A stretch of DNA of 64,000 nt from Photobacterium iliopiscarium (lineage in GTDB: Bacteria > Pseudomonadota > Gammaproteobacteria > Enterobacterales > Vibrionaceae), in contig NZ_PYOO01000011.1 of the NCBI RefSeq assembly GCF_003026395.1, forward strand, positions 1 to 64,000, in the 5' to 3' direction. Positions 1 through 64,000 of this stretch are shown here, piece by piece; position 1 is the stretch's first letter; every line of letters begins with the position of its first letter. The position numbers were made by a program, and so were the translations under genes. A model generated the notes under the pieces. The model made no database searches. It worked only from the letters and a program-made list of their open reading frames with translations, and was not told the DNA's origin.

Positions 1-188
1 GAGATTATGCGGTATTAGCTATCGTTTCCAATAGTTATCCCCCACATCAGGGTATATTCCCAGGCATTACTCACCCGTCCGCCGCTCGTCAGCATTGATA
101 GCAAGCTATCAATCTGTTACCGCTCGACTTGCATGTGTTAGGCCTGCCGCCAGCGTTCAATCTGAGCCATGATCAAACTCTTCAATTA
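1..188 (-). rRNA. rrs: 16S rRNA, 5' part (rrn operon leaves the window at the left)
   Basis: The reverse strand carries the standard 16S 5' end, including the universal 8-27 primer region (its complement lies near 162-184), followed by the first variable region. The mature 5' end is placed near 188 by comparison with E. coli; the exact base is not visible. The V1 hairpin, near 96-118 on the plus strand, and the following conserved stretch resemble Photobacterium. The rest of the operon lies outside the window. Confidence 0.97.
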
Positions 189-276
189 AAGTTTTGTTGT
201 TTCTTTCGAAACGGCTCAATAAATACTGACTTTAATACCAACTCTTTATAAATAAAGAATGTAATTTTAAAGCTTT

Positions 277-297
277 TTATCATTTAAAAAATGATAA
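277..297 (-). other. Hairpin in the 16S leader
   Basis: A perfect 9-bp AT-rich inverted repeat (TTATCATTT / AAATGATAA) with a 3-nt loop lies in the transcribed leader, about 90 nt upstream of mature 16S. There is no U tract, so it is not a terminator. It may be part of the leader fold or of a processing structure; function is inferred only from position. Confidence 0.4.
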
Positions 298-424
298 TTA
301 AATAACTGTGCCAAACAATCTTCTCTATAAATAGATTAGGTTATTTGTATTGGTCACTCAGTTTATTGATAAATCTTTCGACTTAACTATTCAGTGAGTG
401 CCCACACAGATTGCATGGTCAAAT

Positions 425-436
425 TGTTAAAGAACA
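425..436 (-). promoter_or_regulatory. rrn boxA antitermination element
   Basis: On the reverse strand the 12-mer TGTTCTTTAACA is followed by ATTT. This is one base from the E. coli rrn boxA (TGCTCTTTAACA) and lies in the expected leader position between promoter and 16S. It is the RNA site recognised by NusB/NusE for rrn antitermination. Confidence 0.85.
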
Positions 437-485
437 TCCTGATTTCGTTGCTAGCCAATGACTTGCTCCGTATCAGTGAGGTCGC

Positions 486-513
486 ATTATAGAGACTTCG
501 ATCACATTGGCAA
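486..513 (-). promoter_or_regulatory. rrn P1-type sigma70 promoter
   Basis: On the reverse strand there is a -35 TTGCCA (508-513), a 16-bp spacer and a perfect -10 TATAAT (486-491), followed by a GC-rich GCGACC discriminator. The 16-bp spacer and GC discriminator are hallmarks of growth-rate and ppGpp-controlled rRNA promoters. An A/T-rich tract upstream (about 518-545) fits an UP element. Confidence 0.85.
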
Positions 514-545
514 GCGTTAATTTTCAAAAATATCAAAAAAAATGC

Positions 546-976
546 GCCTTAGTACAGACAGTAACCAAATTTTAAAGATGCGATTTAAAAGGCATCATTA
601 ATCTTCTTTTCTATACTTGTAAACTTGCATTAATGAATGGCCTATTTATAACAAAAAGATAAACACGCTGTATAAATAGAACAAAAATGTCAAAATATTC
701 ACTAAATAAGAACAAAAACACATAAATAGCAGCAATGCTTTGTTAAAAAAACTTAAATTCACACAACAATAAAAACAGTAAAAACAATTGGTAATAAAAA
801 GGTAACTTATAAATACTAATTATTCATATCTTATTGGTATGATAAATTCCCTCATGTCATATAATGGTGACATGCGTCACAAACAAAGCTAGTCCTTATG
901 TTAGGATTCAGCCCTTTCATTAATTGGCATTTCATTTGCCTCTTTAATTATAATTGAAAGTTATACAGGATTTTCT
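546..976. other. AT-rich spacer between rrn and tsgA
   Basis: No gene is seen. The stretch is strongly AT-rich and separates the leftward rrn promoter from rightward tsgA. The only structured element I can name is the CRP-like dyad at 866-881. Confidence 0.6.
866..881 (+). promoter_or_regulatory. CRP-like site upstream of tsgA
   Basis: GGTGA-N6-TCACA matches the CRP consensus TGTGA-N6-TCACA at nine of ten defined positions. It lies about 96 bp before the tsgA start, which fits an activator site. No binding data exist here; this is a sequence match only. Confidence 0.45.
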
Positions 977-2164
977 ATGACAAACCAGAATCGCATCCTT
1001 CTGACGTGGATAAGCTTCTTATCCTATGCCCTAACTGGATCTCTGATTATCGTCACCGGTATCGTTATGGGAGATATTGCCAAGTATTTTGATTTACCAA
1101 TATCAAGCATGAGCAATACGTTCACTTTCCTTAATACCGGTATTTTAATCTCTATCTTCCTTAATGTTTGGTTGATGGAAATTGTTCCCCTCAAACGCCA
1201 GCTCATTTTTGGTTTCATTCTCATGCTATTAGCAATTCTTGGCCTTATGTTTGGTCATAATATTGCTATTTTCTCTGGCTGTATGTTTGTTTTAGGTGTT
1301 GTGAGTGGTATTACCATGTCAATTGGTACTTATTTAATCACTCATATTTATGATGGCAAGGAACGAGGTTCACGCTTACTATTTACTGATTCATTTTTCA
1401 GTATGGCGGGTATGATTTTTCCTATCATTTCTGCAGCAGTATTAGCACATCACATGCAATGGTATTGGGTATACGCTGCAATTGGTGTTATCTACCTTGC
1501 TATTTTCATCTTAACCTTGATGTCTACCTTCCCTGTATTAGGAAAAGATGCGCCTCAAGAAGCGGCAACGAATGAACCAAAAGAAAAATGGGGATTGGGT
1601 GTTCTATTCTTAGCGATTGCAGCTTTATGTTACATCTTAGGGCAACTTGGCTTTATTTCTTGGATCCCTGAATACGCAACTAAAAGATTAGGCTTATCTA
1701 TTAGTAGTGCAAGCCAATTGGTAAGTTACTTCTGGGGTGCTTATATGATTGGTATGTGGATTTTCAGTGTCTTGCTAAAGAAATTCGACCTTCATTATTT
1801 TGTGGTTGTTTTATCAGGCTTGGCAACAGTACTAATGTATCTATTTAATAAAGATACTGATCCACATAATCTTATCTACATTATTTCAGCGCTTGGCTTT
1901 ATCAGTAGTGCTATTTATACCACTATTATTACCTTAGGCTCACAGCAAACTAAAGTATCCTCACCAAAATTAGTTAACTTTATTCTGCTATGCGGCACGA
2001 TTGGTACAATGTTAACTTTCGTTGTAACGAGCCCTATCGTTAAAAACTATGGCACACATGCTGCTTTAGTTACCGCGAATGCTCTTTATGCTGCTGTGTT
2101 TGTTATGTGTGTATTAGTTGGTTTTGTTACCAAACACCGTATCAATAGTCACGATGGTCACTAA
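977..2164 (+). CDS. tsgA: TsgA family MFS transporter
   Basis: A 395-residue major facilitator superfamily protein with about 12 hydrophobic segments. The opening residues and stretches such as [29 protein letters not shown] and TLGSQQTK look very close to E. coli TsgA (393 aa). The start follows a good ribosome site (CAGGA, 6 nt before the ATG). The family is named for a Salmonella tellurite- and selenite-related phenotype; its natural substrate is not established, so only membrane transport can be claimed. The gene stands alone, with its own terminator downstream and a CRP-like dyad upstream. Confidence 0.93.
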
Positions 2165-2180
2165 TAAAAAATAGCATAAT

Positions 2181-2209
2181 AAAAAAGCCTCATCTTTGAG
2201 GCTTTTTTT
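2181..2209 (+). terminator. Terminator of tsgA
   Basis: Stem AAGCCTCA / TGAGGCTT with loop TCTT, an A-rich 5' flank and a T7 tract. The A tract on the other side makes it potentially bidirectional, between convergent tsgA and lysS. Confidence 0.85.
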
Positions 2210-2217
2210 ATAATCAA

Positions 2218-2245
2218 ATAAAAGCAGCGATAAGGCTGCTTTTAT
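2218..2245 (-). terminator. Probable terminator of lysS
   Basis: An 11-bp perfect stem (core AAAGCAGC / GCTGCTTT) with a 6-nt loop, just past the lysS stop on the reverse strand. The following U tract is weak, so it may act together with the hairpin at 2181-2209. Confidence 0.6.
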
Positions 2246-2252
2246 TCATTCA

Positions 2253-3761
2253 TTAATTATTGTTATTAGGACGCATTGATGGGAATAAAATCACATCACG
2301 AATAGTATGTGCGTTAGTAAATAACATCACTAAGCGATCAATACCAATCCCTTCACCTGCTGTTGGCGGTAAACCAAACTCTAGTGCTCGAATATAATCT
2401 TCGTCATACTGCATTGCTTCGTCATCGCCAGCGTCTTTAGCGTCCATCTGTGCTTTAAAACGAGCATCTTGGTCTTCTGCATCATTAAGCTCAGAGAAGC
2501 CATTCGCAACTTCACGACCACCAACAAAAAACTCAAACCGATCAGTTAAGAATGAATCTTCATTACTGCGACGTGCTAATGGAGAAATGTCAGCAGGGTA
2601 GCCAGTAATAAAGGTCGGTTGAATTAGCTGAGGTTCAGCCGTTTCACCAAAGATTTCCTCTAATAACTGACCGCAAGTCCAGAATGTTTCAACCGTTAAG
2701 CCAACTTCACGAGCAATATCTGCCATTAATTCACGATTTTTAACATCATCATAAGTTAACGCTTGAATACGTGCATTGTCTTTAGTGTAGTACTGAATTG
2801 CCGCTAGCATTGTCATACGAGTATAAGGACCATTAAACTCAATAACATGTTCACCATAAGGTAATGCGGTATTACCACAAAGATCTTTAGCAATTGAACT
2901 TAATAAGCTTTCTGTAAAATCAATCAAATCATTGTAATCAGAATACGCCATGTAGAATTCCATCATGGTAAATTCTGGATTATGGCGTGGTGATAAACCT
3001 TCATTACGGAAGTTACGGTTAATTTCAAACACACGCTCAAAACCACCAACAACTAAACGCTTTAAGTAAAGCTCAGGCGCGATACGAAGGTACATATCAA
3101 TATCTAACGCATTATGGTGCGTCACAAAAGGTCGAGCAGATGCACCGCCAGCAATCGGGTGCATCATTGGTGTTTCAACTTCCATAAATTGTTGTTTGAT
3201 CATGAATTGACGAATCGCAGCAACCACTTTTGAACGCATAATCATGGTATTGCGTGATTCTTCATTAATGATCAAATCAACATAACGTTGACGGTAACGT
3301 TGTTCTTGATCTGTTAGGCCATGGTATTTTTCAGGTAATGGACGCAATGCTTTAGTTTGTAATTCATACTGATCCATATTGACATAGAGTTCACCACGAT
3401 CTGAACGGTGTAACTGGCCTTTCACACCAATAATGTCGCCAATATCTAACCCATGATATTGTTCTTTTAATTGTTCTTGAACTTGCTTATCTGCATAAAC
3501 TTGAATTCGACCAGAGACATCTTGTAATACAAGGAATGGACCACGTTTAGCCATAATACGACCAGCGACAGCTGTTGTATAAGTAGTATTAATTAAATCT
3601 TCCTTCGATTTATTCTCGTATTCGCTAATTAATTCATTGGCTAATTTCAATCGACGAAAAGTATTAGGGTGACCATTAGCTTTGCTTGATTTACGAATAT
3701 GATCAAGTTTTGCTCGACGTTCTGCAATGAGCCTGTTTTCATCAACTTCAATATCTAACAT
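2253..3761 (-). CDS. lysS: Lysyl-tRNA synthetase, class II
   Basis: This 502-residue enzyme charges tRNA-Lys with lysine. An N-terminal OB-fold anticodon-binding domain (about 65-150) precedes a class II catalytic core. Motif 2 is around 250-270 ([20 protein letters not shown]) and motif 3 near 470-490 ([10 protein letters not shown]). Length is normal (E. coli LysS/LysU are 505). The ATG has an AAGG ribosome site 6 nt upstream. It is divergent from cadC. In E. coli the acid- and heat-inducible paralogue lysU is the copy near cadBA, while lysS follows prfB. Here no prfB is adjacent, so this copy may be the lysU-like one or the only one; the window cannot tell. Confidence 0.95.
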
Positions 3762-3882
3762 AATATGCCTTCGTCTATTAATCGTTTTATAAAATGTATG
3801 TAATCGAATATTTATTTAAAAAAAATATATTTATAATCCAATTACGGGCTTTCTTTAAAATAAATAATCACAAAATAAAAAA

Positions 3883-3898
3883 CGTGATGAACATCACA
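3883..3898 (+). promoter_or_regulatory. CRP-like site between lysS and cadC
   Basis: CGTGA-N6-TCACA matches the CRP consensus at nine of ten defined positions. It is 122 bp upstream of lysS and 152 bp upstream of cadC, so it could serve either divergent promoter. Inferred from sequence only. Confidence 0.5.
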
Positions 3899-4049
3899 AA
3901 ATACTGTAAATTGGTTAATTATTTTATTTTCTCAATTAAAAATGAAATATGAAATTACCATTAACGCTAGAATAATAAATACCATCTATATATAAAAGCA
4001 AATAATATAGAATTAATTTCATCACAATAATTAACAGAATTAAAACAAA

Positions 4050-5516
4050 ATGGCTTGGGTAAATTATAAAATTAATAACTGGTTATTAATCACAACAGAA
4101 AACTGTTTATATAAATCAGGGAAAAATTATATTCTCGAACCTAGAATAACTAAATTATTAGCATTTTTAGCTCAACATCAAGGTATTGTATTTACACGAG
4201 ATGAATTAATTGAAAATGTTTGGGATGGTGCAGTTGTTAGTGAGCAAGTAGTAACACAATCTATTTTTGAATTACGCAAAACACTAAAAAAAATGGATGA
4301 AGATCATTGGATTATTACTATACCTAAACGAGGTTATAAACTTGATATCGACGTACAACAAATATATGTCGATCCTAATACGGGTTTTAAACTAGAAGAG
4401 TTTCACTCGTCACACGAGCATACAAATGATACTTTAATACATGCTTCGTTCCCTGCGGGCCCTATGACTCGTGCTTTTAACGAAACATCAAAAGAAACTC
4501 CGTCGGTTACAGTCAATAACTCAAATACGATCAAGTGGAATCATTGGTTTTTTGATTTCTGCATTTTAACTATGCTATTGATAACTATACTATTCATAAG
4601 CTGGAGCAATGAAAAGGTTGTTCTTCCTATCTCGGTATTAAACCCACGCTTAATTCACATTGAATCACCACCACAATCTGCAGATAATCAACTTTCTTCA
4701 ATCGCTAATATAATAAAAGATTCGTTGTTTACATCTACAAATTATATCAGTAGTTTTAGCACTCAACCTAATGCGGGAAAAACACTCTCTTTATATGTAA
4801 ATCAGCAACACCAACTGCATATTGAATTATTTAATAATATTTCACAAACAATTATGTTACAAAAAAACATTCATATCGATCGTAATAATGCTTACACCGT
4901 AATTAATGGTCTACTTAATGAATTAATACAATCTCTAAATTATAATCACAAAAGTATTAACAACAACCTCAGTTTTACGAATACGAATACATTATATAAC
5001 TATCTAGAATTACCGAGTGCCATCAATAATGACGGCAATGCTAATATGCATTACATTGATAGCATAAATAAACTCATTAAATCGAATCCTTATAATAGTT
5101 ATTTATTAGCAAAGAGATATATTGCTTATTCAATTATGCTTACTATTAATAATAAAGAAACATCTATGCCTATATTAATGAATTATGGCAAAGCATTAGA
5201 AAAAAGCATTACCAATAACCCACTATTTCTTTCTAGCGAAATATATAACGCATTAGCACTTCATAATCTTTATCAAGGTGATTTAGTTGAATCTGAACAT
5301 TATTTATCACTTGCTGCATTACAATCTAAACAAAATACAGCATTAGGTTATATTTTATTAGGAAAAATAAGTCAGCTTACCCATAGAACAAAACAAGCTG
5401 ATGAATTCTATAGTATGGCTATGTATTTAGATCCTTCAAAAGAAACACTACAACTCTGTGAAAAATTGGTTTTCATATCACAAATACACACATCTAAATC
5501 CACGCCTCGGCATTAA
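4050..5516 (+). CDS. cadC: CadC-like membrane-integrated transcriptional activator of cadBA
   Basis: A one-component regulator expected to sense low pH and lysine and activate the adjacent cadBA. Residues 1-100 form an OmpR/ToxR-type winged helix (RDELIENVWDG, SEQVVTQSIFELRKTL, IPKRGYKL). A linker to about 164 leads to one membrane segment (166-185), then a 300-residue periplasmic domain with tetratricopeptide-like helices near its end. Length is 488 versus 512 in E. coli. The periplasmic part has only one cysteine (Cys470), so the E. coli Cys208-Cys272 disulphide switch is absent. The ATG has no clear Shine-Dalgarno, and the gene is more AT-rich than cadB and cadA. Confidence 0.88.
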   Translation: MAWVNYKINNWLLITTENCLYKSGKNYILEPRITKLLAFLAQHQGIVFTRDELIENVWDGAVVSEQVVTQSIFELRKTLKKMDEDHWIITIPKRGYKLDIDVQQIYVDPNTGFKLEEFHSSHEHTNDTLIHASFPAGPMTRAFNETSKETPSVTVNNSNTIKWNHWFFDFCILTMLLITILFISWSNEKVVLPISVLNPRLIHIESPPQSADNQLSSIANIIKDSLFTSTNYISSFSTQPNAGKTLSLYVNQQHQLHIELFNNISQTIMLQKNIHIDRNNAYTVINGLLNELIQSLNYNHKSINNNLSFTNTNTLYNYLELPSAINNDGNANMHYIDSINKLIKSNPYNSYLLAKRYIAYSIMLTINNKETSMPILMNYGKALEKSITNNPLFLSSEIYNALALHNLYQGDLVESEHYLSLAALQSKQNTALGYILLGKISQLTHRTKQADEFYSMAMYLDPSKETLQLCEKLVFISQIHTSKSTPRH

Positions 5517-5972
5517 AATATAAAACGATGAAATGAACCTTTTTTGTATGTTCTATTTTTTATAACTACGGTGATTTTTAATCAAATACATCTCCTCACT
5601 ATTTATATATTTCCACTCGTTTTTACTATTGGTCTGAATAATGACGTTACATAAACGATTTAATTAGTGATAACTCAACCATTATATGAATTATGAAACG
5701 ATCATTATTTAATTGATAAATAAATTATTTTTTCACATACCATTTAAGCTATTGATTATTAAGGCATCAAAAATAAAATAAATTAAAAAAAAACAAAATT
5801 ATTATTTTTCAATCTTTGAGTAGAAGGTTATTTAATTAACTTTCCTATCTGCTGTAGATTAAATCGAAGTTATTCGACATTGATGATAACTAAAGCAAAA
5901 CATAGTCATTATCACTGTCGTTAAATATGTTTAACCACATGAAATATTATTATATTTTTTGGAGATTGTTGC
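5517..5972. other. cadC-cadB intergenic region
   Basis: 456 bp of very AT-rich DNA with no gene. By analogy with E. coli it should hold the CadC-dependent cadBA promoter and CadC-binding regions, which are AT-rich and not defined by a crisp motif. I could not assign promoter boxes. A good GGAGA ribosome site precedes cadB. Confidence 0.5.
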
Positions 5973-7325
5973 ATGTCATCCGATACGTCAAAAAAAATAG
6001 GCTTAGTTGCCTGTACTGGTGTTGTAGCTGGTAACATGATGGGTAGTGGTATTGCTCTATTGCCCTCGACATTGGCAAAAGTAGGTTCTATATCTATTTA
6101 TAGCTGGATTATTTGTTTAATTGGCGCGTTATCATTAGCTTTTGTTTACGCTCGCTTAGCAACCAATAACCCACAAGAAGGCGGCCCAATCGCATACGCT
6201 GGTGAAGTTTCTCCTGCTTTTGGTTTCCAAACAGGTGTACTTTACTACCACGCAAACTGGATTGGTAACCTTGCAATTGCAATTACTGGGGTGTCATACC
6301 TTTCTGTGTTCTTCCCAATTTTGAATAACACTATTCCAGCGGCGATTGCTACTATTGCTTCAGTATGGATATTTACCATTATAAACTTGCTTGGTGGTTC
6401 TTGGGTAAGTCGCTTATGTACTCTAGGTTTAGTCTTAATACTAGTACCGATTGTGGGTACTGCGGTTGTTGGTTGGGGGCATTTTGATGCGACAACTTAC
6501 ATGCAAAACTGGAATACATCACACAGCTCAAATTCACACGCAATTGTAAGTGCAGTATTAATTACTTTATGGTCATTTGTAGGTGTTGAATCGGCTGCCG
6601 TCTCATCTGGTATGGTGAAAAATCCGAAAAAAACCGTTCCACTAGCAACCTTACTCGGTACGATTATTGCCGGTGTTATCTATATCCTATCAACCCAAGT
6701 TATTGCTGGTATGTTCCCAGCGTCTGAAGTTGCCGCTTCTGGTGCACCATTTGCACTAGCGACAACAGCAATCTTCGGAGCTTGGACTGCGCCATTTGTT
6801 GCAGCATTTACCGCTTTAGCGTGCTTTACATCTCTAGGTTCTTGGATGATGTTAGTCGGCGAGGCAGGCAAACGTGCAGCTCGTGACGGTAACTTCCCCG
6901 CTGTTTTTGGTGAAACAGACAAAAATGGTGTTGCGAAAAAAGGCTTAGTGCTTGCTTCTATCATGATGACTATCCTTATGATTGCTATCACGCTATTTAG
7001 CTCAAGTGACAGTCATGCATCTAACCTATTTGATATTTTAACCTCAGATGCAGTGTTACTAACTATGCTGCCTTACTTCTACTCTGCGGTTAACTTAATT
7101 CGTTACGAAGGTATGACAACGCGCAATGTGTTTGTAATGTTATTTGCAGGTGTTGCATGTATCTTCTGTTTCATCGCCCTTATCGGTGCTGATCCATCTG
7201 CATTAGCTGCAACTTTCGTTGTTTCACTTGCTATCTTCATGTTCTACGCTCGTAAACTTGGTTTCCGCCAACACTTACAATTAGAACAACAAGAGCAAGC
7301 AAACAAAGTCGCACAATCACACTAA
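5973..7325 (+). CDS. cadB: Lysine/cadaverine antiporter CadB
   Basis: An inner-membrane exchanger of the APC superfamily that imports lysine and exports cadaverine, removing protons together with CadA. The 450 residues (E. coli 444) include about 12 membrane segments. The opening substrate-binding helix carries GNMMGSGIALLP, followed by the family's EGGPIAYAGE and YYHANWIGN stretches. It starts after GGAGA and is followed by cadA in the same direction, with a strong hairpin in the gap. Neighbours cadC and cadA make the assignment firm. Confidence 0.95.
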   Translation: MSSDTSKKIGLVACTGVVAGNMMGSGIALLPSTLAKVGSISIYSWIICLIGALSLAFVYARLATNNPQEGGPIAYAGEVSPAFGFQTGVLYYHANWIGNLAIAITGVSYLSVFFPILNNTIPAAIATIASVWIFTIINLLGGSWVSRLCTLGLVLILVPIVGTAVVGWGHFDATTYMQNWNTSHSSNSHAIVSAVLITLWSFVGVESAAVSSGMVKNPKKTVPLATLLGTIIAGVIYILSTQVIAGMFPASEVAASGAPFALATTAIFGAWTAPFVAAFTALACFTSLGSWMMLVGEAGKRAARDGNFPAVFGETDKNGVAKKGLVLASIMMTILMIAITLFSSSDSHASNLFDILTSDAVLLTMLPYFYSAVNLIRYEGMTTRNVFVMLFAGVACIFCFIALIGADPSALAATFVVSLAIFMFYARKLGFRQHLQLEQQEQANKVAQSH

Positions 7326-7349
7326 ATATAAATCCTCTTAAATATTATC

Positions 7350-7391
7350 AAGGCGCACGATTACACCTCCCAAATTGGAGTGGTGCGCCTT
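7350..7391 (+). promoter_or_regulatory. Strong hairpin in the cadB-cadA gap
   Basis: Outer stem AAGGCGCAC / GTGCGCCTT (9 bp, perfect) with an inner CTCC / GGAG stem. Only a broken U run (TTTGTTT) follows. It resembles a partial terminator or an mRNA-stabilising stem that would set the cadB:cadA ratio. The ribosome site and ATG of cadA follow directly. Confidence 0.6.
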
Positions 7392-7415
7392 TGTTTACCT
7401 TGGAGATATTCAACA

Positions 7416-9548
7416 ATGAATACCATTGCAATATTAAATAATTTAGGCGTATTTTTCAAAAAATACCCAGTACAAGAATTAGAACAAGCATTAGCAACTC
7501 GTGGTTATAAAGTTGTCTATCCAGTTGATGACAAAGATTTAATTAAACTACTTGAAATGAACCCTCGTATCAGTGGTGTTATTTTTGACTGGGATACATA
7601 TTCATTAGATTTATGCCAACAAATTAACCAAATTAACGAAAAACTACCGTTATATGCATTTGCTAATGAGCATTCGACTTTAGATATTAATTTAGCGGAT
7701 CTTCGCTTAAATATTTACTTCTTTGAATATTGCCTTGGTAGTGCTTCTGATATTGCACATAAAATTGAGCAAGCAACTGAAGACTACAAAGACAGTATTC
7801 TACCGCCACTAACAAAAGCATTATTTAACTACGTTGATGAAGCTAAATATACTTTCTGTACACCTGGTCACATGTCAGGTACGGCATTCAACAAGAGCCC
7901 TGTCGGCAGTATCTTCTACGATTTTTATGGTGCGAATACCTTCAAGGCTGATATTTCAATTTCAATGCCAGAACTCGGTTCACTATTAGATCACTCAGGT
8001 CCACACAAAGAAGCTGAAGAGTACATTGCGCGTACGTTTAACGCTGATCGTTCTTACATTGTGACTAACGGTACATCAACTGCCAACAAAATTGTGGGTA
8101 TGTTCTCAGCACCGGCTGGTAGCACAGTATTGATTGACCGTAACTGTCATAAATCATTAACTCATATGATGATGATGACCGATGTTGTGCCAATTTATTT
8201 CCGCCCAACACGTAATGCTTACGGTATTTTAGGTGGCATTCCTAAGAGTGAATTTAGCCGCGAAGTGATTGCAGAGAAAGTAGCTAACACACCAGGCGCA
8301 ACTAAACCTGGCTATGCGGTTATTACTAACTCAACTTATGACGGTTTGTTCTATAACACCCAATTTATCAAAGAATCATTGGATACTAAGTTCATTCACT
8401 TTGATAGTGCTTGGGTACCTTACACTAACTTTAACCCTATTTACGAAGGTAAGTGTGGTATGAGTGGTGAAGCAATGCCGGGTAAAGTGTTCTATGAAAC
8501 ACAATCAACTCATAAATTATTGGCAGCATTCTCACAAGCATCAATGATCCATGTGAAAGGTCAATTGGAAGAAGAATCTTTCAACGAAGCCTTTATGATG
8601 CATACTTCAACCTCACCACAATACGGTATTGTGGCGTCAGCTGAAATTTCTGCAGCAATGATGCACGGCAACGCAGGTCGTCGTTTAATTCAAGATTCAA
8701 TCGATCGCGCTATTCGTTTCCGTAAAGAAATCAAAAAATTACGTTCAGAATGTGACGGTTGGTTCTTTGATGTATGGCAACCAGAAAACATCGATACCAC
8801 TGAATGTTGGAACCTAAAACCAAATGAGAAATGGCATGGTTTCAAAAATATCGATGAAGATCATATGTTCCTTGATCCAATCAAGATCACACTGCTAACA
8901 CCAGGAATGAACGAAGACGGCGAACTTGATGCTTCAGGTATTCCTGCATCACTTGTTGCTAAATTCCTTGATCAACATGGTATCGTCGTAGAAAAAACAG
9001 GTCCATATAGCCTATTATTCTTGTTCTCTATCGGTATCGATAAGCCAAAAGCAATGCAGCTACTACGTGCTCTAACTGAGTTTAAACGTGGTTATGATCG
9101 TAATATGACCATTAAGTCATTCTTACCAGCATTATTTAAAGAAGATCCTCAATTCTACACCAATATGCGTGTGCAAGATCTTGCTCAAGGTATTCACGAC
9201 TTAACCGTTAAATACCAATTACCAGATCTAATGTACAAAGCGTTTGATGTGTTACCAGAAATGAAGATGACACCACATGATGCATGGCAACAAGAGCTAC
9301 GCGGCGAAGTGCGTGAGATCCCATTAGCTGAAATGGTTAATGAAATCAGTGCCAATATGATCTTGCCTTACCCTCCAGGTGTACCTGTAGTGCTTCCTGG
9401 TGAAATGGTAACAGAGCAATCTCGCCCAGTATTAGATTTCCTTGAGATGCTATGTGAAATTGGTAATCACTTCCCAGGCTTTGAAACAGACATTCACGGT
9501 GTTTACAACGTTGATGGTGTATACAAAGTGAAAGTGATCAAACAGTAA
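7416..9548 (+). CDS. cadA: Inducible lysine decarboxylase CadA
   Basis: A PLP-dependent acid-stress enzyme that converts lysine plus a proton to cadaverine and CO2 in the cytoplasm. I chose the ATG at 7416, after GGAG (7402-7405), over the longer frame, because the protein then begins MNTIAIL like the family and has 710 residues (E. coli 715). Order: N-terminal wing/receiver-like domain (1-130), PLP core (130-560) and C-terminal domain. The PLP lysine sits in STHK at residue 367, the same number as in E. coli. LigT-like and RIO genes downstream are unrelated. Confidence 0.96.
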   Translation: MNTIAILNNLGVFFKKYPVQELEQALATRGYKVVYPVDDKDLIKLLEMNPRISGVIFDWDTYSLDLCQQINQINEKLPLYAFANEHSTLDINLADLRLNIYFFEYCLGSASDIAHKIEQATEDYKDSILPPLTKALFNYVDEAKYTFCTPGHMSGTAFNKSPVGSIFYDFYGANTFKADISISMPELGSLLDHSGPHKEAEEYIARTFNADRSYIVTNGTSTANKIVGMFSAPAGSTVLIDRNCHKSLTHMMMMTDVVPIYFRPTRNAYGILGGIPKSEFSREVIAEKVANTPGATKPGYAVITNSTYDGLFYNTQFIKESLDTKFIHFDSAWVPYTNFNPIYEGKCGMSGEAMPGKVFYETQSTHKLLAAFSQASMIHVKGQLEEESFNEAFMMHTSTSPQYGIVASAEISAAMMHGNAGRRLIQDSIDRAIRFRKEIKKLRSECDGWFFDVWQPENIDTTECWNLKPNEKWHGFKNIDEDHMFLDPIKITLLTPGMNEDGELDASGIPASLVAKFLDQHGIVVEKTGPYSLLFLFSIGIDKPKAMQLLRALTEFKRGYDRNMTIKSFLPALFKEDPQFYTNMRVQDLAQGIHDLTVKYQLPDLMYKAFDVLPEMKMTPHDAWQQELRGEVREIPLAEMVNEISANMILPYPPGVPVVLPGEMVTEQSRPVLDFLEMLCEIGNHFPGFETDIHGVYNVDGVYKVKVIKQ

Positions 9549-9576
9549 TATCGACTCTCGATACAACGACGATTAG

Positions 9577-9604
9577 GGCATGCTTTGAGCATGCCTTTTT
9601 TTTA
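9577..9604 (+). terminator. Terminator of cadBA
   Basis: Perfect 7-bp stem GGCATGC / GCATGCC with loop TTTGA, followed by a run of eight or more T. Confidence 0.9.
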
Positions 9605-9687
9605 ATTATTTTGTTATCACTCTAACAAAAATGCATTCTAAAAAGGTATAAAGTGTCATATCACTGATTTTAAAGCAGAACATTGAA

Positions 9688-10380
9688 ATGTTTAAAAAAC
9701 ATCTGTTAGCCTTAGCATGCATCTGTATTAGCCCTGCTGCTATTGCTAGCCCTTCGGTACCACAGTCATCAAACACTATCAGCTATAACTTGTTTCTCAT
9801 TCCTAGTCATGCCGTTGATAAAACCGTATCCACCATCAGTAACCAACTTAAACAACAGCAATTGTCATCACTTTATAGCCAAGGCTTTCTGCCACATATC
9901 ACCCTTTATTTAACTGAATATCCAGCTAAAAATCTCAACTTACTCAAACAACAAGCACAGCAACTGGCAAACCAATGGCACAGTTTTGATTTAACGCTAG
10001 ATCACATTCAGCGTACTAAAGGAAATTGGTTAATGCTTGATGTTAACAATACACCTGAGTTACAACGATTAGCCGATACCGCAGCAATAATGGTGGCCCC
10101 ACTTCGAACCATGGATCCAAAAATTCCGACATGGGTAAGCCACTATCCTGAAAAATTAGCTGCATTTCAGCGCTATGGCAGTCCCAATGTATTCATGAAT
10201 TTTGAACCTCATATAACCTTGTTACCTCAAACTGATCCGCAAAAACTGACTCAATTTATGGCAAATTATGGTGCTCAGTTTCAACCTATGCATTTTAAAG
10301 CACTCGGTATTGGCATCGCCGCCGTTAATAGTAATGGTCAAGCAAAAGCAGAGATTGCAAGTTACTCGTTTCCTAAATAG
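9688..10380 (+). CDS. Exported 2H phosphoesterase (2'-5' RNA ligase-like fold)
   Basis: A 230-residue protein with the two HxT signatures of the 2H superfamily: PHITLYL (His70, Thr72) and PHITLLP (His175, Thr177). The spacing of about 105 residues fits the two-lobed LigT/CPDase fold, which acts on cyclic phosphates or 2'-5' linkages. The first 20 residues look like a signal peptide (KK, hydrophobic core, AIA cleavage site), so the enzyme should be periplasmic, unlike cytoplasmic LigT. Substrate unknown. It has no operon partner: it sits between the cadA terminator and a shared terminator with the convergent RIO gene. Confidence 0.75.
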   Translation: MFKKHLLALACICISPAAIASPSVPQSSNTISYNLFLIPSHAVDKTVSTISNQLKQQQLSSLYSQGFLPHITLYLTEYPAKNLNLLKQQAQQLANQWHSFDLTLDHIQRTKGNWLMLDVNNTPELQRLADTAAIMVAPLRTMDPKIPTWVSHYPEKLAAFQRYGSPNVFMNFEPHITLLPQTDPQKLTQFMANYGAQFQPMHFKALGIGIAAVNSNGQAKAEIASYSFPK

Positions 10381-10389
10381 CAGCCACAA

Positions 10390-10421
10390 AAAAAGCTTCA
10401 ATCAACGATTGAAGCTTTTTT
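10390..10421 (+). terminator. Bidirectional terminator, 2H phosphoesterase / RIO kinase
   Basis: A 14-bp perfect stem (core AAGCTTCAATC / GATTGAAGCTT), 3-nt loop and A/T tracts on both sides, between two convergent genes. Confidence 0.88.
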
Positions 10422-10455
10422 AAATGACAATATTAAAGACAAACAAAGGTAGTGA

Positions 10456-11319
10456 TTACTCACATTCTTCTTCGTTAATATCCATTAATCGAGCTCGGCG
10501 TAATTCAGCCTCTGCCATCACTGCATTGATTTCAGCCATTAAGCCATCAATATCAGCATCAACCTCGCTTTCAATATACACACCCGTTAATTCTGTCTCT
10601 GGGGTTAATGTACCCGCTTGAAATAATGCCCACATTTCTTTGCCGTATTGAGTTTCAAGTACTTCTGGCGCATAACGACCATAATAATGGGCCATGTTAT
10701 TAACATCACGCTCAAACATCCATTTAGCATTATTATTTGCAGAAGCATCTACCGCTTGGGGTAAATCAATAATTACAGGGCCTTGACCATCCACCAGCAC
10801 ATTAAATTCAGATAAGTCGCCATGAATAAGGCCGATACATAACATACGCTTGATATACTCTATCATTAGCGCATGATCTCGTAAGGCTTGATCTTTGGTT
10901 AACGTAATATCATTTAAACGTGGAGCGACAGCGCCATCAGCATCTGTAATCAGCTCCATCAATAACACCCCGTCAAAACAACCATAAGGGATTGGCGCAC
11001 GTACATCGGCTTTTAGCAACAATGACAGTGCATCAACTTCAGCCTGCTGCCACACTTTTTCTTGCTCATCTCGCCCAAATTTAGAACCTTTTTCCATTGC
11101 GCGAGCACGACGACTATTGCGCACTTTACGCCCTTCACGGTAAGTCACCGCTTTTTTAAAGCTACGCTGGTCAATTTCTTTATAGACTTTAGCACAACAA
11201 ATTTTACCACCACTGCGAACAACATACACAGAGGCTTCTTTACCGCTCATCAGTTGAGATAAAACGTCATCAATAAGACCATCTTCAACGAGGGGTTGTA
11301 ATCGTGGAGGAATCTTCAT
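10456..11319 (-). CDS. RIO1-family atypical serine protein kinase
   Basis: A 287-residue RIO kinase. Visible elements are the flexible P loop SGKEASVY (25-32), the ATP-contacting Lys44 (CCAKVYK), the catalytic loop HGDLSEFN (Asp168) and the metal site IDLPQ (Asp185), which replaces the DFG of ordinary kinases. RIO proteins act in ribosome maturation in eukaryotes and archaea. The bacterial group is little characterised, and a target cannot be read from this locus. It is monocistronic, convergent with the 2H phosphoesterase gene. The acidic C-terminal tail (DINEEECE) is not part of the kinase fold. Confidence 0.9.
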   Translation of the reverse strand: MKIPPRLQPLVEDGLIDDVLSQLMSGKEASVYVVRSGGKICCAKVYKEIDQRSFKKAVTYREGRKVRNSRRARAMEKGSKFGRDEQEKVWQQAEVDALSLLLKADVRAPIPYGCFDGVLLMELITDADGAVAPRLNDITLTKDQALRDHALMIEYIKRMLCIGLIHGDLSEFNVLVDGQGPVIIDLPQAVDASANNNAKWMFERDVNNMAHYYGRYAPEVLETQYGKEMWALFQAGTLTPETELTGVYIESEVDADIDGLMAEINAVMAEAELRRARLMDINEEECE

Positions 11320-11666
11320 TACACCTACATTTACCAGTAACTAGGAATATACCTGTTTATAATATCGCATTATCGCTAGCTGAAATTTTTTAACAAGTAT
11401 TGATGAGTGGTTATTTAGTAACTAACCCATTAACCATAAAGACCAGTACAGAAATATTCGCACTAAAAAATAGAATATTAAACTTAAAAAACAATAAGAT
11501 AAAACATTAAAAATACTTTATCAACAACCACTATGGTCAACGTTTTAAATATAATCAATAAATAAAGATAATCAGTAAAGGAATAACAAGGGGACTTAAA
11601 CCCGCTTTCCTTTGATTGATGACAAGGTGAAAAGCGAACTTAAGAAAGTTGGAATAATGATGAGGC
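11320..11666. other. Intergenic stretch between RIO kinase and tRNA-Leu
   Basis: About 350 bp, AT-rich, with no convincing gene. It should hold the RIO kinase promoter, but no clear -35/-10 pair could be assigned. Open frames here and across the tRNA lack ribosome sites. Confidence 0.5.
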
Positions 11667-11702
11667 AAAAAAAAAGCCTCAATCTTACGATTAAGGCTTT
11701 TC
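11667..11702 (-). terminator. Terminator of tRNA-Leu
   Basis: On the reverse strand an 11-bp stem with one mismatch (AAAGCCT..AATC / GATT..AGGCTTT) is followed by a T9 run, directly after the tRNA 3' end. Confidence 0.88.
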
Positions 11703-11711
11703 TCTGAAATT

Positions 11712-11796
11712 TGGTGCCCGAGGTCGGACTTGAACCGACACTCCCGAAGGAAACGGATTTTGAATCCGTCGTGTATACCAATTTCACCACTCGGGC
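11712..11796 (-). tRNA. tRNA-Leu (anticodon CAA)
   Basis: An 85-nt tRNA on the reverse strand. The acceptor GCCCGAG pairs with CTCGGGC, and CCA is encoded. The D arm contains GGTATAC, and the T arm contains GGTTCAAGTCC. The anticodon stem ACGGA / TCCGT encloses loop TTCAAAA, giving CAA, which reads UUG. A long variable arm (TTTCCTTCGGGAGT) is typical of class II leucine tRNAs. Confidence 0.96.
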
Positions 11797-11807
11797 TTAT
11801 GGCGGCT

Positions 11808-11835
11808 ATTATACGTATATCGTATTGATGTGCAA
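11808..11835 (-). promoter_or_regulatory. Promoter of tRNA-Leu
   Basis: On the reverse strand a -35 TTGCAC (11830-11835), a 16-bp spacer and a perfect TATAAT (11808-11813) are followed by a GC-rich GCCGCC segment. This is the same architecture as the rrn promoter at the left edge and fits stringent control of stable RNA. Confidence 0.8.
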
Positions 11836-12021
11836 GCGTTAATCCATACAATTTACCACATCAAATATTAAGCGTTGTTTTTTTAATCTTAAATGATTTT
11901 ATTGATGATAATCAAACCACTACATAATAAAAGTCATGAACATATTTTGTAGCAATTTTGTGCGTTCATTCGTATTTAATTTACTGTTACACTGCCGATC
12001 AGAAGGATTTGCTTAGCCATT

Positions 12022-12531
12022 ATGGATACTGGAACCGTCATGCAGAAAAAGAAACCGCAACACACTTCCGTTTCACACCAATACCCGAGCTTATTGCGTC
12101 GCCTCGGCGCTTGGCTCTACGATACGCTTATTGTCTCGGCTATTTTAATCATTGCAGGTGCAGTTGCGATGGCGATTGTTGCCGCTTTACTTGCTATTGG
12201 TATTCTCTCTTTAGGCGATTACCAAGATGCCAGCGACTATTTGATGTCAAATCCTACAGCAAGCATGTTATATAGCGCTTACCTTGCTATCGTTATTATT
12301 GGTTTTTATAGCTATTTTTGGACTCAGGCAGGACAAACATTAGGAATGCGAGCATGGAAACTAAAACTTCAAAATGAAGATGGCTCACCCATTAAAATCA
12401 CACAAGCCCTTATTCGCATTGCAACTTCAGCATTTGGTTTAGGTAACTTACTGGCGTTTAATAATACGCGCCGTTCAATGCAAGATATCATGGCCGAATG
12501 CGAAATGGTCGTAACAGAAAAAGTACATTAA
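12022..12531 (+). CDS. RDD family inner-membrane protein
   Basis: A 169-residue protein with the RDD hallmark near its start (RRLGAWLYDTLIV) and two or three membrane segments (about 35-65 and 90-110). A cytoplasmic amphipathic part follows with the conserved QTLGMRAWKLKL. RDD proteins are poorly defined; some have been linked to ion or proton exchange. An in-frame ATG at 12052 is an alternative start, since neither has an ideal ribosome site, though AGAAGGA lies 14 nt before the first. The gene is convergent with lptG, and the two share a terminator. Confidence 0.8.
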   Translation: MDTGTVMQKKKPQHTSVSHQYPSLLRRLGAWLYDTLIVSAILIIAGAVAMAIVAALLAIGILSLGDYQDASDYLMSNPTASMLYSAYLAIVIIGFYSYFWTQAGQTLGMRAWKLKLQNEDGSPIKITQALIRIATSAFGLGNLLAFNNTRRSMQDIMAECEMVVTEKVH

Positions 12532-12560
12532 AATATAATAGCCGCGACATAAGACCTCAT

Positions 12561-12588
12561 AAAAAAGGAGCCTCTCGGCTCCTTTTTT
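12561..12588 (+). terminator. Bidirectional terminator, RDD gene / lptG
   Basis: A 12-bp perfect stem (AAAAAAGGAGCC / GGCTCCTTTTTT) with loop TCTC, between convergent genes. Confidence 0.9.
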
Positions 12589-12593
12589 AATCG

Positions 12594-13667
12594 CTATAAT
12601 TTACGTTGCAGCAAATAAATAGTGATGGCTAAAAACACCAGACTAGGCGCGAGAGCCCCAACGACCGGAGGTAAATTATAGACTAAGCTCATCGGTCCAA
12701 ACACTTCATTGGAAATATAAAATGCAAATCCAAAGATAACCCCAGATAACACCCGAGCCCCCATCGTCACCGAACGTAATGGCCCAAAGACAAATGACAA
12801 TGCTAATAGCATCATTACCGCAATGGATACAGGTTGCAGTGCTTTTCGCCAAAATGCGAGTTCATAACGCATTGCATCTTGCTTAGATTCTTTCAGATAA
12901 CCGACATAATCATATAATCCAGACAGTGATAACTCTTCTGGTTTCACTGTAACAACCGCTAACTTATCTGGCGTTAGTGTGGTTTGCCATTTCTTAGTGT
13001 CGTAATGAGTATTGGTAATCTGTGCCTTATTGGTCATATCCGTCATAGTGACATCATGCATTGTCCAACCAAGCTTAACGTCATAAGTTGCTGTTTTAGC
13101 CGATACCACATCAAGTAATTTATCTTGGCTATTAAATTGCCAAATATTAACCACATCAATTTGGTTTTTATCATGTACGCGGCCGAGATAAATAAAGTCG
13201 TTATCATCTTTTGCCCACACACCACTTTGAACCGATAGCATACTGCCGCCACTGATCCATAACGCGCGCAGCTCACGGGCTGATTTTTGTGCTTGAGGTG
13301 CGCCCCATTGCCCCAGTAACGTCACAATGATCATTAATGGCACAGCGGTTTTCAGAGTAGATAATCCAATATCTAACTTAGAAAAACCCGCCGCTTGCAT
13401 CACCACCAGCTCAGAGCTTGAAGCTAACATGCCTAAACCAATCAACGCGCCAAGTAATACTGCCATTGGGAAAAATGTCACAATATCTTGTGGCATGGAT
13501 AACAACACAAAATACAAAGCTTTCAGTAGGTCATAACTGCCTTGACCGACTTTACGTAACTGCTCAACATATTTAATGATGGCAGATAATCCTACCAACG
13601 TTGATAACGTTAATGCTGATGTTGCGATAATAGTTCGGCCAATATACCAGTCGAGAATTTTAAACAT
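12594..13667 (-). CDS. lptG: LPS export permease LptG
   Basis: A 357-residue inner-membrane subunit of the LptB2FGC extractor that pulls lipopolysaccharide from the membrane and feeds the periplasmic bridge. Three N-terminal membrane segments, a periplasmic beta-jellyroll (about 130-260) and three C-terminal segments fit the family (E. coli 360). The opening FKILDWYIGRTI and the ASSSELVVMQAAGFS coupling region are typical. Its ATG overlaps the lptF stop by one base (TAATG), so translation is probably coupled. Confidence 0.95.
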   Translation of the reverse strand: MFKILDWYIGRTIIATSALTLSTLVGLSAIIKYVEQLRKVGQGSYDLLKALYFVLLSMPQDIVTFFPMAVLLGALIGLGMLASSSELVVMQAAGFSKLDIGLSTLKTAVPLMIIVTLLGQWGAPQAQKSARELRALWISGGSMLSVQSGVWAKDDNDFIYLGRVHDKNQIDVVNIWQFNSQDKLLDVVSAKTATYDVKLGWTMHDVTMTDMTNKAQITNTHYDTKKWQTTLTPDKLAVVTVKPEELSLSGLYDYVGYLKESKQDAMRYELAFWRKALQPVSIAVMMLLALSFVFGPLRSVTMGARVLSGVIFGFAFYISNEVFGPMSLVYNLPPVVGALAPSLVFLAITIYLLQRKL

Positions 13668-14767
13668 TAACCACGTCTCCGTAATTTATCTTTGAGGCGT
13701 CGAATCGGTAAACTATCCCAGCTATTTAAAGCGATTGCGATCAATAACGTGCCAATATTAATCGGCCACATTCCCATCCACCCAGGAATAAAACCATCTT
13801 CAATCGCAGATTTTGCGGATGATATTGCTAGGAAATACGCTAAATAAATTAATACTGCTGGCGCTAATTTAGCAAATCGTCCTTGACGAGGGTTAACCGC
13901 AGATAACGGCACCACAATCATGACTAATAATGGAATACATAAAATTAACGATAATCGCCATTGCAATTCAGCGGTTGCCGCTAAGCTTGGATCTTTTAAT
14001 AATTCAGCCGTTGTTTTCGCTTCCCAATCACGAGAGCCTTGTTTTACTTTACGTTGACCAATTAACGCTTGGTAATTATCAAACTGTGTAATGGCATAAT
14101 TCAATTTAGTGGGTACACCTTCATAACGGGTACCTTGCTGTAAGTCTAACATTTGACGACCGTCAGCTTGTTCGGTAACAAAACCACGATCAGCCACCAT
14201 CACACTCGGTTGTAATGAATCTTGCGCTTTTAATTGAGCAATAAACACTTTATGTAATTTGGAACCTTTGTCCGTAATATCATTAACAAATACCACCCCT
14301 GAGCCATTAGGTGCCATTTGGAATGTTCCTTTGACCAGCATATTTAAACCCGGATCAGCCTTAGCTTGATCGGTAATCTGTTCAATTTTATTTTGAGCCC
14401 ACGGCGCAACCCATAATGCATTGGCGGTTGCTATCGAGCCCGTAATTAAAGCTAATGCTAATGCGGCACGAATAAGAAATTTATTCCCCATGCCAGTAGC
14501 ACTCATTACCGTAATTTCACTTTCAGCGTATAAACGACCAAAAGTTAGCAAAATACCAATATATAAACTCAGCGGTAACATCAGCAATGCCATTGCTGGA
14601 ATAGAAAGCCCCATTAAAGTCACAATGAGATCACTCGGAATCGAACCATCCGTCGCTTGTGCTAAAATGCGAATGAACTTTTGGCTAATAAAGACAAGAA
14701 AAAGCACAAAAAGTACTGCTAATTGGCTTTTTACTGTCTCTCTCGTCAAATACCTAACAATAATCAC
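13667..14767 (-). CDS. lptF: LPS export permease LptF
   Basis: The 366-residue partner of LptG, the same length as in E. coli, with the same 3+3 membrane layout around a periplasmic jellyroll. MIIVRYLTRETVKSQLAVLFVL at the start and the YAESEITVMSATGM coupling region identify it. It is first in a two-gene operon with lptG and divergent from pepA, an arrangement conserved in many gammaproteobacteria. Confidence 0.95.
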   Translation of the reverse strand: MIIVRYLTRETVKSQLAVLFVLFLVFISQKFIRILAQATDGSIPSDLIVTLMGLSIPAMALLMLPLSLYIGILLTFGRLYAESEITVMSATGMGNKFLIRAALALALITGSIATANALWVAPWAQNKIEQITDQAKADPGLNMLVKGTFQMAPNGSGVVFVNDITDKGSKLHKVFIAQLKAQDSLQPSVMVADRGFVTEQADGRQMLDLQQGTRYEGVPTKLNYAITQFDNYQALIGQRKVKQGSRDWEAKTTAELLKDPSLAATAELQWRLSLILCIPLLVMIVVPLSAVNPRQGRFAKLAPAVLIYLAYFLAISSAKSAIEDGFIPGWMGMWPINIGTLLIAIALNSWDSLPIRRLKDKLRRRG

Positions 14768-14961
14768 GCGTTATATTCCCATAGAAAACTTGTTTTTTTG
14801 ATGTAATCACTATAGTTTTTGGTTAAATTAGTTATTTTTTTATCTTTCGGCTGAATGTAAGTCTGCGCTTTAAGCCTATACCGAAATCTCGGCAGAGCAA
14901 GCAAGTGTGGTATTATCTAACATTTAGCGTTAATTGTCTTTATAGGATGTTAGGAGTACGC

Positions 14962-16470
14962 ATGGAGTTCAGTGTCAAAAGCGGTAGCCCCGAAAAACAG
15001 CGCAGTGCGTGTATTGTCGTGGGCGTATTTGAACCACGTCGCCTCTCTCCAATCGCGGAACAGCTAGACAAAATTAGTGATGGCTACATTAGCTCATTAT
15101 TACGTCGTGGTGACCTTGAAGGAAAACCAGGACAGATGTTGTTATTACATCATGTTCCTAACGTATTGTCAGAACGAGTACTACTTGTTGGTTGTGGTAA
15201 AGAGCGAGAGCTTGATGAACGCCAATACAAACAAATCATCAAAAAAACCATCAGTACGCTCAATGAAACCGGTTCAATGGAAGCGGTATGTTTCCTAACC
15301 GAGTTACATGTTAAAGGTCGCGATACCTACTGGAAAGTACGTCAAGCAGTAGAAACAACCAAAGATAGCCTTTATACCTTTAACCAGTTTAAAAGTAACA
15401 AGCCAGAGACGCGCCGTCCACTACGCAAGTTAGTTTTTAATGTACCCACTCGCCGTGAGCTTTCTTTGGGCGAACGTGCGATTGCGCATGGTCTTGCTAT
15501 TTCTTCAGGCGTTAAAGCCAGTAAAGACCTTGGCAATATGCCACCTAACGTTGCCAATCCTGCTTATTTAGCCTCACAGGCACGTCGTTTAGCGGATGAT
15601 TTTGAAACCGTTAGTACTAAAATCATTGGCGAACAAGAAATGGCAACCTTAGGTATGACATCATACCTTGCTGTTGGCCAAGGTTCTAAAAACGAAGCCA
15701 TGATGTCAGTGATTGAATACAAAGGCCATCCTGATCCTGAAACCAAACCCATTGTTCTTGTGGGTAAAGGTTTAACGTTTGATTCAGGCGGTATTTCTAT
15801 CAAGCCTGGCGCACAAATGGATGAGATGAAGTACGACATGTGTGGTGCTGCCTCTGTATTTGGTACCATGAAAGCGTTAGCAAAACTGAACCTACCGATT
15901 AATGTTGTCGGTATACTGGCTGGTTGTGAAAATATGCCTGGTGGCGGTGCTTACCGTCCTGGTGATATTTTAACCACCATGTCAGGTCAAACGGTTGAAG
16001 TGTTAAATACCGATGCCGAAGGCCGTTTAGTGTTATGTGATGCATTAACCTACGTTGAGCGTTTTGAGCCTGAATGTGTGGTTGATGTAGCCACATTAAC
16101 TGGCGCATGTGTAGTGGCGCTTGGTCATCATATTAGTGGCTTAATGGGCAACCATAATCCATTAGCACATGAACTTATTAATGCGTCAGAACAAGCGGGT
16201 GATCGTGCTTGGCGTCTACCGATGAGTGATGAGTACCAAGAGCAAATTGCTAGCCCATTTGCTGATATGGCGAACTTAGGTACACCAGGAGCGGGCTCTA
16301 TCACTGCTGGTTGTTTCTTGTCGCGTTTTACCAAGAAATACAACTGGGCTCACCTTGATATTGCAGGTACGGCTTGGAAAGGTGGCGCGGCGAAAGGCTC
16401 AACCGGACGTCCAGTCCCATTGCTGGTCCAATTCCTACTCAATCGAGCAGGCCAAGAGATTGTCGAATAA
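14962..16470 (+). CDS. pepA: Leucyl aminopeptidase PepA
   Basis: A two-metal M17 aminopeptidase, usually a cytoplasmic hexamer; in E. coli it is also a DNA-binding accessory protein in Xer recombination and carAB control. I chose the ATG at 14962, which follows TAGGAG by 5 nt; the longer frame adds 19 residues unlike the family. This gives 502 residues (E. coli 503). The signature NTDAEGRL lies at 349-356, with metal ligands Asp351 and Glu353 and catalytic Arg355. [15 protein letters not shown], carrying further ligands, is near 270. holC and valS follow. Confidence 0.95.
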
Positions 16471-16479
16471 GACACTCAG

Positions 16480-16504
16480 AAAAGGGCCTTTGGCCCTTTT
16501 CTTT
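16480..16504 (+). terminator. Terminator after pepA
   Basis: Stem AAAAGGGCC / GGCCCTTTT with a 3-nt loop, then CTTTT. It lies 10 nt after the pepA stop and may only partly end transcription before holC. Confidence 0.8.
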
Positions 16505-16518
16505 TAGGACATTAATTT

Positions 16519-16974
16519 ATGACTCATGCTACGTTTTATATATTAGATGATAAGCAAGATGACACTGATCGTAATTTTCAGTGGCATTTTGCTTGTCGTT
16601 GCGCAGCCATGAGTTACCGTCAAGGGTTACGAGTTTACTTACTTGCAGCAGACAAACAACAAGCAGAACAAATAGATGAATATCTATGGCAACAAGATCC
16701 CGACAACTTTATCCCTCACAATTTACTTGGAGAAGGACCAAGAGGAGGATCACCGGTTGAAATTGGTTGGCCTGGTTTACGCTATAGCGGACACCGCGCA
16801 GTATTAATTAATTTAGCCGAAATTGTCGCAAATTTTGCGGTTAGCTTTGCACAAGTGGTAGACTTTGTCCCTTGCGACGAAACGCTCAAACAGCAGGCGC
16901 GCGAGCGTTACAAGGCTTATCGCCTTGCTGGCATTCAAATTACGACTGCCAATGCTGTTATTGAGACGCCTTAA
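16519..16974 (+). CDS. holC: DNA polymerase III chi subunit HolC
   Basis: A 151-residue protein (E. coli 147) that links the clamp loader, through psi, to single-strand binding protein. Family features are the N-terminal ATFYIL, the central ACRCAAMSYRQGLRVYLLAADKQQAE and the PHNLLGEGPRGGSPVEIGWP loop. It sits between pepA and valS in the conserved order, with a short 33-nt gap to valS that suggests cotranscription. Confidence 0.93.
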   Translation: MTHATFYILDDKQDDTDRNFQWHFACRCAAMSYRQGLRVYLLAADKQQAEQIDEYLWQQDPDNFIPHNLLGEGPRGGSPVEIGWPGLRYSGHRAVLINLAEIVANFAVSFAQVVDFVPCDETLKQQARERYKAYRLAGIQITTANAVIETP

Positions 16975-17007
16975 TTCCACATAGAATAGAATCCTTCTAA
17001 GAGCGCT

Positions 17008-19869
17008 ATGGAAAAGACATACAACCCACAATCAATTGAACAAGCGCTTTATCAGCGCTGGGAAGAGGCTGGCTACTTTAAGCCTCATGGTGATACATCT
17101 AAAGATGCTTACAGCATTATGATCCCGCCACCAAACGTCACAGGCAGCCTACACATGGGCCACGCGTTCCAGGATACCATTATGGATACCCTGATTCGTT
17201 GTGAGCGTATGAAAGGTAAAAATACCCTATGGCAGGTTGGTACAGACCACGCAGGTATTGCTACCCAAATGGTTGTGGAGCGTAAGATCGCTGCTGAAGA
17301 AGGCAAAACTAAACACGACTACGGCCGTGATGCTTTCATCGATAAGATCTGGGAATGGAAAAACGAATCTGGTGGCACTATCACCAAACAGCTTCGTCGC
17401 CTTGGCGCATCAGTAGACTGGGATCGTGAGCGCTTCACGATGGATGACGGTCTATCAAATGCAGTTCAAGAAGTTTTCGTTCGCCTTTACCAAGAAGATC
17501 TACTTTACCGTGGTAAGCGCCTAGTTAACTGGGATCCAAAACTACACACAGCAATCTCTGACATCGAAGTTGAAAACAAAGATGTTAAAGGCTACATGTG
17601 GCACTTCCGTTACCCACTTGCTGATGGCGTACAAACAGCAGACGGTAAAGACTACATTGTGGTTGCAACAACCCGTCCAGAAACCATGCTGGGTGATACA
17701 GGCGTTGCAGTAAACCCTGAAGATCCACGTTACAAAGATCTGATCGGCAAAGAAATCATTCTACCTATCATTGGCCGTCGCATCCCTATTTTAGGTGATG
17801 AACATGCGGACATGGATAAAGGTACAGGTTGTGTAAAAATCACCCCTGCACACGATTTCAATGACTACGAAGTAGGCAAGCGTCATAGCCTACCGATGAT
17901 CAACATCCTAACTTTTAACGCTGACATTCGTGATGCGGCGGAAGTATTCACCACCAATGGTGAAGAAAGTGATGTTTACAGCACTGAAATCCCAGCTAAA
18001 TACCAAGGTATGGAGCGTTTTGCAGCGCGTAAAGCTATCGTTGCTGAATTTGACGAGCTTGGTCTACTAGAAGAAATTAAAGATCATGATCTAACCATTC
18101 CTTATGGTGATCGTGGTGGCGTAGTTATCGAACCAATGCTAACCGCACAATGGTACGTTCGCGCAGCACCATTAGCTGAACCTGCTATTCAAGCTGTTGA
18201 AAACGGCGATATCCAATTTGTCCCTAAGCAGTACGAAAACATGTACTTCTCTTGGATGCGTGATATTCAAGATTGGTGTATTTCTCGTCAACTTTGGTGG
18301 GGTCACCGCATTCCAGCTTGGTACGATAACGACGGTAATGTTTACGTTGGCCGTAACGAAGATGAAGTACGTGAGAAACACAATCTAGCGCCAGTTGTGG
18401 TACTAAACCAAGACAACGACGTACTTGATACATGGTTCTCTTCAGCGCTATGGACATTTGGTACGCAAGGCTGGCCAGAAAATACCCCTGATCTTCAAAC
18501 CTTCCACCCATCTGATGTGTTGGTAACCGGTTTTGACATCATCTTCTTCTGGGTTGCGCGTATGATCATGATGACCATGCACTTCTGTAAAGATGAAGAC
18601 GGCAAAGCACAAGTACCATTTAAAACTGTTTACGTAACCGGTCTTATCCGTGACGAAAACGGCGATAAAATGTCTAAGTCTAAGGGTAACGTAATTGACC
18701 CTATCGACATGATCGATGGTATTGATCTTGAGTCTCTAGTAGAGAAGCGTTGTGGCAACATGATGCAACCTCAACTAGCCGCGAAGATCGAAAAAGCGAC
18801 CCGTAAGACATTTGAAGCAGGTATTGAACCTTACGGTACCGATGCCCTACGTTTCACCCTTGCTGCAATGGCTTCGACTGGCCGTGACATCAACTGGGAC
18901 ATGAAGCGTCTTGAGGGTTACCGCAACTTCTGTAACAAGCTATGGAACGCAAGCCGTTACGTACTAATGAACACAGAAGATCAAGATTGTGGTTTCGCTA
19001 CCGATAGCGTTCTTGAGTACTCAGTGGCTGACAAGTGGATTGAATCACAATTCCAACTAGCCGCGAAAGATTTTAATGCTCACATTGATAATTTCCGTTT
19101 AGATATGGCTGCCGGTGTACTTTATGAGTTCATCTGGAACCAATTCTGTGACTGGTACCTAGAGCTAACAAAACCGGTTCTATGGAAAGGCACTGAAGCA
19201 CAACAACGTGCAACGCGCCATACGCTAATCACCGTACTTGAGAAGACATTACGTCTTGCGCATCCAGTATTACCTTACATCACTGAATCAATCTGGCAGA
19301 GCGTTAAGCCACTGGTTGACGGTGTTGAAGGTGAAACCATCATGAATCAGGCATTGCCTCAGTTTGATGAAGCGCAATTCAATCAAGCAGCAATTACTGA
19401 CATTGAATTTGTTAAGGCATTTATCACAAGTATTCGTAACTTACGTGCAGAATACGATATCGCGCCAAGCAAACCACTATCAGTAATGCTAAAAGTTGCA
19501 GATGCTAACGATGCAACTCGTGTTGAAGCAAACCTAACAGTACTTAAATCTCTGGCTAAACTTGAAGAAGTTAAAGTATTGGCTGACGGTGAAGCAACAC
19601 CTGCTTGTGCAACAGCACTTGTAGGTAAATCTGAGTTAATGATCCCAATGGCGGGTCTGATTGATAAAGATGCTGAACTGGCACGTTTAGATAAAGAAAT
19701 TGCGAAAATGGCAGGCGAAATCAAACGTACTGCTGGCAAACTAAGTAACGAAGGTTTCGTTGCTAAAGCGCCTGAAATCGTAATTACTAAAGAACGTGAA
19801 AAACTAGCGGGTTATGAAGAAACACTGGTTAAACTTACCGAGCAAAAAGCAACTATTGCTGCGCTATAA
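17008..19869 (+). CDS. valS: Valyl-tRNA synthetase
   Basis: A class I synthetase that charges tRNA-Val, with CP1 editing of threonine. It has 953 residues (E. coli 951). The HIGH-type motif HMGH is at 49-52 within [14 protein letters not shown], and KMSKS is at 554-558, the same numbers as I recall for E. coli. A C-terminal coiled coil (about 885-950) is rich in Lys and Glu. It is last in the holC-valS unit, followed by a strong terminator. Confidence 0.97.
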
Positions 19870-19890
19870 GTAATCGTTAATCATATCAAT

Positions 19891-19921
19891 AAAAACCGAC
19901 GTTTCGACGTCGGTTTTTTTT
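19891..19921 (+). terminator. Terminator of valS
   Basis: A 12-bp perfect stem (AAAAACCGACGT / ACGTCGGTTTTT) with a stable TTCG tetraloop and a T8 run. Confidence 0.93.
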
Positions 19922-20065
19922 ATTCTACAATTTATGGCACTCAGACAAAGATAAAAAACATTCACCAACAATAGCTTTTAACTATTGGTGACATATAAAA
20001 TACCAAATTTACCTATTGAACTAAGTTTGTAATACTCATTACATCAAATTAATGAGATTAACCTT

Positions 20066-20479
20066 ATGAAGAAGACCCTTAGTTTTGCCATTATCCATTT
20101 TACCGTTGCTTTTAGTTTGGCATTTCTCTTAACGGGAAACTTTTTGATTGGTGGCTTAATCGCTTTAATCGAACCCATGGTCAATACCGTTGCTTTCTAC
20201 TTCCATGAGAAAGTATGGCAAACCAAAAAGCTCATTCAAACTCAACATTCCTCACCAAGTAAAAAGACAATCAGTTTCGCTATATTGCATTTTAGTGTCG
20301 CTTTTACAGTGGTGTATTTACTAACCGGTGATTTACTGATTGGTGGCACAATGGCGATGATTGAACCCACAATTAACACATTGGCTTATTACCTTCACGA
20401 GCGAGTGTGGCAAAAAAAGCAACACCATCAAAATCCGCCTCAACAATTAATGTCGATGATGGTGTGTTTACACCATTAA
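20066..20479 (+). CDS. Membrane protein with two tandem DUF2061 units
   Basis: A 137-residue protein built from two copies of a roughly 53-residue DUF2061 unit, at 2-54 and 66-118 (offset 64 residues). Each has the KKTxSFAIxHFxVAF opening, an LTGxxLIGG turn, the IEPxxNT core and a HExVWQ ending. Each unit forms about two short membrane segments. Function of DUF2061 is unknown. The copies also resemble each other at DNA level, suggesting an internal duplication. It is monocistronic, between the valS terminator and its own hairpin. Confidence 0.75.
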   Translation: MKKTLSFAIIHFTVAFSLAFLLTGNFLIGGLIALIEPMVNTVAFYFHEKVWQTKKLIQTQHSSPSKKTISFAILHFSVAFTVVYLLTGDLLIGGTMAMIEPTINTLAYYLHERVWQKKQHHQNPPQQLMSMMVCLHH

Positions 20480-20488
20480 GATAGCAAA

Positions 20489-20534
20489 AAACCCTGCTTG
20501 TTAAATGACATCACATCAATAACAAACAGGGTTT
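20489..20534 (+). terminator. Hairpin after the DUF2061 gene
   Basis: Stem AAACCCTG plus TTGTTA pairs with TAACAA plus CAGGGTTT around one mismatch, with a loop of about 16 nt and a weak T-rich tail. It is a probable terminator, also usable from the opposite strand for the convergent beta-mannosidase gene. Confidence 0.65.
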
Positions 20535-20586
20535 ATTTACTTGTATTATTAGTTGCTAATACTATGACTTACGAATAAACAGGCGA

Positions 20587-23022
20587 CTAATAACTTTGTT
20601 TAAGGTGATAAACCCGTAAACCTTGCACCACGTCATCATAACTTGCTGAGCCAATGTATTTAATTTGACGTTGGTGTTCTGGTACTAGCGTGAAACTTGA
20701 ATCTTCAAATCGCCCTTCGCCTTCAAATTCCAAATGCACAAAGAAAGCGGGTTTACTGCTACTTAGCATCACCACTATCTCATTATTGTGCTCTGCAACT
20801 TCAAACCGTAAATCAGGACAAGCTAACTCACAATATTTAGGGCGCGCTGGAAACCACGTGTTTTCAATTAATTGCTGACCACTATGTAAATGTACATGGA
20901 AGAAACCATCTTGTTCATGGCCCTCTAAATCTTCATTTAGCCATTCCCATACGATCTTAGTTGAGTCAGCTTCTAAATATTGCGCAATTGGCTCACGATA
21001 AAGAATTTCCCCTTCCCAGCTTTGCCATACCACTTCGCCTTTTAACTCGGTATTTTTACGGCCATCATTAACGAGGTGTAATTTAAGCCCTTGTTGATCA
21101 CGAGTAAACGTGGCGATTTGCGGCGCAAAGAAGCGCCGCGCATGGTAATGCAATTGTTTCCAACGGCCGCTGTATTCTAATGATGACCATGAGCTCACAG
21201 GCCAGCAATCATTTAATTGCCAAAACAACATTCCACGGTTAATCGGTTTTTGAGTACGCCAATACTCAGCCGCTGTTTTCACCGCCAATGCTTGTTGCAC
21301 TTGCGATAAATACAGCATATTGACAAAACCATTTGGAAAACGAAAATAGCGGGTAAACATCTCGGTAATAACCGAATTACCATGACTGCTTTTCTGATGA
21401 TTTTCAAAACTTGGCGAGCTTATATTCCAATCTTGTTCAGGTAAGAAACTCTTTACCGTTGGCAATGATGGCCAAGATTGAAATCCAAATTCAGAACAAA
21501 AACGTGGTGTAACTTGCAGGTAAGCATCAAATTCTTTACCGCTATCCCACACATCCCAACAGTGCATGTCACCCCGAAGAGGATCATGATGCCACGTATC
21601 GATAATGTCTAATTCACCGTTACATGGTGAACTCGCCCAAAAACGACGTGATGGATCTTCACGTTCAACCACCTCAGCTAAGGTACGATTGAGACGATCG
21701 TAATTAAGCAGATGCTTCTCACGATATTGACGCGATTCAGGATCACGATTAATCGCCCCTAGCACTTCATTATCACCGCACCACAACGCTAAACTTGGAT
21801 GATCTTTTAAACGTCGAACTTGATATTCAACTTCTTGTTCAACTTCTGCAATAAAATCAGGGGTTGATGGGTACAGCGCATTAGCAAACATCAAATCTTG
21901 CCAAACAAGCAGCCCCAATTCATCACAGATATTATAAAAAATGTCTTTTTCATACATGCCACCGCCCCACACTCGCAGCATGTTCATGTTGGCCGCTGCG
22001 GCATCAGTTAATAAACTACGGTAACGCTGTTCACTCATTCGCGCAGGCATAGCATCCAGAGGGATCCAATTCGCACCACGGGCAGAAATAGGCACATCAT
22101 TGACCATTACCACCATACTTTGGCCGTGATCATCATCTTCAGTGATTAATTCTAACTTGCGTAAACCAATTTGCTTGGTGATCGCAACACCATCAGCTTC
22201 AAGAGCCAATTTATACAACCGCTGTTTACCGTAACCCGCAGGCCACCAATGACGCGGATTATCAATGCGGAAAATAACACTGGCTTTGGTTGCTTCACGA
22301 TCAAGCGTTAGACAAAAGGTTTGTCCATCAAAAGTAACCGACGCATTAGCCAGTCCTTTTTCAGAAACAACTTCATAATGTAAAGTAACCGCTAACTCAC
22401 ACTCTTGTTGATTCCATTTCTGTTTAGTTGCTAAATGACTAATGCGTACATGCTCAATAGGCTGTAGCACAATATCACCATAGACGCCCAAAACAGACAG
22501 ACAAATACTCCAATCCCAACCACTATGAAACTGTGGTTTACGCAGCGTATTCATAAATGGAATTTGGTTATTACCCTTTGCCCACGGTACTGGGAACGGT
22601 AATTTATCTGCACGGCTTTTAGCTTCTAAATCCGCACGATGTAACACAATTTCAATGCGGTTAGTGCCAACTTGCAAACAGCTTAATACATCCACCTTAT
22701 GGCGCATGAACATATTCGTAAAGTCAGCAACGGTATGACCATTAATGCGAATCTCAGCTACCGTATCAAGCTGATTTAATACCAAATCCATGGCATTACA
22801 CGTCAGTTGTTCGGCAGTTAATTCAAAGTGGCGGCTGACAATCCAGTCGCACTCACCGACCCACTGAACTTTTTTTTCATTGGTTGCCCAATAAGGATCA
22901 GGGATCTCTTCGGCTGCATATAATGCCGAGTGAACATCGCCCGGCAAATCAATATGAAGGTCTTGAATTGCAGGACGTTGAATACACGCAAGCAACCATT
23001 GGCCATTAAGTGAGATTGTCAT
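20587..23022 (-). CDS. Beta-mannosidase, glycoside hydrolase family 2
   Basis: An 811-residue exo-acting GH2 enzyme that should remove terminal beta-mannose from manno-oligosaccharides. A galactose-binding-like domain (1-180) and Ig-like domain (185-290) precede the TIM barrel. Putative acid/base Glu419 is in CGDNEV and nucleophile Glu511 in RFCSEFGF; the WGGGMYE and HPSLALW stretches fit mannosidases of this family. No signal peptide, so cytoplasmic. The ATG at 23022 follows GGAG; the upstream TTG is less likely. No transporter or regulator gene is adjacent. It sits between DUF2061 and rraB, where E. coli has other genes. Confidence 0.88.
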   Translation of the reverse strand: MTISLNGQWLLACIQRPAIQDLHIDLPGDVHSALYAAEEIPDPYWATNEKKVQWVGECDWIVSRHFELTAEQLTCNAMDLVLNQLDTVAEIRINGHTVADFTNMFMRHKVDVLSCLQVGTNRIEIVLHRADLEAKSRADKLPFPVPWAKGNNQIPFMNTLRKPQFHSGWDWSICLSVLGVYGDIVLQPIEHVRISHLATKQKWNQQECELAVTLHYEVVSEKGLANASVTFDGQTFCLTLDREATKASVIFRIDNPRHWWPAGYGKQRLYKLALEADGVAITKQIGLRKLELITEDDDHGQSMVVMVNDVPISARGANWIPLDAMPARMSEQRYRSLLTDAAAANMNMLRVWGGGMYEKDIFYNICDELGLLVWQDLMFANALYPSTPDFIAEVEQEVEYQVRRLKDHPSLALWCGDNEVLGAINRDPESRQYREKHLLNYDRLNRTLAEVVEREDPSRRFWASSPCNGELDIIDTWHHDPLRGDMHCWDVWDSGKEFDAYLQVTPRFCSEFGFQSWPSLPTVKSFLPEQDWNISSPSFENHQKSSHGNSVITEMFTRYFRFPNGFVNMLYLSQVQQALAVKTAAEYWRTQKPINRGMLFWQLNDCWPVSSWSSLEYSGRWKQLHYHARRFFAPQIATFTRDQQGLKLHLVNDGRKNTELKGEVVWQSWEGEILYREPIAQYLEADSTKIVWEWLNEDLEGHEQDGFFHVHLHSGQQLIENTWFPARPKYCELACPDLRFEVAEHNNEIVVMLSSSKPAFFVHLEFEGEGRFEDSSFTLVPEHQRQIKYIGSASYDDVVQGLRVYHLKQSY

Positions 23023-23128
23023 CAATCACTCCAATACTGAAGCTATTCAGTATGATTTAAATTTGTGAGGCTAAACGGAAAGATTTACACGCGTCGTGAT
23101 TACAGACAGTGATCACGGGTAAATTTCT

Positions 23129-23157
23129 ATTATATCGTAAATATCAAACGTTGATAT
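23129..23157 (-). promoter_or_regulatory. Candidate promoter/operator of the beta-mannosidase gene
   Basis: On the reverse strand a TATAAT (23129-23134) lies about 100 bp before the start. The region that should hold the -35 coincides with a perfect 7-bp dyad, ATATCAA-ACG-TTGATAT (23141-23157). A second dyad, CGTGAT / ATCACG with an 11-nt spacer, is at about 23095-23117, downstream of the -10. The pattern fits a repressor operator; the regulator is unknown. Confidence 0.45.
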
Positions 23158-23173
23158 CACAGCCAAAAAGTAG

Positions 23174-23201
23174 AAAAAGCCAGCAAAATGCCGGCTTTTT
23201 A
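23174..23201 (-). terminator. Terminator of rraB
   Basis: Stem AAAAAGCCGGCA / TGCTGGCTTTTT (one G-T pair) with a 3-nt loop on the reverse strand, T5 run, about 25 nt after the rraB stop. Confidence 0.87.
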
Positions 23202-23224
23202 AAATAGAGTGGTGTTATGACGAT

Positions 23225-23623
23225 TTATTCTTCGTCTTCGCTCTCTTCATCATCATCTTCGTCAGATTCGAAGTAAGTACCCCAACCGTCATAATCGATG
23301 CTGTGCTTGTCAGCCAATATAATTAACTTTTCAGCTTGCTCATCAATAAGCTCAGCGTTGAGTGCTGATTCCATTACGGCATCAAAACATACAACCTTGC
23401 CGCCGCCATCTTCAGGATCAAGTTCTAGTTCTTCAGCTTCTAAAACATTAAAACCAAGTTTAAATGCTTCAACTGCCGCAGCTTCTAGTTCTTCAAATGT
23501 GTCTGCAGAGAAATGGTGCTCAATGGTGTAAAGCGCCTCTGGCTCACTGCCATCTTCAAGTAATGCGGCAATAATTTCGCGCGTTTCTTCTTTTTGCTCT
23601 GCAATCAATTCTGCGTAAGACAT
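23225..23623 (-). CDS. rraB: Ribonuclease E inhibitor RraB
   Basis: An acidic 132-residue regulator that binds RNase E and changes RNA turnover (E. coli 138). I chose the ATG at 23623, which gives [18 protein letters not shown] and follows GGTGGAG by 7 nt; an upstream in-frame extension of 18 residues is unlike the family. The conserved [16 protein letters not shown] and [10 protein letters not shown] stretches are present, and the tail is almost entirely Asp, Glu and Ser. rraB lies between valS and argF, as in E. coli. Confidence 0.93.
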
Positions 23624-23677
23624 GGTATCACTCCACCTATGGAATAAATTTGCTGGCAAATATCGCATGGTTTGCAC

Positions 23678-24161
23678 TCAATTACCATATGTTACGCATA
23701 TGCCAAGCCTAAATTGATCTTAATCAACCGTTGGTGAATTAACATCAATGCTAAAAAAAACTGTCACAATGCATAATATTCCATGCGTATTCAGGTTATT
23801 ATTGAGCAATAACCGTCGCGTAAGCCCTTCTATTGATCTTGTATCATCATTATTCGCATAGCCACCCATTTTTTTTACACTAATATCCTTCATTGAAAAA
23901 TAATGCTCTCATGCTTTAATCTTAATGCGAAAAAATTGTGAACAATCGTTGAGTTAGTAACTATATTCCGCTTTAGAATCAGCGTATCCCAAGGCAAAAT
24001 GAGACAGTTTATTAGCGACTTACCGCTGACATACTCAGCAATACCCGTTTTGATCATTTACGTTTATTGTTTGTTCCCTTATTTATCCATAAGTGCTTTT
24101 ATCACTCATGCAGACAAACACACCTTATGGTTATCATTAACCAATGGTGCAGGAGATAACC
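23678..24161. other. rraB-yfcC intergenic region
   Basis: About 480 bp between divergent genes. It includes a 61-codon open frame (23999-24184) with an AAGG ribosome site that overlaps the yfcC-type start; I list it only as a finding. No clear promoter or operator could be assigned. Confidence 0.45.
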
Positions 24162-25610
24162 ATGACGACACACACAGAAATTAAACCAGAAAAGAAAAGC
24201 TTTTTTTCTCAATTAAAATTCCCATCGGCTTACACCATTTTATTTACGCTTATTGCTTTAGTTGCTGCGCTAACATGGGTTGTACCTGCTGGACAATATG
24301 ATCGTGAAATGAATGCAGAACTCGGTAAAGAAGTTCCAATTACAGGCACTTATAAACCCGTAGAGAGCAATCCCCAAGGTGTTGTTGATGTATTACTGGC
24401 ACCAATAGATGGTTTTTATAACCATGAATCTTATGAAGCCGCAGCCATTGATGTGTCATTGTTCATTTTAATTATTGGTGGTTTTTTAGGGTTGGTCACT
24501 AAAACAGGGGCCATTGATGCGGGTATTGAGCGTGTTACCGCTCGCCTGCATGGTAAAGAAGAATTAATGATCCCGATTCTGATGGGTCTGTTTGCCGCTG
24601 GCGGTACCATTTATGGCATGGCAGAAGAATCGTTACCTTTCTATACGCTATTAGTGCCGGTGATGATGGCGGCGCGCTTTGACCCCCTAGTTGCCGCAGC
24701 GACAGTATTACTTGGCGCAGGTATAGGAACACTAGGATCAACAATAAATCCTTTTGCTACCGTGATTGCATCTAATGCTGCTGGAATCCCCTTTACCGAT
24801 GGCATTATATTACGCGTTATTATTCTAGCGGTGGGTTGGTTAATCTGTGTCGGTTATGTCATGCGCTATGCCAAAATGGTACGCGAAGATAAAACCAAAT
24901 CGATTGTCTATGACCAATATGAACAAAATAAAGCCCATTTTTTAAGTAATCAATCTGACCAAATGCTTGAGTTCACCACCACCCGTAAAGTTATTCTGGC
25001 TATTTTTGGACTCTCTTTTGCGGTAATGATTTATGGTGTTGCTGTTGCTGGTTGGTGGATGCCACAAATATCAGCCATGTTCCTTGGCGCCTCTATTCTT
25101 ATTGGTTTCGTGTCACGAATGAGTGAGGAAGATTTTTCAACCAGCTTTATTGATGGCGCGCGTGACTTGCTTGGGGTCGCGTTAATTATCGGTATTGCGC
25201 GTGGTATTGTGGTGATCATGGATCGCGGTATGATCACCGATACCATCCTAAACTCAGCCGAACACATCGTGACCGGACTCTCGGCGGTGGTGTTTATTAA
25301 TGTGATGTATATATTAGAAATATTACTGTCATTTTTGGTTCCTTCAACCTCCGGACTCGCGGTACTGACAATGCCGATCATGGCACCTCTGGCTGATTTT
25401 TCAGGAGTAGGACGGGAGCTGGTTGTCACTGCTTACCAATCAGCTTCTGGTGTAGTAAATCTAGTCACACCAACATCAGCAGTAGTAATGGGTGGGCTTG
25501 CAATTGCACGCGTCCCTTATGTTCGATGGTTAAAGTGGGTCGCACCATTATTAGGTATTATTATTGTGTTTACGATGGTGGTATTAAGTATTGGTGTAAT
25601 CTTAGTGTAG
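24162..25610 (+). CDS. YfcC family transporter, probable basic amino acid or dicarboxylate carrier
   Basis: A 482-residue inner-membrane protein with about 12 segments. WVVPAGQYDRE near the start, GTIYGMAEESLPFYTLLVPVM, GAGIGTLGSTINPFATVIASNAAG and FLVPSTSGLAVLTMPIMAPLAD are typical of the YfcC/ArcD-like group of the ion-transporter superfamily. The ATG at 24162 has a perfect AGGAG. It lies 700 bp upstream of arcA, and no classical arcD is present, so an arginine/ornithine exchange role is plausible but inferred from context only. It ends at its own terminator, so it is not simply the first gene of the arc operon. Confidence 0.8.
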   Translation: MTTHTEIKPEKKSFFSQLKFPSAYTILFTLIALVAALTWVVPAGQYDREMNAELGKEVPITGTYKPVESNPQGVVDVLLAPIDGFYNHESYEAAAIDVSLFILIIGGFLGLVTKTGAIDAGIERVTARLHGKEELMIPILMGLFAAGGTIYGMAEESLPFYTLLVPVMMAARFDPLVAAATVLLGAGIGTLGSTINPFATVIASNAAGIPFTDGIILRVIILAVGWLICVGYVMRYAKMVREDKTKSIVYDQYEQNKAHFLSNQSDQMLEFTTTRKVILAIFGLSFAVMIYGVAVAGWWMPQISAMFLGASILIGFVSRMSEEDFSTSFIDGARDLLGVALIIGIARGIVVIMDRGMITDTILNSAEHIVTGLSAVVFINVMYILEILLSFLVPSTSGLAVLTMPIMAPLADFSGVGRELVVTAYQSASGVVNLVTPTSAVVMGGLAIARVPYVRWLKWVAPLLGIIIVFTMVVLSIGVILV

Positions 25611-25647
25611 ATTTCTAATTTACTTATCAAATCGTTGTCTGTTATTA

Positions 25648-25670
25648 AAGCCGCCTTTGGGCGGTTTTTT
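25648..25670 (+). terminator. Terminator of the yfcC-like gene
   Basis: Stem CCGCC / GGCGG (extended by AAAG on the 5' side) with loop TTTG and a T6 run. Confidence 0.85.
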
Positions 25671-25768
25671 ATTGCTGATGATAAATGTAGCCCCCTTGTC
25701 ATGACTATTTAATGTAGGTAATGGTTAATTATTTTAATTAACACTTATTTTTTAATCTGTTCACCCCT

Positions 25769-25800
25769 CTATTCTTCTATTCTTCTATTCTTCTATTCTT
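25769..25800 (+). repeat. Octanucleotide tandem repeat, 4 x CTATTCTT
   Basis: Four perfect head-to-tail copies of CTATTCTT, about 510 bp upstream of arcA. It is a pure pyrimidine-rich microsatellite outside any coding frame I accept. Its unit length is prone to slippage, so copy number may vary between strains. Confidence 0.9.
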
Positions 25801-25957
25801 CCGCTTATTATATTCACTATCAATAATTACATATTTAAATTTAAAAAATAACATTTACCACGGTGGGAAAATAATGAATAAGCATCACAAAAAACACTTT
25901 AAAAATTTAATTTAAAAATAAAAATAGCAGACATTTAAAATAGATAATCACATTAGA

Positions 25958-25970
25958 TGAATATTATTCA
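25958..25970 (+). promoter_or_regulatory. ARG-box-like dyad upstream of arcA
   Basis: TGAAT-ATT-ATTCA has two perfect ArgR half sites but a 3-bp centre instead of the usual 4. It is 340 bp before arcA. ArgR-type control is plausible given the argR paralogue downstream, but the spacing defect keeps this a weak call. Confidence 0.3.
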
Positions 25971-26309
25971 GCGGCATTCAAACTTATTTAAAACCATAAA
26001 ATGCATAATATTTCACGACAGCACAAAATACCATTAAAAAACAACAAGATAAAACAACAACAAGTCTTAAAAAAACATCAAAACCACATAATAAACCAGG
26101 CTGAATTTTTGCTTTTTCTTTGATTTTCGTTGTAAATAACCATCATAACATCGCTAAGTCATTAATAATTAAAGTGTGATAACGATCTTATACAAATAAA
26201 GCCAACCACGTAGAATCAATTACAGAAACAACATCTACTACTTATTTAACGCTTCGTAACTTTAAACATAGCCAATCATTAACAGGCATAAAAATAGAGG
26301 GATACTATT

Positions 26310-27530
26310 ATGGGTAACTTTTATGTAGGTTCTGAAATAGGTCAACTACGCCGCGTACTTATTCATCGTCCAGAGCGTGCTTTAAATAACCTTACACCAT
26401 CAAATTGCCAAGATTTATTATTTGATGATGTGTTATCCGTTGAAAAAGCGGGTGAAGAACATGATGTGTTTGCTAATACTTTACGCCATCAAGGTGTTGA
26501 AGTTTTATTATTACAAACCATGTTAAGTGCAACATTAGCGGTTCCAGAAGCAAAAGATTGGTTATTAACAACTCAAATATCAAATTACCGTTTTGGGGAT
26601 ACCTTTGCGAATGATATTCGCTGTTTCTTAGCTGACCTTCCTCATGCTGAACTCGCTTCTATTTTATTAGGTGGTTTAAGTTACGCCGAATTACCACTGC
26701 AATCTTCCTCTATTATGCAAAAAATGCATTCGCCTTGTGATTTTATTATCAAGCCATTACCGAATCATCTCTTCACCCGTGATACCTCATGCTGGGTGTA
26801 TGGCGGTGTTTCTATTAACCCTATGGCAAAAGAAGCACGTCAACGTGAAACTAATCATTTACGAGCAATTTATCGTTGGCATCCAACATTTGCAGGCCAA
26901 GACTTCATTAAATACTTTGGCGATGAGCAAAATGCTTATGACAAATCGACCATCGAAGGCGGTGATGTTTTAGTGCTAGGTAAAGGCAGCGTGTTAATCG
27001 GTATGTCAGAACGTACCACACCACAAGGGGTTGAAGCGTTAGCCGCCAGCCTATTTAAACACGGTCAAGCCAAGCAAGTGATTGCGATGGAATTACCAAA
27101 ACACCGTTCATGCATGCACCTTGATACCGTAATGACACATATGCGTGAAGATACTTTCTCTGTTTACCCAGAAGTAATTCGTAAAGACGTTCAATGCTGG
27201 AGCTTAACGGGTGATGCTTATGGCAACGTTAAAGCTAAAGAAGAAAATTATTTTGTTCACACAATAGAAAAAGCCTTAGGTGTTGATCAACTTAATCTAA
27301 TTACCACTGGCGGCGATGGCTTTGAAGCTGAACGTGAGCAATGGAACGATGCCAACAATGTGTTAACCGTCAGCCCTGGCGTGGTTATTGGTTATGAGCG
27401 TAACACTTACACCAATGAAAAATATGATAAAGCAGGCATCACTGTTTTACCGATTCCTGGTGATGAATTGGGGCGTGGCCGTGGTGGTGCTCGCTGCATG
27501 AGCTGTCCAATTGAGCGTGATGGTATTTAA
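26310..27530 (+). CDS. arcA: Arginine deiminase ArcA
   Basis: Hydrolyses arginine to citrulline and ammonia, the first step of the arginine deiminase route to ATP and acid resistance. The 406 residues show the guanidine-modifying fold: [14 protein letters not shown] at the start, [13 protein letters not shown], the conserved [10 protein letters not shown], catalytic His in MHLDTVMT, and the nucleophile Cys396 in [16 protein letters not shown] ribosome site precedes the ATG. It is followed by arcC after 62 nt and argF beyond, as one likely operon. Confidence 0.96.
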
Positions 27531-27592
27531 CCCATTAGCAAAGGCTGGGGCGATGACCGACCAGCCTCCAATAAATACGGAGAGACACAGTT

Positions 27593-28507
27593 ATGACTAA
27601 ACAAACCGTTGTAGTTGCCCTTGGTGGTAACGCCTTATTACGTCGCGGCGAGCCTTTAGAAGCCAGTATTCAACGCCAAAACATTGCCACCGCAGCCAAA
27701 ACCATCGCTGACATTGCGCTGCAATATAATGTCGTGCTCGTTCATGGTAACGGCCCACAAGTAGGATTACTGGCACTGCAAGGGTTGGAATATAAAAAAG
27801 TGATGCCGTACCCATTAGATGTTTTGGGATCAGAAACACAAGGCATGATCGGTTACATCTTAATGCAAGAACTGAAGAATTTACTGCCAGAACTAGATGT
27901 CTCTTGCATGCTGACTCAAATGCTCGTTGATCCACAAGACCCAGCCTTTGCGGATCCAACCAAGCCTATTGGCCCGGTGTATCAAGAAGCTGAAGCACGT
28001 GAATTAGCAGAGAAATTTCAATGGACAGTGAAAGCTGACGGTCAATATTTCCGTCGCGTAGTGCCAAGCCCACAACCTATCGGCATCGTTGAATGTGATG
28101 CTATCGAAACCCTGATCAAACGCAATCATTTGGTTATTTGTACTGGCGGTGGTGGCATTCCGGTTAAACGTGAAAACAACAAACTTATCGGTGTCGAAGC
28201 TGTGATTGATAAAGACATGTCAGCCGCTTATCTCGCCAAACAATTAAACGCCGATGCACTGCTTATTTTGACGGATGCCGATGCGGTTTATCTTGATTGG
28301 GGCCAAGCAACCCAAAAAGCCATTACTAGCACCACCCCACGCGCATTATCGCATTACAGTTTTGATGCGGGCTCCATGGGACCCAAGATTGAAGCATCGT
28401 GTGAATTTATCAAACAAGGTGGGAAATTCGTCGGTATCGGTGCGCTACATGACGGATTAAAGATTCTAAAAGGTCAAGCTGGTACAAATATTATTGCAGA
28501 TAAATAG
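27593..28507 (+). CDS. arcC: Carbamate kinase ArcC
   Basis: Transfers phosphate from carbamoyl phosphate to ADP, the ATP-yielding last step of arginine fermentation. The 304-residue amino acid kinase fold shows VALGGNALLRRG, VLVHGNGPQVG, ICTGGGGIPV, the Lys/Asp motif DKDMSAAYLAKQL and GSMGPKIEA. A GGAGAGA ribosome site precedes the start. It lies between arcA and argF, the same direction. A probable ARG box overlaps its stop codon, so argF may also have its own promoter. Confidence 0.96.
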   Translation: MTKQTVVVALGGNALLRRGEPLEASIQRQNIATAAKTIADIALQYNVVLVHGNGPQVGLLALQGLEYKKVMPYPLDVLGSETQGMIGYILMQELKNLLPELDVSCMLTQMLVDPQDPAFADPTKPIGPVYQEAEARELAEKFQWTVKADGQYFRRVVPSPQPIGIVECDAIETLIKRNHLVICTGGGGIPVKRENNKLIGVEAVIDKDMSAAYLAKQLNADALLILTDADAVYLDWGQATQKAITSTTPRALSHYSFDAGSMGPKIEASCEFIKQGGKFVGIGALHDGLKILKGQAGTNIIADK

Positions 28508-28519
28508 AATAACTATTCA
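28506..28519 (+). promoter_or_regulatory. Probable ARG box before argF
   Basis: AGAAT-AACT-ATTCA has correct 4-bp spacing and nine of ten half-site bases of the ArgR consensus TGAAT-W4-ATTCA. It overlaps the arcC stop and lies 115 bp before argF. It would allow arginine-dependent control of argF separately from arcAC. The second box normally found 21 bp away was not recognised. Confidence 0.5.
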
Positions 28520-28633
28520 CAAACAGCAAAAAATAAGATACACATAATATTAACATTAAGCAGTATCGAGTAACTCAACCATAACATAACAAGATTCAGT
28601 CGAAGTGATACTGAACCTTAAGAGGGATACATC

Positions 28634-29644
28634 ATGGCTTTTAATCTTCGTAATCGTAACTTCCTAAAATTAATTGATTTCACTCCTCGTGAGATTCAAC
28701 ATTTACTTGAACTGTCGGCTGAATTAAAAAAAGCAAAATATAATGGCTATGAGCAACCACGCCTTAAAGGTAAAAATATTGCACTGATCTTTGAAAAGAC
28801 CTCAACCCGTACGCGTTGTGCATTTGAAGTTGCCGCTTTTGACCAAGGAGCTCAAGTTTCTTACTTAGGCCCTTCTGGCTCTCAAATTGGCCATAAAGAA
28901 TCAATGAAAGACACCGCTCGCGTATTAGGTCGTATGTACGATGGCATTGAATACCGTGGTTTTGGGCAAGCTATTGTTGAAGAACTTGGCGCATATGCAG
29001 GGGTTCCTGTATGGAATGGTCTAACAGATGAATTCCACCCAACGCAAATTTTAGCTGACTTTCTAACCATGCAAGAGCACGGTCGCGGTAAAGCATTACA
29101 TCAAATATCATTTGCTTACCTAGGTGACGCACGTAATAACATGGGTAATTCATTGATGGTTGGTGCTGCAAAAATGGGAATGGATATTCGCCTTGTCGCA
29201 CCAAAAGCTTTCTGGCCTGATGCTGAACTTGTCGCTCAATGCCGTGAAATTGCCGCTGAAACTGGGGCTAAAATCACCATGACAGATGATGTTCAAGAAG
29301 GTGTTCAAGGCTGTGATTTCCTTTATACCGATGTGTGGGTTTCTATGGGTGAAGCCAAAGAAGCATGGGCTGAGCGAATCAATTTAATGTTGCCATACCA
29401 AGTTAACATGGCAATGTTAAAAGCAACGGGGAATCCGCATGTGAAATTTATGCACTGCTTACCCGCTTTCCATGGCGAAGATACCACGATAGGAAAAGAG
29501 CTTGCTCAAGCTTACCCAATGTTATCAAAAGGGGTCGAAGTAACAGACGAAGTGATTGAATCAGATCATTCAATTGTGTTTGATGAGGCGGAAAACCGCA
29601 TGCACACCATCAAAGCCGTAATGGTCGCTACATTAGGTAATTAA
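28634..29644 (+). CDS. argF: Ornithine carbamoyltransferase
   Basis: Interconverts ornithine plus carbamoyl phosphate and citrulline plus phosphate. The 336 residues carry the carbamoyl-phosphate motif STRTR (57-61), HPTQILAD, and [10 protein letters not shown] (catalytic Cys275). GAGGG precedes the ATG. Its place beside pyrB and rraB is that of the biosynthetic argF/argI in relatives, but here it also directly follows arcA and arcC, where a catabolic arcB would sit. One enzyme may do both jobs; direction cannot be told from sequence. A terminator follows. Confidence 0.95.
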
Positions 29645-29677
29645 ACCGCCCCCTAATTGCGATATCTTTTAATTCTT

Positions 29678-29699
29678 CTGCCGCTTACTGGAGCGGCAG
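29678..29699 (+). terminator. Terminator of the arc/argF unit
   Basis: Perfect 8-bp stem CTGCCGCT / AGCGGCAG with loop TACTGG; a T6 stretch starts only after 8 nt. Confidence 0.7.
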
Positions 29700-29836
29700 T
29701 TGCATATTTTTTCAAGGGCTACATTCAACTTAAACGAAAAGACTTTATTTTTCATGGTAATAAAAACAACAATAAACCAAAAACACATAAATGAAATTGC
29801 ATAAAAATCCGCAGATTGAATAGTTAACGCAAACGC

Positions 29837-29864
29837 TTGCGCCATAAAAAATAGAAGGTATAAT
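29837..29864 (+). promoter_or_regulatory. Promoter of the pyrLBI operon
   Basis: A -35 TTGCGC (29837-29842), a 16-bp spacer and a perfect -10 TATAAT (29859-29864), about 30 bp before the leader peptide ATG. Transcription would start near 29871, leaving a short leader upstream of the pyrL coding region. Confidence 0.75.
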
Positions 29865-29894
29865 CCTTGCAATTTGCCTAGCAAGAGATAAAAA

Positions 29895-29996
29895 ATGAAC
29901 CTTACAATTAACACGACATTGATTCGCTGTAATTATCCGTTGGTGATGGTTTGTTATTTTATTTTTATTATTTTTCAAAAAAAAGCCTCCTTTTAA
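29895..29996 (+). CDS. pyrL: pyrBI operon leader peptide (PyrL-type)
   Basis: A 33-codon frame starting 8 nt after AAGAGA, whose end runs into the attenuator hairpin: the stop codon sits in the terminator loop. Codons 21-27 are almost all U (Tyr, Phe, Ile), so polymerase should pause there when UTP is low and let the ribosome catch up and block the terminator. That is the pyrBI attenuation logic of E. coli, but the peptide (MNLTINTTLIRCNYPLVMVC...) is unlike the 44-residue E. coli PyrL that I remember. Position, U-rich pause stretch and hairpin support it together. Confidence 0.85.
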   Translation: MNLTINTTLIRCNYPLVMVCYFIFIIFQKKASF

Positions 29997-30012
29997 TAGG
30001 GGGCTTTTTTTT
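29981..30012 (+). terminator. UTP-sensing attenuator of pyrBI
   Basis: Ten-pair stem AAAAGCCTCC / GGGGGCTTTT (one G-T pair), loop TTTTAATA, then a long T run, 65 nt before the pyrB start. The pyrL stop lies in its loop, so a ribosome finishing pyrL would prevent the hairpin. Confidence 0.88.
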
Positions 30013-30076
30013 GCCTAAAATTTAGTAAACAACAACCGTTTTTTAATTTAACTAAACCATCAGAGGGAAAGAAGCC

Positions 30077-31006
30077 ATGGCTAATTCGCTGTTTAAAAAG
30101 CATATTATTTCTATACCAGAGCTTAACCGTGCTGAACTAGAGCTTATTATTGAGACCGCTGCGAGATTAAAAGCCGAGCCGAATCCGACCTTACTTAAAA
30201 ATAAAGTCGTCGCCAGTTGCTTCTTTGAACCATCAACCCGTACACGCCTTTCATTTGAAACCGCTATCCAGCGCTTAGGTGGTACTGTGGTGGGATTTGA
30301 TTCGCCAGGAAATACATCGTTAGCCAATAAAGGCGAAACATTATCAGATTCAGTGCAAGTCATTACCTCTTATGTTGATGCATTTGTTATGCGTCATCCC
30401 CAAGAAGGTGCGGCTCGTTTAGCATCTGAATTTTCCAATGGGGTACCGGTTATCAATGGGGGTGATGGCGCCAATCAGCATCCAACCCAAACACTGTTAG
30501 ATCTGTTCACTATCCATGAAACCCAAGGTCGACTTGATGGTATTAATATCGCCTTCGTGGGCGATTTAAAATATGGTCGTACAGTACATTCATTAACCCA
30601 AGCATTATCAAAATTTAATGATGTTAAATTCTTCTTTATTGCCCCTGAAGTACTGGCAATGCCGGATTATATTTGTGAAGAGTTGGATGATGCGGGTATC
30701 AGTTACAGCTTGCACAACAATATGGAAGATGTCATTCCAGAGTTAGATATTCTTTACATGACACGGGTTCAAAAAGAGCGTTTTGATGAGTCTGAATATG
30801 TACATATGAAAGCCGCTTATATTCTAACGGCCAACATGCTAGAAAGTGCTCGTGACAATCTGAAAGTCTTACATCCACTACCACGCGTAGATGAAATCAC
30901 TGTCGATGTCGATAAGACCAAATATGCTTACTTCTTCCAACAAGCAGAAAATGGTGTTTATGCGCGTCAAGCGTTACTGGCTCTTGTACTTAATGAAACT
31001 CTATAA
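30077..31006 (+). CDS. pyrB: Aspartate carbamoyltransferase catalytic subunit
   Basis: Makes carbamoyl-aspartate, the committed step of pyrimidine synthesis. The 309 residues (E. coli 311) show the carbamoyl-phosphate loop [10 protein letters not shown] (STRTR at 53-57), [15 protein letters not shown] and HPLPRVDEI. It is controlled by the attenuator just upstream and followed after about 15 nt by the regulatory subunit pyrI. Confidence 0.97.
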
Positions 31007-31021
31007 AAAGGTGTGATGATC

Positions 31022-31489
31022 ATGGTTAAGGAAACCCAACTAAAAGTTGAAGCAATTAAAAACGGCACTGTTATCGATCATATCCCAGCCAATATTGGCA
31101 TTAAGGTCCTTAAATTATTTAATATCGATGGTACAAATGAGCGCGTTACTATCGGGCTTAATTTGCCGTCTTCTGCACTAGGTGCAAAAGATCTCATCAA
31201 AATAGAGAATGTGTTTCTCACCGAAGATCAAGCCAATCAATTGGCGCTCTATGCACCAAAAGCAACGGTTAATCAAATTGAAAACTACGAAGTGGTTAAA
31301 AAGCTCAATTTGTCACTACCTGAATTTATCAGTGCCATTTTTAAATGTCCAAATAGCAACTGTATTTCACATGGTGAACCCGTTAACAGTGGCTTTAAAG
31401 TACTGACTAAAAAATCAGATATTCAGCTAAAATGTAAATACTGCGAAAAAGTATTTTCACGTCAAATCGTCACTGAATGTAATAGCTAA
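31022..31489 (+). CDS. pyrI: Aspartate carbamoyltransferase regulatory subunit
   Basis: Binds CTP and ATP and holds two catalytic trimers together. The ATG at 31022 is chosen because the zinc cysteines then fall at 109, 114, 138 and 141, exactly the E. coli numbers as I recall them; GTG 31013 and ATG 31016 are in-frame alternatives and closer to the AAGG site. Length is 155 residues (E. coli 153). The allosteric domain opens [20 protein letters not shown]. Forms an operon with pyrB. Confidence 0.95.
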
Positions 31490-31504
31490 ATAATTATTTA
31501 CCTT

Positions 31505-31535
31505 ACCCAGCATAAAAAATATGTGCTGGGTTTTC
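31505..31535 (+). terminator. Terminator of pyrBI
   Basis: Perfect 8-bp stem ACCCAGCA / TGCTGGGT with an 11-nt loop, followed by a short T-rich tail. Confidence 0.8.
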
Positions 31536-31781
31536 TCTCTTTCGTTAGACCCTGTCATCTTTTATTAATTAACAGTATTCAATAACGTTAATCTGTATCA
31601 CATTACTATCATTCACTAGCATTACTTCATCTTACGTTTGTTATTTGGTGATAATGGTCATATTCCCGCTATATTATAATTGTTAACATCAATATGCACC
31701 AATGCGCAACAATACAGCGACAAAAATAATCTCTCTTATCCTACCCATTATTGATCCATACATTGCCAAGGAATGACGTCA

Positions 31782-32267
31782 ATGACCATCCAACCCCCAG
31801 CAATCGATCATAATTATTGTAATGATAATATGACATCAGCATGTAAACGCTTATTACAGCAACAAAGTTTTACAACGCAAGATGATATTCGGTTTCAATT
31901 AATTGAACTAGGCTTTCACGATATCAGTCAATCAACGGTATCACGACTATTATTACGCTTAGGCGTCGCGAAAGTACCTAACGCTGCGGGTAAAAAAATT
32001 TATTGCCTTACCGCTGAAAATGAACCAATTAAAATTAATGCATCCATTGCATCACAAATTGAATTTGTCAGTCATAACCAACTTGTTGTGGTCATTAAAA
32101 CCCACCCAGGTAGCGCACAGTTAGTGGCACGATTAATTGATATGCAGCCTCATGTGGATATTTTAGGCACTATAGGCGGCAATGATACGGTAATGGTTGC
32201 GCCAAAAGACATAACTCGAATCAACCAATGCCTACAAGTAGTAAAACATTGTTTAGGGTTAAAATAG
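31782..32267 (+). CDS. ArgR family transcriptional regulator with an altered ligand residue
   Basis: A 161-residue ArgR-type hexameric regulator. The N-terminal winged helix (about 17-77) keeps the DNA-reading SQSTVSR segment, so ARG-box binding is likely. The C-terminal core keeps THPGSAQLVARLID, with the equivalents of E. coli Gln106 and Asp113. In the GTIxGxDT loop, Asn134 replaces E. coli Asp128, which contacts the arginine guanidino group, while Asp135 (E. coli Asp129) stays. The ATG at 31782 is preferred because AAGG lies too close to the ATG at 31773. Its place by arcA, arcC and argF suggests a cluster-specific regulator, with the main ArgR probably elsewhere. Confidence 0.88.
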   Translation: MTIQPPAIDHNYCNDNMTSACKRLLQQQSFTTQDDIRFQLIELGFHDISQSTVSRLLLRLGVAKVPNAAGKKIYCLTAENEPIKINASIASQIEFVSHNQLVVVIKTHPGSAQLVARLIDMQPHVDILGTIGGNDTVMVAPKDITRINQCLQVVKHCLGLK

Positions 32268-32378
32268 CCATTGATTACGATGATCATTAGTTGAATATAC
32301 GCGTTATTGACCCCATATTAATTAACACTTAAAGGCGATTATTTTGTGCCTTTTAATGATCATTAAATAGGATAAATC

Positions 32379-32765
32379 ATGACAAAAATTCTTCATACAG
32401 AGCAAGCACCTGCGGCAATCGGTCCTTATGTACAAGGTGTTGATCTTGGTAGCATGGTACTAACATCAGGTCAGATCCCTGTTAATCCACTAACAGGTGA
32501 TGTTGCAGAAGACATCGCAGCTCAAACTCGTCAATCATTAGATAACGTTAAAGCGGTTGTAGAAGCATCAGGCTTATGTGTTGCTGATATCGTGAAGATG
32601 ACTGTATTTGTTAAAGATCTAAATGATTTTGGTGCAGTAAATGAAGTTTACGGTGCATTTTTCGATGAACACAATGCGCCTTACCCTGCTCGCTCTTGTG
32701 TTGAAGTTGCGCGTCTACCTAAAGATGTAAAAATTGAAATTGAAGCGATTGCTGTACGTAAATAA
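32379..32765 (+). CDS. ridA: RidA, 2-iminobutanoate/2-iminopropanoate deaminase
   Basis: A 128-residue YjgF/YER057c/UK114 trimer that hydrolyses reactive enamine/imine intermediates released by PLP enzymes such as threonine dehydratase. The family start TKILHTEQAPAAIGPYVQG, the VLTSGQIPVNP strand and the active-site arginine in PYPARSCVEVARLP are present. It follows pyrBI in the same order as in E. coli, except for the argR paralogue in between. Confidence 0.96.
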   Translation: MTKILHTEQAPAAIGPYVQGVDLGSMVLTSGQIPVNPLTGDVAEDIAAQTRQSLDNVKAVVEASGLCVADIVKMTVFVKDLNDFGAVNEVYGAFFDEHNAPYPARSCVEVARLPKDVKIEIEAIAVRK

Positions 32766-32770
32766 TCGTT

Positions 32771-32810
32771 AAAAAAGCGATCACGAGACTGAAATTAGTG
32801 ATCGCTTTTT
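32771..32810 (+). terminator. Bidirectional terminator, ridA / idi
   Basis: A 13-bp perfect stem (AAAAAGCGATCAC / GTGATCGCTTTTT) with a 13-nt loop between convergent genes. Confidence 0.87.
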
Positions 32811-32820
32811 ATGATTATAA

Positions 32821-33354
32821 TTAAGAATAAGACTGTTCAGCTATTGCTAATACCTGCGCAAACCATGCGGTAAATAACTGCGGGGCTTGTTGTAATTGCA
32901 ACTGCAACTCCGCGATAGACCACCAACGATAAGCCATTACTTCAGCAGCATTAGGTGTAAACACCAAACCGTCACCCTTTGCGATCAGCACATGATCTAA
33001 CTCATGCTCAATTAACTGTTGATCCAATGTCGCGTAATAACAAAAATGACCGACATCGATTAAGTGGGTGGATAACGTAATGCCCATTTCTTCTTGTAAG
33101 CGACGAATGCCCGCTTGGCTAAATGACTCCCCTTGACGAGGGTGAGAACAACAAGTATTGGTCCACAAACCACCGCTATGATATTTCTCTAGTGCGCGTT
33201 GATGTAATAAATACTCACGCCCAGAGGGAGTATCACGATAAAGTAATACTGAAAACGCCAAATGCAATGTGCCATCACGGTGAGCCTGCATTTTTTCTTG
33301 TAGACCAAGTTCATGGCCTTGCTCATCTACTAATACTACATATTCTTCAGTCAT
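32821..33354 (-). CDS. idi: Isopentenyl-diphosphate delta-isomerase, type I
   Basis: A Nudix-fold enzyme that interconverts isopentenyl and dimethylallyl diphosphate. The 177 residues (E. coli 182) show LHLAFSVLLY, the catalytic cysteine in WTNTCCSHPRQGE, the Nudix-like RRLQEEMGI and the ELDHVLI and PNAAEVMAYRWW stretches. It balances the pools from the MEP route and is not essential in most bacteria that use it. It stands alone and marks the junction between the two conserved gene blocks. Confidence 0.92.
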   Translation of the reverse strand: MTEEYVVLVDEQGHELGLQEKMQAHRDGTLHLAFSVLLYRDTPSGREYLLHQRALEKYHSGGLWTNTCCSHPRQGESFSQAGIRRLQEEMGITLSTHLIDVGHFCYYATLDQQLIEHELDHVLIAKGDGLVFTPNAAEVMAYRWWSIAELQLQLQQAPQLFTAWFAQVLAIAEQSYS

Positions 33355-33411
33355 GATTATCTTCTACTTTTATATCAAAATATTGCTTCTTGTTATTTAT
33401 TAACAATAAAA

Positions 33412-33449
33412 CAAAACAAGGACATGTTCATAAAACATGTCCTTGTTAA
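33412..33449 (-). terminator. Terminator of plsC
   Basis: A 14-bp perfect stem (AACAAGGACATGTT / AACATGTCCTTGTT) with a 6-nt loop. On the reverse strand it is followed by TTGTTTTGTTTT, just past plsC. Confidence 0.75.
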
Positions 33450-33503
33450 TGACGCTCATGTTATATCTTTTAGCTATGTTTATTAAGTTTTAAATAGACA
33501 TAA

Positions 33504-34229
33504 TTAATGTTTATTTCGTTGAGCAACTTCTTGATCTAATTCTGCTAGCTTCACAGCCATTAGATCACGACTTTGGGTTAATAAGTTACGAACATCTTCT
33601 TTACCCAAGCCAACCGTCGCAATCGGCTTCATCACCTCAACGATCACAAGGCCATTATCCCAACGGTTTAGTTTTACGTTATCAGTTGAACTACAAACAA
33701 TGGGTACAACAGGAACTTGAGCACCGATAGCGGCATGAAAAGCACCTGTTTTAAAAGGCAATAAACCACGCCCACGAGAACGTGTACCTTCAGGGAACAT
33801 CCATACTGATACTTTATTCTTTTTAATTTTATCTACAACCTGACCAATAGTGCCAACCGCTTTACTGCGATTTGCACGATCAATGAGAATGTTACCTGTG
33901 ATCCAGTATAGTTGTCCAAACAATGGGATCCAGACTAAACTTTTTTTACCTACGGTTACTGTTCGCTGCATAATTGCACCAGAAACAGTAAATAAATCAT
34001 AAGTATTTTGGTGGTTAGCAATATAAACCGCTGGACCTACTTGATCAGCACCTTCAGCATAACGGATTTCAAGTTTAATCCCGACAACCCGCGACATTTT
34101 GCTAAAAAGTCGACCAAAAGTATAAACGTGTTTGGGATTACGTGGACTAAATAAGCAATAACCACAGCCAAAGACAAAAGTTACAATCGCAAAAATAGCG
34201 ATCGCAATCATGCGCAAAATATAAATCAT
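33504..34229 (-). CDS. plsC: 1-acyl-sn-glycerol-3-phosphate acyltransferase
   Basis: Adds the second acyl chain to lysophosphatidic acid at the inner membrane. The 241 residues have an N-terminal membrane helix (about 5-27), the catalytic NHQNTYD (His73 to Asp78) and the glycerophosphate motif PEGTRSRG (146-153). plsC lies downstream of parC on the same strand, an old gene order shared with E. coli, and ends at a strong hairpin. Confidence 0.94.
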   Translation of the reverse strand: MIYILRMIAIAIFAIVTFVFGCGYCLFSPRNPKHVYTFGRLFSKMSRVVGIKLEIRYAEGADQVGPAVYIANHQNTYDLFTVSGAIMQRTVTVGKKSLVWIPLFGQLYWITGNILIDRANRSKAVGTIGQVVDKIKKNKVSVWMFPEGTRSRGRGLLPFKTGAFHAAIGAQVPVVPIVCSSTDNVKLNRWDNGLVIVEVMKPIATVGLGKEDVRNLLTQSRDLMAVKLAELDQEVAQRNKH

Positions 34230-34345
34230 TCAAACACCCCTCAGCGTACAAGTGTGCGCCAGTATACCCACAGCAAAGAAAATTACATCTGTTATATGGA
34301 TCTATAACCTAATAACCAACAACACAATCAACGTACATAACACAT

Positions 34346-34374
34346 TAAAAACTCTCATAAAAAGAGGGTTTTAT
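34346..34374 (-). terminator. Probable terminator of parC
   Basis: On the reverse strand AAAACCCTC / GAGAGTTTT (one mismatch), 7-nt loop and T5, about 20 nt past the parC stop. Confidence 0.65.
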
Positions 34375-34391
34375 TATCTATATCATCATTA

Positions 34392-36671
34392 TTAACTGTT
34401 CGTTAACTGCTCATCTATCGCTGTTTGCGGAGAGTCAATTTCAATATCCGTTACACGTTGTAAACCACGTGGCAGCATAGAACCTCGACGCCCTCGTTCA
34501 CCACGGAAATTCTCAAGATCACTTGGTTTCAAGCCTAACTTCCGCTTACCAGCATACAAGGTAACATGGCTATCTGCGGTAATAACCGTTAAGTAAGATA
34601 AGAATTCTTCACGCGCTTTTGCTCGTGCTGATGGAATATTAATGATCTTATTACCCTTACCTTTGCCTAGTTGTGGCAAATCTTTAATTGGGAATAACAA
34701 CATTCTACCTTCATTAGTGATCGCCATAATCTGATCATTATTAATATCAGCAATTGGTTGAGGAGGCAGTACTAATGATTTTTCAGGGACCGTTAATAAG
34801 GCTTTACCGCTCTTATTTTTTGATACCATATCGCTGCTCTTACAGATAAAACCATAACCAGCATCTGATGCCATTAGCCATAATTGATCATCATCAGCCA
34901 TCATAACCTGACGCATATGAGTGCCCGGAGTCAGATTTAAACGACCAGTAATCGGCTCACCTTGACTACGTGCTGACGGTAAACTATGAGATTCAAGTGC
35001 ATAACTACGACCATCTGAACCTAAGAATATCGCAGGTTGATTACTCTTACCTCGCGCATGGGCAAGATAATTATCCCCTGATTTATAATTAAGCGTATTA
35101 GGATCAACATCATGCCCTTTAGCATGGCGGATCCATCCTTTTTCAGACAATACGACCGTGATGGTTTCACTTGGAATTAAATCACGCTCAGTCATGGCTT
35201 TTGCTTCTGCACGCTCAACCAATGGAGAGCGACGATCATCACCATACTTTTCAGCATCGGCGATCATTTCTTTTTTGATCAAGGTATTTAAACGACGTTC
35301 AGAACCTAATAGCTTTTCAAGCTGATCGCGTTCTTTGGCTAATTCGTCTAATTCACCACGGATCTTAATTTCTTCAAGTTTGGCTAACTGACGCAGTTTT
35401 ATTTCTAAAATGGCATCGGCTTGAGTCATACTCAAAGCAAAACGCGACATTAATTCAGCTTTAGGATCATCTTCACTACGAATGATCTCAATCACTTCAT
35501 CAATGTTTAAATACGCCGCTAATAAACCTTCTAAAATATGTAATCGAGCAATCACTTTATCTAAACGATACTGCAAACGACGACGTACCGTATTACGACG
35601 ATATTCAAGCCACTCTTTAATGATAGTCACCAAGCCTTTTACTTGTGGACGACCATCTAAACCCAACATATTGATATTTGCACGGAAACTTTTTTCTAAG
35701 TCTGTCGAAGCAAACAAGTGATTCATCAACTGATCGCAATCAATACGGTTTGTACGCGGTACAATCACGATTCGAGTTGGGTTTTCATGATCCGATTCAT
35801 CACGTAGGTCTTCTACCATTGGCAGCTTTTTAGCACGCATTTGCGCCGCAATTTGCTCCAATAATTTAGCCCCTGATGTTTGATGAGGCAACGCGGTAAT
35901 AACGATATCACCGTTTTCTTTATGCCAAATAGCGCGCATTTTGACGCTACCACGCCCAGTGGCGTACATCTTCTTCAAATCAGATCTAGAGGTGATGATT
36001 TCTGCTTCAGTCGGATAATCAGGACCTTGGACAAATTCCATCAATTGCTCAAGATCAGCATTAGGATTATCGATCATGTGTACCGCAGCATTCGCTACTT
36101 CACGTACGTTATGCGGTGGAATATCTGTTGCCATACCCACAGCAATACCAGTAATACCATTTAATAGGATATGAGGTAATCGTGCTGGCAACATTTTAGG
36201 CTCAAGCATAGTACCGTCAAAGTTAGGTACCCAATCGGCTGTGCCTTGGTTTATTTCAGATAATAGGATTTCTGAAAAACGCGATAAACGTGATTCAGTG
36301 TAACGCATTGCAGCAAAAGATTTAGGATCATCAGGCGCACCCCAGTTACCTTGACCGTCCACTAACGGATAACGATAAGAAAAAGGCTGAGCCATTAGTA
36401 CCATCGCTTCATAACACGCAGAATCACCGTGTGGATGGAATTTACCTAATACGTCACCAACAGTACGTGCTGATTTTTTATATTTTGCAGTAGCACTCAA
36501 ACCTAATTCTGACATCGCATAAATAATACGACGTTGTACTGGTTTTAAGCCGTCACCAATAAAAGGCAAGGCACGATCCATGATTACATACATGGAATAG
36601 TTTAAATAAGCGTCTTCAGTAAACTTTCTAAGTGGAAGCTGTTCAACGCCATCCATAGAGACATCAGTCAT
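34392..36671 (-). CDS. parC: DNA topoisomerase IV subunit A
   Basis: The cutting and rejoining subunit that unlinks daughter chromosomes. The 759 residues have the breakage-reunion domain with [10 protein letters not shown] and the active-site Tyr124 in [10 protein letters not shown], then a C-terminal beta-pinwheel. Numbering runs four ahead of E. coli (Ser84 and Glu88 equal Ser80 and Glu84); both quinolone-determining residues are wild type. parE lies 80 nt upstream on the same strand, a probable operon. Confidence 0.97.
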
Positions 36672-36751
36672 CGTGAGATAATCCGTCTTAAATAATGCGA
36701 TTCGGCAAACATAACGTTTGCCGATTTAAAAATGATATATGAGGGGATGAA

Positions 36752-38635
36752 TTATACTTCCGCCATATCGCCTTTACTTTGTAGCCAATGGCGACGATCT
36801 TCTGCGCGTTTTTTACCGAGTAACATATCCATCATTTCATTGGTTTCACTATCATCGTCAATAGTAAGTTGTACCAAACGACGAGTATTAGGATCCATGG
36901 TAGTTTCACGTAATTGCAGTGGATTCATTTCACCCAGACCTTTAAAGCGCTGCACGTTAATCTTACCGCGCTTGCCTTTTAAACGATCCAGAATGGCATT
37001 TTTTTCTGATTCATCCAGTGCATAAAAGACCTCTTTACCCAAATCGATACGATAAAGGGGTGGCATAGCAATAAAGATATGTCCAGCTCGTACTAAGGCT
37101 TCAAAGTGCTTCATAAATAAGGCACACAACAACGTTGCAATGTGTAAGCCATCGGAGTCCGCATCGGCAAGAACACAGATTTTACCGTAACGTAGACCAC
37201 TTAAATCATCACTATCAGGATCAATGCCCAATGCGATTGAAATATTATGGACTTCTTCTGATGCAAGTACTTGATCAGATGACACTTCCCACGTATTCAA
37301 TATTTTACCGCGTAACGGCATAATCGCTTGGAACATACGATCACGGGCTTGTTTTGCCGAACCGCCCGCCGAGTCACCTTCCACCAAGAATAATTCAGTA
37401 CGGTTTAGGTCTTGTTGGGAACAGTCAGCTAATTTACCCGGCAATGCAGGGCCTGAAGCGATCTTTTTACGGACAACTTTTTTACTGGCTCGCATACGAC
37501 GATGGGCATTAGCAATACAGACTTCTGCCAATAATTCAGCAAGTTGTGGACGTTCATTCAGCCATAAACTAAAGGCATCTTTTACTACACCAGAAACAAA
37601 TGCCGCACATTGACGTGACGATAAACGTTCTTTGGTTTGACCTGCAAATTGTGGATCCTGCATTTTAACCGATAGCACGTATGCACAACGATCCCAGATG
37701 TCATCAGCGGTAAGTTTTACTCCACGCGGTAACAAATTACGGAATTCACAGAACTCACGCATCGCATCAAGTAAACCTTGGCGCAGACCATTAACATGCG
37801 TACCACCTTGTGCAGTTGGAATCAGGTTAACGTAACTTTCAGTGATCAGTTCACCACCTTCAGGTAACCACAATAACGCCCAATCAGCCGCTTCTGTCGC
37901 ACCACTAAAGACACCTGTAAACGGTTCTTCTGGCAGTAAGGTATAGCCTTTAACACCTTCGGCTAAATAATCATTAAGACCATCTTCATAGCACCAGGTT
38001 ATTGTTTCATCAGTGATTTTATTAGTAAAAACAACTTCTAAACCTGGGCATAATACCGCTTTAGCTTTCAAGTTACTTTTAAGACGAGTAACCGAAAACT
38101 TAGCACTATCAAAATATTTAGGGTTAGGCCAAAAATGCACTTTAGTACCCTTGGCACGACGGCCACAAGTACCTATCACTTCTAATTCAGAGACTTTATC
38201 GCCATTTTCAAATGCAATTTGATACACTTGACCATCACGTTTAACCGTCACTTCAACCCGATCAGAAAGGGCATTAACAACTGAAATACCTACCCCGTGC
38301 AAACCACCTGAAAATTGGTAGCTTTTACCCGAGAATTTACCTCCGGCATGCAATTTACATAGAATAAGTTCAACACCAGAAACACCTTCTTCTGGATGAA
38401 TATCTACCGGCATACCACGACCATCATCAATCACTTCTAATGATTGATCGGCATGAAGAATGACTTCAACTTTATGGGCATGCCCAGCCAAGGCTTCATC
38501 GACACTGTTATCGATAACTTCTTGACCGAGGTGGTTAGGTCTTACCGTATCGGTATACATACCCGGACGGCGGCGTACTGGCTCAAGGCCATTTAGAACC
38601 TCAATGGCTCCAGCGTTATAGCTTTGATCTGTCAT
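36752..38635 (-). CDS. parE: DNA topoisomerase IV subunit B
   Basis: The ATPase subunit of topoisomerase IV. The 627 residues show the GHKL ATP site (VIDNSVDEALAGHA; VIDDGRGMPVDIHP; GGLHGVGISVVNALS) and the TOPRIM domain (LVEGDSAGGSA, ADADSDGLHI). It ends in the gyrB-like C-terminal PLYRIDLGKE and RFKGLGEMNP. Length fits E. coli (630). It is followed by parC; upstream come yqiA, cpdA, yqiB and nudF on the same strand. Confidence 0.97.
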   Translation of the reverse strand: MTDQSYNAGAIEVLNGLEPVRRRPGMYTDTVRPNHLGQEVIDNSVDEALAGHAHKVEVILHADQSLEVIDDGRGMPVDIHPEEGVSGVELILCKLHAGGKFSGKSYQFSGGLHGVGISVVNALSDRVEVTVKRDGQVYQIAFENGDKVSELEVIGTCGRRAKGTKVHFWPNPKYFDSAKFSVTRLKSNLKAKAVLCPGLEVVFTNKITDETITWCYEDGLNDYLAEGVKGYTLLPEEPFTGVFSGATEAADWALLWLPEGGELITESYVNLIPTAQGGTHVNGLRQGLLDAMREFCEFRNLLPRGVKLTADDIWDRCAYVLSVKMQDPQFAGQTKERLSSRQCAAFVSGVVKDAFSLWLNERPQLAELLAEVCIANAHRRMRASKKVVRKKIASGPALPGKLADCSQQDLNRTELFLVEGDSAGGSAKQARDRMFQAIMPLRGKILNTWEVSSDQVLASEEVHNISIALGIDPDSDDLSGLRYGKICVLADADSDGLHIATLLCALFMKHFEALVRAGHIFIAMPPLYRIDLGKEVFYALDESEKNAILDRLKGKRGKINVQRFKGLGEMNPLQLRETTMDPNTRRLVQLTIDDDSETNEMMDMLLGKKRAEDRRHWLQSKGDMAEV

Positions 38636-38849
38636 ATCACGGAAATTTACGGGAAAATTTTACAAACAATAGTCAGTAACCCTCGCGTTGTTGTCAAGCG
38701 GGAGTCAGCGGAAAACTCACATTCAGTGAGTAGCGCCTCTTTTCTGTATAACAAAAAAGGGCGTAAACAAGCTCTATATTTTATGCTAATACGCATAACT
38801 TGATTTATAGGGTAGCCTATCTCATTGCTCAATGAACAGATAAGTCAGG

Positions 38850-39428
38850 TTATAAGCCTAAGAATTGGATAATGGTGGCGGGAAAACGTTCAAAATCACA
38901 AAAACCATGATCACCATTGGCTTCAATCGTTAGCCGACAGTGTGCATATTTTAATGCGGCTTGGCGATAATCAAGCACTTCATCACCTTGCTGTAATAGC
39001 ACCCACAACCGTTGTGGTTGAGTAATATTAATCACTTCAAGTGCTTTCAATTGATCAATGTGTTGCGTTTCCAATACATAGTTTTCACCACTGTATGGAT
39101 TTTGTTGCGGCCCAAGATAATCGACCAGTAATTGATAAGGCTTAACCGCGGGATTAACTAACACCGCAGGGATCTGATAGTGTTCACTAAGCCACGCAGC
39201 TAAATAGCCCCCCAAAGAACTACCAACAACACCAATGGTATAGTGGTCTTGGTACTGCTCAATAAGTTGTGTAAGGTATTGGCTCGCCTCAGCAGGATAA
39301 CTGGGTAATTGAGGAGCAACAACCTTTATATCCGGTCGATGTTCACCACAATACGCTATCATTTGTTGAGCTTTCAATGACAATGGTGAACTATTAAAAC
39401 CATGTAAATAAATCAATAACGACGGCAT
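38850..39428 (-). CDS. yqiA: YqiA family esterase
   Basis: A 192-residue alpha/beta hydrolase with LIYLHGFNSSP oxyanion region and the nucleophile elbow GSSLGGY (Ser71). The remaining triad is likely the Asp near GDEVLDY and the His in GDHGF. E. coli YqiA hydrolyses short acyl esters; the physiological substrate is unknown. Its start touches the cpdA stop, so translation is probably coupled. Operon order nudF-yqiB-cpdA-yqiA matches E. coli. Confidence 0.92.
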   Translation of the reverse strand: MPSLLIYLHGFNSSPLSLKAQQMIAYCGEHRPDIKVVAPQLPSYPAEASQYLTQLIEQYQDHYTIGVVGSSLGGYLAAWLSEHYQIPAVLVNPAVKPYQLLVDYLGPQQNPYSGENYVLETQHIDQLKALEVINITQPQRLWVLLQQGDEVLDYRQAALKYAHCRLTIEANGDHGFCDFERFPATIIQFLGL

Positions 39429-40282
39429 CAGTAACCTTCAGCGTCAAGTTTTGGTTTAAATTGATCACCACTAATGCGATGAACACTAGTCATTATACGC
39501 CCCTCTTTTGTTAGCTCTAAATAACGCCACCCCGGATTATTATGATCTAATGCAAAATCATCAGAATCAGGCATAAACTGAATACACGTTGATGGTGTCG
39601 CCAACACACGTACCCCATGATAAGTACGATCTAAATCTTGGTGAATATGACCACATAGTACCGCCTTCACTTGCGGATGACGGTCAATGACATGCCATAA
39701 ACCACTATTATTGTGTAGTTGATGTTGATCGAGCCACGCACTACCCGCTTCAAGCGGATGATGATGTAATAAAATTAAGGCATGTCGATCTGGATAACGT
39801 GTCAGAGCAGCCTCTAACAATGCCAATTGTGCGGTACTTAACTCGCCATGCGGCACGCCTTGTACTTGGCTATCCAATAAAATCATTTGCCAATACTCAC
39901 CCACTAATACCTGTTGTTGTGGCTTAATCTGCTCACTCGGTAAAATGGACTGCATTGTTGGTTGAAAATCATGATTACCGGGTAGCCAGAAACACGGTTG
40001 TGACCAGCGTGAGATACCGTCAGCAAAACGCTGATAAGAGTATGGTGTATGATCTTGAGAGATATCACCCGTCGCTACGATGGCATCAAAATGACGCGCA
40101 GCAATATCTACCCCAGCAAGCACGGCATGAAAACTGTCTTTGGTTGCCACACCAAGCAAAGAGCCTGAACCATTGGCAAACAAATGAGTGTCGGTAATTT
40201 GCAGAAGAACCACACTTTCGGGGTTAGTCTGCGGCAGCGAATAGGTCTGCAAAACGTCAAAAACCTTGTCTATTTTGATCAA
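39428..40282 (-). CDS. cpdA: 3',5'-cyclic AMP phosphodiesterase CpdA
   Basis: A 284-residue calcineurin-like metallophosphoesterase that lowers cAMP and so tunes CRP. Metal motifs in order: QITDTHLF, ATGDISQDH, LPGNHD, LILLHHHP and CGHIHQD. Length fits E. coli CpdA (275). It lies in the operon with yqiA, yqiB and nudF; the stop overlaps the yqiA start by one base (TGATG/TAATG-type junction). Confidence 0.94.
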   Translation of the reverse strand: MIKIDKVFDVLQTYSLPQTNPESVVLLQITDTHLFANGSGSLLGVATKDSFHAVLAGVDIAARHFDAIVATGDISQDHTPYSYQRFADGISRWSQPCFWLPGNHDFQPTMQSILPSEQIKPQQQVLVGEYWQMILLDSQVQGVPHGELSTAQLALLEAALTRYPDRHALILLHHHPLEAGSAWLDQHQLHNNSGLWHVIDRHPQVKAVLCGHIHQDLDRTYHGVRVLATPSTCIQFMPDSDDFALDHNNPGWRYLELTKEGRIMTSVHRISGDQFKPKLDAEGY

Positions 40283-40292
40283 TTAAGTTCAA

Positions 40293-40721
40293 TTAACAAA
40301 CGGATTGTTTACTAAGCCCGTGGCGTAAACAATGCTTCAACCAGTCACCTAAGAAAAGGTTGACTTGATGTTTCTCATTTTTTTGGTGCATACGCAAGTT
40401 TGGATAATCATATATTGGCTTGAGTCGAGAAATCTGCTGTACAGCACACACTTCTGCGACCTTAGCATCATGATATAACCGCACCGTTAACAAAGGCGCT
40501 AAATAATCAGCGACCTTTTCACTCTCAAGCAAACCTAAGGTTATTACGGTGGTATAACGTGTTGATTCAATAATTTCCAACTGATACACATCATCACATA
40601 CGAGGTATACAAGCATATCTCCAACCGTATCACTACGTGGTAATAGCGGTAAGAGTTTAGCATAATTAGTTTCATACAAGCGCATTAGGCTTGTCAAATC
40701 AACAGTATACCTTTTATTCAA
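40293..40721 (-). CDS. yqiB: YqiB family protein (DUF1249)
   Basis: A 142-residue soluble protein of unknown function (E. coli YqiB 140). The YTVDLTSLMRLYETNYAKLLPLLP opening is characteristic of the family. It lies between nudF and cpdA in the conserved operon, 10 nt before cpdA. No membrane segment, signal or catalytic motif is visible. Confidence 0.9.
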   Translation of the reverse strand: MNKRYTVDLTSLMRLYETNYAKLLPLLPRSDTVGDMLVYLVCDDVYQLEIIESTRYTTVITLGLLESEKVADYLAPLLTVRLYHDAKVAEVCAVQQISRLKPIYDYPNLRMHQKNEKHQVNLFLGDWLKHCLRHGLSKQSVC

Positions 40722-40753
40722 ATCATTCCCCTAGGATTATACGATACTTTATT

Positions 40754-41389
40754 TTATACCTGTCGCAAACGTTGATGATGCAATTGCAGCCATTGTAATG
40801 CGATAATTGTCGCTGCATTTTCAATTTTACCAGATTCTAACCATTGGTAAGCCTGATTTCTTGAAACAACATGTACTCGAATATCTTCTGATTCACTCGC
40901 AACCCCTTGTATCCCTTGGGCTAAACGACTATCGACTTCACTAATAAAAATATCAAGTATTTCAGAACATCCACCTGAACTGGATAAATAGCGGGATATT
41001 TTCTCTGTTTTACCCAGTACTAATCCCGACTCTTCCGTTGCTTCTCGGCGTATCACTTGTTCTGGAGACTCATCATCATGATCAAGCATACCTGCCACAA
41101 TTTCTAACTGCCATGGCTGACAATCTGCCGCCAGTGCACCAATGCGAAACTGCTCAATTAATACTACGTTATCTAATACTGGATCATAAGGTAAAACCGC
41201 AGCAGCATGGCCGCGTTCAAACAATTCGCGCTCAAACTCACCACTCCAACCACCAGCAAACAACTTATGCCGTAAACGATATTTAACCATTTTAAAAAAA
41301 CCGTCGTACACCGTTTTAGTTGATAAAACCTCAACATCGCTACCATTAAAAGCCGGTGATACAGGTAAACAACCTGATTCTTTCTCCAT
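40754..41389 (-). CDS. nudF: ADP-ribose diphosphatase NudF with a variant Nudix box
   Basis: Hydrolyses ADP-ribose to AMP and ribose 5-phosphate. The 211 residues have the family start, VVLIEQFRIGAL and AGMLDHDDESPEQVIRREATEESGL. The Nudix box has one extra residue between the glycine and the first glutamate (Gx6E instead of Gx5E), while REATEESG is intact. The start ATG has GGAG 6 nt upstream. It heads the nudF-yqiB-cpdA-yqiA operon and is divergent from tolC. Confidence 0.93.
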   Translation of the reverse strand: MEKESGCLPVSPAFNGSDVEVLSTKTVYDGFFKMVKYRLRHKLFAGGWSGEFERELFERGHAAAVLPYDPVLDNVVLIEQFRIGALAADCQPWQLEIVAGMLDHDDESPEQVIRREATEESGLVLGKTEKISRYLSSSGGCSEILDIFISEVDSRLAQGIQGVASESEDIRVHVVSRNQAYQWLESGKIENAATIIALQWLQLHHQRLRQV

Positions 41390-41709
41390 TGTTTTTCTCC
41401 ATCGACACTAAATATCAATTAAAACTTAACCAATCCCCACAGAGATAGTACCAAAATTAAGTTATATTCCTTTCACTCATACTTTAAGTGTAATATTCCA
41501 CTTTTAGTGTTTAAACAATTAAATATCATGTATCTTTTTGACACGCTGTTTATTAAATCGATTACAATAAGTTTATTATCGAATGTTAAAATACCGTCAT
41601 TAGGTAAAACTACGTAATGATCAGTTTCAAGCAAGCCTGCTTCAGGTAAACTGACGCTTGCACTATTTATACATTCCCATTTTTGTCAGCAAGACCAGGA
41701 AAGGCGTCC
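41390..41709. other. nudF-tolC divergent intergenic region
   Basis: About 320 bp of AT-rich DNA between nudF and tolC with no gene. It should hold both promoters; TATACA near 41670 is a candidate -10 for tolC without a convincing -35. A near-palindrome AAGCAAGCCTGCTT lies about 75 bp before tolC. Confidence 0.4.
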
Positions 41710-43008
41710 ATGAAAAAATTGCTTCCAATCATTATTAGCCTTGCAATTGGCTCAATTAGTCAATCAGCATCGGCTGATGATCTCGCTCAGATTTATCAGC
41801 AAGCCAAGCAAAATGATCCCCAACTTCTAAAAGCCGCGGCCGATAAAGATGCAGCTTTTGAAGCAATCAATTCTTCACGCAGTACGCTTTTGCCACAAAT
41901 TAATCTTTCTGCAGGCTACAACACTTACTACCTTGATTCAAAAGAAGGCAAGGATAACGGTTTTAATGCTGGTGTGACGTTAAGCCAGTCAATATATAAC
42001 CGTGCTAGCTGGGTTGGTCTTGATATTGCAGAAAAACAAGCTCGTCAAAGTGATGCGGCTTACGCTGTTACCCAACAAGGTTTGATCTTACGTGTCTCAA
42101 CTGCATATTTTAATGTGTTAAAAGCGCAAGATGATTTGAAGTTTGGTGAAGCAGAAAAAGCAGCGGTTGGCCGTCAACTAGAACAAATGAAACAACGTTT
42201 TGAAGTTGGTCTATCTGCAATTACTGATGTTTATGATGCTCAAGCACAATACGATACCGTATTAGCGTCTATCATCGTTAAGAAAAATACCCTTGCAAAT
42301 AGCTACGAAGAATTACGTGAAATTACTGGGCATGCTTATTCATCATTAGATCTATTGAATACAGCAACGTTCTCAGCAAGCAAGCCTAAGCAAGCGGCTG
42401 ATAATCTAGTTAAAGATGCAGAAACTGAAAACTTAACCTTATTAACGTCACGTATCGGTCAAGATATTGCACGTGATAATATTTCACTAGCAGATTCTGG
42501 ACACCTGCCGACCTTATCATTTGAATCTGGTTATCAATACGATGATACAAGTCGACTAATGAGCCCAGATCAAGGCAACCTAAGTGCGGGTATTAAAATT
42601 GATCTTCCAGTGTACACGGGCGGTAATACTACCTCTCAAGTAAAACAAGCCCAATATAGATACGTATCGGCAAGTGAAGATCTTGAAGCACAATACCGTT
42701 TAATCGTAAAAGACGTACGTAACTACTACAACAACATCAATGCAACGATTGGTTCAATCAATGCTTATAAACAATCTGTTGTTTCTGCGAAATCTGCTTT
42801 AGAAGCAACGGAAGCAGGTTTTGATGTAGGTACACGTACTATTGTTGATGTATTAGACTCCACACGTAGCCTATATTCTGCAAACAGTGAACTTGCAAAT
42901 GCACGTTATGATTACATTCTTGCGCAATTACAGCTCAAGCAAGCGGTAGGTACACTTAACGAACAAGATGTGTTAGATATTAATACGGGTTTAATTCAAA
43001 AAAAATAA
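41710..43008 (+). CDS. tolC: Outer membrane channel TolC
   Basis: The outer-membrane exit duct for tripartite drug efflux and type I secretion. The ATG at 41710 is chosen because AGGAAAGG lies just before it and a clean 22-residue signal peptide follows (MKKLLPIII... SASA cut before DD). The upstream frame would add nine residues. The 432-residue precursor shows the repeated helical-hairpin and beta-strand pattern of the family (LAQIYQQAKQNDPQL; INLSAGY; VGLSAITDVYDAQAQYD; VGTRTIVDVLDSTRSLYSA). It ends at a terminator shared with convergent hldE. Confidence 0.94.
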   Translation: MKKLLPIIISLAIGSISQSASADDLAQIYQQAKQNDPQLLKAAADKDAAFEAINSSRSTLLPQINLSAGYNTYYLDSKEGKDNGFNAGVTLSQSIYNRASWVGLDIAEKQARQSDAAYAVTQQGLILRVSTAYFNVLKAQDDLKFGEAEKAAVGRQLEQMKQRFEVGLSAITDVYDAQAQYDTVLASIIVKKNTLANSYEELREITGHAYSSLDLLNTATFSASKPKQAADNLVKDAETENLTLLTSRIGQDIARDNISLADSGHLPTLSFESGYQYDDTSRLMSPDQGNLSAGIKIDLPVYTGGNTTSQVKQAQYRYVSASEDLEAQYRLIVKDVRNYYNNINATIGSINAYKQSVVSAKSALEATEAGFDVGTRTIVDVLDSTRSLYSANSELANARYDYILAQLQLKQAVGTLNEQDVLDINTGLIQKK

Positions 43009-43025
43009 TCCGTTAATTTCAACAC

Positions 43026-43054
43026 AAAAAAAAGCGCCTTTCGGCGCTTTTTTT
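43026..43054 (+). terminator. Bidirectional terminator, tolC / hldE
   Basis: Stem AAAAAAAGCGCC / GGCGCTTTTTTT with loop TTTC between convergent genes. Confidence 0.9.
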
Positions 43055-43073
43055 ATGCGTAATCATCCTACAA

Positions 43074-44504
43074 TTAACCGCGTCCACCACGAATAGCAGC
43101 AATGATTTTAGAGGTTGAACAACCATCTTCAAAATTAAGCACTAGCACTTTTCCACCAGCAGCTACCACTTCTTTACCACCTGCAATTTGTTCTGGGGTG
43201 TAATCACCACCTTTAACTAAAATGCTTGGTAAGACTTCACTGATTAATCGTTGTGGCGTCTCTTCAGTAAATGGAACGACCCAATCAACCGCCCCTAATC
43301 CTGCTAATACCGCCATACGACGATCTTCTGGATTTACTGGACGTCCAGGGCCTTTTAAACCTTTAACTGAATCATCAGAATTAACCGCAACAATTAGCCG
43401 ATCACCCAATTTCGCAGCTTCGGTTAAGTAGGCAACATGACCCGCATGCAAAATATCAAAACAACCGTTAGTCATTACTACGGTTTCACCACGTGCACGC
43501 GCCGCTTTCACCGCATCAATTAATGCTGACTCAGAAATAACCCCAAAACCACTGTCTTGGCTACCATGAATTGCTTCGGTTAATTCAATCGTCGATAAGG
43601 TTGATGTACCTAACTTAGCCACCACGACACCCGCAGCGGCATTCGCAAGTTTACATGAATCAGATAATGATTTTCCGGCTGACAATGATGCCGCCAAAAC
43701 TGAAATAACCGTATCACCAGCACCGGTTACATCATAAACTTCTTGCGCAAGGGTTGGCATGTGTAACGGCTCACACCCTTTTTCAAGTAAGGTCATGCCA
43801 TGTTCAGAGCGAGTAACCAGCAAGGCTTCAAAATCAAATTGATCAATCAACGCCATGCCTTTTTCAACTAATTCTTGCTCTGAATTTACGCAGCCAACAA
43901 CGGCTTTAAATTCAGATAAATTAGGCGTCAATAACGTTGCACCACGGTAACGTTCAAAATCGGTCCCTTTAGGATCAACCAATACCGGTAAGTTTGCTCC
44001 ACGTGCCAATTGAATCATCGCTTGAACATGGACTAACGCGCCTTTGGCATAATCCGATAAGATCACCGCTTTCGCATTCGCTAGCGCAGGCTGCATTCGT
44101 TCAAGGATCGGCGCGGAATCGATATTTTGAAAACCTTCTTCAAAATCTAATCGAATCAACTGTTGACCACGGCTCATCACGCGTAACTTAGTGATAGTCG
44201 GATATTGTGCGAGAGCAACGAAATCACTACAAATATTTAATGAGGTTAACTTTTCAGTTAACGCACGCGCTGCTTCATCTACCCCAGTTAAACCGATCAA
44301 TTTAGCATTGCCACCTAACGCCGCAATATTCATTGCCACGTTTGCCGCACCACCTGGGCGCTCTTCAATCTGATCAACTTTAACCACTGGCACCGGTGCT
44401 TCTGGCGAAATACGTTCAGTGGGACCCGTCCAGTAGCGATCGAGCATTACATCGCCAACAATCAATACCTCTGCTTGGTTATAATCAGGCAGCGTCAGTT
44501 TCAT
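43074..44504 (-). CDS. hldE: Bifunctional heptose kinase / adenylyltransferase HldE
   Basis: Makes ADP-heptose for LPS inner core. The N-terminal ribokinase-like domain (about 1-315) phosphorylates heptose 7-phosphate at C1, with [16 protein letters not shown] and the catalytic DVTGAGDTV. The C-terminal nucleotidyltransferase domain (about 340-476) has [16 protein letters not shown] (HxGH). 476 residues, one fewer than in E. coli. glnE lies upstream on the same strand, as in E. coli. Confidence 0.96.
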
Positions 44505-44574
44505 TTCTTTCTCCGAGAATATGGCAACGTTCGAATACTAGCATAAACTAAAATCAGGGGCATCGTGATCACAA

Positions 44575-47463
44575 CTAAACCTGACAAGGTTCAAGCCATT
44601 GCTGCCATACCTGTTCCACCGTCTGTCGCATTCCAATAAATTGCTGCTGATCAACATAAGCGGGTAGCCCTAATAAACTTAATCGATGAATGGCATTACG
44701 CATATCACAATAAGCTTGTTGTAATTGAGCAACAGTGGCGCTATCGATAATGTCATAATCGGCCATCGAGTCAAAAATACGCACATTATCAGACCAACGC
44801 GTTAAAGCTGGTTGCTGATGGGCATAAGCCAACACTAAATATTGTGCTAAAAATTCAATATCGGTGATGCCTCCTTGGTCTTGTTTAAGACCAAACATAC
44901 CCGCTTTTTTCTTACCGAGATGGGCGCGCATTTTGTGGCGCATCGTCACCACATCGTTAGCTAATTGCGCCTGATCACGAGCGACTGTTAACACTTGCTG
45001 GCGAACATCGGCAAATGCAGTTTGTAATATCACATCCCCATACACCATTCGCGCACGAACCAAAGCTTGATGCTCCCATGTCCATGCTTGTTGCTGCTGA
45101 TACTCACCAAATCCATTGATTGTCGTTACTAACAATCCAGAAGCACCAGAAGGTCGTAGCCGCATATCAACCTCATACAACACCCCCGATGCGGTTCTGG
45201 TTGAGAACAAATGAATGATGCGTTGGGCTAACCGTAAATAAAACTGACGACCATCAATTTCTTTACTGCCAGTGGTATAAACATTATCGGGGCAATCATG
45301 AATAAAAACCAAATCAAGATCAGAGCCATATCCCAACTCCCAACCACCAACTTTGCCATAACCAATCACCGCAAAGCCTTTACTTTCACGCTCTAACAAA
45401 TGACTTGGCTCACCATATTTAGCGGCAATTTGTAACCATGCTTGATTAACCACCGCTGCAATAATCGCTTCTGCCAGATACGTTAAGTGATCACTTACTT
45501 TCATTATAGGTAGTACACCTGCAATATCAGCGGCAGCAATACGCAATAATTGGGTTTGCTTAAACTGGCGAATCGCCTCCATCTGTTGCTCCATATCCTC
45601 TTCAGGAATACGCGCCAGATATTCACGCAATTCATCTTGGTAACTCGTGAGTTGTGTGGGTTGATATAAATGCTGCGGATCTAACAATTCATCAAGCAAT
45701 AATGGATACAAAGCCAGTTGATCTGCCACCATTGGACTGGCAGCACATAATCGAATCAGTTGTTTTAGTGCAACGGGATGTTCGGTTAATAATTCAAGAT
45801 AAGTGGTACGCGTCGCGATACGAATAATCAATTTCGTCAATCGCGGTAACAGCTGTACCGCATCATCACGTAACACCACTTGCGCTAAAACTTCAGGCAT
45901 TAAAGTGGCTAATGCCTCACGCCCACGAGGACCTAAGGTACGTTTCGATAATTCATGCTTAAAAGCCGCTAAGTTCTGAGCTTGTAAATGTTGCTCCGGC
46001 GCCTCTAATTCAGCCAGAATACTGAGCAATACATCCTCATTGGTCACCATTGACCACATTTCATGGTATTGCGTCGCAACATCTTGCTGATTATCTTGAT
46101 CATCATGACCAATAATATCGTCGAAAATGGCATGAATAGCAGCCATATGTTGTTCAGTCGTTATGACTAATGCCGCCCAATCATGCTCAGCCATTGCGCA
46201 CGCTAACCGCGCTTGATCAAGGGCTTTATCTGGCAGAGTTTGAGTTTGCTTATCGTCAATCGCTTGCAATAGATTTTCTAAGCGACGTAAATGACAATAC
46301 CCCGCCGTTAAAGTATCAACATCCGCTGGCGGTAATAACGCTAGCTCTTTAATTGCCGCAAGAGTCGGTAATAAACCGCGACCACGTAAACTCGGCTCTC
46401 GACCACCACGAATTAATTGGAACGATTGCGCGATAAATTCAACCTCACGAATCCCTCCGGCCCCCAATTTAATGTTATTAGTAAGACCTCGACGTCGAAC
46501 TTCACTACCAATCATCGCTTTCATGCGTCGCAATGATTGAACCGCGCTAAAGTCGATATAACGTCGAAATACAAACGGTCGAAGCATTTGGCGCAAGCCT
46601 TGATATTGGCTAAAACTTTCTTTGCCCATCACTCGTGCTTTGATCATCGCATAGCGTTCCCAATCACGACCTTGTTCTTGGTAATAATCTTCTAATGCGG
46701 CATAACTCATCACTAACGGTCCGCTGTCGCCAAAAGGACGCAACCGCATATCAACCCGATAACAAAAACCATCAAAGGTGACTTGATCTAGCGCTTTGAT
46801 CAATCGCTGCCCTAAGCGAGTAAAAAACTGGGCATTGGCAAGGCTACGTCGACCGCCAACCGTTTCACCGTTTTCAGGATAAGTAAAAATAAGATCAATA
46901 TCTGACGAGAAATTCAGCTCTCCGCCCCCCAACTTACCCATCCCCAAAATCAGCATCGGTTGTGGTTCACCGTGGTCATTCATCGGCGTGCCCCACTCAG
47001 TGCAACACTGCCGATAAAGCCAATGGTATGCTTCCATGATCAAGGCTTCGGCCAGTTGCGACAAACTAGCGAGGCTGTGTTGTAAAGGTACCCGATGACT
47101 AAAATCTTGCCATGCAATTAACGTCATGTAGCGACGTCTAAAGTGACGCAAACTACGCATTAAACACGGTTCATCGGTTACTTGTGTTAACTGCTGACTC
47201 AATAACTCACGGTAATCAATCTCTAAGCGGCACTCTCGCTGCTCAAATAGCCATTCCAATAACGTTGAATCTTGCTGTACAGAAGTGCTAATAAAATCAC
47301 TTAACCCTAACATGGTATGCAATTCTTGCTTGGCTTCACCTTGCCATAACGCCAATAGTTGCGGGTGCTTATCAGCTAATTTCTCCCATGCTAAATCTGC
47401 GGCGGCTACTACATCGCTACAATGATCAATGATTGGATAAGGTTGTGATTTTTCGGTCGCCAT
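44575..47463 (-). CDS. glnE: Glutamine synthetase adenylyltransferase/deadenylylase GlnE
   Basis: Adds and removes AMP on glutamine synthetase in response to PII state. The two nucleotidyltransferase halves are visible: [23 protein letters not shown] (deadenylylase half) and [23 protein letters not shown] (adenylylation half). I chose the ATG at 47463, 6 nt after AAGGGA; the longer TTG frame adds six residues. That gives 962 residues, slightly longer than E. coli (946). hldE follows, and a chemoreceptor lies upstream. Confidence 0.95.
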
Positions 47464-47513
47464 GCGCTGTCCCTTGAACAAGTAACTCGATAAAGAACTC
47501 TAATTTAGCATAC

Positions 47514-47540
47514 AAAAACGCCCATCAAACGATGGGCGCT
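47514..47540 (-). terminator. Terminator of the chemoreceptor gene
   Basis: On the reverse strand an 8-bp perfect stem CGCCCATC / GATGGGCG, 4-nt loop and T5 tail, about 35 nt after the stop. Confidence 0.82.
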
Positions 47541-47574
47541 ATAATTTTATCGCATCAAATAAAAGATATATTAT

Positions 47575-49167
47575 TTACACGTTAAACGTTTCTATTTTAG
47601 CTTCTAAATCATTGGCTTGATGATGCATCTCTATTGATGTTTGCGCGAGCTCAGTCACCACACTCACAGAGCCATCCACCAACTCTCGTACATTCGTCAG
47701 ATTAATATTCATCTCATCTGCCACTGCGCTTTGCTGTTCGGCTGCGGCGGCAATATGAAAATTCATATCATTAATGGCTTGAATTTGTTCAACAATCTTA
47801 TTCAACTCACCACCAGCACTGGTAACCAAATTAACCCCTTGATCCGCTTCAATAACACTGCGCTCCATTAATGTTACCGCTTGTTGTGCACTTTGTTGTA
47901 ACTGAGCAATCATATCTTGAATTTCCACGGTTGCTGTTTGAGTGCGCTGAGCGAGATTACGAACTTCATCCGCTACCACAGCAAACCCTCGTCCAGCATC
48001 TCCTGCTCGCGCCGCTTCAATAGCCGCATTGAGTGCTAATAAGTTAGTTTGTTCAGAAATACTTTGAATGGTCACAATCACCGAGCTTATTTTCTCAACA
48101 CGGGTTTCAACTTGATTAACAGCCGCCGCTGATTGGGTAATATCATCAGACAATTGATTAATAGTGACCATGGTTCGACTGACAAACTGCTGCCCCGTTG
48201 CCGCTTGTTCAGAGGTGTTAAGGGTCGCGTTTGATGCATCACGAGCATGACCCGCCACAGTTTGTACTGTTGACGTCATCTCTGCCATGGCTGACGCTAA
48301 TTGATCAATTTCAGCAAACTCTTCTTGAGAGGATTCTTTGGTTTGCTCCATCATTAATGACATCACTTCAGCTGATTGTGACAGTGCACTGGCAGCTTGA
48401 CGTTGAGCAATAAAAACAGCGTTTAACTGACAACGACTTTGTTCAAGATCTCGACTTAAATCACCGAATTCATCACGACATACCATTGTTATTGGCTGTG
48501 ATAAATCACACTGAGTTAATGCTTGAATACTTTGCTGGAGATAATGAATTTGACGTAGCATTATCCGCGATGCAAACAATAACACCACCACAAAAACAAC
48601 CACCATCAATAACGTTTGCCACACAATTTGAATTAAATATTGCTGATAATAACCTAACGCCAAAGCATTCGATTGATAACTAATAACCGCTAATTTTAGT
48701 GCGGGTAGTTTGACAATATAGCCATAACCACCATTATCTTGCAGAGTGAAAGCTTGACTATTTTGATTGATATTATTAAGAATACGACTCAACGTTTGAC
48801 CATTATCCAATGGCTGTTTTAAGTTAATAACTTGATTAAGTTTGGATTTTTCCAACATATTGTCGGTGCCATACTCAATAACATACACACGATGATTAAT
48901 CAGTTCTGCGGATAATTGAGGGATATTTAACGCTGACGATTGCGGGTTGGTAGCGGCTAAGCTTGTTAGCATCAACGCATTTGATTGGGCTAATTGCTGG
49001 ACTTTGTTTTGTTGAGTCGCGATAACAGATTGATAGAATAATTCAGCATCCCATAATTGTTTGCCAATTAATAACAACGTACTAAACACCATCAGTAAAA
49101 TAAGTTTAGGGGTTAATTTAAGGTTGGTTAACCACTTTTCCCAAGGTTTAAACTCTAGCGTTGCCAT
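47575..49167 (-). CDS. Methyl-accepting chemotaxis protein
   Basis: A 530-residue chemoreceptor: short cytoplasmic start, membrane segment 1 (about 20-36), a periplasmic sensor of about 145 residues, segment 2 (181-200), a HAMP region and a long helical signalling hairpin. The tip [28 protein letters not shown] is the universal CheW/CheA contact. The C-terminus (METFNV-like IETFNV) has no NWETF CheR-binding tail. The sensor type is not obvious; a Cache-like domain is possible. No che gene is adjacent. It splits glnE from ygiF, which are neighbours in E. coli. Confidence 0.93.
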
Positions 49168-49369
49168 TTATTATCTCCGTATCGCTAACGTTTACACCCT
49201 TCACATTAAAAATGATGATGTTATTCGCAAGCCAGTAATGTCACCAATTAAGCATCATTGCTCCACTCTCTATGATGCTTATCGACATTGACGGGTAAAT
49301 ATTTAGTCATCCCTCACAAAGATACTTTAAAACATGATCTACGCCACATGTCATGTGTGTAAATACAAC

Positions 49370-49394
49370 AACGCCCCGCATAAAGCGAGGCGTT
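49370..49394 (-). terminator. Probable terminator of ygiF
   Basis: AACGCCCCGC / GCGAGGCGTT (one mismatch) with loop ATAAA, about 40 nt past the ygiF stop. The U tract is weak (TTGTTGTATTT). Confidence 0.65.
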
Positions 49395-49434
49395 AATAAA
49401 TTAAGACTAACTCATTATATGTAACGTATGACGA

Positions 49435-50949
49435 TTATGGCCAGTAAGGGGTTAACTCTATACTGATCTGCCGAGTCTGATTCATGGCATGCAATAATGA
49501 TTCTTCTTGACGTTGTAACCATTTTTGCATTTGCGCTAAGTCATCCCCTTCAAATAAAGGTAATAACTGTCGAATCGGTTCTAATGCGCGTAAGTCTTCT
49601 AAGCCTTGTAATAAATCTAACCATGGCATTCGAAAAGAGATTCGACGGTCTTCATCATACAAGCCTGCAAACGCAATTCCACTCATCAAATTACGCAATA
49701 AACGTGGTTTTTGATCAAGATAATCAATACGGCTAAGTTCGCGTTCAGCGGGGAAAACATCAAGCAATTCAGACCATGAACGGGTCAGCATATTATCGGC
49801 AAATACTTTCACTGGTGCGGCTAGTTTGTCGCGTGATTTATCGTCAAGAAATGGCTGCCAACCACGACCTAAAATCCAGCGGCTTAAATCTAGCAATAAC
49901 CCACAGTAACGCGCAGAACGCATTAATTGGATCATATCGTCACTATCTGGTAGCTCTTGATAACGTAGCTCTAATTGCTGTTGCAACTCTTTACGGGCAT
50001 TCAGCTTACGTAATACATAGGCTTTATCATCAATCAGTGCTTGAATACTATTGGCATCTTCTAACCAAGTTAGCTCGCCTTCCAACCATTGTAATTCTTG
50101 GCGTAATAAGGCACTGGCACGACGCGGAATAATACCACCAAAGGTGGCAAAAGTTTGGCGTAATAGACTCAGCGCTTGTGATATTTGCACCAGAGCTTGC
50201 GGTTCTTGGCATTCCATATAAATCTGCTCATGGTACATCCAGTGCTCTAACGCATGTTCAAGTGTATTAATGAACGCAGATTCAACCGAATCTTGAAGTG
50301 TAGTATTAACAAAAACTAATGGTTTAACCGGATCGCCTTGATAATCCGCAGCAAGTCGGTAGCCACGAGCAGCCTTGCTAAGATTACCTAATCGCATTCC
50401 ACCATCAACGCATAACTCGCGCGCTAAAGTAAATAAAGCGTCAGTTTGACCCGATTTAAGTTCTAATTCTACTTCACAAATTGGCGAGCGTTTATCGTCA
50501 ACACTCACTTCACCATGATCAAATGCTAATTCAATTTGGCTACCATCTGGCATTGCCACTAACCATTGCTGGCGAGTAAAATCAGTACTAAATAATGGCT
50601 GAATTTGCTGCTGAACAGCAACAATATCAAAGTCGTGAGGCCAAGCATCCTTTGGATGAAGCGCTAAGCAAGGTTCAGTGCTATTTACTTCAACATTGTA
50701 TTCAGGACGCTGATGCAACCCAGCAACAACACGGCCTGCGGTTTTTAATGTTTGAACAAACACATCATCAAAACGACGAATCCGTAAACCGATATCATGC
50801 TGGCGCAATACTTGATCGGGAGTGTCAAAGTAAATGTTACCCAACTCTCGACGGCTCTGTTGCAGAATTTTAGCTGCGGAAATTTTTTCCACCAGCTGCG
50901 TTGAAAATTCTGGTAAGACAAAAAACTTCAGTTCTATCTCGGTTTCCAT
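49435..50949 (-). CDS. ygiF: CYTH-CHAD domain inorganic triphosphatase
   Basis: A 504-residue protein with an N-terminal CYTH triphosphate-tunnel domain opening METEIELKF (the ExExK motif at residues 4-8) and a C-terminal CHAD helical domain rich in His and Arg. E. coli YgiF hydrolyses inorganic triphosphate; CHAD domains bind polyphosphate. The ATG at 50949 is chosen because the CYTH motif sits at the very start in this family and ATAGGT lies upstream. The longer frame adds eight residues. Divergent from the DUF47-pitA pair, an interesting phosphate-themed neighbour. Confidence 0.93.
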   Translation of the reverse strand: METEIELKFFVLPEFSTQLVEKISAAKILQQSRRELGNIYFDTPDQVLRQHDIGLRIRRFDDVFVQTLKTAGRVVAGLHQRPEYNVEVNSTEPCLALHPKDAWPHDFDIVAVQQQIQPLFSTDFTRQQWLVAMPDGSQIELAFDHGEVSVDDKRSPICEVELELKSGQTDALFTLARELCVDGGMRLGNLSKAARGYRLAADYQGDPVKPLVFVNTTLQDSVESAFINTLEHALEHWMYHEQIYMECQEPQALVQISQALSLLRQTFATFGGIIPRRASALLRQELQWLEGELTWLEDANSIQALIDDKAYVLRKLNARKELQQQLELRYQELPDSDDMIQLMRSARYCGLLLDLSRWILGRGWQPFLDDKSRDKLAAPVKVFADNMLTRSWSELLDVFPAERELSRIDYLDQKPRLLRNLMSGIAFAGLYDEDRRISFRMPWLDLLQGLEDLRALEPIRQLLPLFEGDDLAQMQKWLQRQEESLLHAMNQTRQISIELTPYWP

Positions 50950-51134
50950 AGTTATACCTATAAACGGTGGCAAACCAAGGATATTTGCTTATTCACTCAA
51001 GGGCAAGTGAGAAATATCAATAAAACCTTGATCAAAACTAGTTCCACTATACTATTTAATACGTTAAAATGCGCGATTCAATGACCATCGCTCAAGATTT
51101 AGCCTTATTCGGGCGCTCTTTAGGTTGATCGGCT

Positions 51135-51815
51135 ATGCCAGTAAATACAATAATGGGGCTCTTTGCAAAATCCCCAATCAAACCACTACAACGCCATGTT
51201 ATTCGCGTAACTGAGTGTTGTGACCTGCTTATCCCGTTCTTCGAGGCATGTAATGCTGGAGACTGGGAAAAGGCGGCCGTTTTACGCGAACAGATATCGC
51301 AACTTGAAAAAGATGCGGATGTACTCAAGCGTGAGATCCGTCTGAAGCTTCCTCGTGGTCTTTTCATGCCAGTAGATCGTACTGATATGTTAGGACTGTT
51401 AACCCAGCAGGATAAACTCGCTAACCTCTCTAAAGATATCGCTGGTCGAGTCTTAGGTCGTAAGCTACAAATGCCTGCTATCATGTACCCAGACTTCGTG
51501 GCATATATTCAACGTTGCTTAGACGCGGCTGATCAAGCTCGTCGTGTAATCAATGAGTTGGATGAATTACTCGAAACTGGTTTCAAAGGCAGAGAAGTGA
51601 CGCTTGTCGCCGAAATGATTAATCAGCTAGATGTTATCGAAGATGATACCGATGCTATGCAGATTGTCTTACGTCAACAATTAATGTCCATCGAAGACCA
51701 ACACAGCCCGGTGGATGTCATGTTCCTGTACAAAATTCTCGAGTGGGTAGGCGCGATTGCTGATCAAGCACAGCGGGTCGGCTCACGTTTAGAAATTATG
51801 CTCTCGCGTTCTTAA
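51135..51815 (+). CDS. DUF47 / PhoU-like phosphate transport accessory protein (TIGR00153)
   Basis: A 226-residue helical protein with MPVNTIMGLFAKSPIKPLQRHV at the start, a PhoU-like Glu/Asp-rich core (LEKDADVLKREIRLKLPRGLFMPVDRTDML) and the closing LEWVGAIADQAQRVGSRLEIMLSRS. This family is usually beside a Pit-type phosphate permease, as here, 31 nt before pitA, and probably modulates it. No enzymatic motif is seen. Confidence 0.9.
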   Translation: MPVNTIMGLFAKSPIKPLQRHVIRVTECCDLLIPFFEACNAGDWEKAAVLREQISQLEKDADVLKREIRLKLPRGLFMPVDRTDMLGLLTQQDKLANLSKDIAGRVLGRKLQMPAIMYPDFVAYIQRCLDAADQARRVINELDELLETGFKGREVTLVAEMINQLDVIEDDTDAMQIVLRQQLMSIEDQHSPVDVMFLYKILEWVGAIADQAQRVGSRLEIMLSRS

Positions 51816-51846
51816 TAACGGGAATTTAACAAAACAAGGTTTTACA

Positions 51847-53112
51847 ATGGAAATCCTGGCTAACTACGGCACTCTATTAATTGGAGTGGCAGCTTTTTTT
51901 GGTCTTTTGATGGCGATTGGTATTGGTGCAAATGATGTTGCCAATGCCATGGGTACCTCAGTTGGTTCAAAAGCACTTACAGTAAAACAAGCAATCATCA
52001 TTGCGATGATTTTTGAATTTGCAGGTGCTTATCTTGCAGGTGGTGAAGTTACCGATACTATTCGTAAGGGTGTTATCGAAACTTCTCTATATGCAAGCCA
52101 TCCTGAAACCCTAGTTTTTGGCATGATGTCAGCGCTTCTTGCTGCTGGTACATGGCTACTTGTCGCATCTTTTATGGGCTGGCCTGTTTCAACAACACAC
52201 TCAATTATCGGTGCTATCATCGGTTTTGCATGTGTATCAGTTGGCACCAATGCAGTGGATTGGCATTCAATCCAAGGTATTGTGGGTAGCTGGTTAGTTA
52301 CACCTTTTATTGCCGGTATATTTGCATATCTAATATTTATTAGTGCTCAAAGGTTAATCTTTGATACTGATAACCCGATGGCAAATGCAAAGCGTTTCGT
52401 TCCTGTCTATATGTTTATCACAGCGATGGTCATTGCATTGGTAACAATTAAGAAAGGTCTGAAACATATTGGTTTGCATCTAACAACGGGTGAAGCTTGG
52501 ATTGCATCAATTGCTATTTCATTTATCGTTATGGTAGTAGGTTACTTCTACATTAAGCATAAATATGCTGATGACGATCTCGTGGATAGTAATGGCTATG
52601 CTGGTGTTGAAAGTGTATTTAGCGTATTGATGGTTGTTACTGCGTGTGCGATGGCATTTGCCCATGGTTCAAACGACGTAGCAAATGCAATCGGTCCACT
52701 ATCAGCAGTTGTTTCAACTATTGAAAACTCTGGACAAATTGCAGCGCAAAGCCAAATCGCATGGTGGATCCTTCCTCTAGGTGGTATTGGTATTGTCATC
52801 GGTCTAGCTACTCTTGGTCATAAAGTAATGGCTACCGTAGGTACAGGCATCACAGAGTTAACACCGAGCCGTGGTTTTGCTGCTCAGTTAGCAACAGCAT
52901 CGACTGTTGTACTAGCATCAGGTACGGGTTTACCAATCTCAACCACACAGACACTTGTCGGTGCGGTATTAGGTGTTGGTTTTGCTCGCGGCATTGCCGC
53001 TCTTAACCTAGGTGTTGTTCGCAACATCGTTGCATCATGGATTGTGACTTTGCCGGCAGGTGCTTTACTTGCCATCATCTTCTTCTACATAATACAAGCA
53101 GTATTTAGTTAA
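51847..53112 (+). CDS. pitA: Low-affinity inorganic phosphate transporter PitA
   Basis: A proton/metal-phosphate symporter of the PiT family. The 421 residues with about 10-11 membrane segments contain the duplicated signature: GANDVANAMGTSVGSKAL near 28-45 and HGSNDVANAIGPLSAV near 273-288, each followed by a GxGxPxSTT-type loop (GWPVSTTHS; GTGLPISTTQT). It is shorter than E. coli PitA (499). It follows DUF47 closely, an operon, and has its own terminator. Confidence 0.94.
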   Translation: MEILANYGTLLIGVAAFFGLLMAIGIGANDVANAMGTSVGSKALTVKQAIIIAMIFEFAGAYLAGGEVTDTIRKGVIETSLYASHPETLVFGMMSALLAAGTWLLVASFMGWPVSTTHSIIGAIIGFACVSVGTNAVDWHSIQGIVGSWLVTPFIAGIFAYLIFISAQRLIFDTDNPMANAKRFVPVYMFITAMVIALVTIKKGLKHIGLHLTTGEAWIASIAISFIVMVVGYFYIKHKYADDDLVDSNGYAGVESVFSVLMVVTACAMAFAHGSNDVANAIGPLSAVVSTIENSGQIAAQSQIAWWILPLGGIGIVIGLATLGHKVMATVGTGITELTPSRGFAAQLATASTVVLASGTGLPISTTQTLVGAVLGVGFARGIAALNLGVVRNIVASWIVTLPAGALLAIIFFYIIQAVFS

Positions 53113-53129
53113 AGAGTGGCAGAGTTCAA

Positions 53130-53158
53130 AGAGAGAGGTCTCCCCCTCTCTCTTTTCT
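53130..53158 (+). terminator. Terminator of pitA
   Basis: A 9-bp perfect purine/pyrimidine stem AGAGAGAGG / CCTCTCTCT with loop TCTCCC and a TTTCTT tail. Confidence 0.82.
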
Positions 53159-53227
53159 TGCTCCCTTCCTACAAAGCCCTTACTATCCACGATCTCTAAC
53201 CATTTCAGGTTCATCAAGGATTCGATA

Positions 53228-53839
53228 GTGAAGCACTTCATAAGCTTTTTTTTGTTCTGTTTTACACTAATTAGCCCGATAGCTAATGCTGAACAAGCCC
53301 ATTATATTTCTGACAACTTATTTACATACCTATTAAAAGGCCCTGGCAGTCAATACCGTATTGTCGGTAGTGTTAATGCAGGCTCACCCGTTACATTATT
53401 AGAAAAAGATAACGGTTATAGTCGTATTAAAGATGCAAAAGGTCGTACTGGCTGGATTGAATCTAAGTTCATTTCAACCGATGTTGCGTTGCAAGAACGT
53501 CTGCCCGTACTTGAAACAGAATTAACCACTGTCAAAGCCAAGCTAGCAGAAGCACTCTCTACAAATGATAATAAACACAGTGATTTAAATAGTGCTTTGG
53601 CTCAACGTAATAGTCAGATTAGTACATTAGAAACACGTAATACGCAATTACAAAACGAATTAACTATCGCTCAAGATGAAGTACGTAGCTTACGTGCAAA
53701 AATTGACACTCAAAAAGATGACTTATTAATGAAATGGTTTACTTATGGCGGTCTCGTCGCGGGTGTCGGTTTGCTATTGGGATTACTATTACCCCATATC
53801 ACCCCCCGTCGCCGTAAGCGTGCGAATGGTTGGGCATAA
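53228..53839 (+). CDS. ygiM: YgiM family SH3-domain inner-membrane protein (TIGR04211)
   Basis: A 203-residue protein with GTG start (AAGGA 8 nt upstream). A signal peptide of 21 residues (ANA before EQ) leads to a bacterial SH3 domain (24-85) with GPGSQYRIVG and GRTGWIESKF. A coiled coil (about 90-165) and a C-terminal membrane helix (171-190) with a basic tail (PRRRKR) follow. E. coli YgiM has the same layout and genomic place beside cca. Function unknown; SH3b domains usually bind cell-wall peptides. Confidence 0.9.
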   Translation: MKHFISFFLFCFTLISPIANAEQAHYISDNLFTYLLKGPGSQYRIVGSVNAGSPVTLLEKDNGYSRIKDAKGRTGWIESKFISTDVALQERLPVLETELTTVKAKLAEALSTNDNKHSDLNSALAQRNSQISTLETRNTQLQNELTIAQDEVRSLRAKIDTQKDDLLMKWFTYGGLVAGVGLLLGLLLPHITPRRRKRANGWA

Positions 53840-53888
53840 ACATTCCTAAATAACCACGCATGTTATTATAAAGATGTCAGGTATCAAT

Positions 53889-53918
53889 AAAAAAGGCAGC
53901 CAATTGGCTGCCTTTTTT
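53889..53918 (+). terminator. Bidirectional terminator, ygiM / gspB
   Basis: A 30-bp perfect palindrome (core GGCAGCCAA / TTGGCTGCC) with A6 and T6 ends between convergent genes. Confidence 0.88.
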
Positions 53919-53937
53919 GATTTTCACTTCGCGTTAA

Positions 53938-54900
53938 TTACCATTCAGATAGCGCTGGCATACTAATTTCATAGCCATCAAACGTTAAGATCACATCGCG
54001 AGATTCAATCTTAACTAACTTAACCCCAGGAGCGATGATATCGCCCTGATGGCGCTCATGACCATTAACCTTAACCCACCTTTTCGTCGGTGTAGAAGAG
54101 TAAATATGTTGGTTAAAATTCATCTTTGGTAACTGACGTTGCACTGTGTTTGGCAATAAACCAATAGGAATAACGTTACTTTTAGGTGCCTTAGTTACCG
54201 TTGAATGAGGCTTGATTGCATTACGATCAGCGCTACTACGATCAACCTCGCTATCTTGATATTGTTCGTCATCAGTCGCCACTATTGCTGATTTAAGTTT
54301 AGCGGCAATATCTGGTGATAAACCAGATAAATCAAGATTATCTAACTGATAAGGATCATGGGATGCTGATACCACTTTAGCGGTATGTTGAACCGTTTTT
54401 AACGGCTGATCATCACTCGGACCAAGATCTCGGTCTTGCTCTCGCGGTTCAATATTATATGTCTCAGCATTTGAAGATGACTGATACGCAGGAGAAGCCA
54501 CATATAAACCATCACTAATTGGTAACGGCTCCGTCACCAGATCAGGATATGTCATAAAGGTCACATCCGTATTCTTACCCTTTGTATTTACATCTAATGC
54601 CTGCGGCTTCGGTGCTTGTAACACTGACACTGGTAACACGGTAGTGACTAATAGATCTTGATCATCAGCCACTATCGTTACACCGTTGGCGTGTTGTTGA
54701 TAAACTTTATAAGCCACAATCGAAGCTGCGGGTAATAACGCAATAATAATCGGCATCACCCACTTAACTCGCGATTTTTGCGCCTTAACAGCACGCATTG
54801 GATGGACAATTTTAACGGTCTCACCGTTATCATCACCACGGTTAGATCGCATCGCATTATTTTTATCTGATTGTTTTAATGCCGTTAATAACTGAGACAT
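53938..54900 (-). CDS. gspB: General secretion pathway protein B
   Basis: A 320-residue inner-membrane protein: cytoplasmic 1-46, membrane segment (47-65), long variable periplasmic linker, and the conserved C-terminal GspB domain (MNFNQHIYSSTPTKRWVKVNGHERHQGDIIAPGVKL). With GspA it helps insert the GspD secretin of type II secretion through peptidoglycan. The ATG overlaps the gspA stop (TAATG). The pair is remote from the main gsp operon, as in Aeromonas exeAB. Confidence 0.88.
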   Translation of the reverse strand: MSQLLTALKQSDKNNAMRSNRGDDNGETVKIVHPMRAVKAQKSRVKWVMPIIIALLPAASIVAYKVYQQHANGVTIVADDQDLLVTTVLPVSVLQAPKPQALDVNTKGKNTDVTFMTYPDLVTEPLPISDGLYVASPAYQSSSNAETYNIEPREQDRDLGPSDDQPLKTVQHTAKVVSASHDPYQLDNLDLSGLSPDIAAKLKSAIVATDDEQYQDSEVDRSSADRNAIKPHSTVTKAPKSNVIPIGLLPNTVQRQLPKMNFNQHIYSSTPTKRWVKVNGHERHQGDIIAPGVKLVKIESRDVILTFDGYEISMPALSEW

Positions 54901-56504
54901 TAGACTTGCTCCGGTTGTAACGTAGGTCCTGGCAGACTCAGTGCAGAATCAAGGATCATTAAGGTCATGGGGCCAGCAATACCATCCGCAGTAATATCTT
55001 GCGCACGTTGAAAACGACGTAATTTATCAAGGATCGTTTGATCAAAATAACTAATCTGTGACCCATTATCGCCTAAGAAAGTATTTAATTGCTGATTTAA
55101 CCATGCGACTCGTGCGCCACTTTGACCAAAACGGATCGTAGTTTTATCACCTAGAGGTGGACGCCATAACAAACTAAAGTGGCCACTCCAACGCGCTTCA
55201 AACCATGCAGGTGTCACTGAAATACGTTGTTTATCCAACAGTAACTCAATTCGATTACTCGTAATCGCATACACAACCGCATAAAAAGGCTGCTGCTGGC
55301 CATCTTTAAGGGTCACGATCACCGGACGATTAATCAACCCTAATCGCGTTAATGTTGTTGAACCTGAAAAACACGTCAATGCAATGCGAGAGCTTGTCGC
55401 GCACGTTGCTTGATTTAATGCGGTATCAAAGCCCCATAATTGATATAGACTTTGCATGGCGTTACGTTGATTACGACTGTCATTAATAGCGGTCAGTAAT
55501 CGAGTTTCAGTACTGACTACGGCCTTTTTTAACGGTGCAGCCACTTGTGAAGAAGACGCAGAAACCAAAGATTGTGTCGCTGTATGGGCTTGAGGCCAAT
55601 ATTGCCACGCCACCGTTGCCATTACACCACACAATGCCGCTGCTATTGTCCATGGCAACCATGTTAAACGTGAACGTGACGAAGCCACTGATGGTACTTG
55701 CCAACTCAATATATCTTCGCAGGCTTGAACCGCCATTGCTTTGGTCACACTGTGAACGCCACCCTGACAGGCTAACTGCATCGATTTATCGCACACCAAG
55801 TTAATTAACCGTGGCACACCCTGAGTTTGTTTAGCGACATAATTGATAATACTTGCATTGAATACTGGATATAAACAATCAACCGCATTAAGACGGTAAT
55901 GAATATATTCACTGACTTCCGTTTCGGTCAATGGCAGCAAATGGTAACGGGAAGTGATACGTTGTGCTAATTGGCGTAAGCGTTCTTGTTGTAATAGCTG
56001 CTGTAATTCAGGCTGGCCAATCAAAACAACTTTTAATAATTTACGGCTATCGGTTTCTAAATTAGTCAATAATCGTAATTGTTCTAGCACATCAGGCATC
56101 AGGTGTTGCGCTTCATCGACTAACAATAGTGTCTGCCGACCCGCAGCATGATTAGCAATAAGATGCTGATAAATAATATCGGTTAATTGCTTGAAACTGG
56201 CTTCGTCGCGATAAGATAGCCCTAATTCATCACAAATAGTGGCCAATAAATCATGCGATGATAACGCCGGATTGAGGATCACAGCCACTTGCGCTTGTTG
56301 CGGTAATCGTGAAATCATCGCCCGCAGTACCGTTGTTTTTCCTGTCCCCACTTCCCCTGTTAATAAGCCAAAACCACCACCATCGGTGAGTCCTGACAAC
56401 ATATGCGTTAACGCTTCTCGATGACGCTCACTGAGGTAAAGAAAACGGGCACTTGGTACAATAGAAAATGGGGCTTCATTTATGCCAAAAAAATCTTGGT
56501 ACAT
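54900..56504 (-). CDS. gspA: General secretion pathway ATPase GspA (ExeA-like)
   Basis: A 534-residue AAA+ ATPase with Walker A GEVGTGKTT (50-58), Walker B LLLVDEAQHL, a membrane segment (about 285-305) and a C-terminal peptidoglycan-binding domain near 455-520 (QSGARVAWLNQQLN; RRFQRAQDITADGIAGPMTLMIL). The start MYQDFFGINEAPFSIVPSARFLY is typical of the family. Partner of gspB; together they support assembly of the type II secretion outer ring. It is divergent from cca. Confidence 0.92.
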   Translation of the reverse strand: MYQDFFGINEAPFSIVPSARFLYLSERHREALTHMLSGLTDGGGFGLLTGEVGTGKTTVLRAMISRLPQQAQVAVILNPALSSHDLLATICDELGLSYRDEASFKQLTDIIYQHLIANHAAGRQTLLLVDEAQHLMPDVLEQLRLLTNLETDSRKLLKVVLIGQPELQQLLQQERLRQLAQRITSRYHLLPLTETEVSEYIHYRLNAVDCLYPVFNASIINYVAKQTQGVPRLINLVCDKSMQLACQGGVHSVTKAMAVQACEDILSWQVPSVASSRSRLTWLPWTIAAALCGVMATVAWQYWPQAHTATQSLVSASSSQVAAPLKKAVVSTETRLLTAINDSRNQRNAMQSLYQLWGFDTALNQATCATSSRIALTCFSGSTTLTRLGLINRPVIVTLKDGQQQPFYAVVYAITSNRIELLLDKQRISVTPAWFEARWSGHFSLLWRPPLGDKTTIRFGQSGARVAWLNQQLNTFLGDNGSQISYFDQTILDKLRRFQRAQDITADGIAGPMTLMILDSALSLPGPTLQPEQV

Positions 56505-56748
56505 ATCTATACTCTAATACTTAAAATCATTTGGGAATAAATTATCGATAACATCATCAACAACATAAAAATACTTAGTACTGACAAACTCTCATTGCTG
56601 AGCGATATTTGTTATCATGATGACATCAACAAACCAGTGTATATTGGTTAACAAAATAATACCGATTAACATTATCATGCTGTGATAATGGTGACTTTTT
56701 TATTGTGACTTACAACTATTAGCCCAGCGTGGTATTAAGGAGTCTTCA

Positions 56749-57978
56749 TTGCAAACCTATCTTGTCGGTGGTGCTGTTCGCGACACTTTATTAGGCTTAC
56801 CTATAACAGATCAAGACTGGGTTGTTGTTGGCACCACACCAACGGCCATGCTTGAATTAGGTTATGAGCAAATTGGCAGTGATTTCCCTGTTTTTCTTCA
56901 TCCTCGAACCAAACAAGAATATGCCCTTGCACGTACCGAGCGTAAATCAGGCCATGGTTACACTGGCTTTACCTGTTATGCCGCAGCTGATGTTACCCTC
57001 GAACAAGATCTATTACGACGAGATTTAACCATCAATGCTATTGCCCAAGATCAACAGGGACAACTCATCGACCCTTATCATGGTCAATATGATCTCAAAC
57101 ATAAGATCTTACGTCACGTTTCACCCGCATTTAGCGAAGATCCATTGCGAGTATTACGCGTTGCCCGTTTTGCCGCACGCTTTGCCCACTTAGGCTTTAC
57201 CATTGCCGCTGAAACCATGGCATTAATGCAAGAAATTGTGGTCAGTGGTGAATTAGCCAACTTAACCCCAGAGCGAGTATGGCTTGAGTGGCACAAATCA
57301 CTTTCAAGCAATGATCCACAGGTCTTTTTAAGCGTATTACGCCAATGTGGTGCTTTAGCGGTAATTATGCCTGAAATCGATGCTCTATTTGGCGTACCAC
57401 AACCCGTAAAATGGCACCCTGAAATCGATTGTGGCATTCATACTCTACTCGTAGCAAAACAAGCCACTTTACTCAGTGATGATACAATCATTCGTTTTGC
57501 AGCCCAAGTGCATGATCTTGGCAAAGCACTCTCTCCGAAAGATGATTTACCCCATCATAAAACCCATTGTCGTGACGGTATCAAACCGATTAAACAGTTG
57601 TGTCAACGGATCAAAGTACCCAATGATTATCGTGATTTAGCGCTGTTAGTGTGCGCTCAACATACCAAGATCCACCATGCCCAAGAAATGCGCGCCAGTA
57701 CCTTTATTACTATTTTTGATCAAATAGACGCATGGCGAAAACCACAACGTATTGAACAACTTGCCATATGTTGTCGTGCAGATGCTCGTGGTCGTTACAG
57801 TTTCGATACGACCGCATACCCACAAGCGGATATCATTATAGCGGTGTTTGATATTGCTCAAGCAGTCCCTGTCGCACCTATTATTGCCGCAGGGTTTATT
57901 GGCGCTGAAATCAAACAGCAATTAGCGCAAGCTCGCGCCCTCGCCGTTGATGAATATTTACAACGCACTCGAAACTAA
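56749..57978 (+). CDS. cca: CCA-adding tRNA nucleotidyltransferase
   Basis: Adds and repairs the 3' CCA of tRNAs without a template. The start is TTG, 7 nt after AAGGAG, so that the protein opens [27 protein letters not shown] like E. coli Cca. Catalytic domain: GGAVRD and later RRDLTINA; the HD domain (HDLGKALS) provides 2',3'-cyclic phosphodiesterase and phosphatase activity. 409 residues (E. coli 412). It ends at a shared terminator with uppP. Confidence 0.95.
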
Positions 57979-57985
57979 TACGACA

Positions 57986-58019
57986 AAAAAAAGCCGACAT
58001 CCATAATGTCGGCTTTTTT
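57986..58019 (+). terminator. Bidirectional terminator, cca / uppP
   Basis: A 13-bp perfect stem (AAAAAGCCGACAT / ATGTCGGCTTTTT) with loop CCATA between convergent genes. Confidence 0.92.
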
Positions 58020-58038
58020 ATCACACGTTTATCTGAAA

Positions 58039-58842
58039 TTATTTTGACAATAAAAACAAGATCAAACCAACACCTAAAATTAAACGATAGATAACAAACG
58101 GCGTCATACCTAAACGGGTCACTAATTTTAAGAACACGTGAATACATGCATACGCACTAATAAATGAAACCGCAATCCCAATACTGAGGTTACTAACATC
58201 AATTGATTCAGGCCCCGTCACTAATTTAAGCCCTAAATATCCGCCCGCAAGCAAAATAATAGGAATCGACATTAGGAATGAAAATCTTGCTGCTGCTTCT
58301 CGTGTAAAGCCTAAATATAAAGCGGCTGTCATGGTTGCACCAGAGCGAGATGTGCCAGGAATAATGGCTGCTGCTTGAGCTAAACCAATTAAAACAGCAC
58401 TTTTCCATGTGGTTTGGTATTCATTATCAGTTTGCTTAGCATGTTTATCAACCCACCATAACAGCAAGCCAAAAATAATGGTTGTACAAGCAATAACCCA
58501 CGCAGAACGCAAATACATCTCAATGAAATCTTTCATCAACAAGCCAAAAATACAGGCTGGAATCGTTGAAATAACAATCATCCATGCCAATTTAGATTCA
58601 GCATTATGTTGACGCTTGAAAATTGAAGCTAGCCATGCGCTAAGAAGCGTAACAACTTCTTTACGGAAATAAATCATTACCGCTAATAACGTTCCCACAT
58701 GCACTGCTACATCAAATGCCAATCCTTGATCTGACCATCCCAATATTTCTGACGGTAAAATAAGATGGGCAGAACTCGATACAGGTAAAAACTCTGTTAA
58801 TCCCTGTAACAGGGCAAGCATAATCGCTTCAAAGTGACTCAT
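58039..58842 (-). CDS. uppP: Undecaprenyl-diphosphatase UppP (BacA)
   Basis: An inner-membrane phosphatase that regenerates the C55 lipid carrier for peptidoglycan and other polymers; extra copies give bacitracin resistance. The 267 residues with about eight segments show [16 protein letters not shown] and [17 protein letters not shown], the two catalytic motifs. Upstream on the same strand are folK and folB, after a 55-nt gap. Confidence 0.95.
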
Positions 58843-58897
58843 TCATTATCCTTAATTTAGGTTGTATCCATTGCTGTGAGCAATAGTTCGCTCGATA

Positions 58898-59371
58898 TTA
58901 TTCAACAGGCCATAATGACTGTTGAGGTGAAAAATTTTGCCATAACTCAGCAATCGTCTGTTGTTGCCCTGGAATAACTAACTCAGGACATAACTCACTC
59001 ATTGGCCATAGCACAAAAGCAAATTTATACAGATCAGATCGCGGTATTATAGGTGAGCACTCACTGATGACATTACCATAAAGTAAAATATCTAGATCAA
59101 TGGTACGGCTTTGATTTTTTTGGGTATTTTCAGGTCGTCCCAATTGACGTTCAATGTTTTTTAATGATTGTTGCAGAGTAGCTAATGACAATGACGTTTT
59201 TATTTCAATGACACTATTAAAGAAGTTATCACCATTAAAACCAACCGGTTCCGCTTCAAAAATACGTGACATGCGCCATGAATCAGCCAACTGTGCCACC
59301 GCTTCTACTCCAGCAGGTAAGTAATGTTCGCGATCAATATTGCTGCCAATGCTGATATAAGCAGTGATCAC
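58898..59371 (-). CDS. folK: 2-amino-4-hydroxy-6-hydroxymethyldihydropteridine pyrophosphokinase
   Basis: Folate step after FolB: pyrophosphorylates the pterin alcohol. The 157 residues have AYISIGSNIDRE at the start and the signature SRTIDLDILLYG. The GTG start overlaps the folB stop (TAGTG), so the two are translationally coupled. E. coli has folK elsewhere, beside panB; a folB-folK pair is common in vibrios. Confidence 0.92.
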   Translation of the reverse strand: MITAYISIGSNIDREHYLPAGVEAVAQLADSWRMSRIFEAEPVGFNGDNFFNSVIEIKTSLSLATLQQSLKNIERQLGRPENTQKNQSRTIDLDILLYGNVISECSPIIPRSDLYKFAFVLWPMSELCPELVIPGQQQTIAELWQNFSPQQSLWPVE

Positions 59372-59724
59372 TACTTGATGCCTCGTTCAATTTGAACCCC
59401 AACCCCACTCGCATTAGCAATGGCGCTCGGTTTAGTTACTCGCACTTTAATCCATGGCACGGCAAAGCGCGTCATGATCAAAGTAGCAATATCTTCTGCA
59501 ACACGTTCAACTAATAAAAAACGGCCTTGAGTAATATGTTCGGTAACCGCTGTACAGACCTTTGAGTAATCTAACGCTAAATTAACATCATCAGCGATGG
59601 CGGCAGGACGATTATCGTGAGCCATCTCTAAATCTAATACTAATTTTTGCTTAATTTTTTGTTCCCAGTCATACACTCCAATAGTGGCGATAACTTCAAG
59701 TTGTTCTATAAATACCGTGTCCAT
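59371..59724 (-). CDS. folB: Dihydroneopterin aldolase
   Basis: Cleaves dihydroneopterin to the pterin alcohol used by FolK, next to it. The 117 residues fold as a T-fold enzyme: MDTVFIEQLEVIATIGVYDWEQ with the pterin-binding Glu and the C-terminal VRVTKPSAIANASGVGVQIERG with the catalytic lysine. It is divergent from plsY, as in E. coli. Confidence 0.94.
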   Translation of the reverse strand: MDTVFIEQLEVIATIGVYDWEQKIKQKLVLDLEMAHDNRPAAIADDVNLALDYSKVCTAVTEHITQGRFLLVERVAEDIATLIMTRFAVPWIKVRVTKPSAIANASGVGVQIERGIK

Positions 59725-59975
59725 ATTTAATCGCTAATTTTGATAGAGGTCGGATACCTAATACACACAAAAACGCGTATTATCAGGTTATATAAGTTAG
59801 CGTAGATACATGCTAACAGGTCAACAACATATTGAATGCTGACCATAATCGTGACTATATCACAGCCATAAACACGCTGATATTTATCAGCACCAATATT
59901 GATAAAGATAAGATCCAGCTAACACTTAGCGGCAACAAACAGTTCGACTTATCTTTCAAATAACCGGGATATTGC

Positions 59976-60590
59976 ATGACACCATTAGCGTTACTGATGA
60001 TCATTGCGGCTTATCTATTAGGATCAATTTCAAGTGCAGTATTAATTTCAAAACTGTACCACCTTCCCGATCCTCGAACCCATGGTTCACTCAATCCAGG
60101 CGCGACCAATGTACTGCGTCTCGGAGGCAAAACAGCCGCAATATTAGTTTTGGTTGCCGATATTCTAAAAGGCATGATCCCCGTTTGGTTAAGCTATTTT
60201 TTTGGTTTAAATCCTTTTTTACTCGGTATCATAGGTATCGCCGCTTGCCTCGGCCACATCTACCCGATTTTTTTTCATTTCCAAGGTGGCAAAGGAGTCG
60301 CAACAGCACTTGGCGCATTAGCCCCAATCGGCTGGGATCTTAGTGGCAGTTTAATTATTATTTGGATATTCTCACTAACACTAACGGGCTATTCTTCCTT
60401 AGCATCATTAATTACCGCCCTTGTTGCACCACTGATGACATGGATGGTAAAACCCGAATATACAATGCCCGTCGCGATGCTTTCTTGCTTAATTATCTTC
60501 CGTCACCAAGACAATATTCGCCGCTTACTCGATGGTGGCGAAACAAAAATATGGCAGAAATTTGCCCGAAAAAGTAACGAAAAGCAATAA
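59976..60590 (+). CDS. plsY: Acyl-phosphate:glycerol-3-phosphate acyltransferase PlsY
   Basis: First acylation of glycerol 3-phosphate at the membrane. The 204 residues, five or so membrane helices, show the three family motifs: [27 protein letters not shown] and [14 protein letters not shown]. Substrate comes from PlsX; PlsC, also in this window, adds the second chain. It ends at a palindromic terminator shared with tsaD. Confidence 0.94.
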
Positions 60591-60609
60591 AAATGCAGAA
60601 AAAACCACA

Positions 60610-60639
60610 AAAAAAGCGAGAACATATGTTCTCGCTTTT
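60610..60639 (+). terminator. Bidirectional terminator, plsY / tsaD
   Basis: A 30-bp perfect palindrome (AAAAAGCGAGAACAT and its complement) between convergent genes, with A and T tracts at its ends. Confidence 0.85.
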
Positions 60640-60664
60640 TGTTTGGATTAACGCATAATCACTA

Positions 60665-61681
60665 TTAAGCAATAGGTTGCAATTGATCGATAGGCCAACG
60701 CGGGTAAACCTTCACCCCAAGATCCATCAATTCATTATTTTTTAGACGTTGCATACCAGCATAAGCAATCATCGCGCCGTTATCCGTACAAAACTCAGTT
60801 CGCGGATAGAACACTTGACCATGCATACCTTTCATCATGGTTTCAAGCTGTTGACGTAATGCTTTATTAGCACTTACACCACCGGCAATTACTAGGCGCT
60901 TATAGCCCGTTTGCTTTAGTGCACGCTTACATTTAATCGCTAACGTATCGACAACTGCATCTTGAAATGCATAAGCAATATCGGCGCGAGTTTGTGGATC
61001 ATCATCATTGCCACGAATCGTATTCGCCGCAAATGTTTTCAAACCTGAAAAACTAAAATCAAGCCCTGGGCGGTCTGTCATTGGACGCGGGAACTTAAAT
61101 CTCCCCGGAGTACCTTGTTCTGCCATTTTGGACAGTCGTGGACCGCCTGGGTAATCTAAGCCCATCATTTTAGCCGTCTTATCAAATGCTTCACCCGCCG
61201 CATCATCAACAGACTCACCAAGGATCTTATAATCACCAATTCCACGCACATCGACCATCATCGTATGTCCGCCAGAAACCAACAATGCTACAAAAGGAAA
61301 TTCCGGTGGATTATCTTCCAACATCGGAGCCAATAAATGGCCTTCCATGTGATGCACAGCAACCGCAGGTAAATCCCATGCATACGCCAAACTACGGCCG
61401 ATGGTCGCACCAACTAATAACGCACCAACAAGACCAGGTCCAGCGGTGTAAGCGACACCATCAAGATCTTCTGGCGTTAAGCCCGCAGCCGCTAATGTCG
61501 CAATGATTAAAGGGATGGTTTTTTTAACATGATCGCGCGATGCTAACTCAGGCACCACACCGCCGTAATCGGCATGTAACTTTACTTGACTGTAAAGTTC
61601 ATGTGCCAATAAACCTTTTTCATCATCAAAAATTGCGATACCTGTTTCATCACAGGAGGTCTCAATGCCCAATATACGCAT
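60665..61681 (-). CDS. tsaD: tRNA threonylcarbamoyladenosine transferase TsaD
   Basis: Transfers the threonylcarbamoyl group to A37 of tRNAs that read ANN codons, with TsaB and TsaE. The 338-residue ASKHA-fold protein shows [16 protein letters not shown], the metal-binding [21 protein letters not shown] and [13 protein letters not shown]. Divergent from rpsU, the arrangement also seen in E. coli. Confidence 0.96.
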
Positions 61682-61829
61682 AACAGCCTCTATATTATTC
61701 GGGGACCTAATCTAAAAAATCAGTCTAGTTTCAATAACAACCGATAATTTATACAGGTTTATAAGGGGGTAATTAAGCGCCATGTTACCGCTGTTAACAC
61801 AAATTAACCAGTTCATAGGCGTAGAATGC

Positions 61830-61859
61830 TTTACAAATACCCCCAAATCAGATTAGAAT
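61830..61859 (+). promoter_or_regulatory. Candidate promoter of rpsU
   Basis: A -35 TTTACA (61830-61835) and -10 TAGAAT (61854-61859) separated by 18 bp, about 72 bp before the rpsU start. Other -10-like sequences nearby leave some doubt. Confidence 0.5.
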
Positions 61860-61930
61860 TTCGCACCATTTTAATCATCTGACACTTTGAACGTCAGTAT
61901 TAAACCGAATCACTCTGAGGTGAGTATTAC

Positions 61931-62146
61931 ATGCCAGTAATCAAAGTACGTGAAAACGAACCGTTTGACGTAGCACTACGTCGTTTCAAGCGCTCTTGCG
62001 AAAAAGCAGGTATCCTTTCTGAAGTTCGTCGTCGTGAGCACTTCGAAAAGCCAACAACTGTACGTAAGCGTGCTAAAGCAGCGGCAGTTAAGCGTCACCT
62101 GAAGAAATTGGCTCGCGAAAACGCGCGTCGCGTTCGTCTGTACTAA
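61931..62146 (+). CDS. rpsU: 30S ribosomal protein S21
   Basis: A 71-residue basic protein, normal length, beginning [26 protein letters not shown] and ending in an Arg/Lys-rich helix. It helps the 30S subunit engage mRNA. First gene of the macromolecular-synthesis operon (rpsU-dnaG-rpoD in E. coli), here with yqeY inserted before dnaG. A GAGGTGAG ribosome site precedes the ATG. Confidence 0.98.
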
Positions 62147-62177
62147 TCGTTAGATTATAAAACAGAAGGATCGCGTA

Positions 62178-62621
62178 ATGACTCTTATTGAACGTCTTAA
62201 AGGCGAACAAATAGCGGCGATGAAGGCGAGAAATAAACCTCGTCTTGGTGCCATCCGTTTGGTACTTGCTGCAATTAAACAACGCGAAGTTGACGAAAAG
62301 ATCACTCTTTCTGACGACGACGTGTTAGTAGTATTGACCAAAATGGTGAAACAACGTCGTGACTCTGTAGCGCAGTATGAAGCTGCAGGCCGTCAAGACC
62401 TAGCTGATATTGAGCATGCTGAAATCAGTGTTCTAGCAGAATTTATGCCTCAACCGTTAAGTGAAGATGAAATCTCTGCTTTGCTGGATGATGCTATTGC
62501 TGCAACAGGCGCTGTCAACATGCAAGATATGGGCAAGGTTATGGGCGTACTGAAACCGCAAATTCAGGGTCGTGCCGATATGGGGATTGTTAGCAAGCTG
62601 GTGAAAATCAAGCTAGGCTAA
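62178..62621 (+). CDS. yqeY: GatB/YqeY domain protein
   Basis: A 147-residue all-helical protein with MTLIERLKGEQIAAMKARNK, LGAIRLVLAAIKQREVD and MGKVMGVLKPQIQGRADMG. The domain resembles the tRNA-binding tail of the GatB amidotransferase subunit, but no catalytic part is present; function unknown. It is placed between rpsU and dnaG, 31 nt after rpsU, as in other vibrios. Confidence 0.92.
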   Translation: MTLIERLKGEQIAAMKARNKPRLGAIRLVLAAIKQREVDEKITLSDDDVLVVLTKMVKQRRDSVAQYEAAGRQDLADIEHAEISVLAEFMPQPLSEDEISALLDDAIAATGAVNMQDMGKVMGVLKPQIQGRADMGIVSKLVKIKLG

Positions 62622-62639
62622 TCACTCCTCTTATTCTGC

Positions 62640-62677
62640 AACAAGCCGTGCTATTCTTTTAGAATGCGCGGCTTGTT
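62640..62677 (+). terminator. Hairpin between yqeY and dnaG (partial terminator candidate)
   Basis: A 12-pair stem AACAAGCCGTGC / GCGCGGCTTGTT (one G-T), one bulged base, then ATTCT / AGAAT and a 3-nt loop. Only a short T-rich tail follows. E. coli has a partial terminator between rpsU and dnaG that keeps primase low; this would be its equivalent. Confidence 0.65.
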
Positions 62678-62752
62678 TGTATCTGACAATCCTCATTTTT
62701 AACGGTCTAACCGTTACACTCTTTTTGTTTACTCTAGGTTGTTTGCTTTGTT

Positions 62753-64000
62753 ATGGCAGGAAAAATACCGCGTTCATTTATTGATGATTTAATCTCTCGA
62801 CACGACATTGTCGATGTTATTGACGCGCGTGTAAAACTCAAGAAACAAGGTAAGAATTTTGGTGCCTGTTGCCCCTTCCATAATGAAAAAACCCCCTCTT
62901 TTTCGGTAAGCCAAGAAAAACAGTTCTATCATTGTTTTGGGTGCGGCGTTCATGGCAACGTACTTGATTTCGTGATGGAGTATGATCGACTAGAATTTGT
63001 CGATGCCATTGAAGAGCTTGCTTCACAATTAGGTTTAGAAGTTCCACGTGAAAACGATGGTACCAATGCACCTCGAGGTCCAAAAGCGGCGGATAAACGT
63101 AATTACTATGAACTCATGGGCCAAGTGTCACAGTTTTATCAGTCACAATTACGGGCGCAGGATGCTCAGATTGCGGTAGATTATCTCAAAGGACGTGGTT
63201 TATCGGGTGATATTGTAAAAAAATTCAATATCGGTTTTATTCCCGATCAGTGGGACATGGTACGTACTCGCTTTGGGCGGGATAATGAATCGCAAAAAGC
63301 ACTTGTTAATACAGGAATGCTGATCGAAAACGACCAAGGTCGTCGTTATGATCGCTTTCGTGGGCGAGTGATGTTTCCGATCCATGATCGCCGTGGACGT
63401 GTAATTGGTTTTGGTGGTCGAGTATTAGGTGATGGTACCCCTAAATATCTTAACTCCCCTGAAACAGATATTTTCCATAAAGGCCGTGAGCTTTATGGTT
63501 TATATGAAGTATTACAAACCCATCGTGAACCTGAAAAAATCATGGTGGTTGAAGGCTACATGGATGTGGTTGCACTAGCGCAATTTGGGGTCGATTATGC
63601 AGTCGCATCGTTGGGAACAGCAACGACAGGCGATCATATTCAGAGTCTATTCCGTCAAACCAGCACCGTTGTGTGTTGTTATGATGGTGACCGTGCTGGA
63701 CGTGAGGCGGCATGGCGAGCAATGGAACAAGCATTGCCCTTCTTAACCGATGGCCGCCAATTGAAATTCATGTTCCTACCCGATGGCGAAGATCCAGATT
63801 CATGTATTCGCGCCGAAGGAAAAGCACAATTTGAACAACGTCTTGATGCAGCCACAACATTATCTGATTTTTTGTTTAATAGCTTAATGCTCCAAATTGA
63901 CACCAGTAGCCGTGAAGGTAAAGCGAAGCTAACCACACTCGCCGTTCCCTTAATTGATAAAGTACCGGGTGGCACTCTACGACTATACTTACGTGAGTTA
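62753..64000 (+). CDS. dnaG: DNA primase DnaG (3' end outside the window)
   Basis: Synthesises RNA primers at the replication fork. The frame is open from the ATG at 62753 to the edge (416 codons of about 580). The N-terminal zinc finger has Cys40, His43, Cys61 and Cys64 (CPFHNEKTPSF; CFGC). The RNA polymerase domain follows from about 110, with the TOPRIM acid motifs VVEGYMDVVAL and YDGDRAGREAAW. The C-terminal DnaB-binding domain is not in the window. Transcribed with rpsU and yqeY, with a hairpin in the gap. Confidence 0.97.
   Translation, partial: MAGKIPRSFIDDLISRHDIVDVIDARVKLKKQGKNFGACCPFHNEKTPSFSVSQEKQFYHCFGCGVHGNVLDFVMEYDRLEFVDAIEELASQLGLEVPRENDGTNAPRGPKAADKRNYYELMGQVSQFYQSQLRAQDAQIAVDYLKGRGLSGDIVKKFNIGFIPDQWDMVRTRFGRDNESQKALVNTGMLIENDQGRRYDRFRGRVMFPIHDRRGRVIGFGGRVLGDGTPKYLNSPETDIFHKGRELYGLYEVLQTHREPEKIMVVEGYMDVVALAQFGVDYAVASLGTATTGDHIQSLFRQTSTVVCCYDGDRAGREAAWRAMEQALPFLTDGRQLKFMFLPDGEDPDSCIRAEGKAQFEQRLDAATTLSDFLFNSLMLQIDTSSREGKAKLTTLAVPLIDKVPGGTLRLYLREL

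Follow-up and report, generated by a model that had tools for sequence, protein, structure and literature searches.

In Vibrio fluvialis, an argR gene adjacent to the arc genes of the arginine deiminase (ADI) pathway activates arcD and arcACB, its product binding directly to both promoters in a buffer without listed arginine, and 25 mM arginine raises arc transcription (PMC11172107, in the parts covered). The argR deleted in that study is understood to be the arc-adjacent copy, since the paper speaks of the adjacent gene; the covered parts mention neither ligand tests nor the asparagine discussed below. For E. coli ArgR, simulations indicate that Asp128 contacts the guanidino group when arginine is bound and pairs with the Arg110 side chain when the protein is empty, the resulting Arg110-Asp128 bridge driving the rotation of the empty state; the positions Gln106, Asp113 and Asp129 hold the amino-acid end of arginine, and an Arg at position 99 forms a pair with Asp113, which leaves the trimers free to rotate in either direction (PMC2880562, in the parts covered). 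Judged from its published description, Salmonella RosE (STM4463) is, like the protein treated here, an ArgR paralogue of an ADI islet, but it was studied as a repressor of std fimbriae (PMC2328253, in the parts covered). Lactococcus lactis likewise has two ArgR-type proteins, of which the ADI-linked ArgR binds DNA and AhrC binds arginine, the ADI-linked one therefore not being the arginine sensor (PMC6586332, in the parts covered); this Firmicutes pair works by a partner mechanism, which for the pair described below would be hypothetical.

The subject of this report is an ArgR paralogue encoded within an ADI locus of Photobacterium iliopiscarium, in a stretch of 64,000 nucleotides (the window), which carries Asn where E. 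coli ArgR has Asp128. The same residue change has been made in the laboratory in E. coli ArgR, and the engineered D128N protein of Niersbach et al. (1998) reportedly favours citrulline. A literature search found no text on D128N or on a citrulline-reading ArgR, and a limited search found no report of an Asn128 ArgR clade. The natural paralogue is a dedicated regulator of the ADI locus whose guanidinium-reading residue has been changed and kept changed. Sensing of citrulline would be the best single reading of that change, and we hold it tentatively, short of even confidence.

Organization of the arc-pyrBI locus

The gene order in the window is arcD, arcA, arcC, OTC, pyrB, pyrI, argR paralogue and ridA (32379), and the features up to the paralogue are all on the plus strand. 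The first frame (24144..25610), which we take to be arcD, would encode an arginine/ornithine antiporter, its E. coli counterpart being annotated as a 'YfcC family protein'. It is followed by arcA (26310..27530), for arginine deiminase, the product of which is citrulline. The frames for carbamate kinase (arcC, 27593..28507), ornithine carbamoyltransferase (arcB/OTC, 28634..29644) and aspartate carbamoyltransferase (pyrB, 30077..31006) were matched to an annotated E. coli islet, and the frame lying 3' of pyrB (31013..31489) is presumably pyrI, the regulatory chain. The argR paralogue (31782..32267; 161 aa) is defined by its open reading frame, translation, Pfam domains and predicted model; an in-frame ATG at 31773 is an alternative to the likely start at 31782. 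It is an orthologue in an arc-pyrBI locus of the V. fluvialis type, corresponding to the gene at the same locus that activates arcD and arcACB in that species. One genome (G151) contains five of the six promoter strings given in the covered parts of PMC11172107, and its arc-linked ArgR has the turn GTVGGNDT.

The arc-linked paralogue and its canonical counterpart

Both Pfam domains expected of the ArgR/AhrC superfamily score above cut-off in the window protein (PF01316, the Arg_repressor DNA-binding domain, 47.5 versus 27 bits; PF02863, the Arg_repressor C-terminal domain, 58.7 versus 25 bits), and by these two domains it is assigned to that superfamily. Of the five NCBIfam ArgR equivalog models listed, all score the paralogue under their cut-offs (NF003457, 130.1 versus 194 bits; TIGR01529, 107.8 versus 130.45; the three others also below), and the biosynthetic-type GDD turn with its guanidino-reading Asp128 is absent from it. 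Its nearest named relative among the best 80 of 181 relatives is a protein of P. piscicola, with 98% identity.

For comparison, an E. coli ArgR reference was used that had been matched across both domains to PDB entries 1aoy and 1xxa. In the resulting alignment the ligand turn of the paralogue reads GTIGGNDT, with Asn134 (codon AAT, 32181..32183, plus strand) on Asp128, and the equivalents of Gln106, Arg110, Asp113, Thr124, Asp129 and Thr130 are all retained. A first-pass annotation of this DNA had already placed Asn134 at the Asp128 position and had described the Gln106, Asp113 and second Asp (Asp129) equivalents as intact, and translation and alignment bear it out in these respects. Its further statement, that the DNA-reading segment SQSTVSR is kept, holds among the paralogues but not against canonical ArgR, which has QSKVSR there: the canonical proteins carry Lys in column 45, where 99% of the Asn paralogues carry Thr, so that the segment is not quite canonical. 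Overall, the paralogue shares with E. coli ArgR and mdh-linked ArgR the winged helix-turn-helix and ligand/hexamer domains as well as Gln106, Arg110, Asp113 and Asp129, and differs in Asn128, in Thr45 for Lys45 in the recognition helix and in having one residue fewer at 120. The predicted single-chain model (mean pLDDT 82.7, pTM 0.48, blocks 121-150 about 94-96) has the order of helices and strands expected for a two-domain ArgR, and puts Asn134 in the turn that connects strand 127-132 with strand 136-141, both predicted with confidence.

The same genome also encodes a canonical ArgR, 34% identical to the window paralogue over 125 residues, beside a frame that we take to be mdh (malate dehydrogenase). 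Its turn is GVVAGDDT, with Asp at 128. That Asn might also be found in the main ArgR of the species, a possibility named with the first-pass annotation as refuting its citrulline proposal, is thereby rejected, as the own canonical protein and all 33 of the 33 canonical ArgRs read have Asp at this position. Besides the own genome, four genomes from two other families carry a canonical copy together with the paralogue, and this coexistence is one of two observations that would favour a partnership, in which the paralogue, itself not sensing arginine, works with the arginine-sensing canonical ArgR through mixed hexamers or shared boxes; the other is the division of labour in L. lactis, where the ADI-linked ArgR binds DNA and AhrC arginine (PMC6586332, in the parts covered). 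By analogy with that pair the arrangement is conceivable in the window, but mixed hexamers are hypothetical here, the two own ArgRs are only 34% identical, and a partnership would not need Asp113 and Asp129 to be invariant, so that we consider it quite improbable.

Residue 128 across relatives

The window protein was searched in 329 family genomes, and 115 paralogue frames were read at first, with the window's own counted twice; these comprised the 30 best, 60 selected among the rows listed, 24 from genomes with weak scores and one further locus (L002), and two more were read later. An order-level search matched 32 of 247 genomes, including own-family genomes and some canonical copies, and supplied paralogues from two further families. 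After removal of duplicates, and with two broken frames (L137, L146) and L098 left out, 123 distinct intact paralogues from three families remained, in which residue 128 is Asn in 113, Asp in nine and Ile in one. Among the best 80 of 181 relatives in named genomes, a set that overlaps the 123, 79 of 80 paralogues have Asn and one has Ile. The Asn is written as AAT in 54 and AAC in 59 of the 113 copies, and the use of both codons argues that Asn128 is itself conserved. The idea that the Asn is a private or drifting change was rejected, given its presence in 113 of 123 distinct paralogues and its two codons. In two genomes the paralogue frame is broken beside the arc genes, unless this is an assembly error (L137/L159 in G166; L146/L163 in G095).

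Within the Asn copies, Arg110, Asp113 and Asp129 are invariant (113/113 each), Gln106 is present in 102 of 113, and His99 is replaced by Lys in 96 of 113; by analogy with the Arg99 of the simulations, a Lys99-Asp113 latch in the empty paralogue is conceivable. The copies of one family (f25) have Thr106 and Val130, and have thus lost Gln106 and Thr130 (L180-L191 and L201-L207), and those of another (f2) have Met130. The ADI-linked copies of E. coli depart further. The one translated has the turn GSN (Ser128, Asn129), with Arg106 and Ile130, and the copies in four further genomes, presumed to belong to the E. coli family, read GSS, with Arg106 where aligned. E. coli arcA was found in 951 of 5426 genomes, two of which were inspected: in one islet the 'arginine repressor' (L226, 11757-12245), with GSN in place of GDD, adjoins pyrLBI and ridA, and a second locus (L227) holds the same annotated protein. 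This islet repressor is also an ADI-linked ArgR paralogue beside pyrBI and ridA, and differs from the window protein in Ser128, Asn129 and Arg106. Because the E. coli-type, f25 and f2 copies have altered other pocket positions, the rule common to the arc-linked copies read is the loss of Asp128, whereas retention of the remaining amino-acid pocket is peculiar to the Vibrionaceae and, partly, to f2.

The loss of Asp128, Asp129 and Gln106 in the E. coli type fits a loss of ligand sensing as well. Asn128 could serve to break the Arg110-Asp128 bridge of the empty hexamer, the bridge to which the simulations of the E. coli protein attribute the rotation of the empty state (PMC2880562, in the parts covered), and so hold the protein in its DNA-binding state, with control exerted through the paralogue's own expression or other regulators. 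V. fluvialis ArgR and Salmonella RosE each shifted DNA with no arginine mentioned in the covered parts of the reports, and more of the pocket has gone in the E. coli-type copies. E. coli ArgR, however, has a weak affinity for DNA even when empty, and DNA shifts without arginine therefore prove little. Moreover, the strict Asn, encoded by two codons, and the intact Gln106, Asp113 and Asp129 of the Vibrionaceae Asn copies suggest contact with a ligand. Such ligand-independent binding would accordingly seem a distinctly unlikely explanation for the window protein.

Citrulline as the candidate ligand

Returning to citrulline, our preferred proposal is that the paralogue activates the ADI genes and that its pocket accommodates an uncharged ligand resembling arginine, of which citrulline would be the likeliest. 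An ArgR-fold paralogue common to several Enterobacterales families has changed its guanidinium-reading Asp128 to Asn. Arginine is taken up via ArcD and converted to citrulline by ArcA, as is established for these proteins; citrulline would then occupy the hexamer pocket, with its uncharged ureido group against Asn128, while Gln106, Asp113 and Asp129 would hold the amino-acid end, and the change from Asp to Asn would match the change from arginine to citrulline. The liganded hexamer would bind ARG-like boxes upstream of arcD and arcA, with OTC and pyrB as further possible targets, and switch on breakdown. Each cell would thus have two ArgRs for two signals, arginine for synthesis and citrulline for breakdown. 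If this is true, evolution itself made a specificity switch that had reportedly been engineered in E. coli ArgR, and it becomes clear why two arginine regulators can share one cell; even with another ligand, the name 'arginine repressor' conceals a separate class in marine bacteria.

Linkage of the asparagine to the arc genes

Linkage was counted in 93 loci with longer flanks, arc genes being sought within the fetched stretch. The Asn copy is accompanied by arcA, arcC or arcD in 74 of 83 loci (by arcD only in L094), versus none of the ten loci with Asp or Ile copies (nine Asp, one Ile). The check proposed with the first-pass annotation, namely whether Asn tracks with arc-linked and Asp with mdh-linked copies, thus comes out as expected, 33 of 33 canonical ArgRs having Asp. 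Nine Asn loci are without arc genes; two of these (L067, L104) are on short stretches that end early, and in two from family f25 (L202, L207) the Asn copy is with pyrBI and arcC is elsewhere in the genome. In six genomes of the window's genus (G057, G059, G078, G076, G039, G040) there is no match to arcA or arcC, and all six have Asn; OTC and pyrBI adjoin the Asn copy in the four of these with longer stretches. Two Vibrio-type genomes (G206, G170), with Asn, have no arcC match and an arcA-like gene elsewhere. Since these eight arcC-less genomes still have Asn, the residue outlasts the pathway in some lineages, and this counts against a plain citrulline reading.

Duplications were seen as well. 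P. lipolyticum carries two arc clusters, and each is accompanied by a separate Asn copy (L246 and L265, the latter being L091 of G058), and at L091 the arc genes are in the opposite orientation. Two arcA-like frames flank arcD at eight loci (L063, L064, L069, L070, L074, L076, L159 and L166).

Asp-type paralogues and the probable loss of the arc operon

Genes of an F1Fo ATP synthase operon are present in all nine Asp loci, as is a conserved gene whose function is unknown. At L147 and L152, argR(Asp) lies between the atp operon and the conserved gene, with extra genes before the latter at L147, and between these flanks the genomes of the closest Asn copies (G158, G177) have arcDACB and argR(Asn), together with pyrBI in G177. 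Searches by tblastn (E up to 1e-3) found no arc gene in the nine Asp loci, and all nine Asp genomes failed to match carbamate kinase at E up to 1e-30; an arcA-like gene is present elsewhere in five of the nine. Given the shared flanks, the lack of arc genes and the lack of a carbamate kinase match, the most likely course is an in-place deletion of arcDACB that spared the regulator. Within this Vibrio group the F1Fo ATP synthase operon lies beside the arc or former arc site at L147-L155, L158 and L338, and in closed genomes the ATP synthase/argR site and the arcA-like gene are on different contigs.

These Asp copies are not plain canonical ArgRs, a candidate explanation that was rejected on the paralogue state of six other class-separating columns. 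Seven columns separate canonical ArgRs from Asn paralogues, and the Asp copies are canonical-like only at 128, the column by which the groups were defined and whose invariance within groups is thus by construction, and are paralogue-like in the other six. Six Asp copies are 57-61% identical to two Asn copies and 32-36% to two canonical ones. Both a quick tree of 81 rows (support 99) and a careful tree (support 100/99) place the Asp copies beside two Asn copies, the careful tree being built from 43 of 83 rows chosen by hand, without the f25 and E. coli-type copies. On those 43 rows, forcing Asn into a single clade costs only 5.7 log units (AU p 0.095). Another quick tree, of 83 rows with two long branches (L135, L179) left out beforehand, is contradicted by a single-Asn-clade tree that is 21.7 units better, and was not relied on. 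Alignment A1 contains Asn rows only, by choice. With the trees not decisive, the case is made by synteny and the six other columns, from which reversion of Asn to Asp probably accompanied loss of the pathway. The tie of Asp to ADI loss is one event only. The clade is nonetheless a natural experiment, in which the same site has either an arc operon with Asn or no arc operon with Asp, and it shows how a sensor pocket follows its pathway, even if the ligand is another.

Asp following ADI loss is equally in keeping with low-affinity sensing of arginine. Asn128 would contact arginine without a salt bridge, so that high arginine would be needed to occupy the pocket and start breakdown; the Asp128 ArgR would answer at low arginine and the Asn paralogue when arginine is plentiful. 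The rise of V. fluvialis arc transcription at 25 mM arginine is in keeping with this, as is the presence of the other named pocket residues in most Asn copies; yet DNA binding by the V. fluvialis protein took place with no arginine among the buffer's listed components (PMC11172107, in the parts covered), and it would have to be explained why Asn alone, and no other weakening residue, accompanies arc in three families. This account is unlikely, although less so than either of the other two alternatives. Taken together, weak arginine sensing, partnership with the canonical ArgR and ligand independence have the better chance of containing the answer. As to citrulline, the full claim, that a natural ArgR clade of the Vibrionaceae and two other Enterobacterales families senses it, as the initial product of the pathway under its control, by means of the Asp-to-Asn change and that this specificity is lost by reversion upon deletion of the pathway, is possible but on balance doubtful.

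Candidate regulatory sites

The window was scanned for ARG boxes with a Vibrio ARG consensus, and none of its sites, taken singly, outscores the best ones in shuffled sequence. Four ARG-box-like sites, all on the plus strand, precede genes of the locus. The candidate upstream of arcD, AATGCATAATATTCCATG (23768..23785, 376 bp upstream), scores 10.1, a value that shuffled sequence also reaches, and that upstream of arcA, AATGCATAATATTTCACG (26000..26017, 310 bp upstream; 12.4), is a near copy of it. Preceding OTC by 130 bp is ATAGAATAACTATTCACA (28504..28521; 11.8), the 28506 site of the first-pass annotation; the five Photobacterium loci compared all have a similar site at -125 to -130, which is absent from the three Vibrio loci compared. 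The highest score belongs to ATTGCATAAAAATCCGCA (29796..29813; 13.0), 281 bp upstream of pyrB. Upstream of the window paralogue itself there is only a weak site (5.7, at 31683).

Across the named loci, an upstream score of at least 11 occurs before pyrB in 42 of 70 (versus 3.1% of shuffles), the paralogue in 25 of 80 (versus 3.9%), OTC in 15 of 76 (versus 1.3%), arcD in 16 of 46 (versus 7.4%; loci where arcD starts beyond the locus edge were dropped) and arcA in 11 of 68 (versus 8.7%), and before neither arcC (0/25) nor ridA (0/36). Additionally, a candidate leader frame, MNLTINTTLIRCNYPLVMVCYFIFIIFQKKASF (window 29895-29996), precedes pyrB; inspection by eye shows a stem and then a T run after it, near 29976-30013. 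Leader frame, stem and T run together look like a pyrBI attenuator of the E. coli pyrL kind.
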